Assembly (NCBI GenBank): GCA_035574315.1
Contig: DATLYW010000026.1
Location: 1-64,000 of the forward strand
Origin: Candidatus Zixiibacteriota bacterium
GTDB lineage: Bacteria; Desulfobacterota; Binatia; UBA9968
Direction of reading: 5' to 3'
Length of the DNA stretch: 64,000 nt
Positions 1 through 64,000 of this stretch are shown piece after piece. The notes under the pieces were generated by a model. That model was given only the letters and a program-made list of their open reading frames with translations. It was not told where the DNA came from and did not search any database. Positions within the stretch are counted from its first letter, which is position 1. Each line of letters starts with the position of its first letter. The position numbers were made by a program, and so were the translations under genes.

Positions 1-70
1 GCAACCGAAGCACAGCTTCCAACTTCCGGCGAGCAGAAAATCGACCTCGTTGCACTTGTCTTTTCGACAT
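1..70 (-). CDS. IS3-like transposase OrfA, N-terminal fragment
   Basis: Only the first 23 codons are in the window; the gene continues past the left edge. The start ATG is at 70 with a strong ribosome site (GGAGG) five bases upstream. The peptide opens with a basic stretch and then FSARRKLEAVLRL, which resembles the first helix of the helix-turn-helix in OrfA proteins of IS3-family elements, which bind the element ends. The start lies 50 bp inside a terminus that begins TGGACACCT, a usual arrangement for such elements. The family call rests on a short peptide and is tentative. Confidence 0.5.
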   Translation of the reverse strand, partial: MSKRQVQRGRFSARRKLEAVLRL

Positions 71-120
71 GGACACCTCCTGGGTTTTTCTCCTTAACAT
101 TTCTCCCAATCAGGTGTCCA
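1..120 (-). mobile_element. left terminus of an IS3-like insertion sequence (partial)
   Basis: Read on the minus strand, the element would begin at 120 with TGGACACCTGATTGGGAG, a TG-starting end as in IS3-family elements, followed by the transposase start at 70. The 9-bp word TGGACACCT recurs at 69-77 on the plus strand as an inverted copy of the end at 112-120, so the leader can fold into a hairpin that includes the ribosome site. The other end and the target duplication are outside the window, so the boundary at 120 is inferred. Confidence 0.45.
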
Positions 121-175
121 AAGAAATCCTGGGGCGGGGGATGAGAGTCATTAGCTCTCCCTCCTCTCGCAGGAT

Positions 176-208
176 TGTAGCTTAACTGTAGCTTATCTGT
201 AGCTTATG
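176..208 (+). repeat. three tandem 11-bp repeats (TGTAGCTTAWS)
   Basis: Three head-to-tail copies occupy 176-186, 187-197 and 198-208: TGTAGCTTAAC, TGTAGCTTATC, TGTAGCTTATG. They sit about 110 bp before the tRNA-Leu fragment at 321-381. Short direct repeats spaced by about one helical turn near a tRNA 3' end are what arm-type binding sites of tyrosine recombinases look like, so they may be an integrase arm of an attachment site. The repeats are seen directly; the role is inferred. Confidence 0.7.
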
Positions 209-232
209 GCCCGACATCAAGGGCCACGAGCG

Positions 233-289
233 GGCAGAAGGGTGCCGCCCCGACGGGCGAAAGCCTCGGAATTTCGGCACCTTTCTGCC
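233..289. repeat. 15-bp inverted repeat (14 of 15 matching)
   Basis: GGCAGAAGGGTGCCG at 233-247 is the reverse complement of 275-289 apart from one base. The arms flank a 27-base loop that itself contains a short stem (GCCC...GGGC). No T-run follows, so it does not look like an intrinsic terminator. It lies between the 11-bp repeats and the tRNA fragment and may belong to the same attachment region. Confidence 0.55.
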
Positions 290-320
290 TCGTGATTTCC
301 CGTGGCGACACGCGGGAACC

Positions 321-381
321 GACTTAAAATCCCGAGGACCCGGAAGGGTCCGTGCCGGTTCGAGTCCGGCTCCGGGCACCA
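321..381 (+). other. 3' fragment of tRNA-Leu(TAA), likely attachment site
   Basis: From the anticodon loop onward this is a tRNA-Leu: anticodon TAA at 325-327, 3' anticodon stem TCCCG, long variable arm with a perfect GGACCC-GGAA-GGGTCC hairpin (336-351), T arm GCCGG-TTCGAGT-CCGGC (354-370), acceptor strand TCCGGGC, discriminator A and encoded CCA at 379-381. No matching 5' half exists upstream: the 5' acceptor strand GCCCGGA and the D arm are missing, and the five bases before the loop (ACCGA) cannot pair with TCCCG. Such 3' remnants mark the distal end of elements integrated into tRNA genes. Confidence 0.7.
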
Positions 382-531
382 GCAAGGGCGCGGCCGAAAC
401 GCACGGCTTCCTTAGCGGTCGCGCGGCGCCCGCGGCTCGCGGCGGCGGAAGACATTTTCCGGCGCCGCGGCGTTTCTCTTCCGCCCCGTCCCTTTTCAAA
501 CAGACGGCGATATGTCATAGACTGAGTCAGT

Positions 532-1617
532 ATGGAAACAGGCGGAGCCAACGCGATCTTATCCGAAGTGGAAAGCCGGATCCGGGTCTGGCTGCAGGAC
601 AAGCCGGCCGGCGGCAACGAGACGCTGATCGCCGAGATGCTGCAGACGGTGCTGAAGCTGGCCGGCGACAACGCCAGCCGCGGGGACCTGAAGATCCTGA
701 ACCGGGCGCTCAAGGAGCTGCGGTACGCTTTCAAGGTGTTTGCGCCGTACCGCTCGGTCCGCAAGGTCAGCATGTTCGGCTCCACGCGGGTCACCGAGGA
801 GGACCCCCTTTACCGGCTTGCCAGGGCGCTCGGCCGCCGATTGGCCGACGAAGGTTTCATGGTCATTACGGGTGCGGGTCCGGGCATCATGCAGGCCGGA
901 CACGAGGGAGCAGGACGGGAGAAAAGCTTCGGCGTCAACATCCGGTTGCCGCTCGCGCAAAAGGCGAATCGCGTCATCCAGGACGACGCCAAGCTGGTGA
1001 CGTTTCGTTTTTTCTTCACGCGCAAGCTGATGTTCGTCAAGGAGGCCGACGCCTTCGTCTTTTTCCCCGGCGGCTACGGCACCCTCGACGAGCTGATCGA
1101 GGTCCTGACCCTGGCGCAGACCGGGAAGAGCCAGCTGGTTCCGATCCTGCTCATGGACCTGCCCGACAAGGCCTATTGGACGCGGTGGGAAAGCTTCGTC
1201 CGGGACGCGATGCTCAGCCGCGGTTACGTCCACGAGAACGAGTTGAGCTTTTTCGAGATCGTTACCGACCCGGTGGAGGCCGTGGAGACCATCAAGCGAT
1301 ATTACAGCAATTACCATTCATACCGCTTCGTGAGGCAGGATCTGGTGATCCGGCTCCAGCGGGAGCCGTCGGATCGGCTCATCGAGACCTTGAACCGCGA
1401 GTTCACGGGGATCCTGAACGACGGCGGGGTGCGACGGACCGGGCCTCTGCCCGAGGAGGCCGACGAGCCCTCGACGCTTCAGTTGCACCGGCTGCTGGTG
1501 CATTTCAACCGGCGCGACTTTGCGACCTTGCGCAAGATGATCGACGTCATCAACCGCGACGGCGGACAGGGGAGGGACAATGGCGCTGCGCAGGATCGGC
1601 ATCCTGAGCATCGGTGA
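532..1617 (+). CDS. LOG-family (TIGR00730-like) nucleotide phosphoribohydrolase
   Basis: The Rossmann-type core carries the two family signatures: GAGPGIM at residues 114-120 and PGGYGTLDE at 179-187, the motif that binds and hydrolyses nucleoside 5'-monophosphates. LOG proteins release the base from cytokinin ribotides or other nucleotides; larger members such as PpnN act on purine and pyrimidine monophosphates. At 361 residues this is longer than a minimal LOG (about 190-200), with roughly 80 extra N-terminal and 90 extra C-terminal residues, so it is closer to the extended class. Its last 38 bases overlap the next gene, which suggests a coupled operon. Confidence 0.8.
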   Translation: METGGANAILSEVESRIRVWLQDKPAGGNETLIAEMLQTVLKLAGDNASRGDLKILNRALKELRYAFKVFAPYRSVRKVSMFGSTRVTEEDPLYRLARALGRRLADEGFMVITGAGPGIMQAGHEGAGREKSFGVNIRLPLAQKANRVIQDDAKLVTFRFFFTRKLMFVKEADAFVFFPGGYGTLDELIEVLTLAQTGKSQLVPILLMDLPDKAYWTRWESFVRDAMLSRGYVHENELSFFEIVTDPVEAVETIKRYYSNYHSYRFVRQDLVIRLQREPSDRLIETLNREFTGILNDGGVRRTGPLPEEADEPSTLQLHRLLVHFNRRDFATLRKMIDVINRDGGQGRDNGAAQDRHPEHR

Positions 1618-2482
1618 GATGGGCTACCATTGGGCACGCCTCCTGCGCGCCCATGGCGTCGAAGTCCTCACGTACGATCGGGACCGCGGCGAAGTGACGC
1701 GCCGCAGGGGCGAGAACGCGGGCGTACGCTCGCAGCCGTCGATGGCCGCCCTGGTTCGAGAAGCGGACCTGATCGTGTCGATCGTGGTGCCGTCCGCCGC
1801 AAAGAGCGTCGCCGCCGCCGTGGCGCGAGCGGCGGCGGAGGCGGGGCGCCGTGACGTGCTGTTTCTCGACGCCAACGCGATCTCGCCGATGACCGCATCC
1901 GAGATCGCCGCCATTGCGGCCGGCGCCGGAGTCGAGTTCGTGGACGGCTGCATCATCGGCTCGGCGGCCAAAATGGGGCGGGGCACGGCGGTTTACGTCT
2001 CGGGCCCCGGGGCGGCACGGGTGCGAGAGCTGGAGACCTTCTCGATTCCGGTGAAGGTTCTCGGGGACGGCGTCAATCAGGCGTCGGCGTTCAAGATCGT
2101 GTACGCGGGGCTGACCAAGGGACTGCAGGGGCTGTTCGTGGAGCTGCTCATGGGCGCGCGCCGCTTCGGTCTGCTCGACGAGATCATGGCCCGGTACGAG
2201 GAAAGCTTTCCCGGCCTGCTCGACAAGATCGCGTCGAGCATCATCGGATTGCGAATTCACGCGGGCCGGCGGGCCGAAGAGATGGATGAGCTCAAACGCG
2301 CTTTCAACCATCAGGGGCTGGAGGCCTTCATGGCGCCGGCCGCGCAGAAGGTGCTGGAATCGATCGCGGCCCTGGAGCTGGGAGAAACGTCAGCCCGCGG
2401 CGAGCGGGAGGGAAACCTGCTCGATACCCTCGAGACGTTCTACCAGAAGGGTCTGCTCCAATCCGGACCGGCCCCGCGCTGA
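1580..2482 (+). CDS. 6-phosphogluconate/hydroxyisobutyrate dehydrogenase-like oxidoreductase with DUF1932-type C-terminus
   Basis: The N-terminus has the dinucleotide-binding turn GILSIGEMG (residues 6-14) followed by the beta-alpha-beta fold of the NADP-binding 6-phosphogluconate dehydrogenase superfamily. The C-terminal half is all-helical and matches the style of DUF1932 reductases (catalytic-type helix with FKIVYAGLTKG, near residue 175). The ATG at 1580 follows GGAGGG and overlaps the preceding gene by 38 bases. Substrate unknown; the thiamine-diphosphate enzyme 68 bases downstream suggests both act on the same 2-oxo or 2-hydroxy acid, but that is inference. Confidence 0.7.
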   Translation: MALRRIGILSIGEMGYHWARLLRAHGVEVLTYDRDRGEVTRRRGENAGVRSQPSMAALVREADLIVSIVVPSAAKSVAAAVARAAAEAGRRDVLFLDANAISPMTASEIAAIAAGAGVEFVDGCIIGSAAKMGRGTAVYVSGPGAARVRELETFSIPVKVLGDGVNQASAFKIVYAGLTKGLQGLFVELLMGARRFGLLDEIMARYEESFPGLLDKIASSIIGLRIHAGRRAEEMDELKRAFNHQGLEAFMAPAAQKVLESIAALELGETSARGEREGNLLDTLETFYQKGLLQSGPAPR

Positions 2483-2550
2483 TAAGGGCCCCGCCGCCGC
2501 GACTTCAAACAACGGGTTCTATTCCAAAATCACGCAGAGGAGGGTGATCA

Positions 2551-4332
2551 GTGGCCAGAGCACAGAGCAGGGTGGAAAAAAAGCAGCCGGAGTTCGGCTC
2601 GGACGTGGTGGTCGATCTCATGAAAGCCTTCGATATCGAGTACGCCGCGTTCAATCCCGGGGCGACGTTTCGCGGAATTCACGACTCGATCGTGAACTAC
2701 GGCGGAAACCACCGGCCGGAAGTGATCTTCTGCAATCATGAGGAGATCTCGGTCGCCCTCGCGCACGGCTACGCCAAGGCGAAGGGGCGGCCGATGGTCG
2801 CGATCGTCCACAACATGGTGGGGCTGCAGCACGCCAGCATGGCGATTTTCAACGCCTGGATCGATCGTGTGCCGATCATCATCCTCGGGGGCACCGGCCC
2901 GATGAACACCAAACACCGTCGGCCGCGCATCGACTGGATTCACACCGCGCTCGTGCAGGGCAATCAGGTGCGCGACTACGTCAAGTGGGACGATCAGCCG
3001 TACTGCCTCGCCGACGTGCCGGATTCGTTCATCCGCGGTTACCGGATTGCGACGACCGAACCGACGGCGCCGGTTTACATCAACTACGACGCGGACATCC
3101 AGGAGGACCGGGTGACGGGAGCGGTCGAGATTCCCGACGTCTCCCGGTATTCGCCACCGGCTCCGATGCAGGCCAATCCGGAGGCGCTGCGGAAAACCGC
3201 CCGGCTGCTGGTCGAGGCGCAATGCCCGATCATCATCGCGGACTACCTGGGCCGCAATCCGGCGGCGGTGCCCGCGCTGATCGAGCTGGCCGAGCTGCTC
3301 GGAGCCCCGGTGGTCGACAAGGGAAACCGCTACAACTTTCCCAGCACGCACCCGCTCGATGCCACCGACGGGGCCCGGGAGCTGTTGCAAAGGGCGGACT
3401 TCGTGCTGGCCCTGGACGTCTTCGACCTGTTCGGCTCGCTCACCACGGTGAGCAAGCAAACCCGAGCCTGCGAGTCGATACTCAATCCGGCGGCCAAGAT
3501 CGCCCATATCTCGATGAACGATATGCTGGTGCGCAGCTGGGCAGCCGATTACCAGGCGCTGCAGGCCGTCGACATCCCGATGTCGGGCGACACCTCCGTC
3601 GCCGTGCCCGAGCTGATCCGCCTCTGCCGTGAGCTGATCGGCAGCGACGGCCAGAAAAAAGCGGCGATCGAGGCTCGGGCCAGGGAGCTCGGAGAAAAGC
3701 ATCGCAGCCGGCGCGCGAAGTGGCTCGCCGACGCCCGGGGCAAGTCCGGCCAGAAGGAAATCTCCACGGCCTGGCTCGCGCTCGAGCTGGGCGAGACGAT
3801 CAAGAAGGAGGATTGGGTGCTGGTCAACGGCACGTCCAACGGCTGGGCGCGGCGCCTTTGGGATTTCAACAAACCGAACCAGTTTCTCGGCGGCAGCGGA
3901 GGAGCCGGGGTCGGCTACGGCATGAGCGCGGCGATCGGGGCGGCGCTGGCTTTGAAGGATACGGGGAAGCTGGCAGTGGACATCCAGTCGGACGGCGACC
4001 TGCTCATGACATCGAGCTCGCTGTGGACGGCCGCGAAACATCGCATCCCGCTGCTGATCGTCATGCACAACAACCAGTCGTACTACAACTCGGAGGAGCA
4101 CGGGATCGAGGTGGCCAAGTTCCGCGGGCGGCCGGTGGAAAACGCCGGCATCGGAACCCACGTGGACGATCCCGCGGTCGATTTCGCCAGGATGGCGCAG
4201 TCGTTCGGGGTTGCGGCCGAAGGACCGGTCCGCCGCCCGGAGGAGCTCAGGCCCGCACTGGAGCGCGGCCTGAAGTACGTCAAGGAGAAAAAGCTCCCTT
4301 ACCTGGTCGACGTGATCGCGGAGCCGAGATAG
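2551..4332 (+). CDS. thiamine-diphosphate-dependent enzyme (acetolactate synthase-like)
   Basis: A 593-residue protein with the three-domain layout of the acetolactate synthase/benzoylformate decarboxylase superfamily. The cofactor-activating glutamate is likely in HEEISVALAHGYA (near residue 65), and the C-terminal cofactor motif is SDGDLL...HNNQSYYN (near residues 480-513), a variant of GDG-x(n)-NN. Family members condense or decarboxylate 2-oxo acids or acyl-CoA compounds. The GTG start at 2551 follows AGAGGAGGG. True acetolactate synthase is less likely, because the SDGDLL/NNxSYYN variant is typical of uncharacterised catabolic homologues and no regulatory subunit or ilvC is adjacent. Confidence 0.8.
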   Translation: MARAQSRVEKKQPEFGSDVVVDLMKAFDIEYAAFNPGATFRGIHDSIVNYGGNHRPEVIFCNHEEISVALAHGYAKAKGRPMVAIVHNMVGLQHASMAIFNAWIDRVPIIILGGTGPMNTKHRRPRIDWIHTALVQGNQVRDYVKWDDQPYCLADVPDSFIRGYRIATTEPTAPVYINYDADIQEDRVTGAVEIPDVSRYSPPAPMQANPEALRKTARLLVEAQCPIIIADYLGRNPAAVPALIELAELLGAPVVDKGNRYNFPSTHPLDATDGARELLQRADFVLALDVFDLFGSLTTVSKQTRACESILNPAAKIAHISMNDMLVRSWAADYQALQAVDIPMSGDTSVAVPELIRLCRELIGSDGQKKAAIEARARELGEKHRSRRAKWLADARGKSGQKEISTAWLALELGETIKKEDWVLVNGTSNGWARRLWDFNKPNQFLGGSGGAGVGYGMSAAIGAALALKDTGKLAVDIQSDGDLLMTSSSLWTAAKHRIPLLIVMHNNQSYYNSEEHGIEVAKFRGRPVENAGIGTHVDDPAVDFARMAQSFGVAAEGPVRRPEELRPALERGLKYVKEKKLPYLVDVIAEPR

Positions 4333-4353
4333 CCGTCGCCCGGAGGCGCGCTG

Positions 4354-6603
4354 CTAGCGCTGGGAGAAGTCCCGGAAATTGAAGGCGAAAAAGGTGGTGA
4401 GGCAGAAGTCCTTGATCATCGCCGAGGTCAGCCGCAAGGGGCGGATCTCCCACCAGCGCATTTGCTTGATGTTGGCGATGGTTTGCGACCAGATCCGCTG
4501 GAGCTCCTGCCGGGAGTAGATGACCCGGTTGTTGAGGGCGTCGAATTTGACGAACTGGAACCTGGAGATCGCCGGCAGGAGCCCGCGCATCCTGGCGTAA
4601 GCGGCCTGCCATTCGGGAATGCGGTTTCGGAAGCGAACGCCGGCGAGCATGTTGCACATCTCGTCGAGCCAGCGGCGCGCCGCCTCGCCTTCGATCGCGC
4701 GCAGTTCGTGAATCCGGTCGCGCAGCTGCTCCCACTGGCGCAGCACGCGGTTGAGGTCGTGGCGGCTCTTGAGGATCCGGCTGGCGAGCTCGTCGAGCGG
4801 ATCGAGGATGGCCCTGGCGCGCTCCGAGAGCGTGTCCCTCGCGCTGGCGTAGGTGGCCTGCAGCTCGCCGATGCGCAGCGCCTGCCAGACCTCGGTTTGG
4901 AGCTTCTGAACCTGCTCGAGCAGCCGTTCCTCGGTTTCGGTTTTCTTGCGGGTCTGCAGCCAGACCTCCTCCATTTCCTTGAGGAACTTCGCCCACGACA
5001 GGAACAACCGCACGATCTCCTTGGTCCGTTTCCAGGCGTGCACCGGCAGGGAATCGATGGCATAGCCGGGACGGCGCGCCTTGCGGTCCTTCAAGCGGAA
5101 GAAACCCGCGATCATCGGGTGTTGCCGCTCGATCAGGGCGGCGTTCTTGTACCAGAAGAAGATCGACATCAGGTTCCAGTAAGCCCGCGGGTGATGCGTC
5201 CAGCGGGAGAGGATTCTGATCATGTTCTCCTTGCTGTAGAACATCTTCCACGCGTCTTCGTACGCCTCGGTCCATTCCTCGGTGGTCATGCGCGGATGGC
5301 GGATGGTGGCGTGGAACGAGTCGCGCTTGTTGAAGTCCGGGTCCATCCACTCGCCGCGTCTTTTCATCTCGCGGTGATCGTGGGAGCCCGGCAGCGGCGT
5401 CAGCATGAAGAACGAGGCCTGATCGGGCCCGATCTCTTCCATCAGAAAGCGGATGTCCCGGCGCACCTGTTCCTTGGAGTCCCACGGAAGACCGATGATA
5501 TATCCGGTATGGACCACGACGCCCGCGTCGTGCCATTCCTTGATGATGTCGCGGTACTCCTCGACGTTGTTTTGCTTCTTGCCTTCGGCTTTGAGATTCT
5601 CGGGATTGACGCTTTCCATCCCGATGAACACTTGCGTGCACCCCGCCTTGGCCGCAAGCTGAACGAAGTCTTTCGGCTTTTTCGCGAGGTCGACCTGGAT
5701 CATGAAGGTTATCTTGATCCCTTCCTCGCGCAGCTTGATGATCTCCTCGAAAGTTTCCCGCCACAGCTTCTTGCGCGCGAAGTTGTCGTCGGTGAAAAAG
5801 TAGAACGAAACCCCGTGTTCGAGGTAGTTCTTACGCAGCATCTCCGCGATGCTTTGCGGGCTGCGCTCCCTCATCTTGCGACCCTGAACGTTGATGATCG
5901 TGCAGAAGCTGCAGGAGAAAGGACATCCCCGCGAAGTGTCGGCCGTTCCGAACGAGGGGTAGGCGAAGTGGCGCATCGTTTTCGGGCTCGCCTTGGGCAG
6001 GGGCGCCGAACCGATGTCGACGAGGTTCTGCAAATCCTGAGCGAAGCTGTAAATCGGCTTCAGCCGTCCGCCGAGAAAGTCGGACAGGATCGTCTCCCAC
6101 CGGCCCTCGACCTCTCCCGAAACGACGCAGATCGACTCGCGAACCAGCTCCTGGATCTCCGGTTCCTGCTCGCCCAGCATGTTGATCGTTCCGCTGGTGT
6201 GAAAGCCGCCGATGACGACGGTGATGCCGGCGGCGCGCAGCGGGCGCGCGATGTCCACGGCGCGCGGAAACTGGTTGGTCTGCACGCCGACCAGGCAGAC
6301 CAGCAGTTTGGTGCCGGGCCGGCGGCTCCAGCGTATGATTTTCTTGAGCGGGACTTTTTCGGCCGTTTCGTCGTACGTGACGACCTCGATCGGAAGGTCA
6401 CCGAAGACGCGGCGCTGCTTGATGTCCTCGGTGAGGCCGTGGAGGACGTTCAGCGTGTTGCTCGGCAGCACGCCTTTCCAGAATCGAATGACGTAGCCGT
6501 CGTCGTCGTATTTCGAAGGCTTGATGAGAACGACGCGCAATCGCCTGATCCGCGGGTCGATCTCGATCCTCGCCTCCGCGGTGCTTGTAAGTCGATGCGA
6601 CAT
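4354..6603 (-). CDS. B12-binding radical SAM protein with long helical C-terminal extension
   Basis: Residues 1 to about 200 form a cobalamin-binding-like domain (VVIGGFHTSG near 129-138). The radical SAM cluster motif is C227-x3-C231-x2-C234, followed by a TIM-barrel region with EEIGPDQASFFMLTPLPGS near 388-406. Such enzymes use a [4Fe-4S] cluster, S-adenosylmethionine and often methylcobalamin for difficult C- or P-methylations or ring chemistry. From about residue 480 to 749 the protein is helical, with heptad-like stretches (EERLLEQVQKLQTEVWQAL), which is not part of the usual fold. It is transcribed divergently from ftsE and ends 21 bases from the convergent thiamine-diphosphate gene. 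Substrate not recognisable. Confidence 0.8.
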   Translation of the reverse strand: MSHRLTSTAEARIEIDPRIRRLRVVLIKPSKYDDDGYVIRFWKGVLPSNTLNVLHGLTEDIKQRRVFGDLPIEVVTYDETAEKVPLKKIIRWSRRPGTKLLVCLVGVQTNQFPRAVDIARPLRAAGITVVIGGFHTSGTINMLGEQEPEIQELVRESICVVSGEVEGRWETILSDFLGGRLKPIYSFAQDLQNLVDIGSAPLPKASPKTMRHFAYPSFGTADTSRGCPFSCSFCTIINVQGRKMRERSPQSIAEMLRKNYLEHGVSFYFFTDDNFARKKLWRETFEEIIKLREEGIKITFMIQVDLAKKPKDFVQLAAKAGCTQVFIGMESVNPENLKAEGKKQNNVEEYRDIIKEWHDAGVVVHTGYIIGLPWDSKEQVRRDIRFLMEEIGPDQASFFMLTPLPGSHDHREMKRRGEWMDPDFNKRDSFHATIRHPRMTTEEWTEAYEDAWKMFYSKENMIRILSRWTHHPRAYWNLMSIFFWYKNAALIERQHPMIAGFFRLKDRKARRPGYAIDSLPVHAWKRTKEIVRLFLSWAKFLKEMEEVWLQTRKKTETEERLLEQVQKLQTEVWQALRIGELQATYASARDTLSERARAILDPLDELASRILKSRHDLNRVLRQWEQLRDRIHELRAIEGEAARRWLDEMCNMLAGVRFRNRIPEWQAAYARMRGLLPAISRFQFVKFDALNNRVIYSRQELQRIWSQTIANIKQMRWWEIRPLRLTSAMIKDFCLTTFFAFNFRDFSQR

Positions 6604-6697
6604 CTCTTATATAGGTAGTTCGGTAGAGCCCGAGATTTGTGGCACTGTAACAACCGCCCCCGTTCATGTCAAGCAAATTCAGGAGTTGGCATCTCCC

Positions 6698-7384
6698 ATG
6701 ATCCAACTCTTTCGCGTCTCGAAGGCTTACCCTCCGAACGTCACCGCGCTCAAGAACATCGATCTCCAGATTGGACGCGGGGAGTTCGTCTTCCTGACCG
6801 GGCCCAGCGGGGCGGGAAAAACGACGCTGCTCAGGCTGCTGTTTCGCGAGGAGCAACCGACGGAAGGGCGGATCCTGGTGAACGGCCAGAACGTCACCCG
6901 GCTGACCGGGCGCGGGGTGGCCCGACTGCGGCAGAAGATCGGGCTGGTGTTCCAGGAATTCAAGCTCTTGCCGCGTCTGACGGCCCTGGAGAACGTGGCG
7001 CTGGCCGCGGAAGCGATAGGGAAGACGAGGCGGGAAAGCGAGGCACGGGCGTACCAGTTGCTGTGTGACCTCGGACTCAAGGAAAAGTGCCGTGCGAAAC
7101 CGCCCGCGCTGTCGGGCGGCGAGCAGCAGCGGGTCGCGATCGCGCGCGCCCTGGTCAACGATCCCCAACTGATCCTCGCGGACGAGCCCACGGGAAACGT
7201 CGACGCGGAAGCGGCGGGCGGCATCATGAGGCTGTTTTCCAGGATGCGGGAAACAGGGGCGACCGTGGTCGTCGCCAGCCACGATCTGGACCTGATCAAG
7301 GACTACGGCAGCCGAGTCATCTCGCTGCGCGGCGGCTCGCTGGTCGACGATCTGCGGCGGGTCGCGGGGAGGAGCGCGGATTGA
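6698..7384 (+). CDS. ftsE: cell division ABC transporter ATPase FtsE
   Basis: A 228-residue ABC ATPase with Walker A GPSGAGKT (35-42), a Q-loop in GLVFQEFKLLP, the signature LSGGEQQR and Walker B LILADEPTGNVD. FtsE powers FtsX at the division septum, which allosterically drives periplasmic EnvC to activate cell-wall amidases. Start chosen at 6698 because the first homologous residues are MIQLFRVSK and an AGGAG lies at 6681-6685; upstream in-frame codons are not family-like. Its stop overlaps the ftsX start as TTGA, which implies translational coupling. The adjacent envC-like gene supports FtsE over LolD or MacB. Confidence 0.93.
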   Translation: MIQLFRVSKAYPPNVTALKNIDLQIGRGEFVFLTGPSGAGKTTLLRLLFREEQPTEGRILVNGQNVTRLTGRGVARLRQKIGLVFQEFKLLPRLTALENVALAAEAIGKTRRESEARAYQLLCDLGLKEKCRAKPPALSGGEQQRVAIARALVNDPQLILADEPTGNVDAEAAGGIMRLFSRMRETGATVVVASHDLDLIKDYGSRVISLRGGSLVDDLRRVAGRSAD

Positions 7385-8280
7385 CGCGCGCCTATGTCGC
7401 GTTTGTCGCCCGGCGCGTGCGCCACAGCCTGCGGGAACTGCTGTGGACCCACGTGCTTACGTCCGGGACCGTCGCGATGACCCTCTTTCTCTTCGGCGTG
7501 TTCATGTTGCTGCAGGCCAACCTCCAGGCGCTGCTCCGGGGCTGGAGCGAGGAAATCGAGCTGCACGCGTATCTGGCGGACGGCGCGGGTCCGGCGGAGC
7601 TCCAGAGCGTGGCGCAGCGGGTGCGGGCCTTTCCCGAGGTAGAGCAGGTCCACTCCATCTCGCGGGAGCAGGCGTGGAAGGACTTTCAGAGCGCGCTGGG
7701 CACGCAGTCGGGGCTCCTGGAAGGGCTGCCACGCGACGTGCTTCCGGCCTCGCTACGCGTCACGTTGCGCCCGCGCTACCGCGACGGTCCCGCCGTGGAG
7801 GAGATCGCCGAGCGGTTGCGGCGGGAAAAGGGAATTGCCGCCGTCGAATACCCGCAGGAGTGGGTCGAGCGTCTGAGCCTGGTCGTCCTGGGCGTTCGCT
7901 GGGCGAAGTGGGTTCTGGGGGGGGTCCTCTTCGTCGCCGCGTTTTTCATCGTCGGCAGCATGACGCGCCTGGCGATCCTCGCGCGCCGCGACGAGGTTGA
8001 AATCATGGAGCTGGTAGGAGCCCCCCGGGAGGTCATTCAGGCGCCGTTTTTCGTGGAGGGCGTGATCCAGGGGGCAGCGGGCTCAGCGGTGGCCGTCTTC
8101 TTCCTGTGGCTCCTGCACCGCCTGCTGAGCGAGCATCTGAGCTCGGTGACTGTGCTGCTCGGCGCGCCGGGTCGCTTGCAGTTTCTCGACGGCTCGGGCG
8201 TGGCGCTGATCCTGACGCTGGGATGTCTTCTCGGCGGTTGCGGCAGCCTCTTCTCGCTCAGGAGGTATCTCGGCCGATGA
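7381..8280 (+). CDS. ftsX: cell division protein FtsX (ABC permease)
   Basis: A 299-residue FtsX-type permease. The N-terminal cytoplasmic segment is followed by a first membrane helix (around MTLFLFGVFMLLQANL), an extracytoplasmic domain of about 110 residues, and three further helices near WVLGGVLFVAAFFIVGSMT and at the C-terminus. A TTG start overlaps the ftsE stop (TTGA), and the stop overlaps envC as ATGA, so ftsE, ftsX and envC are a tightly coupled unit. FtsX transmits the ATP state of FtsE to the periplasmic hydrolase activator. Confidence 0.92.
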   Translation: MTRAYVAFVARRVRHSLRELLWTHVLTSGTVAMTLFLFGVFMLLQANLQALLRGWSEEIELHAYLADGAGPAELQSVAQRVRAFPEVEQVHSISREQAWKDFQSALGTQSGLLEGLPRDVLPASLRVTLRPRYRDGPAVEEIAERLRREKGIAAVEYPQEWVERLSLVVLGVRWAKWVLGGVLFVAAFFIVGSMTRLAILARRDEVEIMELVGAPREVIQAPFFVEGVIQGAAGSAVAVFFLWLLHRLLSEHLSSVTVLLGAPGRLQFLDGSGVALILTLGCLLGGCGSLFSLRRYLGR

Positions 8281-9428
8281 GAAGGGTTGCGGCGATCGCG
8301 GTCGGGTTCGCTGTAGCCGCGGCCGCGGCATCGCTCCATGCGGCCGGCGCTGATCGGGACCTCGACAAGATCCGGAAAAAGATCGAAGCCGAAAAACGGG
8401 GTCTTTCCCGGGTGCAAAAACAGGAGGGCTCGGTCCTGCAGGCGTTAGGGGAGATTCAGTCGGCTTTGCAAAAGAGGAACGCCGAAGTCCGCCGGGCGAG
8501 CGCACGGCTGGAGGAGCTTGCAGCCGGTTTGCGGGCGAAACAGGCCGAAGGGGAGCGGCTGCGGGCCTCGCTCGAGCGCCAGCGCGCGCTGCTGGCGAAG
8601 CGTGCCGCGGCCCTGTATCGCTGGCAGCGAAGCGGGAGCCCTCTGGTCATCTTGAACGGTGCGGCATCGCTCGCGGTCGTGCAGCGGCGCAAGCACTATC
8701 TGCAGGCGGCGCTGGCGTTCGATCAGGAGCTGATCAACGATCTCAAACAGGGGGCGGCTCGCCAGGAGCAGGTGACCCGGGAGCTGGCGCAGAAGCAACA
8801 AGAGATCGAGGAGCAGCATCGGGCGCTGGCGGCGGCGCGAGAGGAGCTGGCGCAGGAGGCGGAAAAGAAGAAACGGCTCCTCGCCAGCCTGCGCCGGGAA
8901 AAGGAAACCAGGCAGCGGGCGCTTAAGGAGCTCGAACAGGCGGCGCTACGACTGCAGAAAATGATGGAGGAGTTCGCGCGCCGATCGGCGGCGCGGCCGC
9001 GGGAGGGCCCGGCGGGAACCGGTCTCGAGCGCCTGCGCGGCAGGCTCGATTGGCCCGTCAAGGGCCAGCTCGTCGGCGGTTTCGGGAGAACCCGGCACAA
9101 GGAGTTCGGGGAGGAAATTTTCCGCAAGGGCATCGACATCGAGGCGCCGGTCGGAGAAGGAATCAAGGCCGTCGAGCAAGGACGGGTGGTCTTCGCCGAC
9201 CGCTTCTCCGGTTACGGCAACATGTTGATCGTGGATCATGGGGAGCGCTACTACAGTATTTACGCTCATCTTTCGGAATTTCTTAAGAAAACCGGAGATC
9301 TGGTCAAACGGGGAGAAGTGATCGGCCGGGTTGGGGACAGCGATTCCCTGTCCGGGGCGCGCCTGTACTTCGAGCTGCGCAAGGACGGCAAGCCGGTCGA
9401 TCCTCTGGCCTATCTCAAGGGGCAATAG
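8277..9428 (+). CDS. envC: EnvC-like murein hydrolase activator (degenerate LytM domain)
   Basis: A 383-residue exported protein: signal sequence (AIAVGFAVAAAAASLHAAG), long coiled coil from about residue 25 to 240, and a C-terminal LytM/M23 fold. The zinc-site residues are replaced: the usual HxGxD turn reads RKGIDIEAP and the final HxH is LYF, so the domain cannot bind zinc normally. This fits EnvC, which recruits and activates N-acetylmuramyl-L-alanine amidases and does not cut itself. The start overlaps the ftsX stop (ATGA). The name follows from domain order and the ftsEX context. Confidence 0.88.
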   Translation: MRRVAAIAVGFAVAAAAASLHAAGADRDLDKIRKKIEAEKRGLSRVQKQEGSVLQALGEIQSALQKRNAEVRRASARLEELAAGLRAKQAEGERLRASLERQRALLAKRAAALYRWQRSGSPLVILNGAASLAVVQRRKHYLQAALAFDQELINDLKQGAARQEQVTRELAQKQQEIEEQHRALAAAREELAQEAEKKKRLLASLRREKETRQRALKELEQAALRLQKMMEEFARRSAARPREGPAGTGLERLRGRLDWPVKGQLVGGFGRTRHKEFGEEIFRKGIDIEAPVGEGIKAVEQGRVVFADRFSGYGNMLIVDHGERYYSIYAHLSEFLKKTGDLVKRGEVIGRVGDSDSLSGARLYFELRKDGKPVDPLAYLKGQ

Positions 9429-9491
9429 TAATTTACATCGGGTTATTATAAAATAATTTTCGCCAAAGCCGTTCCGGGGGAGAGACATCGT

Positions 9492-10850
9492 ATGCGGATG
9501 CTGAAAAAACACAGCGCGCCGGTCCTGATCCTGCTCGCGGGCGTGGCTCTCGGGTTCCTCGTCGCCGCCCAATGGGTCCCGAGCGTTTCCGCGGTTCCGC
9601 GGCAGGACTATGAGAGTCTGGAGGCCTTTGCGAACATCCTGTCGATCGTGAAGAAGAACTACGTCGAGGAGGTCGACACGCAAAACCTGGTGAACGGGGC
9701 GATCACCGGGATGCTGAGCTCTCTGGATCCGCACAGCGCCTACCTGACCCCGGATCTTTACAAGGAACTGCAGATGGATACCCAAGGGCGCTTCGGCGGC
9801 CTGGGGATCGAGATCACCATCAAGAACGGCGTGCTGACGGTGGTATCGCCGATCGAGGACACGCCCGCTTTCAAGGCCGGGATCAAGCCGGGCGACATGA
9901 TCTTCAAGATCGAGGACGAGTTCACCAAGGACATGACGCTCGTGGACGCGGTGAAGCGGATGCGGGGGCCGAAGGGCACCAAGATCAACATCTCCATCAA
10001 GCGCGAGGGTATCCCGGAGCTGATCACGTTGACGCTGGTGCGCGACACGATCCGCGTGCAGAGCGTGCGCAGTCGCGTGCTCGAGGAAGGCTACGGATAC
10101 ATCCGGCTCGCCCAGTTCCAGGAGCGCAGCGACCGCGACATGCAAAAGGCGCTCGAGAAGCTCACGGCGGAAAAGGGCGGTCTGAAGGGGCTGGTGCTCG
10201 ACCTGCGCAACAACCCCGGAGGGCTGCTCACCCAGGCGGTCCGCGTTTCCGATCTGTTCCTCGACTCGGGCCTGATCGTCTACACGGAAGGACGGGTGGA
10301 ATCGCAGAGACACAAGTACTTCGCCCAGAAGGAGGGCACCTGGCTTGGTTTCCCGATGGTCGTGCTGGTGAACAGCGGCAGCGCGAGCGCTTCGGAGATC
10401 GTTGCCGGCGCTCTCCAGGATCACAAGCGGGCCGTGGTGCTGGGGACCAAGACTTTCGGCAAGGGATCGGTGCAGACCATTCTTCCGCTGGACGACAATT
10501 CGGCGCTGCGGCTGACGACCGCGCGGTACTTTACGCCCAAGGGCCGGTCGATCCAGGCTTCGGGAATCGTTCCCGACATCGTGCTCGACAACAATCCGCC
10601 CGATGGCAAGGCCGAGGAGCGCAAGCGGCAGAGCATCCGGGAGGAAAACCTTCCCGGACATCTCGCCAACCCGCAGGAGGGCCCGTCGGGCGCGCCGGCG
10701 GAGCCGGGCGACAAGGACAAGCTCCTGCCGCCCGCCTCGGGTCCGACCGGAGACGAAACGATCGACAACGACCTGCAGCTCAAGCGGGCGCTCGACCTGT
10801 TGAAGAGCTGGGATTCCTTCAAGCAGGTCGTGCAGAAAAAGGCGGCGTGA
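9492..10850 (+). CDS. ctpA: S41 C-terminal processing protease (CtpA family)
   Basis: A 452-residue exported protease with an N-terminal membrane anchor (residues about 11-28), a PDZ domain (GLGIEITIKNGVLTVVSPIEDTPA, near 97-120) and the Ser-Lys catalytic region NSGSASASE (serine) followed by GTKTFGKGSVQ (lysine). These proteases trim periplasmic proteins, often cell-wall hydrolases and their regulators. The last 80 residues are polar and variable. It is placed 63 bases after envC, with GGGGGAGAG before the ATG, and is followed by a strong terminator, so it ends the ftsEX operon. Confidence 0.92.
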   Translation: MRMLKKHSAPVLILLAGVALGFLVAAQWVPSVSAVPRQDYESLEAFANILSIVKKNYVEEVDTQNLVNGAITGMLSSLDPHSAYLTPDLYKELQMDTQGRFGGLGIEITIKNGVLTVVSPIEDTPAFKAGIKPGDMIFKIEDEFTKDMTLVDAVKRMRGPKGTKINISIKREGIPELITLTLVRDTIRVQSVRSRVLEEGYGYIRLAQFQERSDRDMQKALEKLTAEKGGLKGLVLDLRNNPGGLLTQAVRVSDLFLDSGLIVYTEGRVESQRHKYFAQKEGTWLGFPMVVLVNSGSASASEIVAGALQDHKRAVVLGTKTFGKGSVQTILPLDDNSALRLTTARYFTPKGRSIQASGIVPDIVLDNNPPDGKAEERKRQSIREENLPGHLANPQEGPSGAPAEPGDKDKLLPPASGPTGDETIDNDLQLKRALDLLKSWDSFKQVVQKKAA

Positions 10851-10886
10851 TTCCGCCCCTGCGCACCGTGGTCTTCGAATGAACGA

Positions 10887-10918
10887 ATTAGCCCTCCCAG
10901 CGGAGGGCTAATTTTTTT
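10887..10918 (+). terminator. intrinsic terminator after ctpA
   Basis: An 11-bp perfect stem (ATTAGCCCTCC at 887-897 paired with 902-912, offset 10000) with loop CAGC is followed by a run of seven Ts. It separates the ftsEX-envC-ctpA unit from xseA. Confidence 0.92.
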
Positions 10919-10937
10919 CCGGGCAGATCGAGGGTCA

Positions 10938-12173
10938 ATGCCGACGACGAGTTACGAACCGGGGCTCCCGCTGACGGAGAGGGGAGGCCGGCACATCGTT
11001 ACCGTGAGCGAGCTCGCCCAGGCGGTCAAGCGCACCCTTGACGGCCAGCTCGGCGCCCTCTGGGTGGTCGGCGAGATTTCGAACTTCCGGATCCCGCCTT
11101 CCGGCCATTTCTACTTCACCCTCAAAGACGACAGGAGCCAGATCGCCGCGGTGATGTTCCGGCGTCCGGGAAACGGGCCCGGATTCGAGCCCGAAAACGG
11201 CATGGAAGTGCTTTGCTTCGGGCGGGTGAGTCTTTATACGGTTCGCGGGGACCTTCAGTTCTATGTCGACGTCATCGAGCCCCGCGGCTACGGCGCGCTC
11301 TACGCCGCCTTCGAGCAGCTCAAGAAAAGGCTCGCGGCCGAAGGGCTTTTTGCTCCGGAGCGCAAGCGACCCCTGCCGTTCCTGCCCGTTTCCATCGGCA
11401 TCGTGACTTCCGAAAAGGGCGCGGCGCTGCGCGACATGCTCCGCGTCATCGACGATCGGTTTCCGGACCGCAGAATCGTGGTGCGGCCGGTCAGGGTCCA
11501 GGGAGACGGTGCCGCGGCTGAGATCGCCGCCGCGATTCGGGAGCTCGGGGCGCACGGCGGCGTCGACGTGATGATCGTGGGGCGGGGAGGGGGCTCGGTC
11601 GAGGATCTCTGGGCTTTCAACGAAGAGATCGTCGCGCGGGCGATCGCCGCCTCTCCGGTGCCCGTGGTCTCGGCCGTTGGCCACGAGATCGATTTCACGA
11701 TCGCCGATTTCGTCGCCGACCTGCGCGCTCCCACGCCTACGGCGGCGGCGCAGATGGTGATCCCCCGCCGCGCGGACCTCGCGGAGCGGCTGGGGGCTCT
11801 GGAGATCCAGCTGCTGCGCTGCATGCGCGCCGAGGTGGCGGCGGCGCGGGAGCGCTGCGACGCCCTGGCGCGCCGCCTGAGCGACCCGGGGCGAAAGCTC
11901 AGGGAAAACCAGCAACGGCTCGACGAGGCGGCGCTGGACCTCGTCCGCAGCTTTCGGGAACGCTTGCGGCGCAGCCGGGAGCGGCTGGCGCACGCAGCCG
12001 GGCGGCTGGATGCGCTGAGCCCGCTGGCGGTCCTCCAGCGCGGCTACGCCATCGCTCACCGGCTTCCGGAAGAGCGGATCATAAAGGACAGCGCGTCGCT
12101 GAGCCGGGGCGATCTCCTCCGCGTGCGCCTGGCTCGGGGCGAGGCGCTCTGCCGGGTCGAGGAGAGCAAGTGA
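10938..12173 (+). CDS. xseA: exodeoxyribonuclease VII large subunit
   Basis: A 411-residue XseA: N-terminal OB-fold (VVGEISNFRIPPSGHFYFTLKD), central nuclease domain with GRGGGSVEDLWAFNEE and SAVGHEIDFTIADFVADLRAPTPTAAA (split here only for reference), and a C-terminal coiled coil that binds XseB. ExoVII degrades single-stranded DNA from both ends to short oligonucleotides. The small subunit gene lies one gene downstream, with a peptidase gene between. The stop is directly followed by the next ATG, so these genes are co-transcribed. Confidence 0.95.
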   Translation: MPTTSYEPGLPLTERGGRHIVTVSELAQAVKRTLDGQLGALWVVGEISNFRIPPSGHFYFTLKDDRSQIAAVMFRRPGNGPGFEPENGMEVLCFGRVSLYTVRGDLQFYVDVIEPRGYGALYAAFEQLKKRLAAEGLFAPERKRPLPFLPVSIGIVTSEKGAALRDMLRVIDDRFPDRRIVVRPVRVQGDGAAAEIAAAIRELGAHGGVDVMIVGRGGGSVEDLWAFNEEIVARAIAASPVPVVSAVGHEIDFTIADFVADLRAPTPTAAAQMVIPRRADLAERLGALEIQLLRCMRAEVAAARERCDALARRLSDPGRKLRENQQRLDEAALDLVRSFRERLRRSRERLAHAAGRLDALSPLAVLQRGYAIAHRLPEERIIKDSASLSRGDLLRVRLARGEALCRVEESK

Positions 12174-12174
12174 C

Positions 12175-13068
12175 ATGGGCCGCCTGCGCCGCGCCGGCTG
12201 GCTGGTCGCCCTCGCTGCCGTGCCCTGCTTTGCCGCGGAGCCGAAGCTCGCGGTCGTAAAGAAGACCGAGGTGTTCCAGGGCGGGATCGTCGAAATCGAA
12301 GCCGCGGCCGACGGCCTGACGGCGATCGAAGGGCGATTCGGGAAGGAAAAGATCGGCCTTTATCCGACGGGGGCGGGAAAGTTCGGCGCCGTCCTGGGGA
12401 TCGATCTCGAGGCCGAACCGGGCCCGGCCAGGATCTGGTTGAAAGCGGTCGGGCGGTCCGGCTCCGAGCGCGAAGCTACGCTGTCGTTCAAGGTCAAGGC
12501 GAGGGCATTTGCGACGGAGTCGTTTTCGGTCGCCCAGGATCACGAGCCGGTCGGCCCGGAAGCGATGGAGCGGATCCGCGCCGAGCAGGAGCAGTTCGCG
12601 CGCGTGTTCGCAGCGTCCATCCCGCACCGGCTCTGGGAGGGAACGTTCATCAGACCCGTTGCCGGCGAGGTGCGTTCACCGTTCGGCCTGCGTCGGATCG
12701 TCAACGGGATCGCGCGAGCACCCCACGCGGGGGCCGATTTGCGCGCTCCGCAGGGCACGCAAGTCCTGGCGTCAAATCACGGCCGGGTGGTTCTGGTCGG
12801 GGACTTCTTCTTCAGCGGCAAAAGCATGGTGCTTGATCACGGCGCCGGCGTGTTCACGATGTACTTTCATCTTTCCGAGTTCCTGGCGCAGCAGGGAGCA
12901 GCGGTGCGCAAAGGCGACCCGATCGCTCTTTCGGGAATGACCGGCCGGGTGACCGGGCCTCATCTGCACTGGGGAGCCAGGATTTATAACGCGAGAATCG
13001 ACCCGTTCGAGCTGATCGAGAAGATCGGGGCGGAAAGGGGCGAGGCTGCGTCCGCGAACAGGGAGTGA
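12175..13068 (+). CDS. M23 (LytM) endopeptidase, NlpD/MepM-like, with intact zinc site
   Basis: A 297-residue exported protein with signal peptide ending near CFAAEP, a beta-rich domain of about 100 residues, a short helix and a C-terminal LytM domain. Unlike the EnvC-like protein, all zinc and catalytic residues are present: HAGADLRAP (His and Asp), YFHLSEF and PHLHWG (HxH). It should therefore cut peptidoglycan cross-links or stem peptides. It sits between xseA and xseB with 1-base spacing on the left and a GTGA overlap or 5-base gap on the right. Confidence 0.88.
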   Translation: MGRLRRAGWLVALAAVPCFAAEPKLAVVKKTEVFQGGIVEIEAAADGLTAIEGRFGKEKIGLYPTGAGKFGAVLGIDLEAEPGPARIWLKAVGRSGSEREATLSFKVKARAFATESFSVAQDHEPVGPEAMERIRAEQEQFARVFAASIPHRLWEGTFIRPVAGEVRSPFGLRRIVNGIARAPHAGADLRAPQGTQVLASNHGRVVLVGDFFFSGKSMVLDHGAGVFTMYFHLSEFLAQQGAAVRKGDPIALSGMTGRVTGPHLHWGARIYNARIDPFELIEKIGAERGEAASANRE

Positions 13069-13073
13069 TAAAG

Positions 13074-13334
13074 ATGGCGGCAAAGGATCGAAACGAGGAC
13101 AGGTTCGAGGCCGCGCTGGAAGAGCTCGAGCGGGTCGTCGAACAGCTGGAGTCCGGGGACCTTCCGCTGGAAGAGGCGCTGGCCGTTTTCGAAAGAGGCG
13201 TGGCGCTGGTGAAGCGTTGCAGCCAGAAGCTCGTGGAGGTCGAAAAGAGGATCGAGCTGCTGGTGAAGGACAAAGAGGGGCGGTTGCAGCTCAGGAGCTT
13301 CGAGCCGGGAAGTTCTCCGGGGGACGAGCAATGA
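13074..13334 (+). CDS. xseB: exodeoxyribonuclease VII small subunit
   Basis: An 86-residue XseB recognisable from FEAALEELERVVEQLESGDLPLEEALAVFERG (given in parts: the ELERVVEQLESG and LPLEEAL blocks are diagnostic). It forms a helical hairpin that packs on XseA. I prefer the ATG at 13074 with GGGAG at 13061-13065; a GTG at 13065 overlapping the preceding stop would add three residues. The small acidic tail is typical. Confidence 0.92.
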   Translation: MAAKDRNEDRFEAALEELERVVEQLESGDLPLEEALAVFERGVALVKRCSQKLVEVEKRIELLVKDKEGRLQLRSFEPGSSPGDEQ

Positions 13335-13504
13335 GGCAGGGCGCGAAATTCCCGGCGGCCGGGCCCGGAGGCCCGGCCAGACGTTTGAAGACGGAGCGCC
13401 TTCGAGATAGATTGACTCGCGGGCGTCCCGCGCTACGATCCCCCCAAGAGACTTCCGGCTCCGGGGCTGGGTGTCGAGCCGCCACGGAAACCTTGGAGTC
13501 CTCC

Positions 13505-14419
13505 TTGAACCATCCGAATCATCTCGATCTCGAGGACTATCTGCGGACGCGCAAGGCATGGGTGGATCGCGCCCTCTCCCGGTGGCTGAAAGAGTATCCG
13601 GGGCATACCCACGCGGTCTGGAAAGCGATGCGCTACGGGCTGTTTCCGGGGGGCAAGAGGATCCGGCCGATTCTCACGCTGGCTACGGGGGAGCTCTTCG
13701 GAGCGCGGCCGAAGGTCCTGCTTCCGTTCGCGTGCGCTGTGGAAATGATCCACGCTTATTCGATCATTCACGACGATCTGCCCGCGCTGGACGACGACGA
13801 CATCCGGCGCGGGGAGCCGGCGGCCCATAAGGTATTCGGCGAGGGGGTGGCGCTGCTTGCCGGCGATGGCTTGTTGACCGCCGCGTTCCATATTTTGTCC
13901 TCCCCTGAAGTGCGGCGGGCGCTGCCACCCGAGCTGGTGCTCAACTTAATTCACGAGCTGGGGCATGCTGCAGGGGTGGCGGGGTTGGTCGGGGGGCAGG
14001 CGTTCGATCTCGAGGCGGAAAACCGGGAGGTCGATCTTGCGACCGTGGAATGGATCCATGTGCGCAAGACCGGCGCCTTGATCCTGGCTTCGGTGCGGCT
14101 CGGGGCACAGGTCGCGATGGCCAGGGGAGCCGACCTGCGGCGCGTCTCGCGCTTCGGCGAATATCTCGGGCTCGCTTTTCAGATCGCGGACGACATCGTG
14201 GACGCAGGCGGGCAGGGGGGGGCGGCGGGCAAGCGCCTCGAGTCGGGCCGCACCGAGCGCAAGAAGGCCACGTATCCCTCCGTCGTGGGCATCGCCCAGG
14301 CGAAGGAGCGGCTGCGCGAGCTCTTGCGCAACTGCATTCGCGAGCTGGAACCGTTCGGCGAAGCGGCAGCGGCGCTGCGCGGCATCGCCCGCCGGATCGT
14401 CGAGCCGGCCGTTCAGTAG
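13505..14419 (+). CDS. ispA: farnesyl/geranylgeranyl diphosphate synthase
   Basis: A short-chain trans-prenyl synthase of about 304 residues. The first Asp-rich motif is HDDLPALDDDDIRRGEPAAHK and the second is FQIADDIVD; GGKRIRP is the substrate-binding signature near residue 47. It condenses IPP with DMAPP or GPP to supply quinone, bactoprenol and hopanoid side chains. The start is uncertain: a TTG at 13505 with GGAG six bases upstream fits the family length; no ATG is available. Its neighbour dxs makes the first MEP-pathway intermediate. Confidence 0.9.
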   Translation: MNHPNHLDLEDYLRTRKAWVDRALSRWLKEYPGHTHAVWKAMRYGLFPGGKRIRPILTLATGELFGARPKVLLPFACAVEMIHAYSIIHDDLPALDDDDIRRGEPAAHKVFGEGVALLAGDGLLTAAFHILSSPEVRRALPPELVLNLIHELGHAAGVAGLVGGQAFDLEAENREVDLATVEWIHVRKTGALILASVRLGAQVAMARGADLRRVSRFGEYLGLAFQIADDIVDAGGQGGAAGKRLESGRTERKKATYPSVVGIAQAKERLRELLRNCIRELEPFGEAAAALRGIARRIVEPAVQ

Positions 14420-14448
14420 AAACTCAACCGGGAAGGCAACAGGCGCGT

Positions 14449-16365
14449 ATGGCACGTTTGATCGACGGCATCGAGTGTCCGGGTGACATCCGGAAGCTTA
14501 CGGTCGAAGAGCTCAAGCAACTCGCCCAGGAAATCCGCGAGGAAGTGATCTCGGTGGTGTCGGAGGTCGGCGGACATTTCGCGTCGACACTCGGCGCGGT
14601 CGAGCTGACGCTGGCGCTCCACTACGTCTTCAACACGCCCGAGGATCGCATCGTCTGGGACACCGGCCACCAGGCTTACGCCCACAAGCTGATCTGCGGC
14701 CGGCGCGACCGGCTGATGACGATCCGGCAGCTCGGCGGAATCAGCGGTTTCCTCAGCCGGGAGGAGAGCGAGTACGACGTCTTCGGCGCCGGCCACGCCG
14801 GCACGTCGATCTCGGCCGCTCTCGGGATGGTCGAGGCAAAGACCCTGGCGAAAGCTTCCCGCAAGGTCGTTTCGGTCATCAGCGACGGCTGCCTGAGCGC
14901 CGGCCTCACGTTCGAGGGGCTCAACCAGGCCGGTCACCTCGACAAGGACCTGATCGTCGTGCTCAATGACAACGCGATCTTCATCGATCCGCGGGTGGGT
15001 GCGGTGTCGTCCTTCCTGAGCCGGCAATTCACCACCGCGCTCGGCATGCGACTCCAGAAGAACCTCTCCGCGCTGCTGCGCACCCTGCCCAGGGGCGAGG
15101 AGCTGTTCCAGCTCGCGCGCAAGATCAAGGATTCGTTCATCGGCCTGGTCACGCCCGGCTTTTTGTTCGAAGCGCTGGGACTCCAGTACGTGGGTCCGAT
15201 CGACGGCCATAACATCGCGGAGATGGTGACCACGCTGGAAAACGTCAAGCGACTGGACCGGCCGGTCCTGGTCCACGTGCTGACCAAGAAGGGGAAAGGG
15301 TATCCGCCGGCCGAGGCCGATCCGGTGCGTTTTCACAGCGTCACTCCGTTTCACGTGCTCACCGGCAAGTCGAAAAAGGAAAAGGGGCCGGTGCCGTCGT
15401 ACACCGAGGTGTTCGCCCGCGCGCTGACACGGATCGCCGCCGAAAACCCCAAGGTCGTCGCGATCACGGCGGCCATGGGAAGCGGCACCGGCATCGACAA
15501 GTTCTCGCGCGAGATTCCCGGCCGTTCCTACGACGTCGGCATCGCGGAGCAGCACGCCGTGACGTTCGCCGCCGGGCTGGCGACCGAGGGATTGATCCCG
15601 GTGGTGGCGATCTACTCCACCTTTCTGCAGCGGGGCTACGATCAGATCCTGCACGACGTCTGCCTGCAGAACCTCCACGTGGTGTTCGCGCTGGATCGGG
15701 GCGGCCTGGTCGGGGCGGACGGCCCGACACACCACGGAGTTTTCGATTTCGCCTATATGCGGTCCATTCCGAATATCGTCGTCATGGCGCCCAAAGACGA
15801 GAACGAGCTGCAACACATGCTGCGCACGGCGGTCGACCATCCCGGGCCGATCTCGCTCCGCTACCCGCGCGGCGAGGGCTGGGGGGTCGAGCTGGAGAGC
15901 GAGCTCAAGAGACTGCCGATCGGCGAAGCGGAGGTGCTGCGCGAGGGGCGGGACCTCGTCCTGGTGGGCGTTGGCCACACCGTGATTCCGGCCCTGCGCG
16001 CCGCTCAGGACCTCGCGGCGCTCAACATCGAGACGACCGTCGTCAACGCGCGCTTCGTCAAGCCCCTGGACGTCGGGCTCTATCGGGACCTGTTCGCGCG
16101 CGTGCCGTACGTGATCACCGTCGAAGATCATGTCCTCGCGGGGGGATTCGGCAGCGCGATTGCCGAGCTGCTCGTCGACGAGGGAATGACCGACGTGTGT
16201 CTGAAGCGGCTCGGGATTCCCGACCGCTTCGTTCCCCAAGGCACTCAGGACGAGCTCAGGAAGTTGTGCGGCTTCGACAAAGACGCCATCACTCAGGCGG
16301 CGTTGCAGCTGGTGCGGCGGAGGAAGAAGCGGACCCGCGAGGGATGGGAACGAGGGAGCGCCTAG
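14449..16365 (+). CDS. dxs: 1-deoxy-D-xylulose-5-phosphate synthase
   Basis: A 638-residue DXS that condenses pyruvate and glyceraldehyde 3-phosphate at the start of the MEP pathway. Recognisable blocks are TGHQAYAHKL, GISGFLSREESEYD, YDVGIAEQHAVTFAAGLA (catalytic glutamate in EQH) and LVGADGPTHHGVFD. Two positions differ from common DXS: the cofactor GDG reads SDG (ISDGCLSAG), and GHSSTS reads GHAGTS. ATG at 14449 after GGAAGG. Between ispA and tlyA, with which it forms one operon; the last 22 bases overlap tlyA. Confidence 0.9.
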   Translation: MARLIDGIECPGDIRKLTVEELKQLAQEIREEVISVVSEVGGHFASTLGAVELTLALHYVFNTPEDRIVWDTGHQAYAHKLICGRRDRLMTIRQLGGISGFLSREESEYDVFGAGHAGTSISAALGMVEAKTLAKASRKVVSVISDGCLSAGLTFEGLNQAGHLDKDLIVVLNDNAIFIDPRVGAVSSFLSRQFTTALGMRLQKNLSALLRTLPRGEELFQLARKIKDSFIGLVTPGFLFEALGLQYVGPIDGHNIAEMVTTLENVKRLDRPVLVHVLTKKGKGYPPAEADPVRFHSVTPFHVLTGKSKKEKGPVPSYTEVFARALTRIAAENPKVVAITAAMGSGTGIDKFSREIPGRSYDVGIAEQHAVTFAAGLATEGLIPVVAIYSTFLQRGYDQILHDVCLQNLHVVFALDRGGLVGADGPTHHGVFDFAYMRSIPNIVVMAPKDENELQHMLRTAVDHPGPISLRYPRGEGWGVELESELKRLPIGEAEVLREGRDLVLVGVGHTVIPALRAAQDLAALNIETTVVNARFVKPLDVGLYRDLFARVPYVITVEDHVLAGGFGSAIAELLVDEGMTDVCLKRLGIPDRFVPQGTQDELRKLCGFDKDAITQAALQLVRRRKKRTREGWERGSA

Positions 16366-17084
16366 ACAAGCTGCTCGTCCAACGCCGGCTGGTGGCCAGC
16401 CGCGAGGAAGCGCGCGGCCTCATCCTCGCGGGCGAGGTGCTCGTCGATCGGCGACCGATCACCAAGGCCGGGGCGCTCGTCGACCGCGGTGCCGAGATCC
16501 GGCTCAAGGAGCGGTCGCCTTACGTCAGTCGCGGCGGGGTGAAGCTGGAAAGGGCCCTGGCGGTCTTCGGAATTTCGGTCGCCGGCAGGATCGTGCTCGA
16601 CGTGGGCGCGTCCACCGGCGGGTTCACCGACTGCCTGCTCGCCCACGGTGCGAGCCGGGTCTACGCCGTCGACGTGGGCTACGGGCAGCTCGACTGGAAG
16701 CTGCGCAACGACCCGCGGGTGGTGGTTCTGGAAAAACGCAACGTGCGCTACCTCCGGCCCGCCGATCTGCCGTCGCCGGCCGACCTCGCGACGATCGACG
16801 TTTCGTTCATCTCGCTGCGGCTGGTGCTTCCCGCCGTCCGCGCCCTCCTCGCGCCGCCCGGGGAGATCGTGGCGCTGATCAAACCGCAGTTCGAGGTGGG
16901 CAAAGGCAAGGTGGGCAAGGGAGGCGTGGTGCGGTCGGCCGAAGAGCACGCCCGGGTCATCGAAGAGATCAAGACGGCCGCGGCGGCGCTCGACCTGGAA
17001 ACGTTGGGCGTGGTCGAATCGCCCTTGTTGGGCCCGAAAGGAAACAGGGAGTTCTTCATCCATCTCCGGGGCGTTTCCCCGTAG
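16344..17084 (+). CDS. tlyA: TlyA-family rRNA 2'-O-methyltransferase
   Basis: A 246-residue protein with an N-terminal S4 RNA-binding domain (LDKLLVQRRLVASREEARGL) and an FtsJ-like methyltransferase domain with the SAM motif VLDVGASTGGFTDCLL. TlyA methylates cytidines in 16S and/or 23S rRNA. ATG at 16344 follows GCGAGGG and overlaps dxs by 22 bases. Placement after ispA-dxs is common in deltaproteobacteria. Confidence 0.9.
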   Translation: MGTRERLDKLLVQRRLVASREEARGLILAGEVLVDRRPITKAGALVDRGAEIRLKERSPYVSRGGVKLERALAVFGISVAGRIVLDVGASTGGFTDCLLAHGASRVYAVDVGYGQLDWKLRNDPRVVVLEKRNVRYLRPADLPSPADLATIDVSFISLRLVLPAVRALLAPPGEIVALIKPQFEVGKGKVGKGGVVRSAEEHARVIEEIKTAAAALDLETLGVVESPLLGPKGNREFFIHLRGVSP

Positions 17085-17134
17085 GCCGTCCGCTCCGTCC
17101 GCCGGTTTGGCTCGCGGCGAAGCGCCCTCGATCC

Positions 17135-17863
17135 ATGGCGAGATTCCGTCGCATCGCGCATCGGGGCGCTTCGGGCAACTACCCCGAGAACACCCGCCTG
17201 GCCTTCGTCAAGGCGCTCGAGGCGCGGGCGGACATGATCGAGCTCGACTGCCAGCTCAGCGGGGACGGTCACGTGGTGGTGTTCCACGACGAGCGCTTGC
17301 GGCGGATCACGGGGGCGGCAGGCGCCGTGTGGGAGAAGAGCCTGGCCGACCTCAAGCGGCTGGACGCCGGCCGGTGGTTCAAGAAATCGTTTCGCGGCGA
17401 GCGCATCCTCACGCTCGAGGAAGCCGTCGAAGTCGTCGCCGGCCGAGCGGATCTGTGCATCGACATCAAGCGCTATCCACGCTCGCCGGAGGGCATCGAG
17501 CTGAAGTCGCTCTTCATCTTGAGCCATTACGATTACCTCGACCGAACCGTGTTCTCCTCGTTCGACTATCGCTGCCTCCGGCGTGTCCGCGAGCTGGCGC
17601 CGGAAGCGAGGCTTGGCGTCCTCTGGGGGACGGGCATGCCGGAGGACCCTGTCGGCTTTGCCGAGGAGATCGCCGCCGCTTCGGTTCACGTCCAGAAGGA
17701 GCTCGCGACGCGCCGCTTTCTCGAGCGTTGCTGGGAAGCGGGCCTGGACGTTTACGTCTGGACGCTCGACGATATCCGGGAGATCGAGCACTTCGTCTCG
17801 CTCGGCGTCCAGGGGATCTTCACGAACTATCCCGAGCGACTGCTCCGGCTGAGCGGCGGTTGA
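17135..17863 (+). CDS. glycerophosphodiester phosphodiesterase
   Basis: A 242-residue GDPD TIM-barrel: AHRGASGNYPENT (catalytic His with Arg-Gly), MIELDCQLSGDGHVVVFHDE (metal-binding Glu and Asp, general-acid His) and a C-terminal VYVWTLDD block. It hydrolyses glycerophosphodiesters to glycerol 3-phosphate and an alcohol. No signal peptide is seen, so it is probably cytoplasmic. It lies 50 bases after tlyA and before the rpsU promoter, so it may be the last gene of the upstream operon. Confidence 0.9.
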   Translation: MARFRRIAHRGASGNYPENTRLAFVKALEARADMIELDCQLSGDGHVVVFHDERLRRITGAAGAVWEKSLADLKRLDAGRWFKKSFRGERILTLEEAVEVVAGRADLCIDIKRYPRSPEGIELKSLFILSHYDYLDRTVFSSFDYRCLRRVRELAPEARLGVLWGTGMPEDPVGFAEEIAAASVHVQKELATRRFLERCWEAGLDVYVWTLDDIREIEHFVSLGVQGIFTNYPERLLRLSGG

Positions 17864-17925
17864 GGAGCGGGACGGCGCGCTGGACGGGAGTCGGGTGCAA
17901 GGGACCGATTTGTCAATGGAATTGC

Positions 17926-17953
17926 TTGACTTGGCGCTCGATTGAGCTAGAAT
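17926..17953 (+). promoter_or_regulatory. sigma70-type promoter for rpsU operon
   Basis: TTGACT at 17926-17931 and TAGAAT at 17948-17953 are separated by 16 bases, 47 bases before the S21 start codon, where the macromolecular synthesis operon should begin. Confidence 0.7.
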
Positions 17954-18000
17954 CAAGTGTCCTTCAAGCGGCCGGAGCGGATTGGGGGTGATCCTGAGTT

Positions 18001-18195
18001 ATGACCGGTGTTCGAGTCCGTGAAAACGAATCCATCGAGAGCGCGATTCGGCGTTTCAAGAAGCTGTGCGAGAAAGCGGGCATCCTGGCGGAGCTGCGCA
18101 AACGCGAGCACTACGAGAAGCCCAGCGTGAAACGAAAGAAGAAGGCGATTGCGGCGCGCAAGCGGGCGATGCGGCGCGTGCGTCATTCGTTCTAA
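18001..18195 (+). CDS. rpsU: 30S ribosomal protein S21
   Basis: A 64-residue, very basic S21: starts with a short strand ([20 protein letters not shown]), then helices ending in [18 protein letters not shown]21 helps mRNA binding on the 30S platform. It heads the rpsU-yqeY-cvpA-dnaG-rpoD group, which links ribosome, replication primer and housekeeping sigma factor synthesis. The start ATG follows GGGGGTGATCCTGAGTT. Confidence 0.95.
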
Positions 18196-18230
18196 GCGTT
18201 TCGATCGAAAAGAAAAGCGCCTGTAACTCG

Positions 18231-18677
18231 ATGGGATTGAAGGCCGAAATCCAGGCCGAGATGAAGTCAGCCATGAAACGAGGGGAGCGGGTCACGCTCG
18301 ACACGCTTCGCCTGCTCTTGTCCGCCCTGCACAACGAGGAAATCAGAACCCGCAGAGAATTGAGCGACGACGAGGTCCGCCGAACCATCGCCAGCCTGTG
18401 TAAACAGCGGACCGAGTCGATCGAGGCGTTCAGGAAGGGAGGCAGACTCGACCTCGCAGCGAAGGAAGAAAGCGAGCTTCGGGTCCTGCAACGATTCCTG
18501 CCCCAGCCTTTGAGCGAGAGCGAGCTGCGCGCCGCCATCCAGGCGTCGATCGAGGAGGTCGGCGCCAAGAATATCGGGGATCTCGGCCGGGTCATGAAAC
18601 AGGTGATGCCCAAGGTCGCCGGGCGCAGCGACGGCAAGCGGGTGAACGAGCTCGTCAGGGAGATGCTCGGCGGCTAG
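18231..18677 (+). CDS. yqeY: GatB/YqeY domain protein
   Basis: A 148-residue helical protein homologous to the tail domain of the GatB amidotransferase subunit, known as YqeY. Diagnostic stretches are MKSAMKRGERVTLDTLRLLL, LQRFLPQPLSESEL and GDLGRVMKQVMPKVAGRSDG. The family probably binds tRNA, but its function is not established. It lies 35 bases after rpsU, the standard position. No clear Shine-Dalgarno sequence precedes the ATG, so coupling to rpsU translation is possible. Confidence 0.9.
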   Translation: MGLKAEIQAEMKSAMKRGERVTLDTLRLLLSALHNEEIRTRRELSDDEVRRTIASLCKQRTESIEAFRKGGRLDLAAKEESELRVLQRFLPQPLSESELRAAIQASIEEVGAKNIGDLGRVMKQVMPKVAGRSDGKRVNELVREMLGG

Positions 18678-18824
18678 GCCGTGACGCCGCGGCGATCGAT
18701 GGCTGTTCAATCCCTCGCGCGATTTGGCGCGTTCTTCGACCTCATTAGGTGGGGTGCTGACGCCGTGAATGATCGCAAGGGACGCGCCGGTTGAGTGCAT
18801 CCCGAGCAGGGATGCTCCCGGACC

Positions 18825-19346
18825 GTGAGTTTGGTCGACCTGATTCTTCTGGTGCTGCTCTTCCTGTTCGGCCTCAGGGGCTATTTCAAGGGGCTGTTTC
18901 GGGAAGTGCTGTCGGTCGGGGGACTGGTTTTCGGCTTCTACGCGGCGACGCGCCATGGCGCCGCCCTTGCGGAGCTCGCGGGCGGCTACTGGAAGTTTTC
19001 TCCGATTCTTCTGAAGAGCGCCGCGTTCGTCGCAGTGTTCTTTACGGTCTATTTTCTCTTCGCCCTCGCCGGCTGGCTCCTTCACCGCTCCGAAAAATTT
19101 CTTTTCCTCCACACCGTCAATCGGGTCGGCGGCATCGCCGTGGGCCTCGGCAAAGGAACGGTCGTCGCGGCGCTGCTGCTTTTCTTTCTCAGGCCGGCTT
19201 CCTGGATTCCCTCCTCCCTGCGAGAGCAAATGGACGCGTCGCTCCTCGCGCCGCCCTTCTCGCAGCTCGGCGAGAAGATGGTCCGGTTCGGCAAGGAACG
19301 GCTGTTTCCGGAGAACGCCAGGGGAGCGTCGAGCCGCACGGTCTGA
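18825..19346 (+). CDS. cvpA: CvpA family membrane protein
   Basis: A 173-residue protein with four predicted membrane helices (residues about 3-18, 22-42, 62-85, 100-120) and a polar C-terminal tail. The opening SLVDLILLVLLFLFGLRGYFKG is typical of CvpA, a family linked to colicin V export and envelope maintenance. I chose the GTG at 18825, where homology starts; an in-frame GTG ten codons upstream gives no family-like sequence. dnaG follows eight bases later. Confidence 0.85.
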   Translation: MSLVDLILLVLLFLFGLRGYFKGLFREVLSVGGLVFGFYAATRHGAALAELAGGYWKFSPILLKSAAFVAVFFTVYFLFALAGWLLHRSEKFLFLHTVNRVGGIAVGLGKGTVVAALLLFFLRPASWIPSSLREQMDASLLAPPFSQLGEKMVRFGKERLFPENARGASSRTV

Positions 19347-21066
19347 TATCCCCAATGATCAAGCAGGAAAAGATCGTCGAGATCCGCGAGCGCGCTTCGA
19401 TCGTCGAGATCATTTCCGACTACGTGACGCTGAAGCGGGCGGGCCGCAACTACATGGGGCTGTGCCCGTTTCACAGCGAGAAAACCCCTTCCTTCACCGT
19501 CAGCGAGGAAAAAGGAATCTTTCACTGCTTCGGCTGTCACCAGGGCGGCAGCGTGTTCGATTTTCTGATGCGTTACGATCATCTCTCATTTCCGGAGGCG
19601 GTCGAGCGTGTCGCCAAGCGCTACGGCATCGCGGTCGAGCGCTCCGGGCGCGACGGGGCCGCGGGCGTCCGGGAGGCCCTCTACCGGTTGAACGAGCGCG
19701 TCGCCGCGCATTATCAGCGCCTGCTCTTCAGCCGCGCCGGGGATGCGGCGCGGGCCTACCTGAAGAGCCGCGGCGTCGACGAGGCCACGGCGCGCCGCTT
19801 CATGCTGGGGTACGCTGCGCCGGGAGGCTCGGGGCTGGTCGACCTGTTGAGAAAAGAGGGGTTGCCGCTCCAGCAAGCGATCCAGCTGGGTTTGATCGGG
19901 GAACGCGGCGGGCGGGGCTTCTACGAGAAGTTTTTCGCCCGCGTGATGTTCCCGATCGCCGACGCCGCGGGAAAGATCGTCGGCTTCGGCGGGCGCGTGC
20001 TCGACCGCGCTCTGCCCAAGTATCTCAACTCCGCCGAGACACCGCTGTTTCGCAAGGGATCGACGGTTTACGGCCTCAATCAGGCGAAGGACGGGATTCG
20101 AACGAAGGACCGGGCGGTCGTCGTCGAAGGCTACCTGGACGCGATCGCTCTCCATCAGCACGGCGTGACCGACGCGGTGGCCACGCTGGGAACCGCTCTT
20201 ACGGTCCATCACGTGCGCGGGCTTGGGCGCTACACCCGAAACATCGTCGCGCTGTTCGACGGCGACGAAGCCGGGCGGAAGGCGGCGGCGCGTAGCTTCG
20301 AGATTTTCACGGAGGCGGGGCTGTTCGGAAGAGCCGCGTTTCTGCCCAAAGGCGAAGATCCCGACACCTTCGTGCGTAAGCGCGGTGGGGAGGCGGTCGA
20401 GGCCCTCCTGGAAAAGGCGGTTCCGCTGGCCGACTACGCCTTCACATGGCTCCAAGAGCGGTACGGCGACAGTCTGGAAGGAAAGAGCCGGATCGCGGCG
20501 GAGATCGGCCGGGTTCTCGCGAAGATTCAGAATCCGGTCGACGTCGATCTGCTCGTGCGCCGCGCGGTCGACGTGCTGGGGATCCGCGAAGAGCTGCTGC
20601 GCAAACCGGCTGCTCTTTCCGGGTTTCGGCCGGCGCCGGGTGTCGAGGCGCCGCGCTCATCGGCGACGCCGAATCGGGACGACGTCGCGGAACGGTCGCT
20701 GATCAGCCTGATGTTCCGCTTTCCGCAGATCGCGGAGAAGGTGCGGCGCGATAGCGAAGCCCTCCTGGGTTTCGGAGCGAAATGGCGCCCGCTGGTTGAC
20801 CTCATGCTCCGCGAATGGCAAGAACAGGGAAAAATCGACGCGCTGCGTGTCGCCCAGAACTGTCCGGTGGAAATGGCCGCGGAAATCACGGGCCTGGCCC
20901 TCGAGGGCGACAAGGTGTCCGAGGGCGACAGCGACAAAATGACGGAGGACTGCCTGTCTCACCTGCGCCGGAAGCACTTCCGCGCGCTCGAGCGAAGCCT
21001 GCGCAGCGCCATACGAGCCGCTGAAGAGCAGAAGGACGAGAAAGCCAAAAGGGAGAGGATACTAGA

Positions 21067-22938
<1,872 letters not shown>

Positions 22939-23005
22939 ATTGGATTTTCCCCCGCCCAGGCGATAGGCTTAAAGCCGTCAATCGCGGTGCGAAACCGTCC
23001 CCGAC

Positions 23006-23079
23006 GGGCCCATAGCTCAGTTGGTTAGAGCCACCGGCTCATAACCGGTTGGTCCCTGGTTCGAATCCAGGTGGGCCCA
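23006..23079 (+). tRNA. tRNA with CAT anticodon (elongator Met, or Ile2)
   Basis: A full cloverleaf: acceptor GGGCCCA/TGGGCCC, D arm with AGCTCAGTTGGTTAGAGC, anticodon stem ACCGG around CTCATAA, variable loop, T arm CCTGG-TTCGAAT-CCAGG, discriminator A at 23079. CCA is not encoded. CAT can be elongator methionine or lysidine-modified isoleucine tRNA; sequence alone does not settle it. It follows rpoD by 67 bases. Confidence 0.92.
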
Positions 23080-23193
23080 CTTCCCAAACCCCCAGAAGTT
23101 TCAGTCAGGTGGCCGACTACGGTGCGGCTCGCGGGGAACGGGTCGGTTGCGGCGGGTGGTCCGGCGGGAGCCGGACGCGAACGGCCGGAGAGA

Positions 23194-23916
23194 CTAGGTT
23201 TTCCTCGGCGCGGAGACGAGCTTCGCCGATTCCAGCACGGATTTATCCGATTCCCTGCCTGCCTCGACGTTCTTGTTGAACTGGCCTTCGAAGCTCCCGC
23301 GAGACAGCTCTTCCTGAGCGGAGCTCTTGGCGATGTTCGGCAGCGGTTTCACGATCTCGGCGGGAGGCTCGTCCTCGTTGATGAAGACCGCCGCTGCGAA
23401 AACGGTGGTCCAGAGGCCGTCCTTATTGCCGACCGCGGACTGGGTGATGTTCGTGGTGCGAACGATCTTTCCCGACATCTTGAACAGCTGCTCGCGCTCG
23501 TCCCAGTCCAGCTCCGGATCGAACTCGATGCCGAGGGTGGTGGCCAGCATGCTCGCCGCCAGGTCTTCGGCGTATTCTCCCGCTTTTTCGTCCGTCTCAC
23601 CGAAAGAGTGGTGCTCGGAAAGGTAGCCGTGCATCGAGGAGTCGGCGGGAATCGCGAGGCCGACAGAGGCGGCGATCAGGCGGTTGGGCTCGTTGTTGCT
23701 TTCGCGGTCGTACACGGCGAAAACGATTTCGCCGGGCCGGAGCAGCTTCAATCCTTCTTCTTTAGGGATGATCTTGCAACCCGGGGGATAGATGCTGGAA
23801 ACGAGCACGAGGTTGCAGTGAGCCAGACCCGCAACCCTGAGAGCCATCTCGAAGGAAGCCAGTTTCTCCTTGTGGACCCCGACCCCCTTGGTCAGAAACA
23901 TTTTTTTCGGGACCAT
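23194..23916 (-). CDS. pyruvoyl-dependent arginine decarboxylase
   Basis: A 240-residue protein of the PvlArgDC family. [11 protein letters not shown] (near residue 39) contains the Ser-Ser pair where self-cleavage generates the pyruvoyl cofactor at the new N-terminus. [20 protein letters not shown] and the opening [23 protein letters not shown] also match. It converts arginine to agmatine for polyamine synthesis or acid resistance. The last 50 residues are polar and not part of the conserved core, so it is longer than archaeal (about 165) and chlamydial (about 195) forms. No speB or agmatine deiminase is adjacent. Confidence 0.85.
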
Positions 23917-24217
23917 TTTTCCTGGACTTTAACATGCCACGACCGCGCGCACAAGAAAAAATCCGCAGTCGCGGGAAATTTCTACGGGAAAACCGCCGGC
24001 GTCTTTCGGCGGTCGTCCGGAAGACCGCCTCCCCCGGCTCGCGGCATCCGGCGGGGAGCCATCCCACCGCTTCCACGACGAAGGCCAAATGTAGCCGTTC
24101 CTGCGTGGCTGTCAACAGGAAGCGGCGGCCCGGGCGGAAACCACCGCCGGCACGTCGAGCGTTTGCGAACCCCTTTGACCCGTCCACTCGGCGTGTGGTA
24201 TTCGGCCGTGAGAGGGA
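23917..24217. other. intergenic region, no gene seen
   Basis: About 300 bases between two divergent genes. There are several GC-rich stems (for example CCGCC...GGCGG near 23993-24012). A reading frame exists on the plus strand, but it is arginine/proline-rich and carries no family-like segment. The promoters of both flanking genes should lie here, but no clear -35/-10 pair stood out. Confidence 0.5.
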
Positions 24218-25294
24218 ATGATGGGCGCGGATTTCGTCAGCAACCAGGAGATCATCGTCGAGGCTCGCCGCAGGCTCGACCAGAACGCCTGGAACTATCT
24301 CTCCGGAGGCGCCGAGTCGGAAACCACGATGCTGAGGAATCGGTTGGGCTTCGACCGGATCGCCTTGCGCCCGCGGGTGCTTGCCGACGTTTCGACGGTC
24401 GACACCTCCACGGAGTTCCTCGGCCATCGGCTGAGAATCCCGGTGCTGCTGGCGCCGATCGGATCGCTGCAGACGCTCACGCCTGAGGGCGGAGCGGCGG
24501 TGGCGAAAGCCGCCGCCGAGTTCGGCACGGTGAACTTCGTAAGCTCCGTCACTCAGCCGAGCCTGGAGGAGATCTCGGCTGCAAGCCCGAGCCCGAAGGT
24601 TTTCCAGCTCTACGTCCAAGGCGATATGGACTGGGTAAGGCAGATTCTCGGCCGCGTAAAGCGAGCGGGCTACCGCGCGCTTTGTCTCACGGTGGACACG
24701 GCCTATTACGGCCGCCGGGAACGGCAGATGAGGGGCCGCTGGCTGCCTCCGAGCCGCCGCCTTTCCGGCTACGAGTACCGGGCAAGGCTTACGTGGGAAA
24801 CGATGGACGTCATCAAGGAGATCGGGGAATTGCCGTTCATTCTGAAGGGTGTGGCCACCGCCGAGGATGCGGCCATCGCCGTCGAGCACGGAGTCGATGC
24901 GATCTACGTTTCCAATCACGGGGGACGGCAGCTCGATCACGGCCGGGCCACGATCGAGATGCTTCCCGAGATCGTCGCGGCCGCGGGCGGGAAGGCGGAG
25001 ATCGTGCTCGACGGTGGAATCGTTCGCGGGACCGACGTGTTGAAGGCGATCGCTCTCGGCGCCAAGGCGGTCGCGATCGGCAAGCTGCAGGGCTGGGGGC
25101 TCGGCGCGGCGGGGCAGGCCGGCCTGGTGAGGGTTCTTGAGCTGCTGGAGGACGAACTGAAGGTAGCAATGGGCCTTCTGGGAGTTACCCGTCTGAACCA
25201 GCTCGACCGATCGTTCCTGTCGGAGGCCAAGTCTCCCGCGGTGCCCCACGAGATGAGCGCGTTTCCCCATCTGCCGGGAGGCCGGCTGCTCTGA
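24218..25294 (+). CDS. FMN-dependent alpha-hydroxy-acid oxidase/dehydrogenase
   Basis: A 358-residue TIM-barrel of the glycolate oxidase/L-lactate dehydrogenase (LldD) family. The FMN and substrate site shows DTAYYGRRERQMR, LKGVATAEDAAIAVEHG and the catalytic histidine in SNHGGRQLDHG. It oxidises L-2-hydroxy acids to 2-oxo acids, passing electrons to oxygen or quinone. The N-terminal WNYLSGGAESETTMLRN matches the family. ATG at 24218 follows GAGAGGGA. The DsrE-type cluster begins 144 bases downstream behind its own promoter-like site. Substrate not determined. Confidence 0.85.
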   Translation: MMGADFVSNQEIIVEARRRLDQNAWNYLSGGAESETTMLRNRLGFDRIALRPRVLADVSTVDTSTEFLGHRLRIPVLLAPIGSLQTLTPEGGAAVAKAAAEFGTVNFVSSVTQPSLEEISAASPSPKVFQLYVQGDMDWVRQILGRVKRAGYRALCLTVDTAYYGRRERQMRGRWLPPSRRLSGYEYRARLTWETMDVIKEIGELPFILKGVATAEDAAIAVEHGVDAIYVSNHGGRQLDHGRATIEMLPEIVAAAGGKAEIVLDGGIVRGTDVLKAIALGAKAVAIGKLQGWGLGAAGQAGLVRVLELLEDELKVAMGLLGVTRLNQLDRSFLSEAKSPAVPHEMSAFPHLPGGRLL

Positions 25295-25345
25295 CCGCCG
25301 TCGCCGGGGGGATCCGGGGCGCCTGCAGTGCGCCTTTGTACCCGG

Positions 25346-25372
25346 TTGACATCGGCCTTCAAATTCTATACG
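25346..25372 (+). promoter_or_regulatory. possible promoter before DsrE-family cluster
   Basis: A consensus TTGACA at 25346-25351 is followed after 15 bases by TATACG at 25367-25372. The spacing is short and the -10 imperfect, but it sits in a locally AT-rich stretch 66 bases before the first cluster gene, in a gap that needs a promoter. Confidence 0.45.
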
Positions 25373-25438
25373 GGGGAGTTCAGGCTCTCGTTCTTCCGTT
25401 AGGGTTACAACCACAGGTTCGAGCAAAGGAGGGAAGCA

Positions 25439-25765
25439 ATGGCGAGGTATTTGGTCATTGAGTCGCGGGATCCTTTCGACAGCTCGGACTCCGCCTATCT
25501 TTCCGAGCTCGTTCGAGGCATCGCCGCGCGGGGAAACCCGACGACGCTGTTCCTCATCCAGAACGGCGTGCTGCCGGCGCGCAAAGGCGCCAAGCCCGGT
25601 GACGCGCTGGCGGCGCTGATCCGTTCGAAGGTCGAAGTCCTGGCCGACGATTTCTCGCTGAAAGAGCGGGCGATCACCCAGCTTGTCGACGGCGTGAAAC
25701 CCGCCGACATCGGACGGCTGGTGGATATGCTCATGGAGCCGGGCACGAAGGTGATCTGGCACTGA
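25439..25765 (+). CDS. DsrE-family protein 1 (no cysteine)
   Basis: A 108-residue alpha/beta protein beginning RYLVIESRDPFDSSD, with a strand-helix pattern like DsrE/TusD or DsrH/TusB folds. It has no cysteine, so it cannot carry sulfur by itself, and ends with VIWH. GGAGGGAAGCA precedes the ATG. It starts a cluster of three small genes spaced 11 and 10 bases apart, which recalls the DsrE-DsrF-DsrH hexamer in which only one subunit carries the active cysteine. Function inferred from fold and context only. Confidence 0.65.
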   Translation: MARYLVIESRDPFDSSDSAYLSELVRGIAARGNPTTLFLIQNGVLPARKGAKPGDALAALIRSKVEVLADDFSLKERAITQLVDGVKPADIGRLVDMLMEPGTKVIWH

Positions 25766-25776
25766 AGGGAGGACGT

Positions 25777-26190
25777 ATGCCATCCGGTAAGACGCTCACG
25801 GTCGCTATCATGGATGCGCCCTACGAGTCCGCGAATTCCACCACCGCGATGCGGATCATCGACGCGGCGCTGAAGAAGGGCCACAACGTCAACGTCTTCG
25901 CTTACGAGGGAGCGGTCAATCTGACGATGAAGGCCCAGGCGGCGCATCCCAATCCCGTAAAAGGAACCACCGTCGAGCAGGAGCAGCATCCGACCACGAA
26001 GGATTGGGTCAGCGCGCTCTTCAAGCTGGCCAGCGAAAAGGGCGTCAGGCTCGACTGGGTCAATTGCGGTCTGTGCGTCGACGAGCGCGGCGCGGGCGAC
26101 TGGATCGAGGGGCCGCGGCGGGGCGGGCCCAAAGATCTGCTGGACGCCTCCAACACGAGCGACGCGACGTTGATCATCCCGACCAAGTAG
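25777..26190 (+). CDS. DsrE-family protein 2 (with CxxC)
   Basis: A 137-residue DsrE-like protein starting LTVAIMDAPYESANSTTAMR. It has the only cysteines of the cluster, in NCGLCVDERGAGDW near residue 105, close to where DsrE and TusD carry their persulfide-bearing cysteine. It is thus the candidate sulfur-carrying or redox subunit. GGAGG lies seven bases before the ATG. The flanking cysteine-free paralogues suggest a hetero-oligomer. Confidence 0.7.
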   Translation: MPSGKTLTVAIMDAPYESANSTTAMRIIDAALKKGHNVNVFAYEGAVNLTMKAQAAHPNPVKGTTVEQEQHPTTKDWVSALFKLASEKGVRLDWVNCGLCVDERGAGDWIEGPRRGGPKDLLDASNTSDATLIIPTK

Positions 26191-26200
26191 GAGAGCTGCC

Positions 26201-26584
26201 ATGCCGAAGATTCTGAACGTTGTGGAGACGGCCTACCGAGCAACGATCGAGGAGCAGGACGACACCGTGCTCTGGCTCAGCCACATGTTGAAGAACAGCG
26301 GGGCGGACATCGCCGTCTTGCTCAGGGCCAACGCCGTGAACTATGCGGCGAAGGGTCAGGACGCGAGCGGCCTGGCTTTCGGGGCCGCGCGCATGGCACG
26401 CGGCCCTGAAATCGATAAGGACGTCGCAAACTTGCTGGCCAAGGGCGTGCCGGTTTACCTCGTCGAAGAAGATGCCGTGGAGCGCGGCCTGGTGGACGGC
26501 CAGCTCCTGGACGGGGTGAAAAAGATCAAAAAGCAGTCAGTTCCCGAGTTGTTGGACCAGCACGACCAGGTCTGGCACTGGTAA
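26201..26584 (+). CDS. DsrE-family protein 3 (no cysteine)
   Basis: A 127-residue DsrE-like protein: KILNVVETAYRATIEEQDDT, ADIAVLLRANAVNYAAKGQD, GVPVYLVEEDAVERGL. The pattern is that of DsrE-fold subunits, with no cysteine. It ends QVWHW, similar to the VIWH ending of the first gene, which suggests those two are closer relatives. GGAGAG precedes the ATG. It ends nine bases from the convergent gene at 26594. Confidence 0.65.
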   Translation: MPKILNVVETAYRATIEEQDDTVLWLSHMLKNSGADIAVLLRANAVNYAAKGQDASGLAFGAARMARGPEIDKDVANLLAKGVPVYLVEEDAVERGLVDGQLLDGVKKIKKQSVPELLDQHDQVWHW

Positions 26585-26593
26585 TTCCGGTCT

Positions 26594-27511
26594 CTACCAC
26601 TCGGTGCCGAAGACTGCGATTTCCCTCAGCTCGTAGCTGCCGGCTCGATTGACGAGCACGACGCCGTCGAACGGCTCGGTATAGGCGCGGTCGACGGTTC
26701 GAACGACCTCGCGATTGTCCAGGAAAACCGCCATCTCGTTATCCGCGCCGCGGCGCCATTCCAGAACATGGAGCCGGCCGTCGTCGAGGCCGTAACCCAG
26801 ATCGGCGGTCTCGATCACGGCTGAGCGGCCGGGAGCAACGCGCAATAGACTCAAGGACGGGCGCGGGCCCGATTCGTAAACCAGCCGATAGCCGTAGCTG
26901 CGGTCATCCCCCAGGTATGGCCCGAACTCGAGGCGGCCGTCGCCCTCGATGGGCGCCTCGAATTTCAATCGGAGTCTTGCCGCGAAGGAGTTGCTGACGC
27001 GTACGGGACTGAAGATCTCCGCGGCGATGGGCGTATCGGTCGAGCGATCCAGCTCTTCATCCCGGTCCCGCATGACACCGAAGATCCCCTGAAACAGGTC
27101 CACGGCGGCATCCATGCGCCTTCCGGCCTGGATGCGACGCTCGCGCCGAAGTGGCTCGAATGCGGTTCTGAGCCCATACCCTTTCACGACGCGGAAGTCT
27201 CCCTGGCTCACGGTCCAAGCGGGATCATAAGTATAGTTGCCGTCGCGGAAGTCGTCGTAGAAAAGGGAAACTCTCCAGGGCCAGTCATAACGGCGTACCA
27301 GCTCGCGCAGGCGGCTGACCATCCGCCGGTCCGAGCGCGGATCGCGATCCGCCTGCTGAATCAGATCCTTCAGCTGATCGACCAGCTCCAAAGTTCGCTG
27401 GTCGACGGCAGGCGCTGCGGAGTTCTGTCCCCAACCGGGAGAAACCAAAGCAAGAAGGCACGTGACCGTTAGCGCCGAAATGGAGATGCGCTCCTTGCAT
27501 TTCGCATCCAT
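26594..27511 (-). CDS. secreted beta-sandwich (LamG/DUF1080-like) protein of unknown function
   Basis: A 305-residue protein. The ATG at 27511 has GGGAGG nine bases upstream and opens a signal peptide (ISISALTVTCLLALVSPGWG). After a helical segment (residues about 35-75) the rest is beta-rich with aromatic and Gly/Asp turns: FYDDFRDGNYTYDPAWTVSQG, LRLKFEAPIEGDGRLEFGPYL, VLEWRRGADNEMAVFLDNRE. DFRDG..WTV..G is typical of concanavalin-like or 3-keto-glycoside-hydrolase-type jelly rolls. No catalytic motif is evident. Convergent with the DsrE cluster. Confidence 0.7.
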   Translation of the reverse strand: MDAKCKERISISALTVTCLLALVSPGWGQNSAAPAVDQRTLELVDQLKDLIQQADRDPRSDRRMVSRLRELVRRYDWPWRVSLFYDDFRDGNYTYDPAWTVSQGDFRVVKGYGLRTAFEPLRRERRIQAGRRMDAAVDLFQGIFGVMRDRDEELDRSTDTPIAAEIFSPVRVSNSFAARLRLKFEAPIEGDGRLEFGPYLGDDRSYGYRLVYESGPRPSLSLLRVAPGRSAVIETADLGYGLDDGRLHVLEWRRGADNEMAVFLDNREVVRTVDRAYTEPFDGVVLVNRAGSYELREIAVFGTEW

Positions 27512-27788
27512 AAGACTAGACCTCCCTCGGGTAACTACGTCACCTCGGCCAGCGAGCCTACGCAATAGCCATACCACGCGTAACTTATTGACTGTAAAAG
27601 GACTTTTTTAGCACACCCGAACGGTAAGACCCGTTGTTGAGCAGAAAGAGCCCCAAATTGTACGGCTGAACGAGATATCGGAAGCCGGAACCGACGGAAT
27701 TTGCCCGAGAGAGGACGGCGGTCGGGACGATGTCAGCCCACGGTTTCAGGCCGGGCGGACTGGCTACATCTCGCTGCTGGCGCGTCTC
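27512..27788. other. intergenic region, no gene seen
   Basis: A 277-base spacer between two minus-strand genes, more AT-rich than its surroundings near 27580-27625. It must hold the promoter of the secreted protein gene at 26594-27511, but no convincing -35/-10 pair was found. Confidence 0.4.
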
Positions 27789-28052
27789 CTAAAGAGCTCC
27801 GCGGTCGCGGGCATGGCGGATCGCTTTGTCGATTTCCAATACGGCTACGGGGCAATAGCGTTCCGCGGCCTCCCGGATGAGGCCTGCCTGAGTGTCGTCG
27901 CACGATACGCTGTACCCCTCGAACAGTACGCCGTCGACGGAGTAATCTATCCGGGTGGCGCGCTCCAATGCCTGGTGAGCCGGAGACTCGCCCGGGATAC
28001 GGCTTCTCAGCCGTTCATAATGGCCGGTGGCGATCTTTATAATGATCTCCAT
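27789..28052 (-). CDS. small conserved-looking protein of unknown function
   Basis: An 87-residue protein. The ATG at 28052 follows GGGAGGGAGCC, a strong ribosome site, and this start is preferred over one 50 codons upstream that would overlap the divergent gene at 28189. The sequence (IIIKIATGHYERLRSRIPG, RIDYSVDGVLFEGYSVSCDD, VAVLEIDKAIRHAR) is amphipathic and mixed alpha/beta with no signal peptide. I do not recognise the family. Confidence 0.6.
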   Translation of the reverse strand: MEIIIKIATGHYERLRSRIPGESPAHQALERATRIDYSVDGVLFEGYSVSCDDTQAGLIREAAERYCPVAVLEIDKAIRHARDRGAL

Positions 28053-28188
28053 GGCTCCCTCCCTTCGCAAGAGATCAGAAACAGCCAGGCTTATCAAGGC
28101 GGTCCGAGGCTCCCGGGACGCGGTCCGGAAAACGGTCGCTGCCGTCCGATGCAGCGTGGTAGAATAAAGCCCGGAGTTTGCCTGGATC

Positions 28189-28485
28189 ATGAAGCGGATC
28201 AAGATGGCCGCTGTGTCGGTCGCGTTCCTGTTTCTTGGGTGGGGGCCTTTTCAGGCCTCTGGACATGATGGCCCCATCGACGTTTACGGCTGTCATTACG
28301 GCGAAGGGCGTCGGGAGTATCACTGCCATGAGGGGATGTTCAAGGGCGGAAGCTTCGATTCACGGGTGGAAATGGTTCGCCGTCTGAAGCTTCAATACCT
28401 CAACATGGGAAGACGCTGGCCCTACGGCGATCTCGTCGAAGAGGACATTACCCAGGAACGCCCGGAGCAAGGCCTCGAAAAGTGA
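28189..28485 (+). CDS. small secreted YHCH-motif protein
   Basis: A 98-residue protein with signal peptide (MAAVSVAFLFLGWGPFQASG) followed by DVYGCHYGEGRREYHCHEG. This His/Cys cluster (GCH-x8-YHCH) occurs in small secreted bacterial proteins, sometimes at the end of nucleases or calcium-binding exoproteins, and could bind a metal such as zinc. The rest is polar and helical. The function is unknown. Confidence 0.65.
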   Translation: MKRIKMAAVSVAFLFLGWGPFQASGHDGPIDVYGCHYGEGRREYHCHEGMFKGGSFDSRVEMVRRLKLQYLNMGRRWPYGDLVEEDITQERPEQGLEK

Positions 28486-28618
28486 AGCGAGCGTCCGCCG
28501 CTGTCAAAGCCCGGGCGGATGAGTTATAGGTTCCTCCTGGTGCCGTCCTGTGGCGGCCCTGGGCATTCAAACCTCCCGCAGACCTGTCCGCCTCGTTCGT
28601 CGCTGTCTGGAGGAATCC

Positions 28619-29149
28619 ATGAGCGAAGAAAACGAAATCGCCTGGTTGAAGCTATCCGATGGAAGCGATTTGGTCCTGACCCGGCTCCACGTGATTCACC
28701 GGCGGGACAGGGGCGTGCTCGGCGAGTCCCGAAGCATCGTTCCGCGGAGCGCCATCAGTCGCGTTCGAATCGCGTGGAGGCGAAGCCTGGGCCTGGCAGC
28801 CCTCGGGGCGGCTTCAGCGGCCGTTTACCTCTTCATGTTGGTCGGCGGAGGGCTGGGCGGGATCTCCGGGATCTTTCCGGAACCCGGCGCGACACTGGAC
28901 CTGGCGGTGCAATACGGCTCGCTGGTCGCCGCAGCCGCTTTCCTGGCGAGCTTCTGGTTTTACAAGCCGATGGAAATCGAGATCGCTGCAGGCACCGCGA
29001 CCATCACGGGCACTCCGAAAAGCTACGAAGAGGCGCAGGAGTTTTCCGCGCGACTGACGGCGGAATCCGAACCCGGGGAAAGGACGGGAGAACGAGAGGC
29101 CGAAGCACCCGCCCAGCGCACGGGGAGGGAATCGGAATGGGAGCTCTGA
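28619..29149 (+). CDS. two-helix membrane protein of unknown function
   Basis: A 176-residue protein. ATG at 28619 with GGAGGA six bases upstream. Residues 1-55 are soluble and resemble a short PH-like strand region (WLKLSDGSDLVLTRLHVIHR), followed by membrane helices at about 60-80 and 100-120 and then a second strand pair (MEIEIAAGTATITG). The tail is acidic and disordered. This looks like a bPH/DUF-type membrane protein, but I cannot name the family. Confidence 0.6.
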   Translation: MSEENEIAWLKLSDGSDLVLTRLHVIHRRDRGVLGESRSIVPRSAISRVRIAWRRSLGLAALGAASAAVYLFMLVGGGLGGISGIFPEPGATLDLAVQYGSLVAAAAFLASFWFYKPMEIEIAAGTATITGTPKSYEEAQEFSARLTAESEPGERTGEREAEAPAQRTGRESEWEL

Positions 29150-29364
29150 GCGGTTTCCGAAGATCATCCATGTCCCCGGAATGCCGACCCTCCGACGAGA
29201 ACCCGGCGTTGACGCGCGTTCCGCAACTTGTATTTTTCTTGTTGGGAGGTTTGCGTCTTTGGTGCGGCCGCGGTCCGCTGCGACGGCACGAACTCCCTGC
29301 TAGAGCGGCACGGCCGCCGGTGATATGGTTGAAACTCGCGAAAAGGTCAGAAGGGAGATCGACC
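29150..29364. other. intergenic region, no gene seen
   Basis: This 215-base spacer holds no supported gene. A reading frame crosses it in the frame of the next gene but contains no family-like segment, and the next gene has its own well-placed ribosome site. Confidence 0.4.
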
Positions 29365-29607
29365 GTGCCCCAGTATGAACTTCACGCGCTCTGCAGCGAA
29401 TGCGGCGCCGTGCATCCGATGAGGATCAAAATCCATCTGGAGCAGGGCCCGACCGAGAGACAGAGTATCGCTCGCGCGTTCGAAGGAAAATCGTTGCCTC
29501 CGCAGGTGGCCGCAGTCGAGCATCACAAAATCCTCTGTCTCAAGACCGGGAAAACCTTCGTCCAGCACAGCCCCGAGCAGATCTTTTTGGTTCCGAGCTA
29601 TTTCTAG
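29365..29607 (+). CDS. small CxxC protein of unknown function
   Basis: An 80-residue protein from a GTG at 29365 with AAGGGAG eight bases upstream. It begins PQYELHALCSECGAVHPMR, a CxxC knuckle as in zinc ribbons, and has a lone later cysteine (KILCLKTGK). The C-terminal HSPEQIFLVPSYF may pack as a strand. Not recognised; it could be a cytoplasmic zinc-binding adaptor. Confidence 0.55.
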   Translation: MPQYELHALCSECGAVHPMRIKIHLEQGPTERQSIARAFEGKSLPPQVAAVEHHKILCLKTGKTFVQHSPEQIFLVPSYF

Positions 29608-29623
29608 CGCCGCCCAACTTCGC

Positions 29624-30181
29624 TCAGCTGATTCGGCGCCAATCACGCTCGGTGACCGGGATAGGGGCTCTCTTGGGACCGCGCCTGGCAGTCGCAGTGC
29701 CCAACCCCTGGCGGGAATTTTCTACTTTTTGCCGGATCTCCGCCCACGACCAATGCTGCTCGCGGCGCAGCTTGAGGAGGGAGGCGTAACTTTTCTGTAA
29801 AAGTCGCGGGCTTAGCCTGAGTCCGGTCTTCGAGATGACGGACTTGAACTGCTCGAAGGTGAAGGTTTCGACCGGCCCGCAAACGGGCTCGGGGGAGCTG
29901 CTGCGCGCCACGTCCTGCTTGAGCGAGTCGATGATATCGATGACGCGCCGCTCGGATAGCTTCCCGGCAAGCCGCTCGTCGATCCATGCCTGCGCGCGTG
30001 CCCAGGCGCGCTCGACCGCTTCCTCCTCGGTTTGTACGCGATCTGAAAATCTCACGAACTGGAACGCTCGTTTCGGACCCGCCCACCAGCTGATCGCGGC
30101 TTGCGGCGTCCAGCCGTTGCAGGCAGTATCGAAGCTGGGGAAGGGAATTACGGCGTGATCGCGGTACAACCGGCTCCACAT
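29624..30181 (-). CDS. hypothetical protein, convergent with the CxxC gene
   Basis: A 185-residue protein with GGAGAGGAG eight bases before the ATG at 30181. The N-terminal part has Trp/aromatic residues (WSRLYRDHAVIPFPSFD, ISWWAGPKRAFQFVRF), the middle is acidic-helical and the C-terminal part basic (RGPKRAPIPVTERDWRR), perhaps nucleic-acid-binding. It ends 16 bases from the end of the CxxC gene on the other strand. No family recognised. Confidence 0.55.
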   Translation of the reverse strand: MWSRLYRDHAVIPFPSFDTACNGWTPQAAISWWAGPKRAFQFVRFSDRVQTEEEAVERAWARAQAWIDERLAGKLSERRVIDIIDSLKQDVARSSSPEPVCGPVETFTFEQFKSVISKTGLRLSPRLLQKSYASLLKLRREQHWSWAEIRQKVENSRQGLGTATARRGPKRAPIPVTERDWRRIS

Positions 30182-30432
30182 GGCGGTAACTCCTCTCCGG
30201 GTGAAGCGGTGGGGTTTCGAAGAGCTGCTTTACGGAGCTGGCGCGGAGTCCCGGGAAAACTTCACCTGAGTCCAATTTAGAACTTTCGAAGAAAAGCGCA
30301 AGGCCTTTTTGGAAAAATTTCGCCATGGCCGGTTTCACAGAAATTCCCGGATGCGCGTCGCTGTCCCGGTCCCTGCGGCTGAAGGGCAAGTCGACCACTC
30401 CAGCCGGTTCCGTGAACCCGGAGCGGCGACCG
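30182..30432. other. divergent intergenic region
   Basis: A 251-base spacer between divergent genes that should hold promoters for both. There is an AT-rich patch at 30275-30325 (AATTTAGAACTTTCGAAGAAAAG), but no confident -35/-10 pair. Confidence 0.35.
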
Positions 30433-31227
30433 ATGCGCTGCGTGAGATGGGCGGTCGTCGGACCCCTGGCTTTCCTGCTCGGCGGCACACCGGCGTTTTC
30501 GTGGCACGACAAGGGCCATCGCATCGTGGCGGCGATCGCCGCATCCAGGTTGAGCCCCGCCGGCCGAACCCTGGTTCGCGAGCTACTGGCCCCGGGCGAG
30601 ACGCTGGCCGATGCGGCGGTGTGGCCGGATTACGACGGCAGGCGCATCCGCGAACTCGACGTCTTGCACTACGTGAATATCGCCGACGGATCGCAGGGTT
30701 ACCGGCGGGAGGTCGACTGTCCCGAGGGAAACTGCGCGATCGAAGCGCTGCGGTGGTGCGAAGCACAAATTGCGGATCGAAACGCTCCGCTCCACATCCG
30801 CCGAATCGCGCTACGTTATCTCGCACACCTGACGGGTGACCTGCACCAGCCGCTGCATGCCGGTCGGGCCGCCGATCGCGGGGGAACGACGATTTCTCTG
30901 ATCTACGGCGGAACCGTGACGAGTCTGCATCTCTTTTGGGATAAAGATCTTGTGGAGATGGAGGAGGGCGAGGTGGAAGAGGTGGCGAGACGTCTTGTGG
31001 CCGGAGCGACGCCGGCCGAATGGGAGTCCTCGAAGTCGGGAGACCCGGCTGAGTGGGCGAACGAATCCCTGCGGCTCGCCATGTCCCATGCCTACACGAT
31101 CGCGCCTTCGGGAGAGCCGGACGAGGATTATATCCGGCGAGCCCGCGAGGTAGTAAGACGTAGACTGCTCCAGGCGGGGCTCAGACTCGCTCGGGTGATC
31201 GACCGGCTGGCGGCAGGAGCGCGCTGA
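30433..31227 (+). CDS. secreted S1/P1-type zinc nuclease
   Basis: A 264-residue protein. The ATG at 30433 (GGAG nine bases upstream) opens a signal peptide ending AFS before the mature Trp of WHDKGHRIVAAIA; in this family the new N-terminal Trp is itself a zinc ligand. Other ligands are present: ADAAVWPD, LHYVNI, HLTGDLHQPLH and LHLFWDKD. Such enzymes cut single-stranded DNA and RNA and remove 3'-phosphates, usually outside the cytoplasm, as nutrient scavengers. All expected ligand motifs are seen. Confidence 0.9.
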   Translation: MRCVRWAVVGPLAFLLGGTPAFSWHDKGHRIVAAIAASRLSPAGRTLVRELLAPGETLADAAVWPDYDGRRIRELDVLHYVNIADGSQGYRREVDCPEGNCAIEALRWCEAQIADRNAPLHIRRIALRYLAHLTGDLHQPLHAGRAADRGGTTISLIYGGTVTSLHLFWDKDLVEMEEGEVEEVARRLVAGATPAEWESSKSGDPAEWANESLRLAMSHAYTIAPSGEPDEDYIRRAREVVRRRLLQAGLRLARVIDRLAAGAR

Positions 31228-31238
31228 CCGCCGGCTGC

Positions 31239-31454
31239 TCACTTGCGCCAGATCCGCTCAAGCGTTTCCTTTTGCTTTTCGGTCAGGCGGCGACCTTCAC
31301 GCACCTGCCGGGCCAGGCTCGAAATGAACGATCTCTCCCAGTCCGTAAATTTCGGATCGTCCAGCTCTTCGCGGAGGCAGGCGAGAAGGTATTCCTCGCG
31401 CGACTTACGGGACGGGTGCCGGTTACGAATCCCCCTGACCAGCTTCAAAGCCAT
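31239..31454 (-). CDS. small helical protein of unknown function
   Basis: A 71-residue charged protein with AGGAG seven bases before the ATG at 31454. It ends RRLTEKQKETLERIWRK; 'LTxKQxxxLxxI' tails are common in small proteins from phage and accessory regions, though no partner points that way here. Convergent with the S1/P1 nuclease, with 11 bases between the stops. Confidence 0.55.
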   Translation of the reverse strand: MALKLVRGIRNRHPSRKSREEYLLACLREELDDPKFTDWERSFISSLARQVREGRRLTEKQKETLERIWRK

Positions 31455-31791
31455 GAATTTCTCCTGATGAGATTTCTCGGGCCGAAGCCCGTGGTAAGTA
31501 AGTTCAAGCCGTTGAAACCGTTCAATCGCTTTGCTCCGTTCGAGCCGTCACCGCCTCGCAGGGGCTCAGAAGCTCGATGCAAAAACCGGGAGCCGGGAAC
31601 TACGATTATGATCTGCAGGAGGCAACCTGCGGCGACCCGATCGCCGGCAAGGCACCCATAATCAGCGCGGTTTCCGCTTCGACGGCGTTGTGGCAGCGCT
31701 CAAGTTTCTGCCGGGGCCGACGCGGGTCCTGACCTGTCCGGCGGGGTTTCCGTGCGCCTGCCGGGCGACGGACGAATCATTCGGCCCGGCG
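31455..31791. other. intergenic region with degenerate 9-bp repeat
   Basis: This 337-base gap has no supported gene. It contains five 9-bp units listed separately and otherwise GC-rich sequence. Confidence 0.45.
31503..31547 (+). repeat. five degenerate 9-bp tandem units
   Basis: TTCAAGCCG, TTGAAACCG, TTCAATCGC, TTTGCTCCG, TTCGAGCCG lie head to tail with a strict 9-base period. It is intergenic, just upstream of a minus-strand gene's start. Origin and role unknown; such 9-mers appear as short expandable repeats in some deltaproteobacterial genomes. Confidence 0.55.
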
Positions 31792-32532
31792 TCACCTGCC
31801 GCTTGCGGGTGCTCGCATTCCCGAAAAGCTATTCACGGTTGCGTGCAAGTTGCGCGCGAAGTCATTGGCGGCTTGCGTGCTCATCGAAAACGCGCTCCGG
31901 GCGTACTCTTTTACCGCCAGCAGGGCCGGCAAGGGCATTTGCCGCATGCGGCCGATCAGGTCATCGATCGAGCCATCGAGATCGGCGGGAGCGACCACCT
32001 CGCTCACGAGACCGAAGGAAAGAGCCGTGCGGGCGTCGATCTCCCGAGTCGAATAGACCAGATAAGCCACCGCTTTCCGGGGCAGCCGGTCCACCAGCGC
32101 CGACATGGCGATGGTGGGCATGATGTTATGCGCCATCTCGGGAAGCTGAAAACGGGCTCGCTCGCTGGCGATCGTGATGTCGCAGAGCGCGGCCAGGGCG
32201 CATCCAAGGCCGGCGGCGCGTCCCTGAACCGCACCGACGATCGGGATCGGCGCGTCACGAAATGCTCCGTACAGCGCGAAAATCACGTCGCTTCTCTCGC
32301 GCACGCTGTAGGCCTCCATGACCGGGCCGGGCCGTCCCATCGCCTCGCGTCCGAGGCAAAAATCTTCGCCCGCCCCTTTCAAGACGATCGCCCGGGATTC
32401 CTTCGCCGCGGAGGCGATCATCGCCGTGAGCTCCGCCAGGGCGGCGTCCGATTGCCGGTTGCCCACGTCGGGGCGGTTGAGAATCAACGTGGTAACGTCT
32501 GCGTCCTTCTTCTGGATGATAGGTCCCGCCAT
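31792..32532 (-). CDS. enoyl-CoA hydratase/isomerase family protein
   Basis: A 246-residue crotonase-fold protein from an ATG at 32532 with GGAGG eight bases upstream. The oxyanion-hole region is AVQGRAAGLGCALAALCD; the first catalytic glutamate position is in FQLPEMAHN, but the usual GGTQRL block with the second region is IAMSALVDRL, so the chemistry may differ from hydration. It acts on acyl-CoA substrates. It is divergent from the ligD-like gene, with 132 bases between. Confidence 0.8.
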   Translation of the reverse strand: MAGPIIQKKDADVTTLILNRPDVGNRQSDAALAELTAMIASAAKESRAIVLKGAGEDFCLGREAMGRPGPVMEAYSVRERSDVIFALYGAFRDAPIPIVGAVQGRAAGLGCALAALCDITIASERARFQLPEMAHNIMPTIAMSALVDRLPRKAVAYLVYSTREIDARTALSFGLVSEVVAPADLDGSIDDLIGRMRQMPLPALLAVKEYARSAFSMSTQAANDFARNLHATVNSFSGMRAPASGR

Positions 32533-32664
32533 GCGTTTCGCCTCCGGATTGGTTTCGTCGAGTCTAGGGAGGAGAAAGGGGGCTGTCAACGGCCGGAGCA
32601 CCGCGGGAGACCGGGAGAACTGCGCGGCTGGCGTTCGGGGCGTCGAAGTTATAGAAATTCCAGT

Positions 32665-34743
32665 GTGGCTCCGACGCCGGTCCGCATAGAAGGCAAAACC
32701 ATCGTGCTTTCGAACCTGGACAAGGTGATGTATCCCGCAACGGGTTTCACGAAGGGCCAGGTCATCGAATATTACCGGCGTGTGGCGCCTTACATTTTGC
32801 CACATCTGAGGGATCGGCCCGTCACTCTCAAACGCTTTCCCGACGGCGTGGGCGGGGAGCATTTCTACGAGAAGAACGCTCCGGCTTCGACCCCGGAGTG
32901 GGTGGCGACCTTCCCCGTGCCGAAGCCCGGAGGTAAATCGGCGACCCGTTACATCCTGATCAATGACCTGCCGACGTTGGTCTGGCTGGCGAACATGGCC
33001 AATCTCGAGCTCCATCCGTTTCTCAGCCGGGCGCCGCGGATCGACGTTCCTACCATGGTGGTCTTCGATCTCGACCCGGGGGAGGGAGCCGATATCCTGA
33101 GGGCCTGCGAAGCGGCCCTGCTGGTCAAGGGGGTGCTGGATCGCCTGCGCTTGCGGTCGCTCGTCAAGGTGTCGGGCTCCAAAGGGATTCATCTTCACGT
33201 GCCGCTCAACTGCGCGATCAACTATCGGGCGACGCGGGCGTTCGCCGAGAGCATTGCCCGGCTCCTGGAGCAGGCGCGCCCCGACCTGATCGTCTCGTCC
33301 ATGGCGAAGGCAAAGCGCACAGGGAAAGTGCTGATCGACTGGAGCCAGAACTCGGAGCACAAATCGACCGTAGCGGTCTATTCGCTGCGCGCGGTACGGG
33401 AACAGCCGTTCGTCGCGATGGCCGTCCGCTGGAGCGAGCTGAAGGCGGCGCTGGAGAAGGAGGACCGCGACGCGCTGTTTTTCACTCCGGAAGCGGTCCT
33501 GGAGCGGCTCGAACGGCAGGGCGATTTTTTCGCGGCCGCCCTCAAATTGAAGCAGTCCTTGCCCGCTCCGTTCCCGGAGCTGGGCGCCAGCGCGAGGCGC
33601 AGAGAAAATCCCGGAACCGTGGTTTCCCTCGAGGAGTATCGCCGCAAGCGGGATTTTTCGAAGACCCCGGAGCCTCCTCCGGCGGGGACCCCGGCCGCTG
33701 GCTCCGGTGAGCAGCGGCTGTTCGTTATCCAGAAACATGCCGCCCGACGACTTCACTATGACCCGGTCACGGTGATCGACCTGGAATCCCTGCCGGACGC
33801 GCCCGGAGGCTTCATCGAGCCGATGCTGGCCGCTCCCGTTGCCGAGCTGCCCGACGATCCTTCGGAATGGCTCTACGAGGTCAAGCTCGACGGTTATCGC
33901 TGTCTGGCGGTCAAGGACGAGAAGGAAGTGCGGCTTTTCTCGCGCAATCGCAGCGTGTTGAACTCGCGCTTCCCGCGGATCGCACGGGCGCTGCAGGCGC
34001 TGCCGCCGGGAACCGCGATCGACGGGGAGATCGTTGCGTTGGACCACCAAGGCCGGCCCTCGTTCAGCTTGCTGCAGAGGTCAGACACGCCGGAGGATCG
34101 TATCTACTTCTACGCTTTCGATCTGCTCGCGTACCGGGGAAAGAGCTTGATTCGGATGCCCCTGGAGGACCGGCGCAAGCAGCTTGCGGTCACGATCGCG
34201 CGGCTTCCGGCGGCGATCCGGGCTTCGGAAGATTTCACAGAACCGCCCGACAGAATCGTTGCCGCCGCTCGAGAACTCGGACTCGAGGGGATCATCGCCA
34301 AACGCCGCCGCTCGCGCTACGAGCCTGGAAAGCGCACCGGGGAGTGGCTCAAGTACAAGATCAACCGCTCCGAGGAGTTCGTGGTCGGCGGTTATACCCG
34401 CGGAAGGCCGTTCGATGCCCTGATCGTCGGTCAGTTCGATCAGGGCAAGCTTCTCTTTGCGGCGAAAGTGCGCAACGGTTTCGTTTCGCGCACCAGGATG
34501 GAGGTTGCGGGTAAGCTCAGGGGCCTGATCACAGAGCGGTGTCCCTTCGCCAATCTTCCGGAGAAGCGTCGGACCCCCTGGGCCTTGACCGAGAGCGAAA
34601 TGAAGAAGTGCGTGTGGGTCGAGCCCCGCCTGGTGGCCCAGATCGAGTTCACCGAATGGACCCCGGACCGGCACCTGCGCCAGGCGAAGTTCGTGGGTTT
34701 GCGGGACGACAAAGACGCACGGGACGTCACCCGACATGATTGA
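32665..34743 (+). CDS. ligD: LigD-type polymerase-ligase lacking the phosphoesterase domain
   Basis: About 692 residues. The N-terminal half is the primase-like polymerase of bacterial end joining (SNLDKVMYPATGFTKGQVIE, FDLDPGEG for metal, VKVSGSKGIHLHVPL). The C-terminal half is an ATP-dependent DNA ligase with the catalytic lysine in YEVKLDGYR, GEIVALD and EGIIAKRR, then an OB domain. Between them only FVIQKHAARRLHYD remains of the phosphoesterase module, fused directly to the ligase start at 33762/33763. The GTG at 32665 is a guess; no ribosome site is clear. No ku gene is in the window. Confidence 0.85.
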   Translation: MAPTPVRIEGKTIVLSNLDKVMYPATGFTKGQVIEYYRRVAPYILPHLRDRPVTLKRFPDGVGGEHFYEKNAPASTPEWVATFPVPKPGGKSATRYILINDLPTLVWLANMANLELHPFLSRAPRIDVPTMVVFDLDPGEGADILRACEAALLVKGVLDRLRLRSLVKVSGSKGIHLHVPLNCAINYRATRAFAESIARLLEQARPDLIVSSMAKAKRTGKVLIDWSQNSEHKSTVAVYSLRAVREQPFVAMAVRWSELKAALEKEDRDALFFTPEAVLERLERQGDFFAAALKLKQSLPAPFPELGASARRRENPGTVVSLEEYRRKRDFSKTPEPPPAGTPAAGSGEQRLFVIQKHAARRLHYDPVTVIDLESLPDAPGGFIEPMLAAPVAELPDDPSEWLYEVKLDGYRCLAVKDEKEVRLFSRNRSVLNSRFPRIARALQALPPGTAIDGEIVALDHQGRPSFSLLQRSDTPEDRIYFYAFDLLAYRGKSLIRMPLEDRRKQLAVTIARLPAAIRASEDFTEPPDRIVAAARELGLEGIIAKRRRSRYEPGKRTGEWLKYKINRSEEFVVGGYTRGRPFDALIVGQFDQGKLLFAAKVRNGFVSRTRMEVAGKLRGLITERCPFANLPEKRRTPWALTESEMKKCVWVEPRLVAQIEFTEWTPDRHLRQAKFVGLRDDKDARDVTRHD

Positions 34744-35548
34744 TCGCGGATCATCCGCCTGCCGCAGAGGCTGGTTTGCCGGGCTGGGCGCGCTGGCGAC
34801 CCTCGCGACCGCTTTGGCGTGGCCAGTTCCGCCGGCGGCGCAGGAAAAGCTGCCGCCGGAGGTCTCCGCAAAAGCGGCGCGCGACGGCACGGTGGTGGTG
34901 CTCGTGGGGCTCAAGTTGCCGTGGAAGGTGGAGACTGCGCTCGGGGCCGCGGCCGTGCAAAAGCAACGCGCGGAAATCGGGGCGGCGCAAGAGGCCCTTC
35001 TCCGCGATCTCCGTGCAACGGAGTTCAAGGTCATCCGCCGATACGAGGAAATTCCTGCGATTGCGCTCGAGATCGGCCCGGAGGGTTTGGCCGTTCTCGA
35101 AGAATCTTCCCTGGTCGCCAACGTGCTTTTGGACCGGCCGCCCAGGCCGGGTGCAGGCGGGGCGCCTACCGAAGGGGTCCGCTTCGAGGACGGCTACGTC
35201 TATGGGGCGCCCTCCGAAAAGATCGCGCCTGCGCTCCGGGAGCACGCCGGGACCGGAGAGCCGTTGCTGGTCCTGGTTGGGCTGAACATCGGGATCCAGT
35301 GGCGCCGCGAAGAGCTGCTGGCACCGGAGGGATTGGAGCGGCAGAGAGCGGCGATCAAGTCGGCCCAGGACTCGCTGCTGCGCGAGCTGACCGGAACGCG
35401 CTACCGGATCGTCCGGGTGTATCGCTCGATTCCAGCGATTGCGCTCGAGCTCGACGCGGCCGGACTGACGGTCCTCGAGGAGTCGGCCCGCGTCACAAAC
35501 GTCCTTCAGGATCGACGGCCGAACTCGGAACGAACCGGCGGCGGGTGA
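34736..35548 (+). CDS. secreted protein with two subtilisin-propeptide-like (I9-like) modules
   Basis: A 270-residue protein whose ATG overlaps the ligD-like stop (ATGATTGA). A signal peptide (FAGLGALATLATALAWPVPPAAA-type) is followed by two copies of one module: VVVLVGLKLP...EALLRDLRA...VIRRYEEIPAIALEI...LEES and LLVLVGLNIG...DSLLRELTG...IVRVYRSIPAIALEL...LEES. Such modules are the propeptide/inhibitor domains that open subtilisin-like proteases; here no protease follows. It may act as a stand-alone inhibitor or chaperone. The domain reading is by pattern only. Confidence 0.7.
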   Translation: MIDRGSSACRRGWFAGLGALATLATALAWPVPPAAQEKLPPEVSAKAARDGTVVVLVGLKLPWKVETALGAAAVQKQRAEIGAAQEALLRDLRATEFKVIRRYEEIPAIALEIGPEGLAVLEESSLVANVLLDRPPRPGAGGAPTEGVRFEDGYVYGAPSEKIAPALREHAGTGEPLLVLVGLNIGIQWRREELLAPEGLERQRAAIKSAQDSLLRELTGTRYRIVRVYRSIPAIALELDAAGLTVLEESARVTNVLQDRRPNSERTGGG

Positions 35549-35834
35549 CAGCGGCGGCGGAGCCCCTCAGCTCTTTCGAGTGATGCCGGAGAGCTCGATT
35601 CCCGCCTGAATCCGGGTCACGGCTTCGAGACAGAATTGCGCGGCTGCCCGGTGTAAACGAGTTGAACGGTGTCTTGTCCTCGCCGTCGGGCGCTTTCGCC
35701 CGCTTGTGATGTCGCGGCAGCTCGTGGGGATCGATCTGCGGCGCCGCCTGGCGACCTTGACGTCGTTTTTGTCAAGAAGCGGAAGCTCGAGGGCAGGCCG
35801 GGGGCTGGTCTCGCTGTTGCTCCACGGTGGGACG
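35549..35834. other. intergenic region, no gene seen
   Basis: In this 286-base spacer the only clear structure is a perfect 6-bp hairpin CGGGCG-CTTT-CGCCCG at 35687-35702, without a T-run. An in-frame extension of the next gene crosses part of it but is not family-like. Confidence 0.4.
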
Positions 35835-36500
35835 ATGAACGAACCGTCCTGGAAACGTCTCCCTGAAGGCTTCCCCGTTCCCAGACAGGCCACCGAGAAA
35901 CTGCTGATCGAGCGGCTGTTGAGCAGTAAGACCGAAGCCGAGTACTTCCGCTGGCTGCTGTTCGTGGCGTCTTTTTACCGCGGGATAGAAAAGCCTGCCT
36001 GCGCCAGGGCTTTGCTGCAGCTCTTTCTCGAGACGAGCTCGGACCCGAGCCAGAAGGTACACTGCCACCTCGCGTTGGGGCAGATCGCCGTCGACGAGCA
36101 GGCGCTGGAGCTCGCTCTGAACCACTTTCTCACCGCGCTCGGCATGGACCCGAAAGAAAAAAGAGCTCTCTACGTGCTGCACAACAACGCAGGCTACTGC
36201 TTCAACCGACTCGGCCGATTCCTGGATGCCGAGCGTCACTGCCGTCTTGCCGTCGGGATCGACGGCGGAAGAGCAAGCGCGTACCGCAACCTCGGCCTCA
36301 GCCTTAGAGGACAAGGCAACCTGACAGCTGCAGCCTGGGCGCTGGCCGAGGCCGTCAGGGCCGACCCCGGGGACGGAAGGGCCCGCAGGCTCCTCGCCGG
36401 TCTCGCCGCCGGCGCACCGGCGCTTGCGCTTCAATGCCCCTGGATCGAGCGGGCCCTGTGCGACCCTCGATACCCGACCGACCCGATTCCCTTGATCTGA
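35835..36500 (+). CDS. TPR-repeat protein
   Basis: A 221-residue helical protein with about three tetratricopeptide units (HCHLALGQIAVDEQALELAL; HNNAGYCFNRLGRFLDAERH; YRNLGLSLRGQGNLTAAAWA). TPRs mediate protein-protein contacts. The first 60 residues form another helical pair. I chose ATG 35835, where a GGTGGGA precedes the start; an upstream start would add 43 poorly structured residues. It ends 106 bases before the CBS gene. Partners unknown. Confidence 0.7.
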   Translation: MNEPSWKRLPEGFPVPRQATEKLLIERLLSSKTEAEYFRWLLFVASFYRGIEKPACARALLQLFLETSSDPSQKVHCHLALGQIAVDEQALELALNHFLTALGMDPKEKRALYVLHNNAGYCFNRLGRFLDAERHCRLAVGIDGGRASAYRNLGLSLRGQGNLTAAAWALAEAVRADPGDGRARRLLAGLAAGAPALALQCPWIERALCDPRYPTDPIPLI

Positions 36501-36606
36501 CCGGGTTTTGCTTTACATTCGTCGCTCCCGACGCTAGATTCGCCTTACCGGTTACAGCGCGTCCCAACTTCGTCAGAAAAAGCTTCGACGAGGAAGGAGA
36601 TCTGCG

Positions 36607-37035
36607 ATGAGGAAGGTACGGGACATCCTGGCCGCCAAGGGCTCGCAGGTATGGTGGCTGCCGCCCACCGCCACGGTGTACGACGCGGTGGCGCTGATGG
36701 CCGAAAAGGAAGTCGGTGCCTTGCTGGTTCTGGAGGAGTCGAAGCTGGTGGGCATCATCTCGGAACGAGATTACGCGCGCAAGGTCATCTTGCAGGGACG
36801 GTCGTCGAAGGAGACGCTGGTCAAGGACATCATGACCGCACGCGTGGCCTATGCAGAGCCCGACCAGAGCATCGAGGAGTGCATGGCGCTGATGACCGAC
36901 AAGCGGATTCGCCACCTTCCGGTGATGGAGCAAGGAAAGGTCTGCGGCATCATCTCGATCGGCGACCTGGTAAAGGCGATCATCGCGGATCAGCAATTCA
37001 TAATCCAGCAGCTGGAGCGCTATATTACCGGATAG
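36607..37035 (+). CDS. two-CBS-domain protein
   Basis: A 142-residue stand-alone Bateman module: CBS1 at about residues 8-65 (ATVYDAVALMAEKEVGALLV, SERDYARKV) and CBS2 at about 75-135 (DQSIEECMALMTDKRIRHLP, ISIGDLVKAII). These bind adenine nucleotides and sense energy charge. GGAAGGAGATCTGCG precedes the ATG. As a free-standing protein its target is unknown. Confidence 0.88.
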   Translation: MRKVRDILAAKGSQVWWLPPTATVYDAVALMAEKEVGALLVLEESKLVGIISERDYARKVILQGRSSKETLVKDIMTARVAYAEPDQSIEECMALMTDKRIRHLPVMEQGKVCGIISIGDLVKAIIADQQFIIQQLERYITG

Positions 37036-37358
37036 AAGCGTTTCCGGTTTCTGGTTCCGGGTTTCTGGCCTTCGACCGTGACCGCCGCGTAGCGTCGCGG
37101 CCCGGTCGGGCGGAAACGGGCTTCCCCGGCGTAAAGATGCCGGCGGCGCCTGCCCACTGACGCTGCTCGTATCTAACATATTGAATTTCTTTATTTTTTG
37201 TCTGGATGCCAGAGTACCGGAGAGGGGGTGAGCCTCTGATCGAGAAACGGAAGATCTCGAAATTTTGGATTTTTACAGAGGTAGAGGGTTGACTTTTGGC
37301 GTCGATGATGACATTAAGAATTTTAAATCAACACCAGGCAAGACCTAAATAATTTAAC
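37036..37358. other. AT-rich intergenic region upstream of Lrp-type gene
   Basis: This 323-base gap is the most AT-rich part of the window from about 37165 to the gene start, in contrast to the GC-rich genes around it. It holds a promoter-like site (separate entry) and a weak stem CGAGA/TCTCG. AT-rich upstream DNA suits an autoregulated Lrp-family gene. Confidence 0.5.
37289..37317 (+). promoter_or_regulatory. possible promoter of the Lrp/AsnC gene
   Basis: TTGACT at 37289-37294 is followed after 17 bases by CATTAA. The -10 is weak, but the spacing and the AT-rich setting fit, 42 bases upstream of the TTG start. Confidence 0.4.
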
Positions 37359-37844
37359 TTGCTCGACACAATAGATTTAAAAATACTTTCTATTCTTCAA
37401 AATAACGGCCGGTCGAAGCTCGCCGACATCGCCGGCGAGGTGGAGCTTTCGCCTCCGGCTGTTATGGAACGAGTAAAAAAGCTGGAATCCAGCGGCGTCA
37501 TCAAGGGTTACCAGGCACTGCTGGACGGCAAAAAAGTCGGAAAAGACATTACCGCTTTCATCGGCGTTTCGATCGGCAATCAGCGCGCCATCGATCAATT
37601 CGCCTCTCGCATGTTGCAATACAACGACGTGCTCGAGTGCCACCACGTTACGGGCGATGAAAGCTTCATCTTGAAGGTGAAATCCGCCAACACGGCATCG
37701 TTGGAAAAGTTGCTCGGCGAGATCCGGTCCGTCGACGGTGTCACCCGGACGGTCACGAAAGTGGTGCTTTCGACCGCCAAGGAGAGCCAGGCCCTGGATC
37801 TGAACGTCAATCCGGCGGATTGTTCCAGCTCAAAGAGGAAGTGA
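37359..37844 (+). CDS. Lrp/AsnC family transcriptional regulator
   Basis: A 161-residue regulator: N-terminal winged helix-turn-helix ([40 protein letters not shown]) and C-terminal RAM ligand-binding domain ([19 protein letters not shown]). Lrp proteins assemble as octamers and respond to amino acids. It stands just upstream of glutamate synthase, a known Lrp target in enterobacteria, so it probably regulates gltBD or itself. A TTG start is used and no clear ribosome site is visible. Confidence 0.88.
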
Positions 37845-37971
37845 CGCGCGTCAACGCGTCCGGGGCCGTCCGGGGGACTGGGGCCGTTCCGGTCGTTGGT
37901 TTCAGGGGGAGGCGGCCGGGAATCTCGGAAACGGCGTTGCGGGAATCGTTTTATCGGTAAAGGACGAGCAC

Positions 37972-40900
37972 ATGAGGATACCAGGTTTTCCACCGAAACA
38001 GGGGCTGTACGATCCGGCGTTCGAGCATGACTCTTGCGGCGTCGGGTTCGTCGTCAACATCAAGGGGAAACGGTCGCGCGAGATCATCGATCAGGCCCTG
38101 ACGGTGCTCGAGAACCTCGACCATCGCGGGGCCTGCGGCTGCGAGGAAAACACCGGGGACGGGGCCGGCATCCTGTTGCAGATCCCGCACCGCTTTTTCC
38201 AGCACGCCTGCGAGGGGCTCGGCTTCCATCTGCCCGACCCGGGGCAGTACGGTGTCGGCATGATTTTTCTGCCGGACCACCGCGAGCAGCGGCGTCGATT
38301 CGAGAAGATCTTCGCGACCATCGTCGAGGAGGAGGGACAGCGCCTGCTCGGATGGCGCAAGGTGCCGACCGATAATCTTTACCTCGGCGAGACGGCGAAG
38401 AGCTGCGAACCCTTCGTGCGGCAGGTCTTCATCGGCCGCGGCGAGAACGTGGGCGACGATCTCGCGTTCGAGCGCAAGCTCTACGTGATCCGCCGCCGGG
38501 CCGAGAACGCCATCCGCTACGCGGGGCTCCCCGGCGGGGATTTCTTCTACGTCCCGAGCCTCTCGCACCGGACCCTCGTCTACAAGGGCATGCTCACGCC
38601 CCGGCAGCTGACCACCTTCTATCCCGACCTGTCGGACCCGGCGATGGAAAGCGCCATCGCCGTCGTGCACTCGCGGTTCAGCACCAACACCTTCCCGAGC
38701 TGGGGTCGGGCGCACCCGTATCGCTATCTCATCCATAACGGCGAGATCAACACGCTGCGCGGCAACGAGAACTGGATGCATGCGCGCCAGGCCATGCTGT
38801 CATCGCCGCTGTTCGGCGACGACATCAAGAAGGTCCTGCCGATCATCCAGGAGGACGGGAGCGACTCCGCCAAGTTCGACAACTGTCTGGAGTTTCTCGC
38901 GCTCAGCGGCCGCTCCCTACCCCACGCCGTGATGATGATGATCCCGGAGCCCTGGGAAAACCACGAGAGCATGGACGAGCGCAAACGGGCGTTCTACGAG
39001 TACCACAGCACGCTGATGGAGCCCTGGGACGGCCCGGCCTCGATCGCCTTTACCGACGGGACGGTGGTGGGCGCGGTTCTCGACCGAAACGGCCTGAGGC
39101 CGTCGCGCTACTACGTGACCAAGGACGACCTGGTGATCATGGCTTCGGAGGTCGGGGTTCTCGACGTGCCGCCGGAGCGGGTGCTGGAAAAGCGCCGGCT
39201 GCAGCCGGGGCGCATGTTTCTCGTCGATACGGCCGAGGGGCGAATCATCAGCGACGAAGAAATCAAGGAACAAATGGCGTCGGCTCGACCCTACGGTCAA
39301 TGGTTGAAGGAGAACGCCGTCTACTTCGACAAGCTCCCGGCCGTTCCGGAGGAGGCGCCGGTCGTGAATCACCCGGCCACCCTCCAGCGCCTTCAGGCGT
39401 TCGGCTACAGTTTCGAGGATCTGCGGATCAACCTCGGGCCCATGGCGCAGAACGGCATTCAGCCGGTGGGTTCCATGGGAACCGACACTCCGCTGGCGGT
39501 GCTTTCCGACAAGCCGCAGCTCCTTTACAACTATTTCAAGCAACTCTTCGCGCAGGTGACCAATCCCCCGATCGACCCGATTCGCGAAGAGCTGATCACC
39601 TCGACGACGCTGACATTGGGATCGGAGGGCAACCTGATCGATCCCAGGCCGGAGAGCTGCCGGCAGCTGCGCTTGTCGATCCCGATCCTCAAGAACTCGG
39701 AGATGGAGAAGCTGCGGCTCATCGACCGGCCCGGCATTCGCTCCGTCACGCTGCCGATCCTGTTCGATCCGAAGCAAGGCCGGTCCGGCCTCGAGCGGGC
39801 GCTCGACGAGCTGTTCCGGGCGGCGGATGAGGCGATCGCCGGCGGCGCGACCATCCTGATCCTCTCCGACAAAGGCGTGAACCGCTCGCGGGCGGCGATT
39901 CCGGCGTTGCTGGCCGTTTCGGGCCTGCATCATCACCTGATCCGGAGCGGCACGCGCACGCGGGTCGGTCTGGTGCTCGAATCGGGGGAGCCGCGCGAGG
40001 TGCACCATTTCTGCCTGCTCCTCGGCTACGGCGCGCAGGCGATCAACCCCTATCTCGTCTTCGAGTGCCTCAACGACATGATCGCCGAAGGGATGTTGAA
40101 GGACATCACCTACCACGATGCCGTGAAGGGCTACATCAAGGCTGCGGTCAAAGGCGTCGTGAAGGTCATGGCGAAAATGGGCATCTCGACCATCAAGTCC
40201 TACTGCGGCGCCCAGATATTCGAAGCGCTGGGGCTGGGGCAGGAGCTGATCGACAAGTATTTCACATGGACGCCGTCACGGGTCGGGGGGATCGGTCTGG
40301 AGGAAATCGCGCGCGAGGTTCAGCAGCAGCACGCGAAGGCGTTTCCCCTCTATCCGTTGAACGGGCGCACGCTGGAGGTGTACGGCCAGTACCAGTACCG
40401 AAAGGACGGGGAGCTGCACCTGTTCAACCCGCGCACGGTCCATCTCCTGCAAAAGGCCTGCCGGACGAACGACTACAGCGTCTTCAAGGAGTACGCGCGG
40501 CTGATCGACGACCAGTCGGAGCGACTGGCCACGCTGCGCGGGCTGATGGAGATCAAGTACGCCGAGCAGCCGTTGCCGATCGAGGAGGTCGAGCCGGTCG
40601 AAGAAATCGTCAAGCGCTTCAAGACCGGAGCGATGTCGTACGGCTCGATCAGCAAAGAGGCGCACGAAGCGCTGGCGATCGCGATGAACCGGCTCGGCGG
40701 CAAGAGCAACACGGGCGAGGGAGGCGAGGATCCCGCGCGCTACGTTCCGGATGCCAACGGCGACTCGCGCAACAGCGCGATCAAGCAGGTCGCCTCCGGG
40801 CGGTTCGGCGTGACGAGCTATTACCTGACCCAGGCCAAGGAGATCCAGATCAAGATGGCGCAAGGGGCCAAGCCCGGGGAGGGCGGCGAGCTACCGGGCC

Positions 40901-42570
40901 GCAAGGTGTATCCGTGGATCGCCAAAGTGCGCCATTCGACTCCGGGGGTCGGCCTGATCTCGCCGCCGCCGCACCACGACATTTATTCGATCGAAGATCT
41001 GGCGCAGTTGATTCACGACTTGAAGAACGCAAATCATCACGCGCGGATCAGCGTCAAGCTGGTTTCCGAGGTCGGGGTCGGAACGATCGCCGCCGGGGTG
41101 GCCAAAGGCCACGCCGATGTGGTGTTGATCAGCGGCCACGATGGCGGCACCGGCGCCTCGCCGCAGACCAGCATCAAGCACGCCGGATTGCCGTGGGAGC
41201 TCGGTCTCGCCGAGACGCACCAGACCCTGCTGCTCAACAACCTGCGCAGTCGGATCACGGTGGAGACCGACGGGCAGCTCAAAACCGGCCGTGACGTGGT
41301 AATCGCGGCGCTGCTCGGCGCCGAGGAGTTCGGTTTCGCCACCACGGCGCTCGTGGCTCTCGGATGCATCATGATGCGGGTCTGTCATCTCGATACCTGC
41401 CCGGTGGGCGTGGCGACGCAGAATCCCGAGCTGCGCAAGCTTTTCACCGGCGATCCGGCGCATGTCGTCAATTTCATGCGCTTCATTGCGCAGGACGTGC
41501 GCGAGCACATGGCCAAGCTGGGTTTTCGCACCATCAATGAAATGGTCGGCCGCTCCGATCGGCTGGAGATGAGGCGGGCGATCAACCACTGGAAAGCGAA
41601 GGGTCTCGATTACTCGGCAATTCTCTATCAGCCGAAGGTCGGGCCGGAGGTCGGGCGGTACTGCCAGATTCCGCAGAACCATGGGCTGGAGAACGCGCTG
41701 GACAACCAGGTCCTGCTCGATCTGGCGGCCCCGGCTCTTGAACGAGGCGAAAAGGTCAAGGCGACGCTTCCCATCCGCAACACCAACCGTGTCGTCGGCA
41801 CGATTCTCGGCAGCGAGGTGACGCGGCGCTACGGTCCTCAGGGGCTCCCGGAGGATACGATCCATTTCCATTTCCAGGGGTCCGCGGGCCAGAGCTTCGG
41901 CGCCTTCATCCCGCCGGGAATGACCCTGGAGCTGGAAGGCGACGCCAACGACTATTGCGGCAAAGGCCTCTCCGGCGGCAAGTTGATTCTGTATCCGCCC
42001 GAGGGCTCGACCTTCCCGCCGGAGGAAAACATCATCGTGGGAAACGTGGCCTTCTACGGTGCCACCAGCGGGGAGGCCTACATCCGCGGAATGGCCGGAG
42101 AACGATTCTGCGTGCGCAACAGCGGCGTGCGCGCGGTCATCGAAGGCGTGGGCGACCACGGCTGCGAGTACATGACCGGCGGACGGGTGGTGGTGATCGG
42201 CAAGACCGGCCGTAACTTCGCCGCCGGGATGTCCGGCGGCATCGCCTATGTCCTCGACGAGGACGGGACTTTCAAGACCCGCTGTAATCTGGAAACCGTC
42301 AACCTCGAGCCGCTCGGGGAGCTGGACCTCCAGGAAGTCGAAGAGTTGCTCAAGCGGCACGCGATCTACACGCGCAGCGCGCGTGCGTGGCAGCTCCTTG
42401 CTCTGTGGCAGGAGACGGCGCGGAAGTTCGTCAAGGTGATGCCGAAGGACTACCGCCGGATGATGGAGGCCTTGCAGCGCGCCGAGAGCGAAGGCCTGGT
42501 CGGCGAAGAGGCGATCATGGCCGCGTTCGAAGCCAACAAGAACGACGCCGCGCGCGTCAGCGGGAATTGA
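37972..42570 (+). CDS. gltB: glutamate synthase large subunit
   Basis: A 1532-residue protein with the full bacterial layout: N-terminal glutaminase domain with catalytic Cys22 in [13 protein letters not shown] after a 21-residue propeptide, central domain, FMN-binding synthase domain ([32 protein letters not shown], 3Fe-4S ligands in [13 protein letters not shown]) and C-terminal beta-helix ([10 protein letters not shown]). Together with GltD it converts 2-oxoglutarate and glutamine to two glutamates using NADPH. Placed after the Lrp-like regulator; gltD follows 214 bases later. Confidence 0.97.
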
Positions 42571-42784
42571 CCCTGTTCCCGGCTCGGGAACGGCGATCGG
42601 CCCGGCCGCGCGCGATCGAGACCCGCCGGCGCGGTCCGGTCCCAGCGATTACCGACAGGGCTGCAGCGTCACGGGGCTCGGGGCTTCCGGTACCGGTGCC
42701 TTTCACGGCGCGGCCGTGCTCCGCGAGGCGTGCCGGTCCAGGATCGCAAGCCGGATAGGGTTCGCTTGAGGAGAAGGACAGACG
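42571..42784. other. gltB-gltD spacer
   Basis: 214 GC-rich bases without a supported gene. No terminator-like hairpin with a T-run is present, so gltB and gltD may still be co-transcribed. Confidence 0.4.
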
Positions 42785-44269
42785 ATGGGTAAGCCAACCG
42801 GATTCATCGAATATCCGCGCGAGCTCCCGCGCGACCGCTCGCCGGTGGAGCGGGTGAAGGACTGGGAGGAGTTTCACGAGCATTTTCCGGAGGACAAGCT
42901 TCGCCAGCAAGGCGCGCGCTGCATGGACTGCGGTATTCCCTTCTGCCACACCGGGCAGTTGCTGAACGGCATGGCTTCGGGGTGCCCGATCAACAACCTG
43001 ATCCCCGAGTGGAACGATCTCGTTTACCGGGGCCTGTGGCGCGAGGCGTTGCACAGGCTGCACAAGACCAACAACTTTCCCGAGTTCACCGGGCGCGTCT
43101 GTCCGGCGCCGTGCGAAGGCTCGTGCGTTTTAGGCCTCCAAGAACAGCCGGTAACGATCAAGACCATCGAATGCGCGATCGTCGACAACGGTTTCGCTCA
43201 GGGCTGGATTCGCCCGGAGCCGCCCGAGCAGCGCACGGGCAAGAAAGTGGCGGTGGTGGGCTCGGGCCCGTCGGGGCTTGCGTGCGCCGATCAGCTCAAC
43301 CGCGCGGGGCACCTCGTCACCGTGTTCGAGCGCGCCGATCGGATCGGCGGGTTGCTGATGTACGGTATACCTAACATGAAGCTCGACAAGGCGATCGTGC
43401 AGCGTCGAGTCGATCTGATGGCGGCCGAAGGGGTGCGGTTCGTTACCGGAACCGCCGTGGGGGTCGACTTTCCCGCGTCCCGGCTGCGGGAAGAGTTCGA
43501 CGCGGTGGTTCTTTGTCTCGGAGCGACCAAGCCACGCGATTTGCCGATCCCCGGGCGGGAGCTGAAGGGCATCCATTTCGCCATGGAGTTCCTGCAGGCC
43601 AACACCAAGAGCCTGCTCGACTCCCGGCACCGGGACGGGCGCTTCATATCGGCGAAGGACAAGCATGTCGTGGTGATCGGAGGCGGCGACACCGGAACCG
43701 ACTGCGTCGGAACCGCGATGCGCCACGGCTGCAAGAGCCTGACTCAGGTCGAGATCCTGCCCCGCCCGCCCGACACGCGGCAGCCGGACAACCCCTGGCC
43801 CGAGTGGCCCAAGGTCTACAAGCTCGACTATGGGCAAGAGGAAGCGAAAGCCCGCTTCGGAGACGACCCTCGGGTGTACCTCACGACCGCGGAAAAGTTC
43901 GTCGGCGACGAAAAGGGACACGTGCGCGAGCTGCACCTCTACAGCGTCGAGTGGGCGAAGGACGAAAGAGGAGCGTTCGTTCCGCGGCGGGTCCCGGGGA
44001 CCGACCGCGTGCTTCGCGCCGACCTTGTCCTTCTGGCGATGGGCTTTCTCGGACCGGAGGAGACGGTTCTCACCCAGCTCGGGGTCGAGCGCGACCAGCG
44101 CTCGAACGCCAAGGCGGACTACGGGCGGTTTGCGACCAACGTGCCCGGGGTCTTCGCTGCGGGAGACTGCCGGCGCGGACAGAGCCTGGTCGTCTGGGCG
44201 ATCAATGAGGGGCGGGGAGCCGCCCGGGAATGCGACCGCTACCTGATGGGGTCGACCGACCTGCCCTGA
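42785..44269 (+). CDS. gltD: glutamate synthase small subunit
   Basis: A 494-residue GltD: N-terminal 4Fe-4S cysteines ([29 protein letters not shown]), FAD-binding [21 protein letters not shown] and NADPH-binding [19 protein letters not shown]. It passes electrons from NADPH via FAD and iron-sulfur clusters to GltB. ATG at 42785 with GAGGAGAAGG upstream. Confidence 0.96.
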
Positions 44270-44285
44270 TTGCCGGGCGTCGCCG

Positions 44286-44744
44286 ATGAACCGAGCCGTC
44301 TTTGCGCTCCTGTCTTTGTGGGTTGCCGCTTGGGGCTGCGCCGGCTCGGTCGATCACGACGGGGAGCTTGCAAGAAGAGCCGGCGAAGAGTTCGCCGCCG
44401 CCGTTTTCGTCGAGCGCGATTTCGACAAGGGATACTCTCTCCTCGCCGACGGCGCACGCCGATACGTGACCCGGGAAAAATTCAGAGAGGTCATTTCCCG
44501 CCTCCATCCTGGAAGCTTTCCCGGCAGCGTCGTCGCCACCGATTACGAGCCGATGCATGGCGAAAAGGCGCTCTATCTCTATCTCATCGGCGAGGCGCCG
44601 GAAGAAAAATTCTATTACCGGCTCGTCATGGAAGGGAGCGCCGGAGGGACCTACCGTCCGGTGGCGGTGTACCGAAGCGATGGGCCCTACCCCCCTTCCC
44701 CCGACCGCAAAAAACTGCCGGCTCGCTCCCAGGCTCATCCCTAG
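44286..44744 (+). CDS. probable secreted/lipoprotein with small NTF2-like domain
   Basis: A 152-residue protein, 16 bases after gltD. The N-terminus is a signal sequence ending VAAWGCAGS, a loose lipobox with the Cys at residue 18. The rest (ARRAGEEFAAAVFVERDFDK, YVTREKFREVISRLHPG, FYYRLVMEGS) has the helix-then-strands pattern of small NTF2-like (DUF4878-type) domains. It probably faces the periplasm. Its link to gltD is likely only positional. Confidence 0.6.
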   Translation: MNRAVFALLSLWVAAWGCAGSVDHDGELARRAGEEFAAAVFVERDFDKGYSLLADGARRYVTREKFREVISRLHPGSFPGSVVATDYEPMHGEKALYLYLIGEAPEEKFYYRLVMEGSAGGTYRPVAVYRSDGPYPPSPDRKKLPARSQAHP

Positions 44745-45135
44745 TCTCTAGCGGCGGCTATCGTCAGGCCCTTTGGGGATTGAAATTTCAGCCTCCGAGA
44801 TTCCAGCTCCAAAGCTTCCCGGGCGATGCCGTGCTTCCGTGCCATCGTGTCATGACCGAGTGCCAGCGATGACACGGGGGCTACCGGCGATTTCAAGACA
44901 TGCCGTGTTTTCAACAAGTTGACTGTTGGCATCAAGCTTGCCACTCATCCAGTCGAGCCGTCCATCCCGGGCGGCCACTCGCCCGAAAAGCCGAACTCTT
45001 CGCAAGGAGAGGGCGGAAAGCCACGGGTCGGATGCGGTGAGGGGGCCGGGGTTCGCGTCCGACGGCCGGGTTGCCGAAAGCGAGCGAAGCGGTGTGCTCG
45101 TACGCCGACGCGCAACCTCTGACGTGGACGGGCCG
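44745..45135. other. long intergenic region, no gene supported
   Basis: This 391-base gap contains an inverted repeat GTGTCAT/ATGACAC near 44848-44875. A minus-strand frame (44741-44944) has a mildly protein-like tail but no ribosome site or family match. It may be the remains of a decayed gene. Confidence 0.4.
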
Positions 45136-45798
45136 ATGAAACGCAATACCGTCGAACTTCACGGCGACGATTACGAGATCCAGTTTCCGGACGAATCCGC
45201 CGCCGAGCCAGTTCCCAGGCGACGGTCCTACGCCCGCTGTCTGCGGGCGCTCGGGCAGGCGCTCGAGAGCCGGCGGCTCGCCAGCGTCGATCTGGAGGTC
45301 GTGGACGGCATTTACGTCGTTCGAGGGACCGTGATTCCGAAGGAGCACGCGAACAAGTCTTTTCTCAGGGTCATGCGCGACCTCGTGAAGAAAGCGTTGC
45401 GTGAGCGGGAAGGACAGGGGAGAAGCGGAGATCAGGTCGCCCTTCGCTACACGGCGGAAGAGATCGAACGGCTGGATTCCCGGGGTCGGATGAAGCGGCA
45501 GAAACCCGACGCGATGCCCGATCCCCACAGCCTCTCTCAGATCCTGCGGGGCGCCGGCTCCTATCTGGACCACCGAATCGAGACCGCGCTGGTGGGGATC
45601 TCGATCAAAGACCGCTGGGTAACTTTGCGCTACCGCACGGTGGAAGGTAGATTGGAGCAGGCCAAACAAGACCTCGAGTACTTTTACGATTACTGGGTCA
45701 AGATGTACCTCCAACGCGCCAATCGGCCGCCATCCCCCTCGCCTCATGATCCTACGCTGATCGTTACGTGGGAAGGCCTGCGAAAGCGTTACGGCTGA
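45136..45798 (+). CDS. hypothetical protein (220 aa)
   Basis: A mixed alpha/beta, charged protein with no signal peptide. Residues 1-30 are acidic; YARCLRALGQALESRRLASV and FLRVMRDLVKKALREREGQG are amphipathic helices; the end has WVTLRYRTVEGRLEQAKQDL and a proline-rich tail. The initiation site is weak (GGACGGG upstream of ATG 45136). An earlier start would add about 70 arginine-rich residues and is unlikely. No family recognised. Confidence 0.55.
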   Translation: MKRNTVELHGDDYEIQFPDESAAEPVPRRRSYARCLRALGQALESRRLASVDLEVVDGIYVVRGTVIPKEHANKSFLRVMRDLVKKALREREGQGRSGDQVALRYTAEEIERLDSRGRMKRQKPDAMPDPHSLSQILRGAGSYLDHRIETALVGISIKDRWVTLRYRTVEGRLEQAKQDLEYFYDYWVKMYLQRANRPPSPSPHDPTLIVTWEGLRKRYG

Positions 45799-45817
45799 TC
45801 CAGCGCGCCGGCTCCAC

Positions 45818-45846
45818 TTGACAGCAGCCGCGGGTTGCGTTGAAAT
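45818..45846 (+). promoter_or_regulatory. sigma70-type promoter for cbtB
   Basis: TTGACA at 45818-45823, a 17-base spacer, and TGAAAT at 45841-45846 form a good promoter match starting 20 bases after the preceding stop codon. Transcripts would have a leader of roughly 85 bases containing both 16-bp dyads. Confidence 0.65.
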
Positions 45847-45850
45847 ACGC

Positions 45851-45926
45851 CCGGTTTGGAGACCGGCGGCGCCGTCACGAGCCCCACAGTTTCCGACTTC
45901 TGGCGGCGAGCCGGTTTCTCGACCGG
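45851..45926 (+). promoter_or_regulatory. two matching 16-bp dyads in the cbtB leader
   Basis: CCGGTTTGGAGACCGG at 45851-45866 and CCGGTTTCTCGACCGG at 45911-45926 differ at only three central bases and start exactly 60 bases apart. Each can form a CCGGT/ACCGG stem. The 3' arm of the second includes the first two G of the ribosome site GGGAGG (45925-45930). They could be operator sites or RNA hairpins gating translation. Sequence is direct; role inferred. Confidence 0.55.
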
Positions 45927-45937
45927 GAGGAACGGCC

Positions 45938-46126
45938 ATGTTGAGAACCGTTTCAACTCGCGTGTCGCTCGCCGTGCCGGAACCGCTGCGGTTCGCATGC
46001 CTTTCGGCGGCATTGCTCGTCGTCACGTTCGCCGTCCTTCACGTTTTGCTGGCCGCAACCTACCCGCCGGTGCACGACGCGCTGCACGATTTCCGCCATG
46101 CGCTGGCCGTCGTTCCCTGCCATTGA
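45938..46126 (+). CDS. cbtB: CbtB-type cobalt transporter subunit
   Basis: A 62-residue protein with one membrane helix (ACLSAALLVVTFAVLHVLLA) and the CbtB C-terminus VHDALHDFRHALAVVPCH, a His-rich tail likely to bind metal. CbtB is a predicted subunit of cobalt uptake systems with CbtA in many bacteria. GGGAGG lies seven bases before the ATG at 45938. Its stop overlaps the next start (TTGA). No B12 riboswitch core motif was found in the short leader. Too short to be found easily by size filters. Confidence 0.75.
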   Translation: MLRTVSTRVSLAVPEPLRFACLSAALLVVTFAVLHVLLAATYPPVHDALHDFRHALAVVPCH

Positions 46127-47133
46127 AAAGGCTCGCCGCCTGCCTGCTTGCGCTCTGGGCGGCGGGTGAAGCCGCGTTCGCCGCGGAAGATCTAAAGATA
46201 CGGCTCGACATGTCTCCGCCGTCCGGGCGAGTCCGTCCCTTTTTGGATACCGCTGCGATGAGCGTGCACGTCGCCGATCGCGACGGCCGGCCGCCGTTTC
46301 GGGGAAACGTCACCATCCGGATCACGGCCCCGGAGCCCGGTCGCTTCTTTTCAACCGATTATCCGCGGGTCGAAGGTACGGAGCTGGCGGAGTTCCGTTT
46401 GCCCTTGGACCACCGGGGCAAAGCGGAGTGGAGGTATCTGTTCCCGATTCGAGGAGAGTACGCGGTTGTCGTTGCCGCCGAAAGCAACGACGGGAAACGC
46501 GGTGCAGAGCTCTTCCGCCTTAGGATCCCGGAGAACAGGGAGAAGTGGGTCCTGGCCGGCGTGTTCAGCGCCGGTCTCTTTCTCCTCGGAATTGCCGCCG
46601 GACGGCTCTTCACCGCGACGGGGGCGGAATCCACAGGAGCGCTCGCGGTAGCCGTCCTGGCCGCTTCGGCATGTTTGCTCGGTTCGATTTCATCGCGCGC
46701 CTCCGCGCAGGAAGGGGGAAAGCCGGCGGGTCGCCTCGAGGTCGGGCCTGCGGAGGTCGGCCGTCCGGCGTCGATTCAGTGGCGCGCTCTCCCGGAGGCC
46801 GGCGAGCCGAGGGAAGCGGAGCTCTCGCTCGGGATCACGCACGAAGAAAAGCGGAAAACGGTTTTCTCGATCGAGAAGGTTCGCGTTCCCGGCTCGTTTT
46901 CGATGAAGCTTCAGTTTCCGGACGGGGCGATCTACCGGGTAACCGCGCAGGCGCTTTTTCCCGACGGAAGCTCGTTCCGTTCGGAACGGACCGTCGCCGT
47001 GAGCGCCGCCGACCCTCCCGCCGGAGCTCGGCTCCGGGCAGTCCTTTTTTTCCTCGGCTGGACGGCAGCCGGACTGGCAGCGGGGCGCTGGAGTCGCAAG
47101 GCGTGGCCGAGACCTTCGGACCGCGGTCAATAG
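46123..47133 (+). CDS. membrane protein with FixH/YtkA-like domains, coupled to cbtB
   Basis: A 336-residue protein. A TTG start overlaps the cbtB stop. A signal sequence (LAACLLALWAAGEAAFA) precedes an extracytoplasmic beta domain of about 110 residues (PFRGNVTIRITAPEPGRFF, AEWRYLFPIRGEYAVVV) similar in style to YtkA/FixH domains. Two membrane helices (residues about 143-160 and 170-187) are followed by a second, similar beta domain (residues about 205-300) and a last helix. It is not CbtA, which has five helices. A role in metal handling is inferred from the coupling. Confidence 0.65.
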   Translation: MKRLAACLLALWAAGEAAFAAEDLKIRLDMSPPSGRVRPFLDTAAMSVHVADRDGRPPFRGNVTIRITAPEPGRFFSTDYPRVEGTELAEFRLPLDHRGKAEWRYLFPIRGEYAVVVAAESNDGKRGAELFRLRIPENREKWVLAGVFSAGLFLLGIAAGRLFTATGAESTGALAVAVLAASACLLGSISSRASAQEGGKPAGRLEVGPAEVGRPASIQWRALPEAGEPREAELSLGITHEEKRKTVFSIEKVRVPGSFSMKLQFPDGAIYRVTAQALFPDGSSFRSERTVAVSAADPPAGARLRAVLFFLGWTAAGLAAGRWSRKAWPRPSDRGQ

Positions 47134-47277
47134 GCCAGAGCCCGCAGTCTCCGACGCACCGCTCCCCGGGAGCGGGTTATGCGACCGCCCGGGCCGAAGC
47201 GGGAGCTTTACGTTCGGGTGCCCGCGATCTTCAGGCCCCGGCCCACGTTCAATGGATGTCCAACTAGAACAAGCTCG

Positions 47278-48084
47278 TCAGGAAGCTTCCGCGACGTCGA
47301 TCAATACCCCGTCCGGATCGGACATCTGGAACTGGCCGAAACAGCACCTGGCGAAGAGCTGCCGCCGGACCTCGCGCTCCGGGTTTTTCTCCGGGCGTGG
47401 ATCCGCCGGGGGTGCGTAATCGTTCTGGTACTTTTCCAGATCTGCCTTGAAAGCCGCCATGCTTTCGACCTTGAAGCCGATGTGGTCGAGCGCGGGGCGC
47501 TCGATTCCCGACCCCGCGAAATCGGTGATCTGCCACGGGAAGATGGCGAGCGTCACCGTGCCGTCGGTCAGGTAGTGGTTGGCATCACCGGCCGGCTTTT
47601 CCAGCTCGTTCAGATCGAAGACCGTGCGGTAGAATTCCGCGATCTTCTCGGGTTCGACGGCCCGCAGGGCGAAGTGGCCGATCCGCCGGGGCCGCACCTC
47701 GTCCTGATCGACGTACAGATCGGTGCGGTTCTCCATCCCTTTCTGCGAGAGATCGAACACGTTCCCCGCCGGGTCGTGCGAGCTGATGCCCGCGAACGGC
47801 CGGTTGCTGGGGCGTTTGAGGACGCGGACGCTCGGATATTTTTCCTTGAGGCGTTGAAAGACCAGCTCCACGTCCTCGACCTCGAAGCCGAAGTGATCGA
47901 AGCCCGCCTGGCGCCCGGGAGCCCTCGGGTTGAGATTCAGCCCGACATAGCCGTCGCGCACGACGACGGCCCCGCCGGCGCGCGCGACGCCGGAACGCTT
48001 CATGCCGAACACGTCGCGGTAGAAGTCGCCCTCGAGATTGACGTTGCTGCTGACGATCGCCATGTGCTTGATCCGCGCAAACAT
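47278..48084 (-). CDS. two-domain VOC (extradiol dioxygenase-like) protein
   Basis: A 268-residue protein from ATG 48084 with GGGAGGG upstream (a longer start would add seven residues). It has two vicinal-oxygen-chelate modules: residues about 1-120 (KHMAIVSSNVNLEGDFYRDV; FDHFGFEVED) and about 140-268 (IGHFALRAVEPEKIAEFYRT; LDHIGFKVES; DPDGVLIDVAE). The His and Glu pattern fits metal binding. It could be a dioxygenase, isomerase or glyoxalase-type enzyme. Substrate unknown; the neighbouring aldehyde dehydrogenase and enoyl-CoA hydratase suggest aromatic or ring-fragment catabolism. Confidence 0.75.
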   Translation of the reverse strand: MFARIKHMAIVSSNVNLEGDFYRDVFGMKRSGVARAGGAVVVRDGYVGLNLNPRAPGRQAGFDHFGFEVEDVELVFQRLKEKYPSVRVLKRPSNRPFAGISSHDPAGNVFDLSQKGMENRTDLYVDQDEVRPRRIGHFALRAVEPEKIAEFYRTVFDLNELEKPAGDANHYLTDGTVTLAIFPWQITDFAGSGIERPALDHIGFKVESMAAFKADLEKYQNDYAPPADPRPEKNPEREVRRQLFARCCFGQFQMSDPDGVLIDVAEAS

Positions 48085-48179
48085 GAGCGTCCCTCCCTGC
48101 GCCAAGAGATGGGCCTACGCTAGTCGAATCGCAGCCGGGTTGTCAAACGTCTTTCGGCGGCAGGTTCCCCGCACCGGGC

Positions 48180-49643
48180 TCAGACGTTGACGATCACCAC
48201 GCCTTTGGGCTCGAGGTAATAGTCGAGGGCCTCGGGGCCGTGCTCCCGCCCCACGCCGCTCGCCTTGACGCCGCCGAAGGGAAGCTCGTCGTAGCCGTAG
48301 TGGAGCGAGTTGACCCAGACGTTGCCTGCCTGGATCCGGTCGATCGCCTTGTTCGCGTGGAGCAGATTGCGCGTCCAGATCGAGGAGCCGAGGCCGTACT
48401 CGGAGGCGTTGGCCCGCTCGATCGCCTCGTCGAGCGTCTTGAACGTGTAGACCGGCAGCACGGGGCCGAAGACTTCTTCGGTGGTGACGCGCGCATCCTC
48501 GGGAACGTTGCCGAGCAGAGTCGGCAGATAGAAGAAGCCTTTGTCGTAATCGCCGCCCTTCGGACGCTCGCCGCCGAAGAGGGTTTTGGCGCCCCGCGAC
48601 TTCGCGTCTTCCACCTGCTCTTCGATCTCCCGACGCTGGGACTCGAGGTGGATGGGCCCCATCCGGGTTTCCTTGTTCATGCCGTTGCCGACGGTCTTCT
48701 TCTTCAGGATCTCGACGAGCCCGCCCGTGAACTTCTCCGCGATCGACTCCTGCAGGAACAGCCGTTTGACACCGAGGCACATCTGGCCGCAGTTGAAGTA
48801 CCGCCCCACGTCGGCCATCTTGATCGCCACGTCAAGGTTGGCGTCCTCCATGACGATCATCGGATCGCTTCCGCCCAGCTCGAGCGTGACGCGCTTGATC
48901 TCGCGCCCGGCCACCTCCATCACGTGCCTTCCCACGGCGGTTGACCCGGTGAAGGCGATTCGCCGGATGCGGGGGTTGCGGAGAATCTCCTCGCCGACGG
49001 TGCCGCCGGGACCGGTAACGCAGTTGACGGTGCCCTTGGGCAACGTCTTCTGCGCTTTCCCTTCGCCGAAGGTCGCCTGCTGGATCAGCTCGATGACGCG
49101 GAGGGTCGCCAGAGGGGTTGTGCTGGCGGGCTTGATGATGATGGTGTTGCCGGCCGCGAGCGCCGGGCCGAGCTTGGTGCCCATCAGCGTCAGCGGAAAA
49201 TTCCACGGAACGATCCCGCCGCAGACGCCGATCGGCTGGCGCACCACCATGCCGTACGCGCCCTTCTGCGGCAGCGGCACGTGGGCGCCGCGGACCTTGG
49301 AGGCGAGCCCGGCGTAGAACTCCAGCCCGTGCAGCAGATGGTGGATTTCGAGACCGGCTTCGAAGAGCGTTTTTCCCTGCTCCTGGGTGAGGAGCTGGGC
49401 GATCTCGCCGCTGTTCTTCCTGATCAGGGCGCAGGCGTTCATGAGCGCCTGCCCCCGCTCTTCGGGCGTGGTGTCGGCCCACTCCTTGAAGGCGGTTTCC
49501 GCGGCCTGGATGGCGTGACGCACATCCTCCGCGGTGCCCTGGGGCGCCGAGTCGACCACCGCGCCGGTAGCCGGGTTGCGGACCTCGTAAGTTTCCTTGC
49601 TGACCGAATCGACGAGCTCTCCGCCGATCACCATTTTTGCCAT
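48180..49643 (-). CDS. NAD(P)-dependent aldehyde dehydrogenase
   Basis: A 487-residue ALDH: NADP-binding PWNFPLTLMGTKLGPALAAG and FTGSTAVG, catalytic glutamate in VTLELGGSDP and catalytic cysteine in FNCGQMCLGVKR. It oxidises aldehydes to acids. ATG at 49643 with GGAGG eight bases upstream. Same strand as the VOC protein and enoyl-CoA hydratase, so these three probably form a catabolic operon. Substrate not predictable from the sequence; succinate-semialdehyde-type dehydrogenases have this length and ending. Confidence 0.9.
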   Translation of the reverse strand: MAKMVIGGELVDSVSKETYEVRNPATGAVVDSAPQGTAEDVRHAIQAAETAFKEWADTTPEERGQALMNACALIRKNSGEIAQLLTQEQGKTLFEAGLEIHHLLHGLEFYAGLASKVRGAHVPLPQKGAYGMVVRQPIGVCGGIVPWNFPLTLMGTKLGPALAAGNTIIIKPASTTPLATLRVIELIQQATFGEGKAQKTLPKGTVNCVTGPGGTVGEEILRNPRIRRIAFTGSTAVGRHVMEVAGREIKRVTLELGGSDPMIVMEDANLDVAIKMADVGRYFNCGQMCLGVKRLFLQESIAEKFTGGLVEILKKKTVGNGMNKETRMGPIHLESQRREIEEQVEDAKSRGAKTLFGGERPKGGDYDKGFFYLPTLLGNVPEDARVTTEEVFGPVLPVYTFKTLDEAIERANASEYGLGSSIWTRNLLHANKAIDRIQAGNVWVNSLHYGYDELPFGGVKASGVGREHGPEALDYYLEPKGVVIVNV

Positions 49644-49769
49644 TGACAGGACCTCCTCACTCTGGCGCAGGCGGGCCCGAGCGGACGCCCGCGCTGCATT
49701 GTTGTGTCGATTCCCCGCGCGTGTTCCGTTTGCGGCCCGCGCCGGTGGCTCCGGCGGTTGACCTGGCGG

Positions 49770-50561
49770 CTATTTACCCTGGAACCTGGCAGTTCTCTTT
49801 TCGAGATAGGCCTTCACGCCTTCGGCGCCGTCCTCGCTGGCGAAGGTTTGTGCCAGGAGCTCCCTTTCGAACGCCAGCCCGTCCGGCAGGGACATCTCGA
49901 GCCCCGCCTGGATCGCACGCTTGACCTTGCCGACCGCCAGGCTGCTCTTGTTCGGAATCACGAACTGCCGCGTGTAGTCGAGAACCTGCTCCATGAAGTT
50001 ATTGCGATCGTAGATGTAGTGGATCAGCCCCATCTCCAGGGCCTCTTCGAACGCGATCGTCTTGCCGGTGGCGCAAAGCTCCAGAGCCCGAGCCTTGCCC
50101 ACCAGCCGCGGCAGGCGTTGCGTGCCGCCCATGCCGGGCATCACGCCGAGGTTGATCTCGGCGAGCCCGACGCGGCCGCCTTCCTTCTTGGCGATGCGGA
50201 TGTCGCACGCCATCGCGATCTCCAGCCCCCCGCCCACGGCATGGCCGTTGAGCGCCGCGACGACGATCTTGGGGGTGTTCTCGATCCGCATCAGCACCTC
50301 GTGGCCGTGCAGCGCGAAGTTGTTCTTGTACGAGAGCGGCTTGCTGGAAAGCATGTTGATATCGGCGCCGGCGGAGAAAAATTTCTCGACCTTCCCGGTG
50401 ATGACCAGGGCGTGAACGCTGTCGTCGAAACGCGCTTCCAGAACGGCGGCGTCGAGCTCTTTGAGGAGCTCGGTGGTGTAGCTGTTGACGGGCGGGCGGT
50501 TGATCTCCAGAACCGCAATGCCGTTCTCCACGCGATACTCGACCAGTTTTCCTTCTGCCAT
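49770..50561 (-). CDS. enoyl-CoA hydratase/isomerase
   Basis: A 263-residue crotonase with IVVAALNGHAVGGGLEIAMA (oxyanion hole) and GLAEINLGVMPGMGGTQRLP, which holds both catalytic glutamate positions of true hydratases. It hydrates 2-enoyl-CoA in beta-oxidation or ring-fragment degradation. ATG at 50561 with GGAGG nine bases upstream. It is probably the first gene of the operon with the aldehyde dehydrogenase and VOC genes, transcribed away from the deacetylase-like gene. Confidence 0.9.
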   Translation of the reverse strand: MAEGKLVEYRVENGIAVLEINRPPVNSYTTELLKELDAAVLEARFDDSVHALVITGKVEKFFSAGADINMLSSKPLSYKNNFALHGHEVLMRIENTPKIVVAALNGHAVGGGLEIAMACDIRIAKKEGGRVGLAEINLGVMPGMGGTQRLPRLVGKARALELCATGKTIAFEEALEMGLIHYIYDRNNFMEQVLDYTRQFVIPNKSSLAVGKVKRAIQAGLEMSLPDGLAFERELLAQTFASEDGAEGVKAYLEKRTARFQGK

Positions 50562-50721
50562 GCTCGTACGCCTCCCGCGTTCGAAGCTTTTTCGTTTGAA
50601 ACATTCACTTAACCGGCATCCCGGCGCAAGTCAAGTCCGCGCGGCGCGACCACGCCGCGACGTTTGGAAACTCCGGTGAAGTGTGGCATGACTAACCAAG
50701 TTCTAACCACACGGAGGAGCT

Positions 50722-51663
50722 ATGATCAGACCCAGGAGAGAACCGATCAAGTGGCCCGACGGGGCGCGCATCGCGATCACGCCCTGCATCGCTTTCGAGA
50801 CCTGGCCCGAGGACCTCGGCGGGCCCGACTCGCGGCAGCAGCAGAACCGGCGCGGCTTTCCGCGGAACGCGCTCACGAAGAAGGATCTCGGCGTCATCAC
50901 GGATCGCGAGTTCGGCGAGCGCGTGGGGATCTATCGCTTTCTCGAGATTCTGGAGAAAGAAGGGATCCAGACGACCTTTTTCCCGACGGGAATCACCGTT
51001 CAGAACTATCCGGAGATCTTCAAGGAGATCGTCCGCCAGGGCCACGAGGTGGGCACCGAGACCTGGATCCACGATTACAGCTACATGAAAAAGCGCGACC
51101 GCGAGAAAAAAGACCTGTTGAAGACGGTCGAGGCGGTCAAGAAGGTCGTCGGCAAGGCTCCGGAAGGCTATCTGTCGACCGGGATCGCGCCGAGCGTCAA
51201 CACGCCGGAGATCATCGCCGAGTGCGGCTACACGTACTGGATGGACCCGCAGCATCAGGAAACGCCGTACACGCTCAAGGTGAAAAACCGGGAGCTCACG
51301 GTCCTTTCGTACTTCGCCGATCTCAACGACTACGCCAGCTATCAGCGGGCCGGGCGGACGCCGCGCGACCTGTTGCAGATGTGGAAGGACTGTTTCGACT
51401 GCCTCTACGAAGAAGGGGCCACGGACCCCAAGTTCATGATGTGGGGCAATCATCCCTTCGTCGGCGGTCGTCCGTTCCGGGCCCCTTTGCTGCGCGAGTT
51501 CATCCGCTACGCGAAGAGCCACGACAAGGTCTGGTTCACCACCGCCGGCAACGTTGCAAAGTGGTATCGCGAGAACTACCGCGACGCTCAGGTCGAGACC
51601 TGGCCCAACTTCGCTTTCGCCGGCCGGGCCGGAAAGCTCTCCGACCTCACCAGGGCGCGCTAG
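50722..51663 (+). CDS. polysaccharide deacetylase-fold (PuuE-like) hydrolase
   Basis: A 313-residue protein with the NodB-type barrel: ITPCIAFETWPEDLGG, FLEILEKEGIQTTFFPTGIT, GHEVGTETWIHDYSYMKK and GNHPFVGGRP. The last two blocks replace the usual SHT-x-H-x(2,3)-H zinc motif: the first metal histidine position is Glu (TETWIH). PuuE-type allantoinases and amidohydrolases of this fold are also atypical, so the substrate may be a cyclic amide, not a sugar. GGAGGAGCT precedes the ATG. It is divergent from the enoyl-CoA hydratase gene. Confidence 0.75.
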   Translation: MIRPRREPIKWPDGARIAITPCIAFETWPEDLGGPDSRQQQNRRGFPRNALTKKDLGVITDREFGERVGIYRFLEILEKEGIQTTFFPTGITVQNYPEIFKEIVRQGHEVGTETWIHDYSYMKKRDREKKDLLKTVEAVKKVVGKAPEGYLSTGIAPSVNTPEIIAECGYTYWMDPQHQETPYTLKVKNRELTVLSYFADLNDYASYQRAGRTPRDLLQMWKDCFDCLYEEGATDPKFMMWGNHPFVGGRPFRAPLLREFIRYAKSHDKVWFTTAGNVAKWYRENYRDAQVETWPNFAFAGRAGKLSDLTRAR

Positions 51664-51696
51664 AGGGCGCGCTGCGCGCCTCGCGGAGGAAGGTCG

Positions 51697-52857
51697 TTGG
51701 CGAAGAAGAAAAGGCAGCCCGAGGAGCTGCGCCTGGGGTTGACGCGTCTCGCCGAGAGCGGGGTCGAGATCGATTCCCCGTCACCGGCGCTCGTCGGCCC
51801 CTTGAAGGAGCTGTTCGGGAAGGACAGGGAGACGGATTTCGCGGTGGCGTTCGCGCTGGGCAAGATCGCCGACCCCGCAGCCGTCGAAGCGCTGCTCGAG
51901 CTCGAAGGAGCGACGCCGGACAAGGAGGTCAGGAAAGAGATCCGCCGGTCGCTTTTCAGGTTGGGGCAGAGGGGGATTGCGATTCCCGAGCGCGCCGAAG
52001 GCGCGGCGGGCCCGCCGCGGACCGCCCCGGCGGTCGAAGTCGAAGCCTACATGTCCCCGGTCGACAGCGGCGGCGGGCGGCTTTTCTGGATCGCGCGGCC
52101 GCATGCCGGCTACGGGCTCCAGCTCCTGCAGGCGGCGGTGAGCGACCGCGAGGGGCTCGTGCGCGTCGGCGGCGCGCGGATGCGGCGCAAGGAGCTGCGC
52201 GCCATGATGGAGGAGATCCAGCGGCGGCACGGCGCGGCGATGGTCGCCGTGCCGTGGGAGTACGCCGACGGGGAAATTCTCGACGCCTACGAAAAAGCCC
52301 GCGCGGCGGGACGCAGCGGCCTCGAACGTTTCCCGGAGCTGCGCGCGATGGTCGTTCCGGGCGAGCGGAGGACGACCGAGCACCCTGCGTACGCCCGCTT
52401 TCGTGGCGAGGAGATCCGGGCGGGCGCGTGGCGCGAGCAATCGCGCCGGCTGCTCGATGAACCGGAATTCCGTGTCTGGATCCTGGATGCCGATTGGATC
52501 GAGCCGTTCCTGCCCCGCCTGCACGAGGCCCAAACCAGCCCGCTGATCCTCAACCCGGCGCAGAAGGAAGAGCGGCTTGCGGCGATCGTCCGCGAGGCGG
52601 TCAAGGCGGTCTGCGCCCCCGGCCGGGGCGAGGTCCTAGCGCGGCGCATGGAAGACATGGCCTACTATCTCGATGCCACCGGCCGGACGACGGCGGGAAA
52701 GCTCGCTTTGGCCGTGGCGCTTCAGGTGAGGGAAGGCGATCCCGGTCCGCTCGACGTCTCCTTTCTGACGGGCCTCGTCCAGAAGAGCTTCGCTTTTTAT
52801 CTTTCCGAGGAGCGCAAAAAGAGCCGCGAAGAACCGTCCCTGATCGTGAAACCCTGA
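51697..52857 (+). CDS. HEAT-like protein of unknown function
   Basis: A 386-residue soluble protein from a TTG at 51697 after GAGGAAGG. The first 100 residues have HEAT/PBS-lyase-like helix pairs (DFAVAFALGKIADPAAVEAL). The rest is mixed, with long charged helices (RMRRKELRAMMEEIQRRHGA, RRMEDMAYYLDATGRTTAGK). No catalytic motif is evident. It starts 33 bases after the deacetylase-fold gene and is probably in its operon. Confidence 0.6.
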   Translation: MAKKKRQPEELRLGLTRLAESGVEIDSPSPALVGPLKELFGKDRETDFAVAFALGKIADPAAVEALLELEGATPDKEVRKEIRRSLFRLGQRGIAIPERAEGAAGPPRTAPAVEVEAYMSPVDSGGGRLFWIARPHAGYGLQLLQAAVSDREGLVRVGGARMRRKELRAMMEEIQRRHGAAMVAVPWEYADGEILDAYEKARAAGRSGLERFPELRAMVVPGERRTTEHPAYARFRGEEIRAGAWREQSRRLLDEPEFRVWILDADWIEPFLPRLHEAQTSPLILNPAQKEERLAAIVREAVKAVCAPGRGEVLARRMEDMAYYLDATGRTTAGKLALAVALQVREGDPGPLDVSFLTGLVQKSFAFYLSEERKKSREEPSLIVKP

Positions 52858-53016
52858 AGCGCCGGCGAGGGGGAGGCATCGGCGGACATGGGGTGCGGGC
52901 CCGACCGTTGTTGCAAAAGCGGGCCGCTCTGTTTACAGTTTTCGGCTACATCTCGGCTGGTCGGGCTTTTTTCGATGCCACAGCGGGCCAAACTGCGGAT
53001 CATACTCAGGAGGTCT

Positions 53017-53517
53017 ATGGACGCGTCTACCCTGGTCATGCTGGCGGCGGCGCTGATCGCGCTCGTTGTCGTTTACTGGAAATCGCCCGCGGCCGCCGGC
53101 GCGGGGCTCAACGCGACCGGGGCGTTGATTCTGGAGATCATTCCCCGCATGGTCGCGGCTTTCACGCTCGCCGGCCTGATTCAGGCGGTGGTTCCCCAGG
53201 AAGTGATCGTGCGGTGGATGGGCAAAGGATCGGGAGCGCGCGGCTTGCTCATCGGCATGACGCTCGGCAGCGTGACTCCCGGAGGCCCGATGACCCACTT
53301 CCCGATCGTCGCCTCGCTGTTCAAGGTCGGCGTCGGGGTGGGGCCTCTGGTCGCTTATCTGACCGCGTGGTCGCTCTTCGGGCTGCAGCGTATCATCATG
53401 TGGGAAATTCCGTTTCTCGGCCCGAAGGTGGTCGCGGTCCGGGTCGCGGTCAGCGCCGTGTTCCCGTTCCTGGCGGGCTGGGCCAGCGAGATCCTGTGGA
53501 ATCGTTTCCATCCATGA
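53017..53517 (+). CDS. DUF318-type permease (short form)
   Basis: A 166-residue membrane protein, about half of the usual two-repeat permease (pfam03773-like, about 300 residues). LTGLIQAVVPQEVIVRWMGK-type and GMTLGSVTPGGPMTHFPI blocks are family-like; the latter resembles its proline/glycine pore helix. Four to five helices are predicted. Start at 53017 because AGGAGG directly precedes it; an upstream in-frame start adds 43 uncharacteristic residues. Members include ArsP-like and other exporters. A half-length protein would need to dimerise. Confidence 0.65.
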   Translation: MDASTLVMLAAALIALVVVYWKSPAAAGAGLNATGALILEIIPRMVAAFTLAGLIQAVVPQEVIVRWMGKGSGARGLLIGMTLGSVTPGGPMTHFPIVASLFKVGVGVGPLVAYLTAWSLFGLQRIIMWEIPFLGPKVVAVRVAVSAVFPFLAGWASEILWNRFHP

Positions 53518-53550
53518 AGCGGCGGTTAGGAGGCGCGCTTTCGGCGGCAG

Positions 53551-54882
53551 ATGGCGGGTGATGCTCGGACGACGGGCGGCGGCCCGAGAGCGGTTCTCGG
53601 CCGGCGCGAATTTCTCGCCGCGGCCGCCAAGACGGCCGCGGCGCTCCCTTTCTGGTTTTCCGGCGGCGGGTGCGCCTCTCTGAAAGGCGGAGAGCCCGAC
53701 CCGGATACAGGGCTCTGTTTCCGTTGCCTCGCCGGCGACGTCACGTCGAACAGCGCGATCGTCTGGCTCCGGGCCGAGCCCGGGAGCCGGGTGTCGGTCC
53801 GCTACGCTCCCGGGCCGGCGCCGGAGCGTTTCGAGGAAACGGCGCCGAGGGCGGTCGCCCGGGACTGCGACGACACCGCCAAGATCAAGCTCGAAGGGCT
53901 CGCGCCGGGAACCACGTACTATTACCGCGCGCGGGTCGCCGGGAAACGGCCCGGCCCCGTGGGCCGCTTTCGTACGGCGCCCGCTCCGGACGATCTCGCT
54001 CCGGTGCGGTTCTGCTTCAGCGGCGACAGCCGGGAGAGCTACCAGCCCTTCGCGATCATGGATGCGATCCGCGAGACATCGCCGGACTTCTTTCTCTACC
54101 TGGGAGACACGATTTACGCCGACATCGGCGCGGTCGCCAGCACCTTGCAAGAGTTCTGGGCCAAGTATCGCAACAACAGGCAGGACGCTCCCAGCCAGAG
54201 GCTTTTCCGCGAGGTCGCCACCTACGTCATCTGGGACGATCACGAGGTTGCCAACGATTGCGACCCGAGCCATCCGCTGATGCCGGTCGGGAGGAAGGCG
54301 TTCATCGATTACTGGCCGATCGAACCGGATCCCCTCGATCCCCACAGGCTTTACCGGTCGTTTCGCTGGGGAAAGGCCCTCGAGCTTTTCATACTCGACG
54401 TGCGCCAGTACCGCGACCGCTCGCGACGCACCATTCTGGGAGAGGCGCAGAAACGATGGCTGTTAAAGGGCCTCGAGGCGTCGACCGCGCTGTTCAAGTT
54501 CGTCGCCACCTCGGTGCCGTTCTACGGCGGGGGAAGAGACCGGTGGGACGGCTTTCCGGAAGAGCGAAACGAGCTTTTGCGGTGGATCGCGGGCCGGAAA
54601 ATCCAGGGAGTGTTTTTCCTGGCGGCCGACCTTCACTACGCGGCCGTGAGCCGGATCCCCGGCGCGCCGCGCGCCGTCAAGCAGATCATCGCGGGACCGA
54701 TCGCCTCGCCGATCAATGTCCTCGCCACCGGGCTGGGCCGCCGCTTCGAGTTCTTCTCCAACGCCACCTTCAACTACGCGACGGTGACGGTGGACCCCAA
54801 AATCCGCCCGCCGCAGGCGACGGTCGAGTTCTTCGACGAGGAGCGCCGGAGCCTTTACCGGACCGCGCTCACAATCGCCTGA
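53551..54882 (+). CDS. phoD: PhoD-type alkaline phosphatase/phosphodiesterase
   Basis: A 443-residue Tat-exported enzyme: twin-arginine signal GRREFLAAAAK with a following hydrophobic stretch and a possible lipidated Cys in GGGCASL. The N-terminal immunoglobulin-like domain (residues about 50-145) precedes the metallophosphoesterase core with FSGDSRESYQPFA, YLGDTIYAD, IWDDHEVAND and a late HY block. It releases phosphate from phosphodiesters in the periplasm. It starts 33 bases after the permease gene. Confidence 0.85.
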   Translation: MAGDARTTGGGPRAVLGRREFLAAAAKTAAALPFWFSGGGCASLKGGEPDPDTGLCFRCLAGDVTSNSAIVWLRAEPGSRVSVRYAPGPAPERFEETAPRAVARDCDDTAKIKLEGLAPGTTYYYRARVAGKRPGPVGRFRTAPAPDDLAPVRFCFSGDSRESYQPFAIMDAIRETSPDFFLYLGDTIYADIGAVASTLQEFWAKYRNNRQDAPSQRLFREVATYVIWDDHEVANDCDPSHPLMPVGRKAFIDYWPIEPDPLDPHRLYRSFRWGKALELFILDVRQYRDRSRRTILGEAQKRWLLKGLEASTALFKFVATSVPFYGGGRDRWDGFPEERNELLRWIAGRKIQGVFFLAADLHYAAVSRIPGAPRAVKQIIAGPIASPINVLATGLGRRFEFFSNATFNYATVTVDPKIRPPQATVEFFDEERRSLYRTALTIA

Positions 54883-54895
54883 CCGCTCTCGAGCT

Positions 54896-55891
54896 TCAGC
54901 GGGAGGCTGCGGGCCCCCGGGCCTTGCGGAAAGAGAGCGCTTGCGGATTGATGAGCCTCTCGAGCGGCCTTCCTTCCATGTAGTCGAGGATGTTCTTGAC
55001 CGAGTTTTCCGCGAACCCGGCGAAGCCCGAGTCCGTCGGCCATCCCAGGTGAGGCGTCAGGACGACGTTGTCGAGCCTCAACAGCGGGCTCTCCCGCGGC
55101 AGCGGCTCCTCGACGAACACGTCCAGCGCCGCGCCCGCGATCGCCCGTTCCTCGAGCAGCCGGACCAGCGCGGCCTCGTCGACGATCGCCCCCCGTGCCG
55201 TGTTCACCAGGTACGCGGTCGGCTTCATCAACCGAAGGCGGCGCTCGTCCAGGAGGCCTTTGCTTCGCTCGGAGAGCGCGAGGTGGATGGACACAACGTC
55301 GGCGCTGCGCAGCACGTCGTCCAGGGGCATATAGGTCGCTTGCGAGCGCGCGGCGCGCTCCGGGGTCAGGGTGGGCCCCCATGCGACAACGTTCATACCG
55401 AAGGCGCGCGCGATCGCCGCGACCTCGGTGCCGATCTTGCCGAGACCCAGGATGCCGAGCGTTTTCCCGCGCAGGACGTATCCCAGCACGAGCGGCCATT
55501 CGCCGCGGCGCATCGCCCGGTCGCTCTGCGGAATGCGGCGCATCAACGCGATCATGAGACCGAAGGCGAGCTCGGTCGTGCTGTTGCCGCCGGGCGCCAG
55601 CGCCACCAAGATTCCCGCCCGCGACGCGGCGTCGAGGTCGATATGATAGGCGTGATTGCCGGTCTGCGAGATGAGCTCGACGTCCCGCAGCGCCGCCAGA
55701 AGCGACGCGGGAAAACGGGTTCGCTCGCGGATCGGGATGATCGCCTGCGAGCCCTCGAGCGCCGCGGCGAGCGCGGCCTCGCCTTCGATTCTTTCCGTGA
55801 GGATCCGGACCTCGGCTTTCTCGCGCAGCCGACGGATCGCTTCGGTGCGCTCGAAGGCTCGCTGGTAATCGTCGAGCACCGTAACTCTCAT
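54896..55891 (-). CDS. D-2-hydroxyacid dehydrogenase
   Basis: A 331-residue NAD-dependent oxidoreductase: GILGLGKIGTEVA (dinucleotide binding), SIHLALSERSKGLLDE, NTARGAIVDEAAL (catalytic Arg and Glu region) and TPHLGWPTD (catalytic His). It reduces 2-oxo acids to D-2-hydroxy acids or the reverse. It is the last gene of the minus-strand ABC-transporter run, one base after the RidA stop. Its substrate may be the imported compound or its 2-oxo product. Ends 13 bases from the convergent phoD gene. Confidence 0.88.
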   Translation of the reverse strand: MRVTVLDDYQRAFERTEAIRRLREKAEVRILTERIEGEAALAAALEGSQAIIPIRERTRFPASLLAALRDVELISQTGNHAYHIDLDAASRAGILVALAPGGNSTTELAFGLMIALMRRIPQSDRAMRRGEWPLVLGYVLRGKTLGILGLGKIGTEVAAIARAFGMNVVAWGPTLTPERAARSQATYMPLDDVLRSADVVSIHLALSERSKGLLDERRLRLMKPTAYLVNTARGAIVDEAALVRLLEERAIAGAALDVFVEEPLPRESPLLRLDNVVLTPHLGWPTDSGFAGFAENSVKNILDYMEGRPLERLINPQALSFRKARGPAASR

Positions 55892-55892
55892 G

Positions 55893-56279
55893 TCACAGAA
55901 CGGCGATGCCCGAAATCTCGATCAGGTAGTCCTCGTGGGCGAGACCGCTGACGATGAGCAGAGTGCTCGTCGGCGGATCCTTCCGGTACTGCTCCAGCCG
56001 TACGCGGTTGTAACCCTCGCGGTACTTGCGATCGGTGAGGTACGTCGTGGTCATGACCAGGTCGTCGAGAGTTCCCCCGGCTCGCTCGAGCACCGCCGCG
56101 AGGTTCTTGAACACCTGACGGGTCTGGGCCTCGATGTCGCCCTTCCCGACGACTTTCCCGTTCTCGTCGATGGCGGTCTGGCCGGCGATGAACAGGAGCC
56201 TGCCCCCTTCGGCCAGAATGCCGTGGCTGTAGCGAGGGCGGGGATCGGGCAGGTTTCGGGGCTGAACGATAGTTTTCAT
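55893..56279 (-). CDS. RidA family enamine/imine deaminase
   Basis: A 128-residue RidA/YjgF protein with GGRLLFIAGQTAIDENGKVVG and ERAGGTLDDLVMTTTYLTDR. It hydrolyses reactive enamines and imines to 2-oxo acids. The arginine expected in the carboxylate-binding C-terminal motif is not evident (the end reads GLAHEDYLIEISGIAVL, in place of a CxxxxxPxxxxEIE block), so it may be a non-archetypal Rid member. GGAGGGAGGCG precedes the ATG. Between a binding protein and a 2-hydroxyacid dehydrogenase. Confidence 0.85.
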   Translation of the reverse strand: MKTIVQPRNLPDPRPRYSHGILAEGGRLLFIAGQTAIDENGKVVGKGDIEAQTRQVFKNLAAVLERAGGTLDDLVMTTTYLTDRKYREGYNRVRLEQYRKDPPTSTLLIVSGLAHEDYLIEISGIAVL

Positions 56280-56307
56280 GAGCGCCTCCCTCCGTCGGCG
56301 ATTTCGG

Positions 56308-57321
56308 CTACTTCGCCGGATATCGTTTGGCCATGTCCGTGAAAAAGCCTTCGTGCTCCAGCTCCTGGAGGAAGCTCAGGTCGACGAACTGCTCGGGGCG
56401 CGCCTTGCGGGCCTGCGGGATCGTCGGAGCGAGCATGTCGAGCATGAACTGGATGCCTTTCAGCGTCGGATAGGGCTTCTTGGGGATCATCTTGACGTAG
56501 CCCTGATAGGAGTCCTCCAGCACCTCGGGGCTGTTCGTGCGCATGTACTTCGCGAAGACCCGCTGGGCTTCCTTCTTGTTGGCGTAGATGAAATAGATCG
56601 CCTCGACGAATCCCTTCAGGGCCGATTTGACCGTGTCGCGATTGGCTTTGATGTAATCGCGCGAGGTGGCGAAGCCGTTGCCCTGCACCTCGACGTCCAG
56701 ATCGGCGATGTTCAACAGCTCGTTGAAGCCGGCCTTCCGGGCGACCGGGGCCGCCGAAGAGCTGAAGAACGTCGCGTCGATCTTCCCCGCGGAAAGGGCG
56801 GCGAGACGCTCGGCGTCCGGGCCGCTCGGCAGGAGGTGAAGCTCCTTGGGGTCCATCCGGAGGTGCTTCACGAGGATCGTCGACGCGTAATGGGTGGCCG
56901 AGCCGAAGCCGCTCACCCCGAAGTTCTTTCCCCTGAGCTGTTCCAGCCTCGTGATCGAAGGCCGGGCGAAAACGATCTGATCGTAGCGATTCTCCACGGC
57001 CGCGACCAGCACCAGATTGTAGCCCTGGAGGCCCGCCTGGACTACCGTTCCGATGTTGACGATCGGCGGATCTCCGGCCACCAGCGCCTGCGTGGCCGTC
57101 TGGCCGCCGCGCAGGAAGATAGGCTCGACTTCCAGTCCGTACTTGGCGAAAAGCCCCATCTCCTTCGCGACCCATACGTTGCTCTGCCGGAAGCTCAGGG
57201 ACGGATAGCCGATGCGGATTTTCTTCAGCGCCTGGGCTCCGGCCGGGGCGTGAGCCAGGATGGCGACAAGGGCGCCGCTGAGCAGCGCGCCGCCGAGACG
57301 TGCAGTTGACCGATACCTCAT
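56308..57321 (-). CDS. ABC transporter substrate-binding protein, SsuA/THI5-like (2)
   Basis: A 337-residue exported protein with signal peptide (SGALVAILAHAPAGAQA) and the NitT/TauT/SsuA fold: KIRIGYPSLSFRQSNVWVAK, EPIFLRGGQTATQALVAGD, GVSGFGSATHYASTILVKHL. It binds a small organic anion, sulfonate, or thiamine precursor. It lies downstream of another binding protein of the same class, with a 277-base spacer between them. GAGAGG precedes the ATG. Confidence 0.85.
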   Translation of the reverse strand: MRYRSTARLGGALLSGALVAILAHAPAGAQALKKIRIGYPSLSFRQSNVWVAKEMGLFAKYGLEVEPIFLRGGQTATQALVAGDPPIVNIGTVVQAGLQGYNLVLVAAVENRYDQIVFARPSITRLEQLRGKNFGVSGFGSATHYASTILVKHLRMDPKELHLLPSGPDAERLAALSAGKIDATFFSSSAAPVARKAGFNELLNIADLDVEVQGNGFATSRDYIKANRDTVKSALKGFVEAIYFIYANKKEAQRVFAKYMRTNSPEVLEDSYQGYVKMIPKKPYPTLKGIQFMLDMLAPTIPQARKARPEQFVDLSFLQELEHEGFFTDMAKRYPAK

Positions 57322-57598
57322 CTCAATTCACCTCTCCACGTTGTGGTTTATGACTCGGTTCATGTTCATGTGAACGTCGCACAAGGGTTGCCCGGACCGA
57401 GACGGCCGATCCGCGGTGGCTCGAGCATGCAGAGATCGCATCATGGGGATCCGCGGCCGAGACTCTCCGCGTCGCCGCGCCTCGATCGTTCACGGGTTCA
57501 ACGGTGGGCTGTAAAAAACAGGAACCGGGAACCGGACACTGCCGTTGCGCGGAGCCCCCGGCCGACCCTCGATGCGTGTCTGCCCGGCAATGCGCTCC
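57322..57598. other. spacer between the two binding-protein genes
   Basis: 277 bases, no gene supported. It has a short dyad GTTCA-TG-TGAAC near 57364-57375. The length suggests either a separate promoter for the downstream binding protein, RidA and dehydrogenase genes, or a remnant of a duplication. Confidence 0.4.
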
Positions 57599-58612
57599 TC
57601 AGTGTTTGAAACCCGCGAGCTTCTGAGCCTCCTCGATCAGCGAGTTGTCGACGAACTCGGTGTACGAAGGAACCTTCTTGCCCTTGTAAAGTCCTTCCTT
57701 GACCCGCAGCTCGATGGTTTTTTCCATCGCGATCTTGTTGACCGCGCCGCCGCGGGGGAAGGGCTGGAACTCCTCGACGAGATACCTGTAGTCCTGCTCG
57801 GCGATGTCGCGCTGGCTCTTGAGCACCTTCATGTGAATGGCGATCGCCTCTTCCTTGTTCTTGCGGTCGTAGAGCCATTCGGTGGCCTCGATGATCGACC
57901 GCAGGTACTGGACGACGTCGTTGCGGTTGGACTTGATGTAGTTCATGTGCGCGAAGTCGACCGTGAACTGGATCGGGCCGAGAATCTCGTGGAAAGTGAT
58001 GAGCTTGGTAAAGCCTTCCTTGATCGCGCGAAAGTTGAACGGCGGGCCCATGAACGTCGCCTGGACGGAGCCGCCCTTGATCGCGGCGTAGCGGTCGGGA
58101 GAAGTGCCGACCACGAGGTACTTGTAATCGGACGGCTTGAGCTTGTAGGCTTTTTCCAGCACCTCCTCGATCATGTTGGTCGTGCCGCCCGTCAGCGTGC
58201 TCACGCCGATGGTTTTGCCCTTCAAGTCGGCGCCGCTCTTGATCTCGGGACGGGCGATCACGTCGTACGGAATCTTCTCCATGTTGCCGCTGAGAATCCT
58301 CACCCGGGCTCCCTTTTCGATGCCGCCGATGACGTAGTCCGGGTTGATTCGGCCGATCGGAATGGTTTCGCTCAGGACGGCGCGCGTCGTGTTGGTCGCC
58401 CCTCGGATGACGATCACCTCGAGCTCGATCCCGTTCTTCTCGAGGATCTTCCTCTGTTGGGCGACGTAGATCGGCCAGCTCGAGGCGGTATGCCCGCTCT
58501 GGACGAAGCGCACCTTGGAGAGCTTGCCGCCCGCCGCCGCGGAAACATCGCCTGCGGCGGCCAGGGCGGTAGCGGCGAGTAGAGCGAGGGCTCGGCAAAC
58601 CACGGATCGCAT
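57599..58612 (-). CDS. ABC transporter substrate-binding protein, SsuA/THI5-like (1)
   Basis: A 337-residue exported protein with signal sequence (ALALLAATALAAAGDVSAA), and SGHTASSWPIYVAQQRKILE, VIRGATNTTRAVLSETI, KGKTIGVSTLTGGTTNMIEE. Same fold and length as the next binding protein but clearly divergent in sequence. A strong ribosome site, GAAGGAGG, precedes the ATG. It follows the ATPase gene by 42 bases. Confidence 0.85.
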   Translation of the reverse strand: MRSVVCRALALLAATALAAAGDVSAAAGGKLSKVRFVQSGHTASSWPIYVAQQRKILEKNGIELEVIVIRGATNTTRAVLSETIPIGRINPDYVIGGIEKGARVRILSGNMEKIPYDVIARPEIKSGADLKGKTIGVSTLTGGTTNMIEEVLEKAYKLKPSDYKYLVVGTSPDRYAAIKGGSVQATFMGPPFNFRAIKEGFTKLITFHEILGPIQFTVDFAHMNYIKSNRNDVVQYLRSIIEATEWLYDRKNKEEAIAIHMKVLKSQRDIAEQDYRYLVEEFQPFPRGGAVNKIAMEKTIELRVKEGLYKGKKVPSYTEFVDNSLIEEAQKLAGFKH

Positions 58613-58654
58613 GAAAACCTCCTTCGTGGGATTCGGCCGCGCCGTCCGGCGGGC

Positions 58655-59455
58655 CTAGAGCTTCCCGAATTCTCCCGTAGATTTCACTTCCTCTTCGATC
58701 TGTTTCCAGACGACGTTTTCCAGCTCCACGAAACGAGGGTCCGACTTGACCTCCATGCTTCGCGGCCGGGTGATCGGAACCTGGAACTCCGAGCGGATCG
58801 TCCCCGGGCGATGGCTGAAGACCACGACCCGGTCGGAGAGCAGGATCGCCTCGGAAATCATGTGGGTGACGAAGATGACCGTTTTCCTGGTTTCGCGCCA
58901 GATCCGCAGCAGCTCGAGCTGCATGAAGCTGCGCGTCTGCGCGTCGAGGGCGGCGAAGGGCTCGTCCATGAGCAGGATCCGCGGATTCACGGCCAGCGCC
59001 CGGGCAAGGTTGACCCGCTGCTGCATCCCGCCGGAAAGCTCGTGCGGGTAATGGCCTTCGAAGCCGGCCAGGCCTACGAGCTCCAGATACCGCCGGGCGT
59101 GGCGTTCCGCCTCCCTGGCATCGTGGTTCCGCCCCTCGAGGCCGAGCAGGACGTTTTTCAGGCTGGTCCGCCAGGGCAGGAGGGAGGCGCCCTGGAAGAC
59201 GAAGCCCATCACGAGCTGGTTTTCCACCTCCTTGGCGGGCTTGCCGTCGACGAAGATCTGCCCGCTGCTGTGGGGCAGGAGGCCGTTGATCACGCGCAAA
59301 AGCGTCGTCTTGCCGCAGCCGCTGGGGCCGACGATGCTCACGAACTCGCCGTCGCGCACGGTGAGATTGATGTCGCGGAAGATGACGAAGGGGTCGCGCC
59401 CGGGTCGCGGGACTTCCTTGGTCAGGTTTCGCAGTTCGAGGACGGGAGCAGCCAT
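58655..59455 (-). CDS. ABC transporter ATPase (SsuB/TauB-like)
   Basis: A 266-residue ATPase with Walker A GPSGCGKTTLL, Q-loop FVFQGASLLPWRT, signature LSGGMQQRVNLARAL, Walker B ILLMDEPFAALD and the switch histidine in IFVTHMISEA. It powers uptake through the two permeases upstream. ATG at 59455 is two bases after the permease stop. The C-terminus ends in an acidic segment, like other TauB-type subunits. Confidence 0.92.
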   Translation of the reverse strand: MAAPVLELRNLTKEVPRPGRDPFVIFRDINLTVRDGEFVSIVGPSGCGKTTLLRVINGLLPHSSGQIFVDGKPAKEVENQLVMGFVFQGASLLPWRTSLKNVLLGLEGRNHDAREAERHARRYLELVGLAGFEGHYPHELSGGMQQRVNLARALAVNPRILLMDEPFAALDAQTRSFMQLELLRIWRETRKTVIFVTHMISEAILLSDRVVVFSHRPGTIRSEFQVPITRPRSMEVKSDPRFVELENVVWKQIEEEVKSTGEFGKL

Positions 59456-59457
59456 GG

Positions 59458-60240
59458 TCAGCCCTGCGGCAGGCTCCTGCGCCACGGAGTCGCGTAGTTC
59501 TCTATTTGCCGGACGACTTCGAAGCCGAGGATCCCCAGCACCGCGAATACCGCCACGCCGACGAAGAGAATCGGGACATTGAGCGTCTGCCCGGCGAAGA
59601 AGATCAGGTAGCCCAGGCCCTCGGTGGCTCCGAACCATTCGGCGATGGCGACCCCGGTCAGGCCCCGCCCGATCGCCAGGCGGATACCGGCGAGAAGAAA
59701 GGGAACGGAAGCGGGCAGGAGTATCTTCAAGAACAGGGCCCGGCTGCCGAGGCGAAAGGAGCGTGCCAGCTCGACGAACTCGCGGTTGACCACGCGCATC
59801 CCGTAGTACGAATTGATCAGGATCGGGAAGACGCAGCCGAGGAAGACGATCGCCACCTTCGAGGCACCGCCGACGCCGAACCACAGCAAGAGAACCGGCG
59901 CGAAAGCGATGCGCGGCGACGTGTAGAGCACCATGACCCAGGGATTGACGTAATCACGGATGGTGGTGTTGAGCGCCATCACGAATCCCGTGGGGACGCC
60001 GACGAGCACCGCGAGAAGAAAGCCGTAGAGGAAAATCCACGAGCTGGCGAACAGGTGCGGATAGAGCTCGCCGGTCACGGCCGACATGTCGTAGGCGGTT
60101 TCGACGACGACGAGCGGCGAGACCAGCAGGGCCGAGTCGCCCACCACGCGGGTTGCGAGCAGGTGCCAGAGGAGAAGACCGGCAACCACGGAGACCGCGC
60201 GCAGGAGCTTTCGGGGCGATCGGTTTTCGCGCTCGTTCAT
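59458..60240 (-). CDS. ABC transporter permease (SsuC/TauC-like) 2
   Basis: A 260-residue inner-membrane permease with about six helices and the BPD_transp_1 coupling loop (ELARSFRLGSRALFLKILLPASVPFLLAGI). It may pair with the other permease as a heterodimer. The ATG at 60240 was chosen; an alternative at 60279 would overlap the preceding gene by 19 bases. Confidence 0.88.
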   Translation of the reverse strand: MNERENRSPRKLLRAVSVVAGLLLWHLLATRVVGDSALLVSPLVVVETAYDMSAVTGELYPHLFASSWIFLYGFLLAVLVGVPTGFVMALNTTIRDYVNPWVMVLYTSPRIAFAPVLLLWFGVGGASKVAIVFLGCVFPILINSYYGMRVVNREFVELARSFRLGSRALFLKILLPASVPFLLAGIRLAIGRGLTGVAIAEWFGATEGLGYLIFFAGQTLNVPILFVGVAVFAVLGILGFEVVRQIENYATPWRRSLPQG

Positions 60241-60260
60241 GGCGGGGGACACGGGCGACT

Positions 60261-61088
60261 TCAGGACTCGGAGACCCATTCGGCGGTCTGTCGCCACGGA
60301 GCCATTTTCACTTCGAGCCGTTTGATCAGGTGAAAGCTCGCCAGGCCGATCGCCGCCAGCAGAACGACCGTGAGAAAAAGCTTGGGACTGTCCCAGGTTT
60401 CCGAAGAATCGCGAAGCAGGTACCCCAGCCCCGCGTTGGAAGCCATCAGCTCGGCGACGATCACTCCGAGAAGGGCCCGCCCCACGCCCAACCGCATTCC
60501 CGTGATGATGAACGGCAGGGCGCCGGGCAGGCGGATCTTGCAGGTCGTTTCCCACGAGCTCAGGCGCAGCGACTTCGCCAGCTCCAGCCAGACCGGATCG
60601 AGCGACTTGATGCCGGCGGCCGTGTTGAGGATGATCGCCACCGCGGTGATCTTGAAGACCACGATCACCTTCGAGACCATTCCCACTCCGAACCAGATGA
60701 TGATCAGCGGGACGATCGTGACGACGGGGATCGAGTAGAGCGTTGCAATCCACGGGTCCATGATCTCGTCGAACCAGCGGTACATCCCCATGAGGTACCC
60801 GATTGCGATCCCGATCAGGCAGGCGGTCGTGAAGCCGTAGGCGAATTCGAGGAACGTCGCCGCGAAATGTCGGGTCAGCTCCCCGGTCCCGGCGAGCTGC
60901 CAGAACGAGAGCGCGACGCTGCTCGGAGGCGGAATCAAGAGCTCGTTTTCCAGCAACGCCCGGGCGAGGGCCTCCCAGATCGCCAGCCCGCCGACGATCG
61001 ACAGCCAGCCGCGAGTCGCCTCCTTGCCCGGCCGCCAGCGGGCGAGGTCGAAATAACGAGGGCGGGAGAGGGAGATCGTGCTCTGCAA
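60261..61088 (-). CDS. ABC transporter permease (SsuC/TauC-like) 1
   Basis: A 275-residue permease with about six helices and the coupling-loop motif ELAKSLRLSSWETTCKIRLPGALPFIITGM (EAA-type). I chose the TTG at 61088, which has CGGAG seven bases upstream; a longer ATG start at 61172 would overlap the preceding gene by 68 bases. Together with the second permease it implies a heterodimeric channel. Confidence 0.85.
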   Translation of the reverse strand: MQSTISLSRPRYFDLARWRPGKEATRGWLSIVGGLAIWEALARALLENELLIPPPSSVALSFWQLAGTGELTRHFAATFLEFAYGFTTACLIGIAIGYLMGMYRWFDEIMDPWIATLYSIPVVTIVPLIIIWFGVGMVSKVIVVFKITAVAIILNTAAGIKSLDPVWLELAKSLRLSSWETTCKIRLPGALPFIITGMRLGVGRALLGVIVAELMASNAGLGYLLRDSSETWDSPKLFLTVVLLAAIGLASFHLIKRLEVKMAPWRQTAEWVSES

Positions 61089-61104
61089 GGGCGTACTCCG
61101 TCGC

Positions 61105-63654
61105 TTATCGGTAGAGCTCGGCGTCCTCGTTGCGATCGTCCTGGGTGTGGATCCTCGGATAGATCGAAACACCGCCCGGCCTTCCCTGGATCATGAAGTC
61201 GACGGGCACGAATCCCTGGAGCAGTGGCAGCGGCAGCTGAACCCCCGCAAAGGGGCTGCGGGAATCGCTGCCGATGGCGATCTGGTTGCCCCACAGACCC
61301 GCAGGCAGCCCGCCGCTCAACGTGAAGCGGCTCGCCGAGACGCTTCCCTGGATCGGCGGCAGCTTGTACTTGCTTTCGGGGTTGCGCTCGTTTTCGCTCA
61401 GCAGCTCGTGGTCCAGAACCTTGGGGTAAGCCGGAAGCGTGCCGTCTGCTCGCCGGACGAAGGAAAACGTCGTGTCCTCGTTCTCCTCCGGCCGCTCGCG
61501 TCGAACCCCGGTGGTCCCCCTGCGCACAGACGAGGGCAGGTTCTGGATACCGCCTTCGGTGCCGGGAGCCCGCCGGTTGGCGTCCGCGAGCGCCACTTGC
61601 TGGTTCTTCTCGCGCAGCGTCGCGAAGAGGCGCTCCACCGTCTGCCGGCCCACCGGGTAGCTCTGGCTCCGCACGCCCCAGGGAGTCTGATAATAGACCA
61701 GGAGCTCCTGCTCGTTCAGCAGGTTCACGCCCCGGTCGGCGATCTCCATATTCGCCGGATTGCCGTCGAGCAGGGACGCCTTGAGCCCCAGGCCGCGCGG
61801 ACCGTAGATTTCCGGATTCTCGAGCAGAAACTGCTTGCTCATGCGCAGCCCCTGGCGGTTATCCCGCGCCATCTCCGCGAGCTTCCTGGTCGCCTCCGCG
61901 GCGGCCGCGCTGTTCGGGTAAGCGTCGATGACCGCGGCGAGGTAGTACTCGCGGGCGTCGCGGCTCCTGGCCCTGGCGGCGACGTCGAGCAGCGCGCGCG
62001 CGGCTTTCTGCTTGACGGCGTCGAGCTTTTCCCTGGGGCTGCCCGCCAGCTCGTGGAAATAGAGGGCCTTGTCGTAAGCGCCCCGTTCCTCGTAGGCCTC
62101 CGCCAGAACCCGATAGACATCGGCCGAGCTCTCGGACTCCGGATGGCTGCGGACGAAGGCGACCCCCGCGTCGATCACCGGCTGCGACGAGACGGGGTTG
62201 TCGCCCAGCACGCGGGCGAGATTGGTTCCCATCATGAAGGCGTTGACGGCGCCGAGCGCGACTCCCGCCGCGGGACCGGCGGCGGCGAAAGCGCCCGCGG
62301 CGTAGAGGAGGTTTTTCTTGAGGAGGTCGTCGCCCAGGAGGACGTACTTCACCGACTCCGCGCGCCGCTCGCTACGTGCATCGTGGAAGGCCGCGAGGAG
62401 ATTGTACTCGGAGCTTCCGAGAAGGGCGGCGGCGCGCTCGCGCGCCCGCGGGTCGTGGGCCGAGCGGGAAAGCTCCTCGAGGATCTTCTTCGCCGTATCG
62501 TGCCTCCCGCGCATTTCCAGGGCTACGGCTTCGGCGTCCAGGGCGGCGTCGCCGAGGGCGCTGCCGCGATGCTTCTTCTCCAGCGCCACCGCTTCGCGCT
62601 CGAGCTGGAGCGGGTCGCGCAGGCTGAGCGCGGTCAGCAGCCGCCGCGCATCCGTTTCCTGTGCCGGCGAAAGATCCCGTTCGGGAGCCGCCGCAAGCCC
62701 TTTCTCGGCCGCCGCCCTGCGGGAAGACCTGAGCTCGGTCGCCCTGTGCACCGCGCGCCGGGCCGGCCCGGACTCGGGGTCGATGAAGGAAGCGATCTCG
62801 AAATGGAAGAGAGCCCGGTCGAGGTCTCCCTTGGCGAGCGCCTCGTCTCCCCTGGCGAGCTGTTTTTGCACCAGGAGGCTCTTCTTCTTGATCTCGATCC
62901 CCGCCGCCTGCTCGAGGATTTCCGGATTGCGCGGGTCGTCGGGATAGCGCTTGAGGTGATCGAGATGGCGCGCCAGCGCGCGACGCTCCTCGACCGACAT
63001 CTCCCGGTTACTGATCGCGTAAATCTGGCTGATGAGCGTCTCGGCGGCCGCTCCCGCGTAGTTCCCGGAAGCCACCCCCACCAGGTCGATGGAGCTGATC
63101 AGGCGGTTGAGGATCCCTCCCCACTGGTTGGTCGAGCTCTGGCGCACGAGATCGTCGGCTCGTGTGAGATCGTCGCGGTTGAGGATCGCTTCGAGGTATC
63201 TCTTCCGTTCCGGCGAGCGGGCGCTTTTCAGCGCCTGCTTCTGGGCGGCCAGGAACGCTTCCCGGTCGGCAATCGTGTTGTTCACCAGGTCGAGCGCGTG
63301 CTCCGCCAGCCCCGTGACCGAGCCCTGCTCCCGTTGGAGCCGGGCGTCTTCTTTCTCGAGAAACCGGAGATGCTCCTGGAGCGATTCCGTGCGGTTGGTG
63401 AGCGCATCGATCATCAGCTCGCGGGCGCGCCGGTCGACCTCGTCGGGAAAATAGCGCGGAGCGGCCGCGGCGGGAGCTTCGAAGGGATCGAAGTCCGGCA
63501 GCGGGTTGAGGATCTTTTCCAGGACGATCTCGCGTTCCTGCGGCCGGGCGAGCCGGGGTACGAGAACCAGAACCGCCGCGATCAAACCGAGGAGCACCCG
63601 CCTCGCCGACAGACGCCGGAGCAGCCCGGGACCACCGCGCGCCGGCATCCTCAT
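61105..63654 (-). CDS. large exported repeat-rich protein of unknown function
   Basis: An 849-residue protein with a signal anchor (VLLGLIAAVLVLVPRLA). Residues about 70-600 are helical with TPR-like units (GDEALAKGDLDRALFHFEIA; DVYRVLAEAYEERGAYDKAL; YYLAAVIDAYPNSAAAAEAT). The last 200 residues are polar and beta-like, ending ELYR. TPR proteins of this size often act in envelope assembly or secretion. Its ATG overlaps the stop of the preceding gene (ATGA), and the ABC permease starts 16 bases after it, so it is probably co-transcribed with both. Family not recognised. Confidence 0.6.
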   Translation of the reverse strand: MRMPARGGPGLLRRLSARRVLLGLIAAVLVLVPRLARPQEREIVLEKILNPLPDFDPFEAPAAAAPRYFPDEVDRRARELMIDALTNRTESLQEHLRFLEKEDARLQREQGSVTGLAEHALDLVNNTIADREAFLAAQKQALKSARSPERKRYLEAILNRDDLTRADDLVRQSSTNQWGGILNRLISSIDLVGVASGNYAGAAAETLISQIYAISNREMSVEERRALARHLDHLKRYPDDPRNPEILEQAAGIEIKKKSLLVQKQLARGDEALAKGDLDRALFHFEIASFIDPESGPARRAVHRATELRSSRRAAAEKGLAAAPERDLSPAQETDARRLLTALSLRDPLQLEREAVALEKKHRGSALGDAALDAEAVALEMRGRHDTAKKILEELSRSAHDPRARERAAALLGSSEYNLLAAFHDARSERRAESVKYVLLGDDLLKKNLLYAAGAFAAAGPAAGVALGAVNAFMMGTNLARVLGDNPVSSQPVIDAGVAFVRSHPESESSADVYRVLAEAYEERGAYDKALYFHELAGSPREKLDAVKQKAARALLDVAARARSRDAREYYLAAVIDAYPNSAAAAEATRKLAEMARDNRQGLRMSKQFLLENPEIYGPRGLGLKASLLDGNPANMEIADRGVNLLNEQELLVYYQTPWGVRSQSYPVGRQTVERLFATLREKNQQVALADANRRAPGTEGGIQNLPSSVRRGTTGVRRERPEENEDTTFSFVRRADGTLPAYPKVLDHELLSENERNPESKYKLPPIQGSVSASRFTLSGGLPAGLWGNQIAIGSDSRSPFAGVQLPLPLLQGFVPVDFMIQGRPGGVSIYPRIHTQDDRNEDAELYR

Positions 63655-64000
63655 CGGTTGAGCCTCGTTATTTTCTCGATCAGCCCCCGCATCGATTCGA
63701 TCCTGCCCTGGGCCTCTATTTTTTCCAGGATTCCGTCCACCTGGACCACTTCCGTATAGAGTTTTAATGCGGATTTTGCAAACTGATCGAAGGCCTTGAA
63801 GTCGAACTCCAGGCCCTCCGGATCGTACTGGGCGACGTACTCTTTTGCAAGCCGCGCGTAGAAGTCGCCGAAGTCGATCAGGAACCGGTAGATGTTCTTG
63901 CTCTGGCGGTGCTTGGTCACGAGCTGGCTGTAGCCCAGAATGACCAGCTGGTTGCCTTCCTTCAGGCGGTAGCGGTTGGCCTCCACGAACGCGATCTTGG
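63651..64000 (-). CDS. C-terminal part of an unknown gene (runs off the right edge)
   Basis: At least 116 residues, open at the window edge: IAFVEANRYRLKEGNQLVIL, YRFLIDFGDFYARLAKEYVA, IEAQGRIESMRGLIEKITRL. It is helical and charged with no membrane segment in view. A GTG at 63986 lacks a ribosome site, so the gene most likely begins outside. Its stop overlaps the next start as ATGA. No family recognised. Confidence 0.55.
   Translation of the reverse strand, partial: KIAFVEANRYRLKEGNQLVILGYSQLVTKHRQSKNIYRFLIDFGDFYARLAKEYVAQYDPEGLEFDFKAFDQFAKSALKLYTEVVQVDGILEKIEAQGRIESMRGLIEKITRLNR

Follow-up and report, generated by a model that had tools for sequence, protein, structure and literature searches.

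CbtAB, CbtC-CbtG and CbtX are predicted cobalt transporters, and in the NikKMLQO system NikK and NikL replace NikN, some of them occurring without NikMQO (PMC2667541). In Pseudomonas denitrificans coenzyme B12 represses cbtBA 43-fold (PMC8123684), and in Methylococcus capsulatus the knockdown of cbtB improves growth at 1 uM CoCl2, less cobalt acting likewise, which was read by the authors as a relief of cobalt toxicity (PMC13108547). The locus described here, in the window (the whole stretch of 64,000 nucleotides that was analysed), carries a cbtB gene followed directly by a gene other than cbtA, whose product is referred to below as the partner. In the literature searched we found no paper describing this protein together with CbtB, and plasmid records annotate it as 'hypothetical protein'.

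The two genes of the locus and their products

The cbtB gene (45938 to 46126, forward strand, as are all features of this section) encodes a type-B CbtB of 62 amino acids with one membrane segment, and a Shine-Dalgarno-like GGGAGGA is read at 45925 to 45931, 5′ of its ATG. The assignment of this small protein to CbtB, made in the initial annotation, was confirmed by a match to the Pfam profile PF09489 above the cut-off (30.3 bits against 27, E 4.6e-7). The score against NCBIfam TIGR02459 (hypoth_equivalog), however, was 26.5 bits, under the cut-off of 64.4, and we therefore regard the 62-residue product as a divergent CbtB-domain protein and not as a TIGR-defined CbtB. By profile search it is the one CbtB copy of the source genome (G000). 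Its C-terminal motif, HDALHDFRHALAVVPCH (46073 to 46123), contains residues H46, H50, R53, H54, C61 and H62, which are invariant in the 20 CbtB sequences of both types in alignment A4 and are plausible candidates for metal ligands. The second type, found in the Binatia genomes G002, G003, G016 and G019, has the C-terminal end HDARHAAGFPCH with a spacer ahead of the motif; this spacer of ~10 residues between helix and His motif is present in the CbtA-linked type and missing here.

The partner gene (46123 to 47133) starts inside the cbtB stop, the two sharing a common TTGA, and adjoins cbtB without a gap; it is an in-frame open reading frame for 336 amino acids, with homologues in 16 other Binatia genomes. 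The TTGA overlap noticed earlier is thus present in the window, but its exact letters vary among relatives, where the junction reads CTGA, CTAA or CTAG; what is kept is the closeness or overlap of the two genes and their order. The Pro-Cys-His end of CbtB involves CCN-TGY codons, which in every case place an NTG in the partner frame only a few nucleotides ahead of the stop; judging from the reading frames, this NTG might serve as the partner start where the overlap codon is CTA.

The AlphaFold model of the partner (mean pLDDT 84.7) recovers the two exported beta domains and three membrane helices of the initial annotation, and adds a signal-peptide-like N-terminal helix at residues 2-20, MKRLAACLLALWAAGEAAFA (46126 to 46182). 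In the predicted layout, this helix is followed by the exported beta-sandwich domain 1 (residues 24-135, 46192 to 46527), by membrane helix 1 (residues 139-163, 46537 to 46611) and membrane helix 2 (residues 170-185, 46630 to 46677), both also visible in the hydropathy, by the exported Ig-like domain 2 (residues 203-292, 46729 to 46998), modelled separately with a mean pLDDT of 90.8, and by membrane helix 3 (residues 300-326, 47020 to 47100), with RWSRK at its C-terminal end. Domain 1 carries the conserved motifs STDxPxxEGxxL and PIRGxY (alignments A1 and A3) and matches macroglobulin/Ig-like structures (best Z 8.7), and domain 2 has an Ig-like structural match with Z 11.7 and an rmsd of 1.9 over 90 aligned residues. 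These matches are to generic Ig and macroglobulin domains, so the fold search was set aside as a functional hint; a PDB sequence search with alignment A2 returned weak matches to unrelated repeat domains.

The FixH/YtkA-like label of the initial annotation is not supported, as the window protein matched zero Pfam families at E up to 10. In whole-Pfam scans of its homologues every family stayed below its cut-off: YtkA appeared below cut-off in two distant homologues (in one of them with 15.2 bits against 25.9; best E 0.035 among 14) and FixH was not matched, and membership in these families was rejected. Across the alignment of the partner family, P, G, D, E and aromatic residues occupy invariant positions, and conserved acidic residues and structural motifs are present; no His, Cys or Met is invariant. 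Many homologues outside Binatia begin domain 2 with a His-rich stretch; it was discarded as a general metal site because most Binatia, the window protein included, do not have it.

Occurrence of the pair and of CbtA

Among 58 genomes of the source class, Binatia, the partner is held by 17, and in 16 of these a same-strand cbtB immediately precedes it, a pairing far beyond chance; in the 17th (G027) the cbtB gene is truncated by a deletion that takes out its tail. When alignment A1 was run against 84,980 species genomes, 26 loci came up. Fourteen of these belong to groups other than Binatia, among them Chloroflexota, cyanobacteria, Bacillota (Paenibacillus, Lihuaxuella, Marinithermofilum), Verrucomicrobia, Lentisphaerae and Oligoflexaceae, and a CbtB of the same type stands next to the partner in 13 of the 14. 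Furthermore, 17 of the 292 cyanobacterial genomes searched hold the partner, all 17 with CbtB directly upstream, the pair being no local peculiarity. The partner is split in two genes, one per exported domain, in L073, L074, L077 and L084, and helix 2 of the fused partner is the counterpart of the signal-peptide region in the separate domain-2 protein of these split versions. At the three Bacillota loci CbtB is the last gene of the unit. A repeat-like protein was also observed directly 3′ of CbtB in all three, L073 (7192-9540), L079 (7024-7689) and L082 (7233-8897).

Profile searches for CbtA (PF09490) found no match in the 98.6%-complete source genome, a question raised in the initial annotation, and none above cut-off in any partner-bearing Binatia genome or in the 29 partner-bearing genomes outside Binatia. 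CbtA follows the other type of CbtB in the four Binatia genomes named above, and no genome among the 58 has both CbtA above cut-off and the partner. At these four cbtB-cbtA loci (L055, L056, L057 and L058) we also observed a TonB-dependent receptor nearby in every case and a DUF6580-type membrane protein in L055, L057 and L058; CobJ/CbiH is not above cut-off in the four genomes. The receptor, by eye a BtuB, was rejected as such on its NCBIfam score, well under cut-off.

Damaged copies of the unit were seen in Binatia (L047, 9732-9938; L048, 2240-3471; L053, 1851-2858; L052, around 10754). In G013 an extra cbtB is followed by a truncated partner, in G022 the partner is split by a frameshift and in G025 it has an in-frame stop; together with the deletion in G027, these copies suggest that the pair may be dispensable in Binatia, and assembly error is a possible origin of the damage.

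Cobalamin and metal genes around the pair

With Rfam models, a cobalamin riboswitch was found directly 5′ of the unit in L075, L078, L079, L080, L082, L083 and L084. One is present at six of the 17 cyanobacterial loci, two of these being the genomes of L078 and L080, and a permissive Rfam search of the riboswitch-free Nostocales-type loci found none. The genes cobM, cobJ and cobI adjoin the pair in L077, cobB in L084 and cobW in L078, and further neighbours are CbiX in L084 and a tetrapyrrole methylase in L079. The corrin-ring marker CobJ/CbiH is above cut-off in 10 of the 14 non-Binatia partner-bearing genomes. Recurring in distant bacteria, often under a B12 riboswitch, the pair looks like a widespread and overlooked version of cobalt uptake; on balance we favour reading it as a metal-acquisition unit of the envelope that originally served, and most commonly still serves, cobalt uptake for cobalamin, with the partner in CbtA's place.

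In the Oligoflexaceae locus L081 (6660-7910) an AAA+ protein, ChlI-like/LonB-like by Pfam, comes after the CbtB unit, and a similar-looking one does so in the Lentisphaerales locus L084 (7092-8318), where CbiX comes next; a chelatase or a protease link is possible for both.

Another division of labour, possible in our opinion but doubtful, is that the pair is a metal-capture module loading a separate permease (CbiMQO, HupE or other), in the manner of CbiN or NikK/NikL. Co-operons with cbiMQO and hupE favour such an accessory role: in the cyanobacterial loci L103 and L104 the gene order is cbtB, partner, cbiM, cbiQ, cbiO (cbiM, cbiQ and the ABC ATPase of L103 being confirmed by Pfam), and in L106 a HupE gene lies 3′ of the pair. 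Of the 30 genomes searched, 17 encode CbiM and 14 HupE, and the single-span architecture with exported domains, as well as the replacement of NikN by NikK/NikL and their occurrence apart from NikMQO, would also suit it. However, CbiM in L103 is already equipped with a PDGLE (N-type) domain, and six pair genomes with CobJ (G064, G065, G066, G068, G069 and G071) have neither CbtA nor CbiM nor HupE, the importers that the searches covered, all three being likewise missing from the source genome. Such genomes without a known permease favour a self-sufficient role, and in the six with CobJ the pair is a testable cobalt-importer candidate. The boldest version, that CbtB and the Ig-domain protein alone form a widespread B12-riboswitch cobalt importer without a multi-helix permease, and that the Binatia unit left the B12 regulon to supply metal for another purpose, seems to us rather unlikely.

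Against the favoured reading, neither gene of the pair encodes a recognisable polytopic permease, and the partner has no conserved His, Cys or Met. Cobalt uptake by the pair also has to be set against the situation in Binatia, where the Rfam search found no cobalamin riboswitch 5′ of the pair at any locus; in the window, neither a cobalamin riboswitch nor B12 genes linked to the pair were found. CobJ/CbiH is above cut-off in only two of the 58 class genomes, and neither in the source genome, whose match is a uroporphyrinogen-III methyltransferase, nor in any Binatia pair genome. Neither MetH nor methylmalonyl-CoA mutase turned up in the 1.96 Mb of the source genome searched, window included. 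The initial annotation suggested that the pair could transport or chaperone metal in an alternative way, and comparison partly supports this through the recurrence across phyla without CbtA, with riboswitches and with B12, CbiMQO and HupE neighbours. In the source organism the case for cobalt is indirect, with neither a riboswitch 5′ of the pair nor CobJ/CbiH.

Corrinoid salvage, by contrast, is encoded in the source genome by an operon at about 220-228 kb of contig C12 (L176, 143-8341). It is led by cobalamin riboswitches scoring 97.6 and 92.7 bits and has genes for a TonB-like protein, a BtuB homologue (best model a B12 receptor, 289.5 under the cut-off of 599.7), cobU, cobT, cobS and a BtuFCD-type binding protein, permease and ATPase. 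Two such strong riboswitches indicate that Rfam works in this clade, ruling out its failure there, and that the pair lies outside the B12 regulon in this organism. A different riboswitch, c-di-GMP-I-GGC, lies 5′ of the locus at 44981 to 45079 of the forward strand (61.2 bits, cut-off 59); as it heads the open reading frame at 45124 to 45798 (forward strand, 224 residues, matching no Pfam family), it was rejected as a regulator of cbtB, and its position suggests that the 224-residue protein is under c-di-GMP control. In L041 a c-di-GMP-I riboswitch (4288-4389) heads a homologue of this protein (4446-5111) at a distance of about 4 kb from the pair, and its proximity to cbtB in the window therefore seems to be incidental.

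As Binatia retain the CbtB ligands, the source organism probably uses the pair for a divalent, cobalt-type metal, handled outside the B12 switch. A reading that we think less likely is that the unit handles nickel, zinc, copper, iron or general metal stress, and that in Binatia it is unrelated to cobalt and B12. The missing riboswitch and CobJ and the unrelated catabolic neighbours of the Binatia pair would agree with this, and so would the cyanobacterial plasmid copies, which lie among heavy-metal P-type ATPases, Nramp, ZupT, a multicopper oxidase and ArsR/SmtB and make another metal possible. On the plasmids L118, L119 and L121 pair and riboswitch were observed together inside these metal-handling clusters. 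Against another metal, a cobalamin riboswitch stands about 20 bases before the cbtB coding sequence in three of the four plasmid copies, and the invariant CbtB ligands are the same in Binatia. That the pair aids the uptake or handling of corrinoids and not of free cobalt appears quite improbable: control by a B12 riboswitch, its presence in corrinoid salvagers such as the source organism and in Binatia without CobJ would fit, but in the source genome it lies outside the salvage operon and without a riboswitch, in other genomes it accompanies de novo synthesis (CobJ in the 10 of 14 genomes given above) and metal permeases, and a tail with His and Cys is better matched to a free metal ion.

Proposed mechanism and comparison with known systems

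In the envelope unit that we favour, CbtB, with its one helix, would capture the metal by its C-terminal tail, H-x3-H-x2-R-H-x6-C-H. This tail is probably on the outer side of the inner membrane, where the basic residues before the CbtB helix would place it. The partner, its two exported Ig-like domains anchored by three helices, would stand where CbtA otherwise would be, and might either form a passage together with CbtB or keep the metal at the membrane until a separate permease takes it over. The conserved pairing, the absence of CbtA and the linkage to riboswitches and B12 genes in other phyla are direct observations and the domain layout comes from a predicted model, while the side on which the tail lies, its binding of metal and any transport are inferences. 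The occurrence of CbtB apart from CbtA makes the role of each testable independently, and a family so far carried as hypothetical gains a context.

Compared with described proteins, the partner recalls PmoB/AmoB of particulate methane/ammonia monooxygenase in its domain order, which in PmoB is beta domain, two helices, beta domain, and PmoB/AmoB came up at rank 15 of the Foldseek matches; the whole-chain TM-score of about 0.19, however, speaks of a generic Ig-like/cupredoxin resemblance, and a sequence relation was not found. With FixH/YtkA the partner shares an exported beta sandwich and a membrane helix, but it has two such domains, both Ig-like by the structural matches listed, and three helices. 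CbtC-CbtG and CbtX, predicted like CbtAB to transport cobalt, were compared by name only and not by sequence, and the partner may be one of them. The pair differs from CbiMNQO/NikKMLQO in that 13 of the 30 genomes searched, among them that of the source, have it but not CbiM, and in whole-Pfam scans no family reached its cut-off for the partner; it resembles them in its link to cbiMQO in two cyanobacterial loci, and CbiN or NikK/NikL in the role of small membrane proteins with exported parts. From CbtAB, itself a predicted system (PF09489 with PF09490), the pair is set apart by the absence of CbtA and by a partner without detectable relation to it, but it shares with CbtAB the CbtB family with its invariant C-terminal His/Cys motif and, in many relatives of the pair, the control by a cobalamin riboswitch and the neighbourhood of B12 genes.
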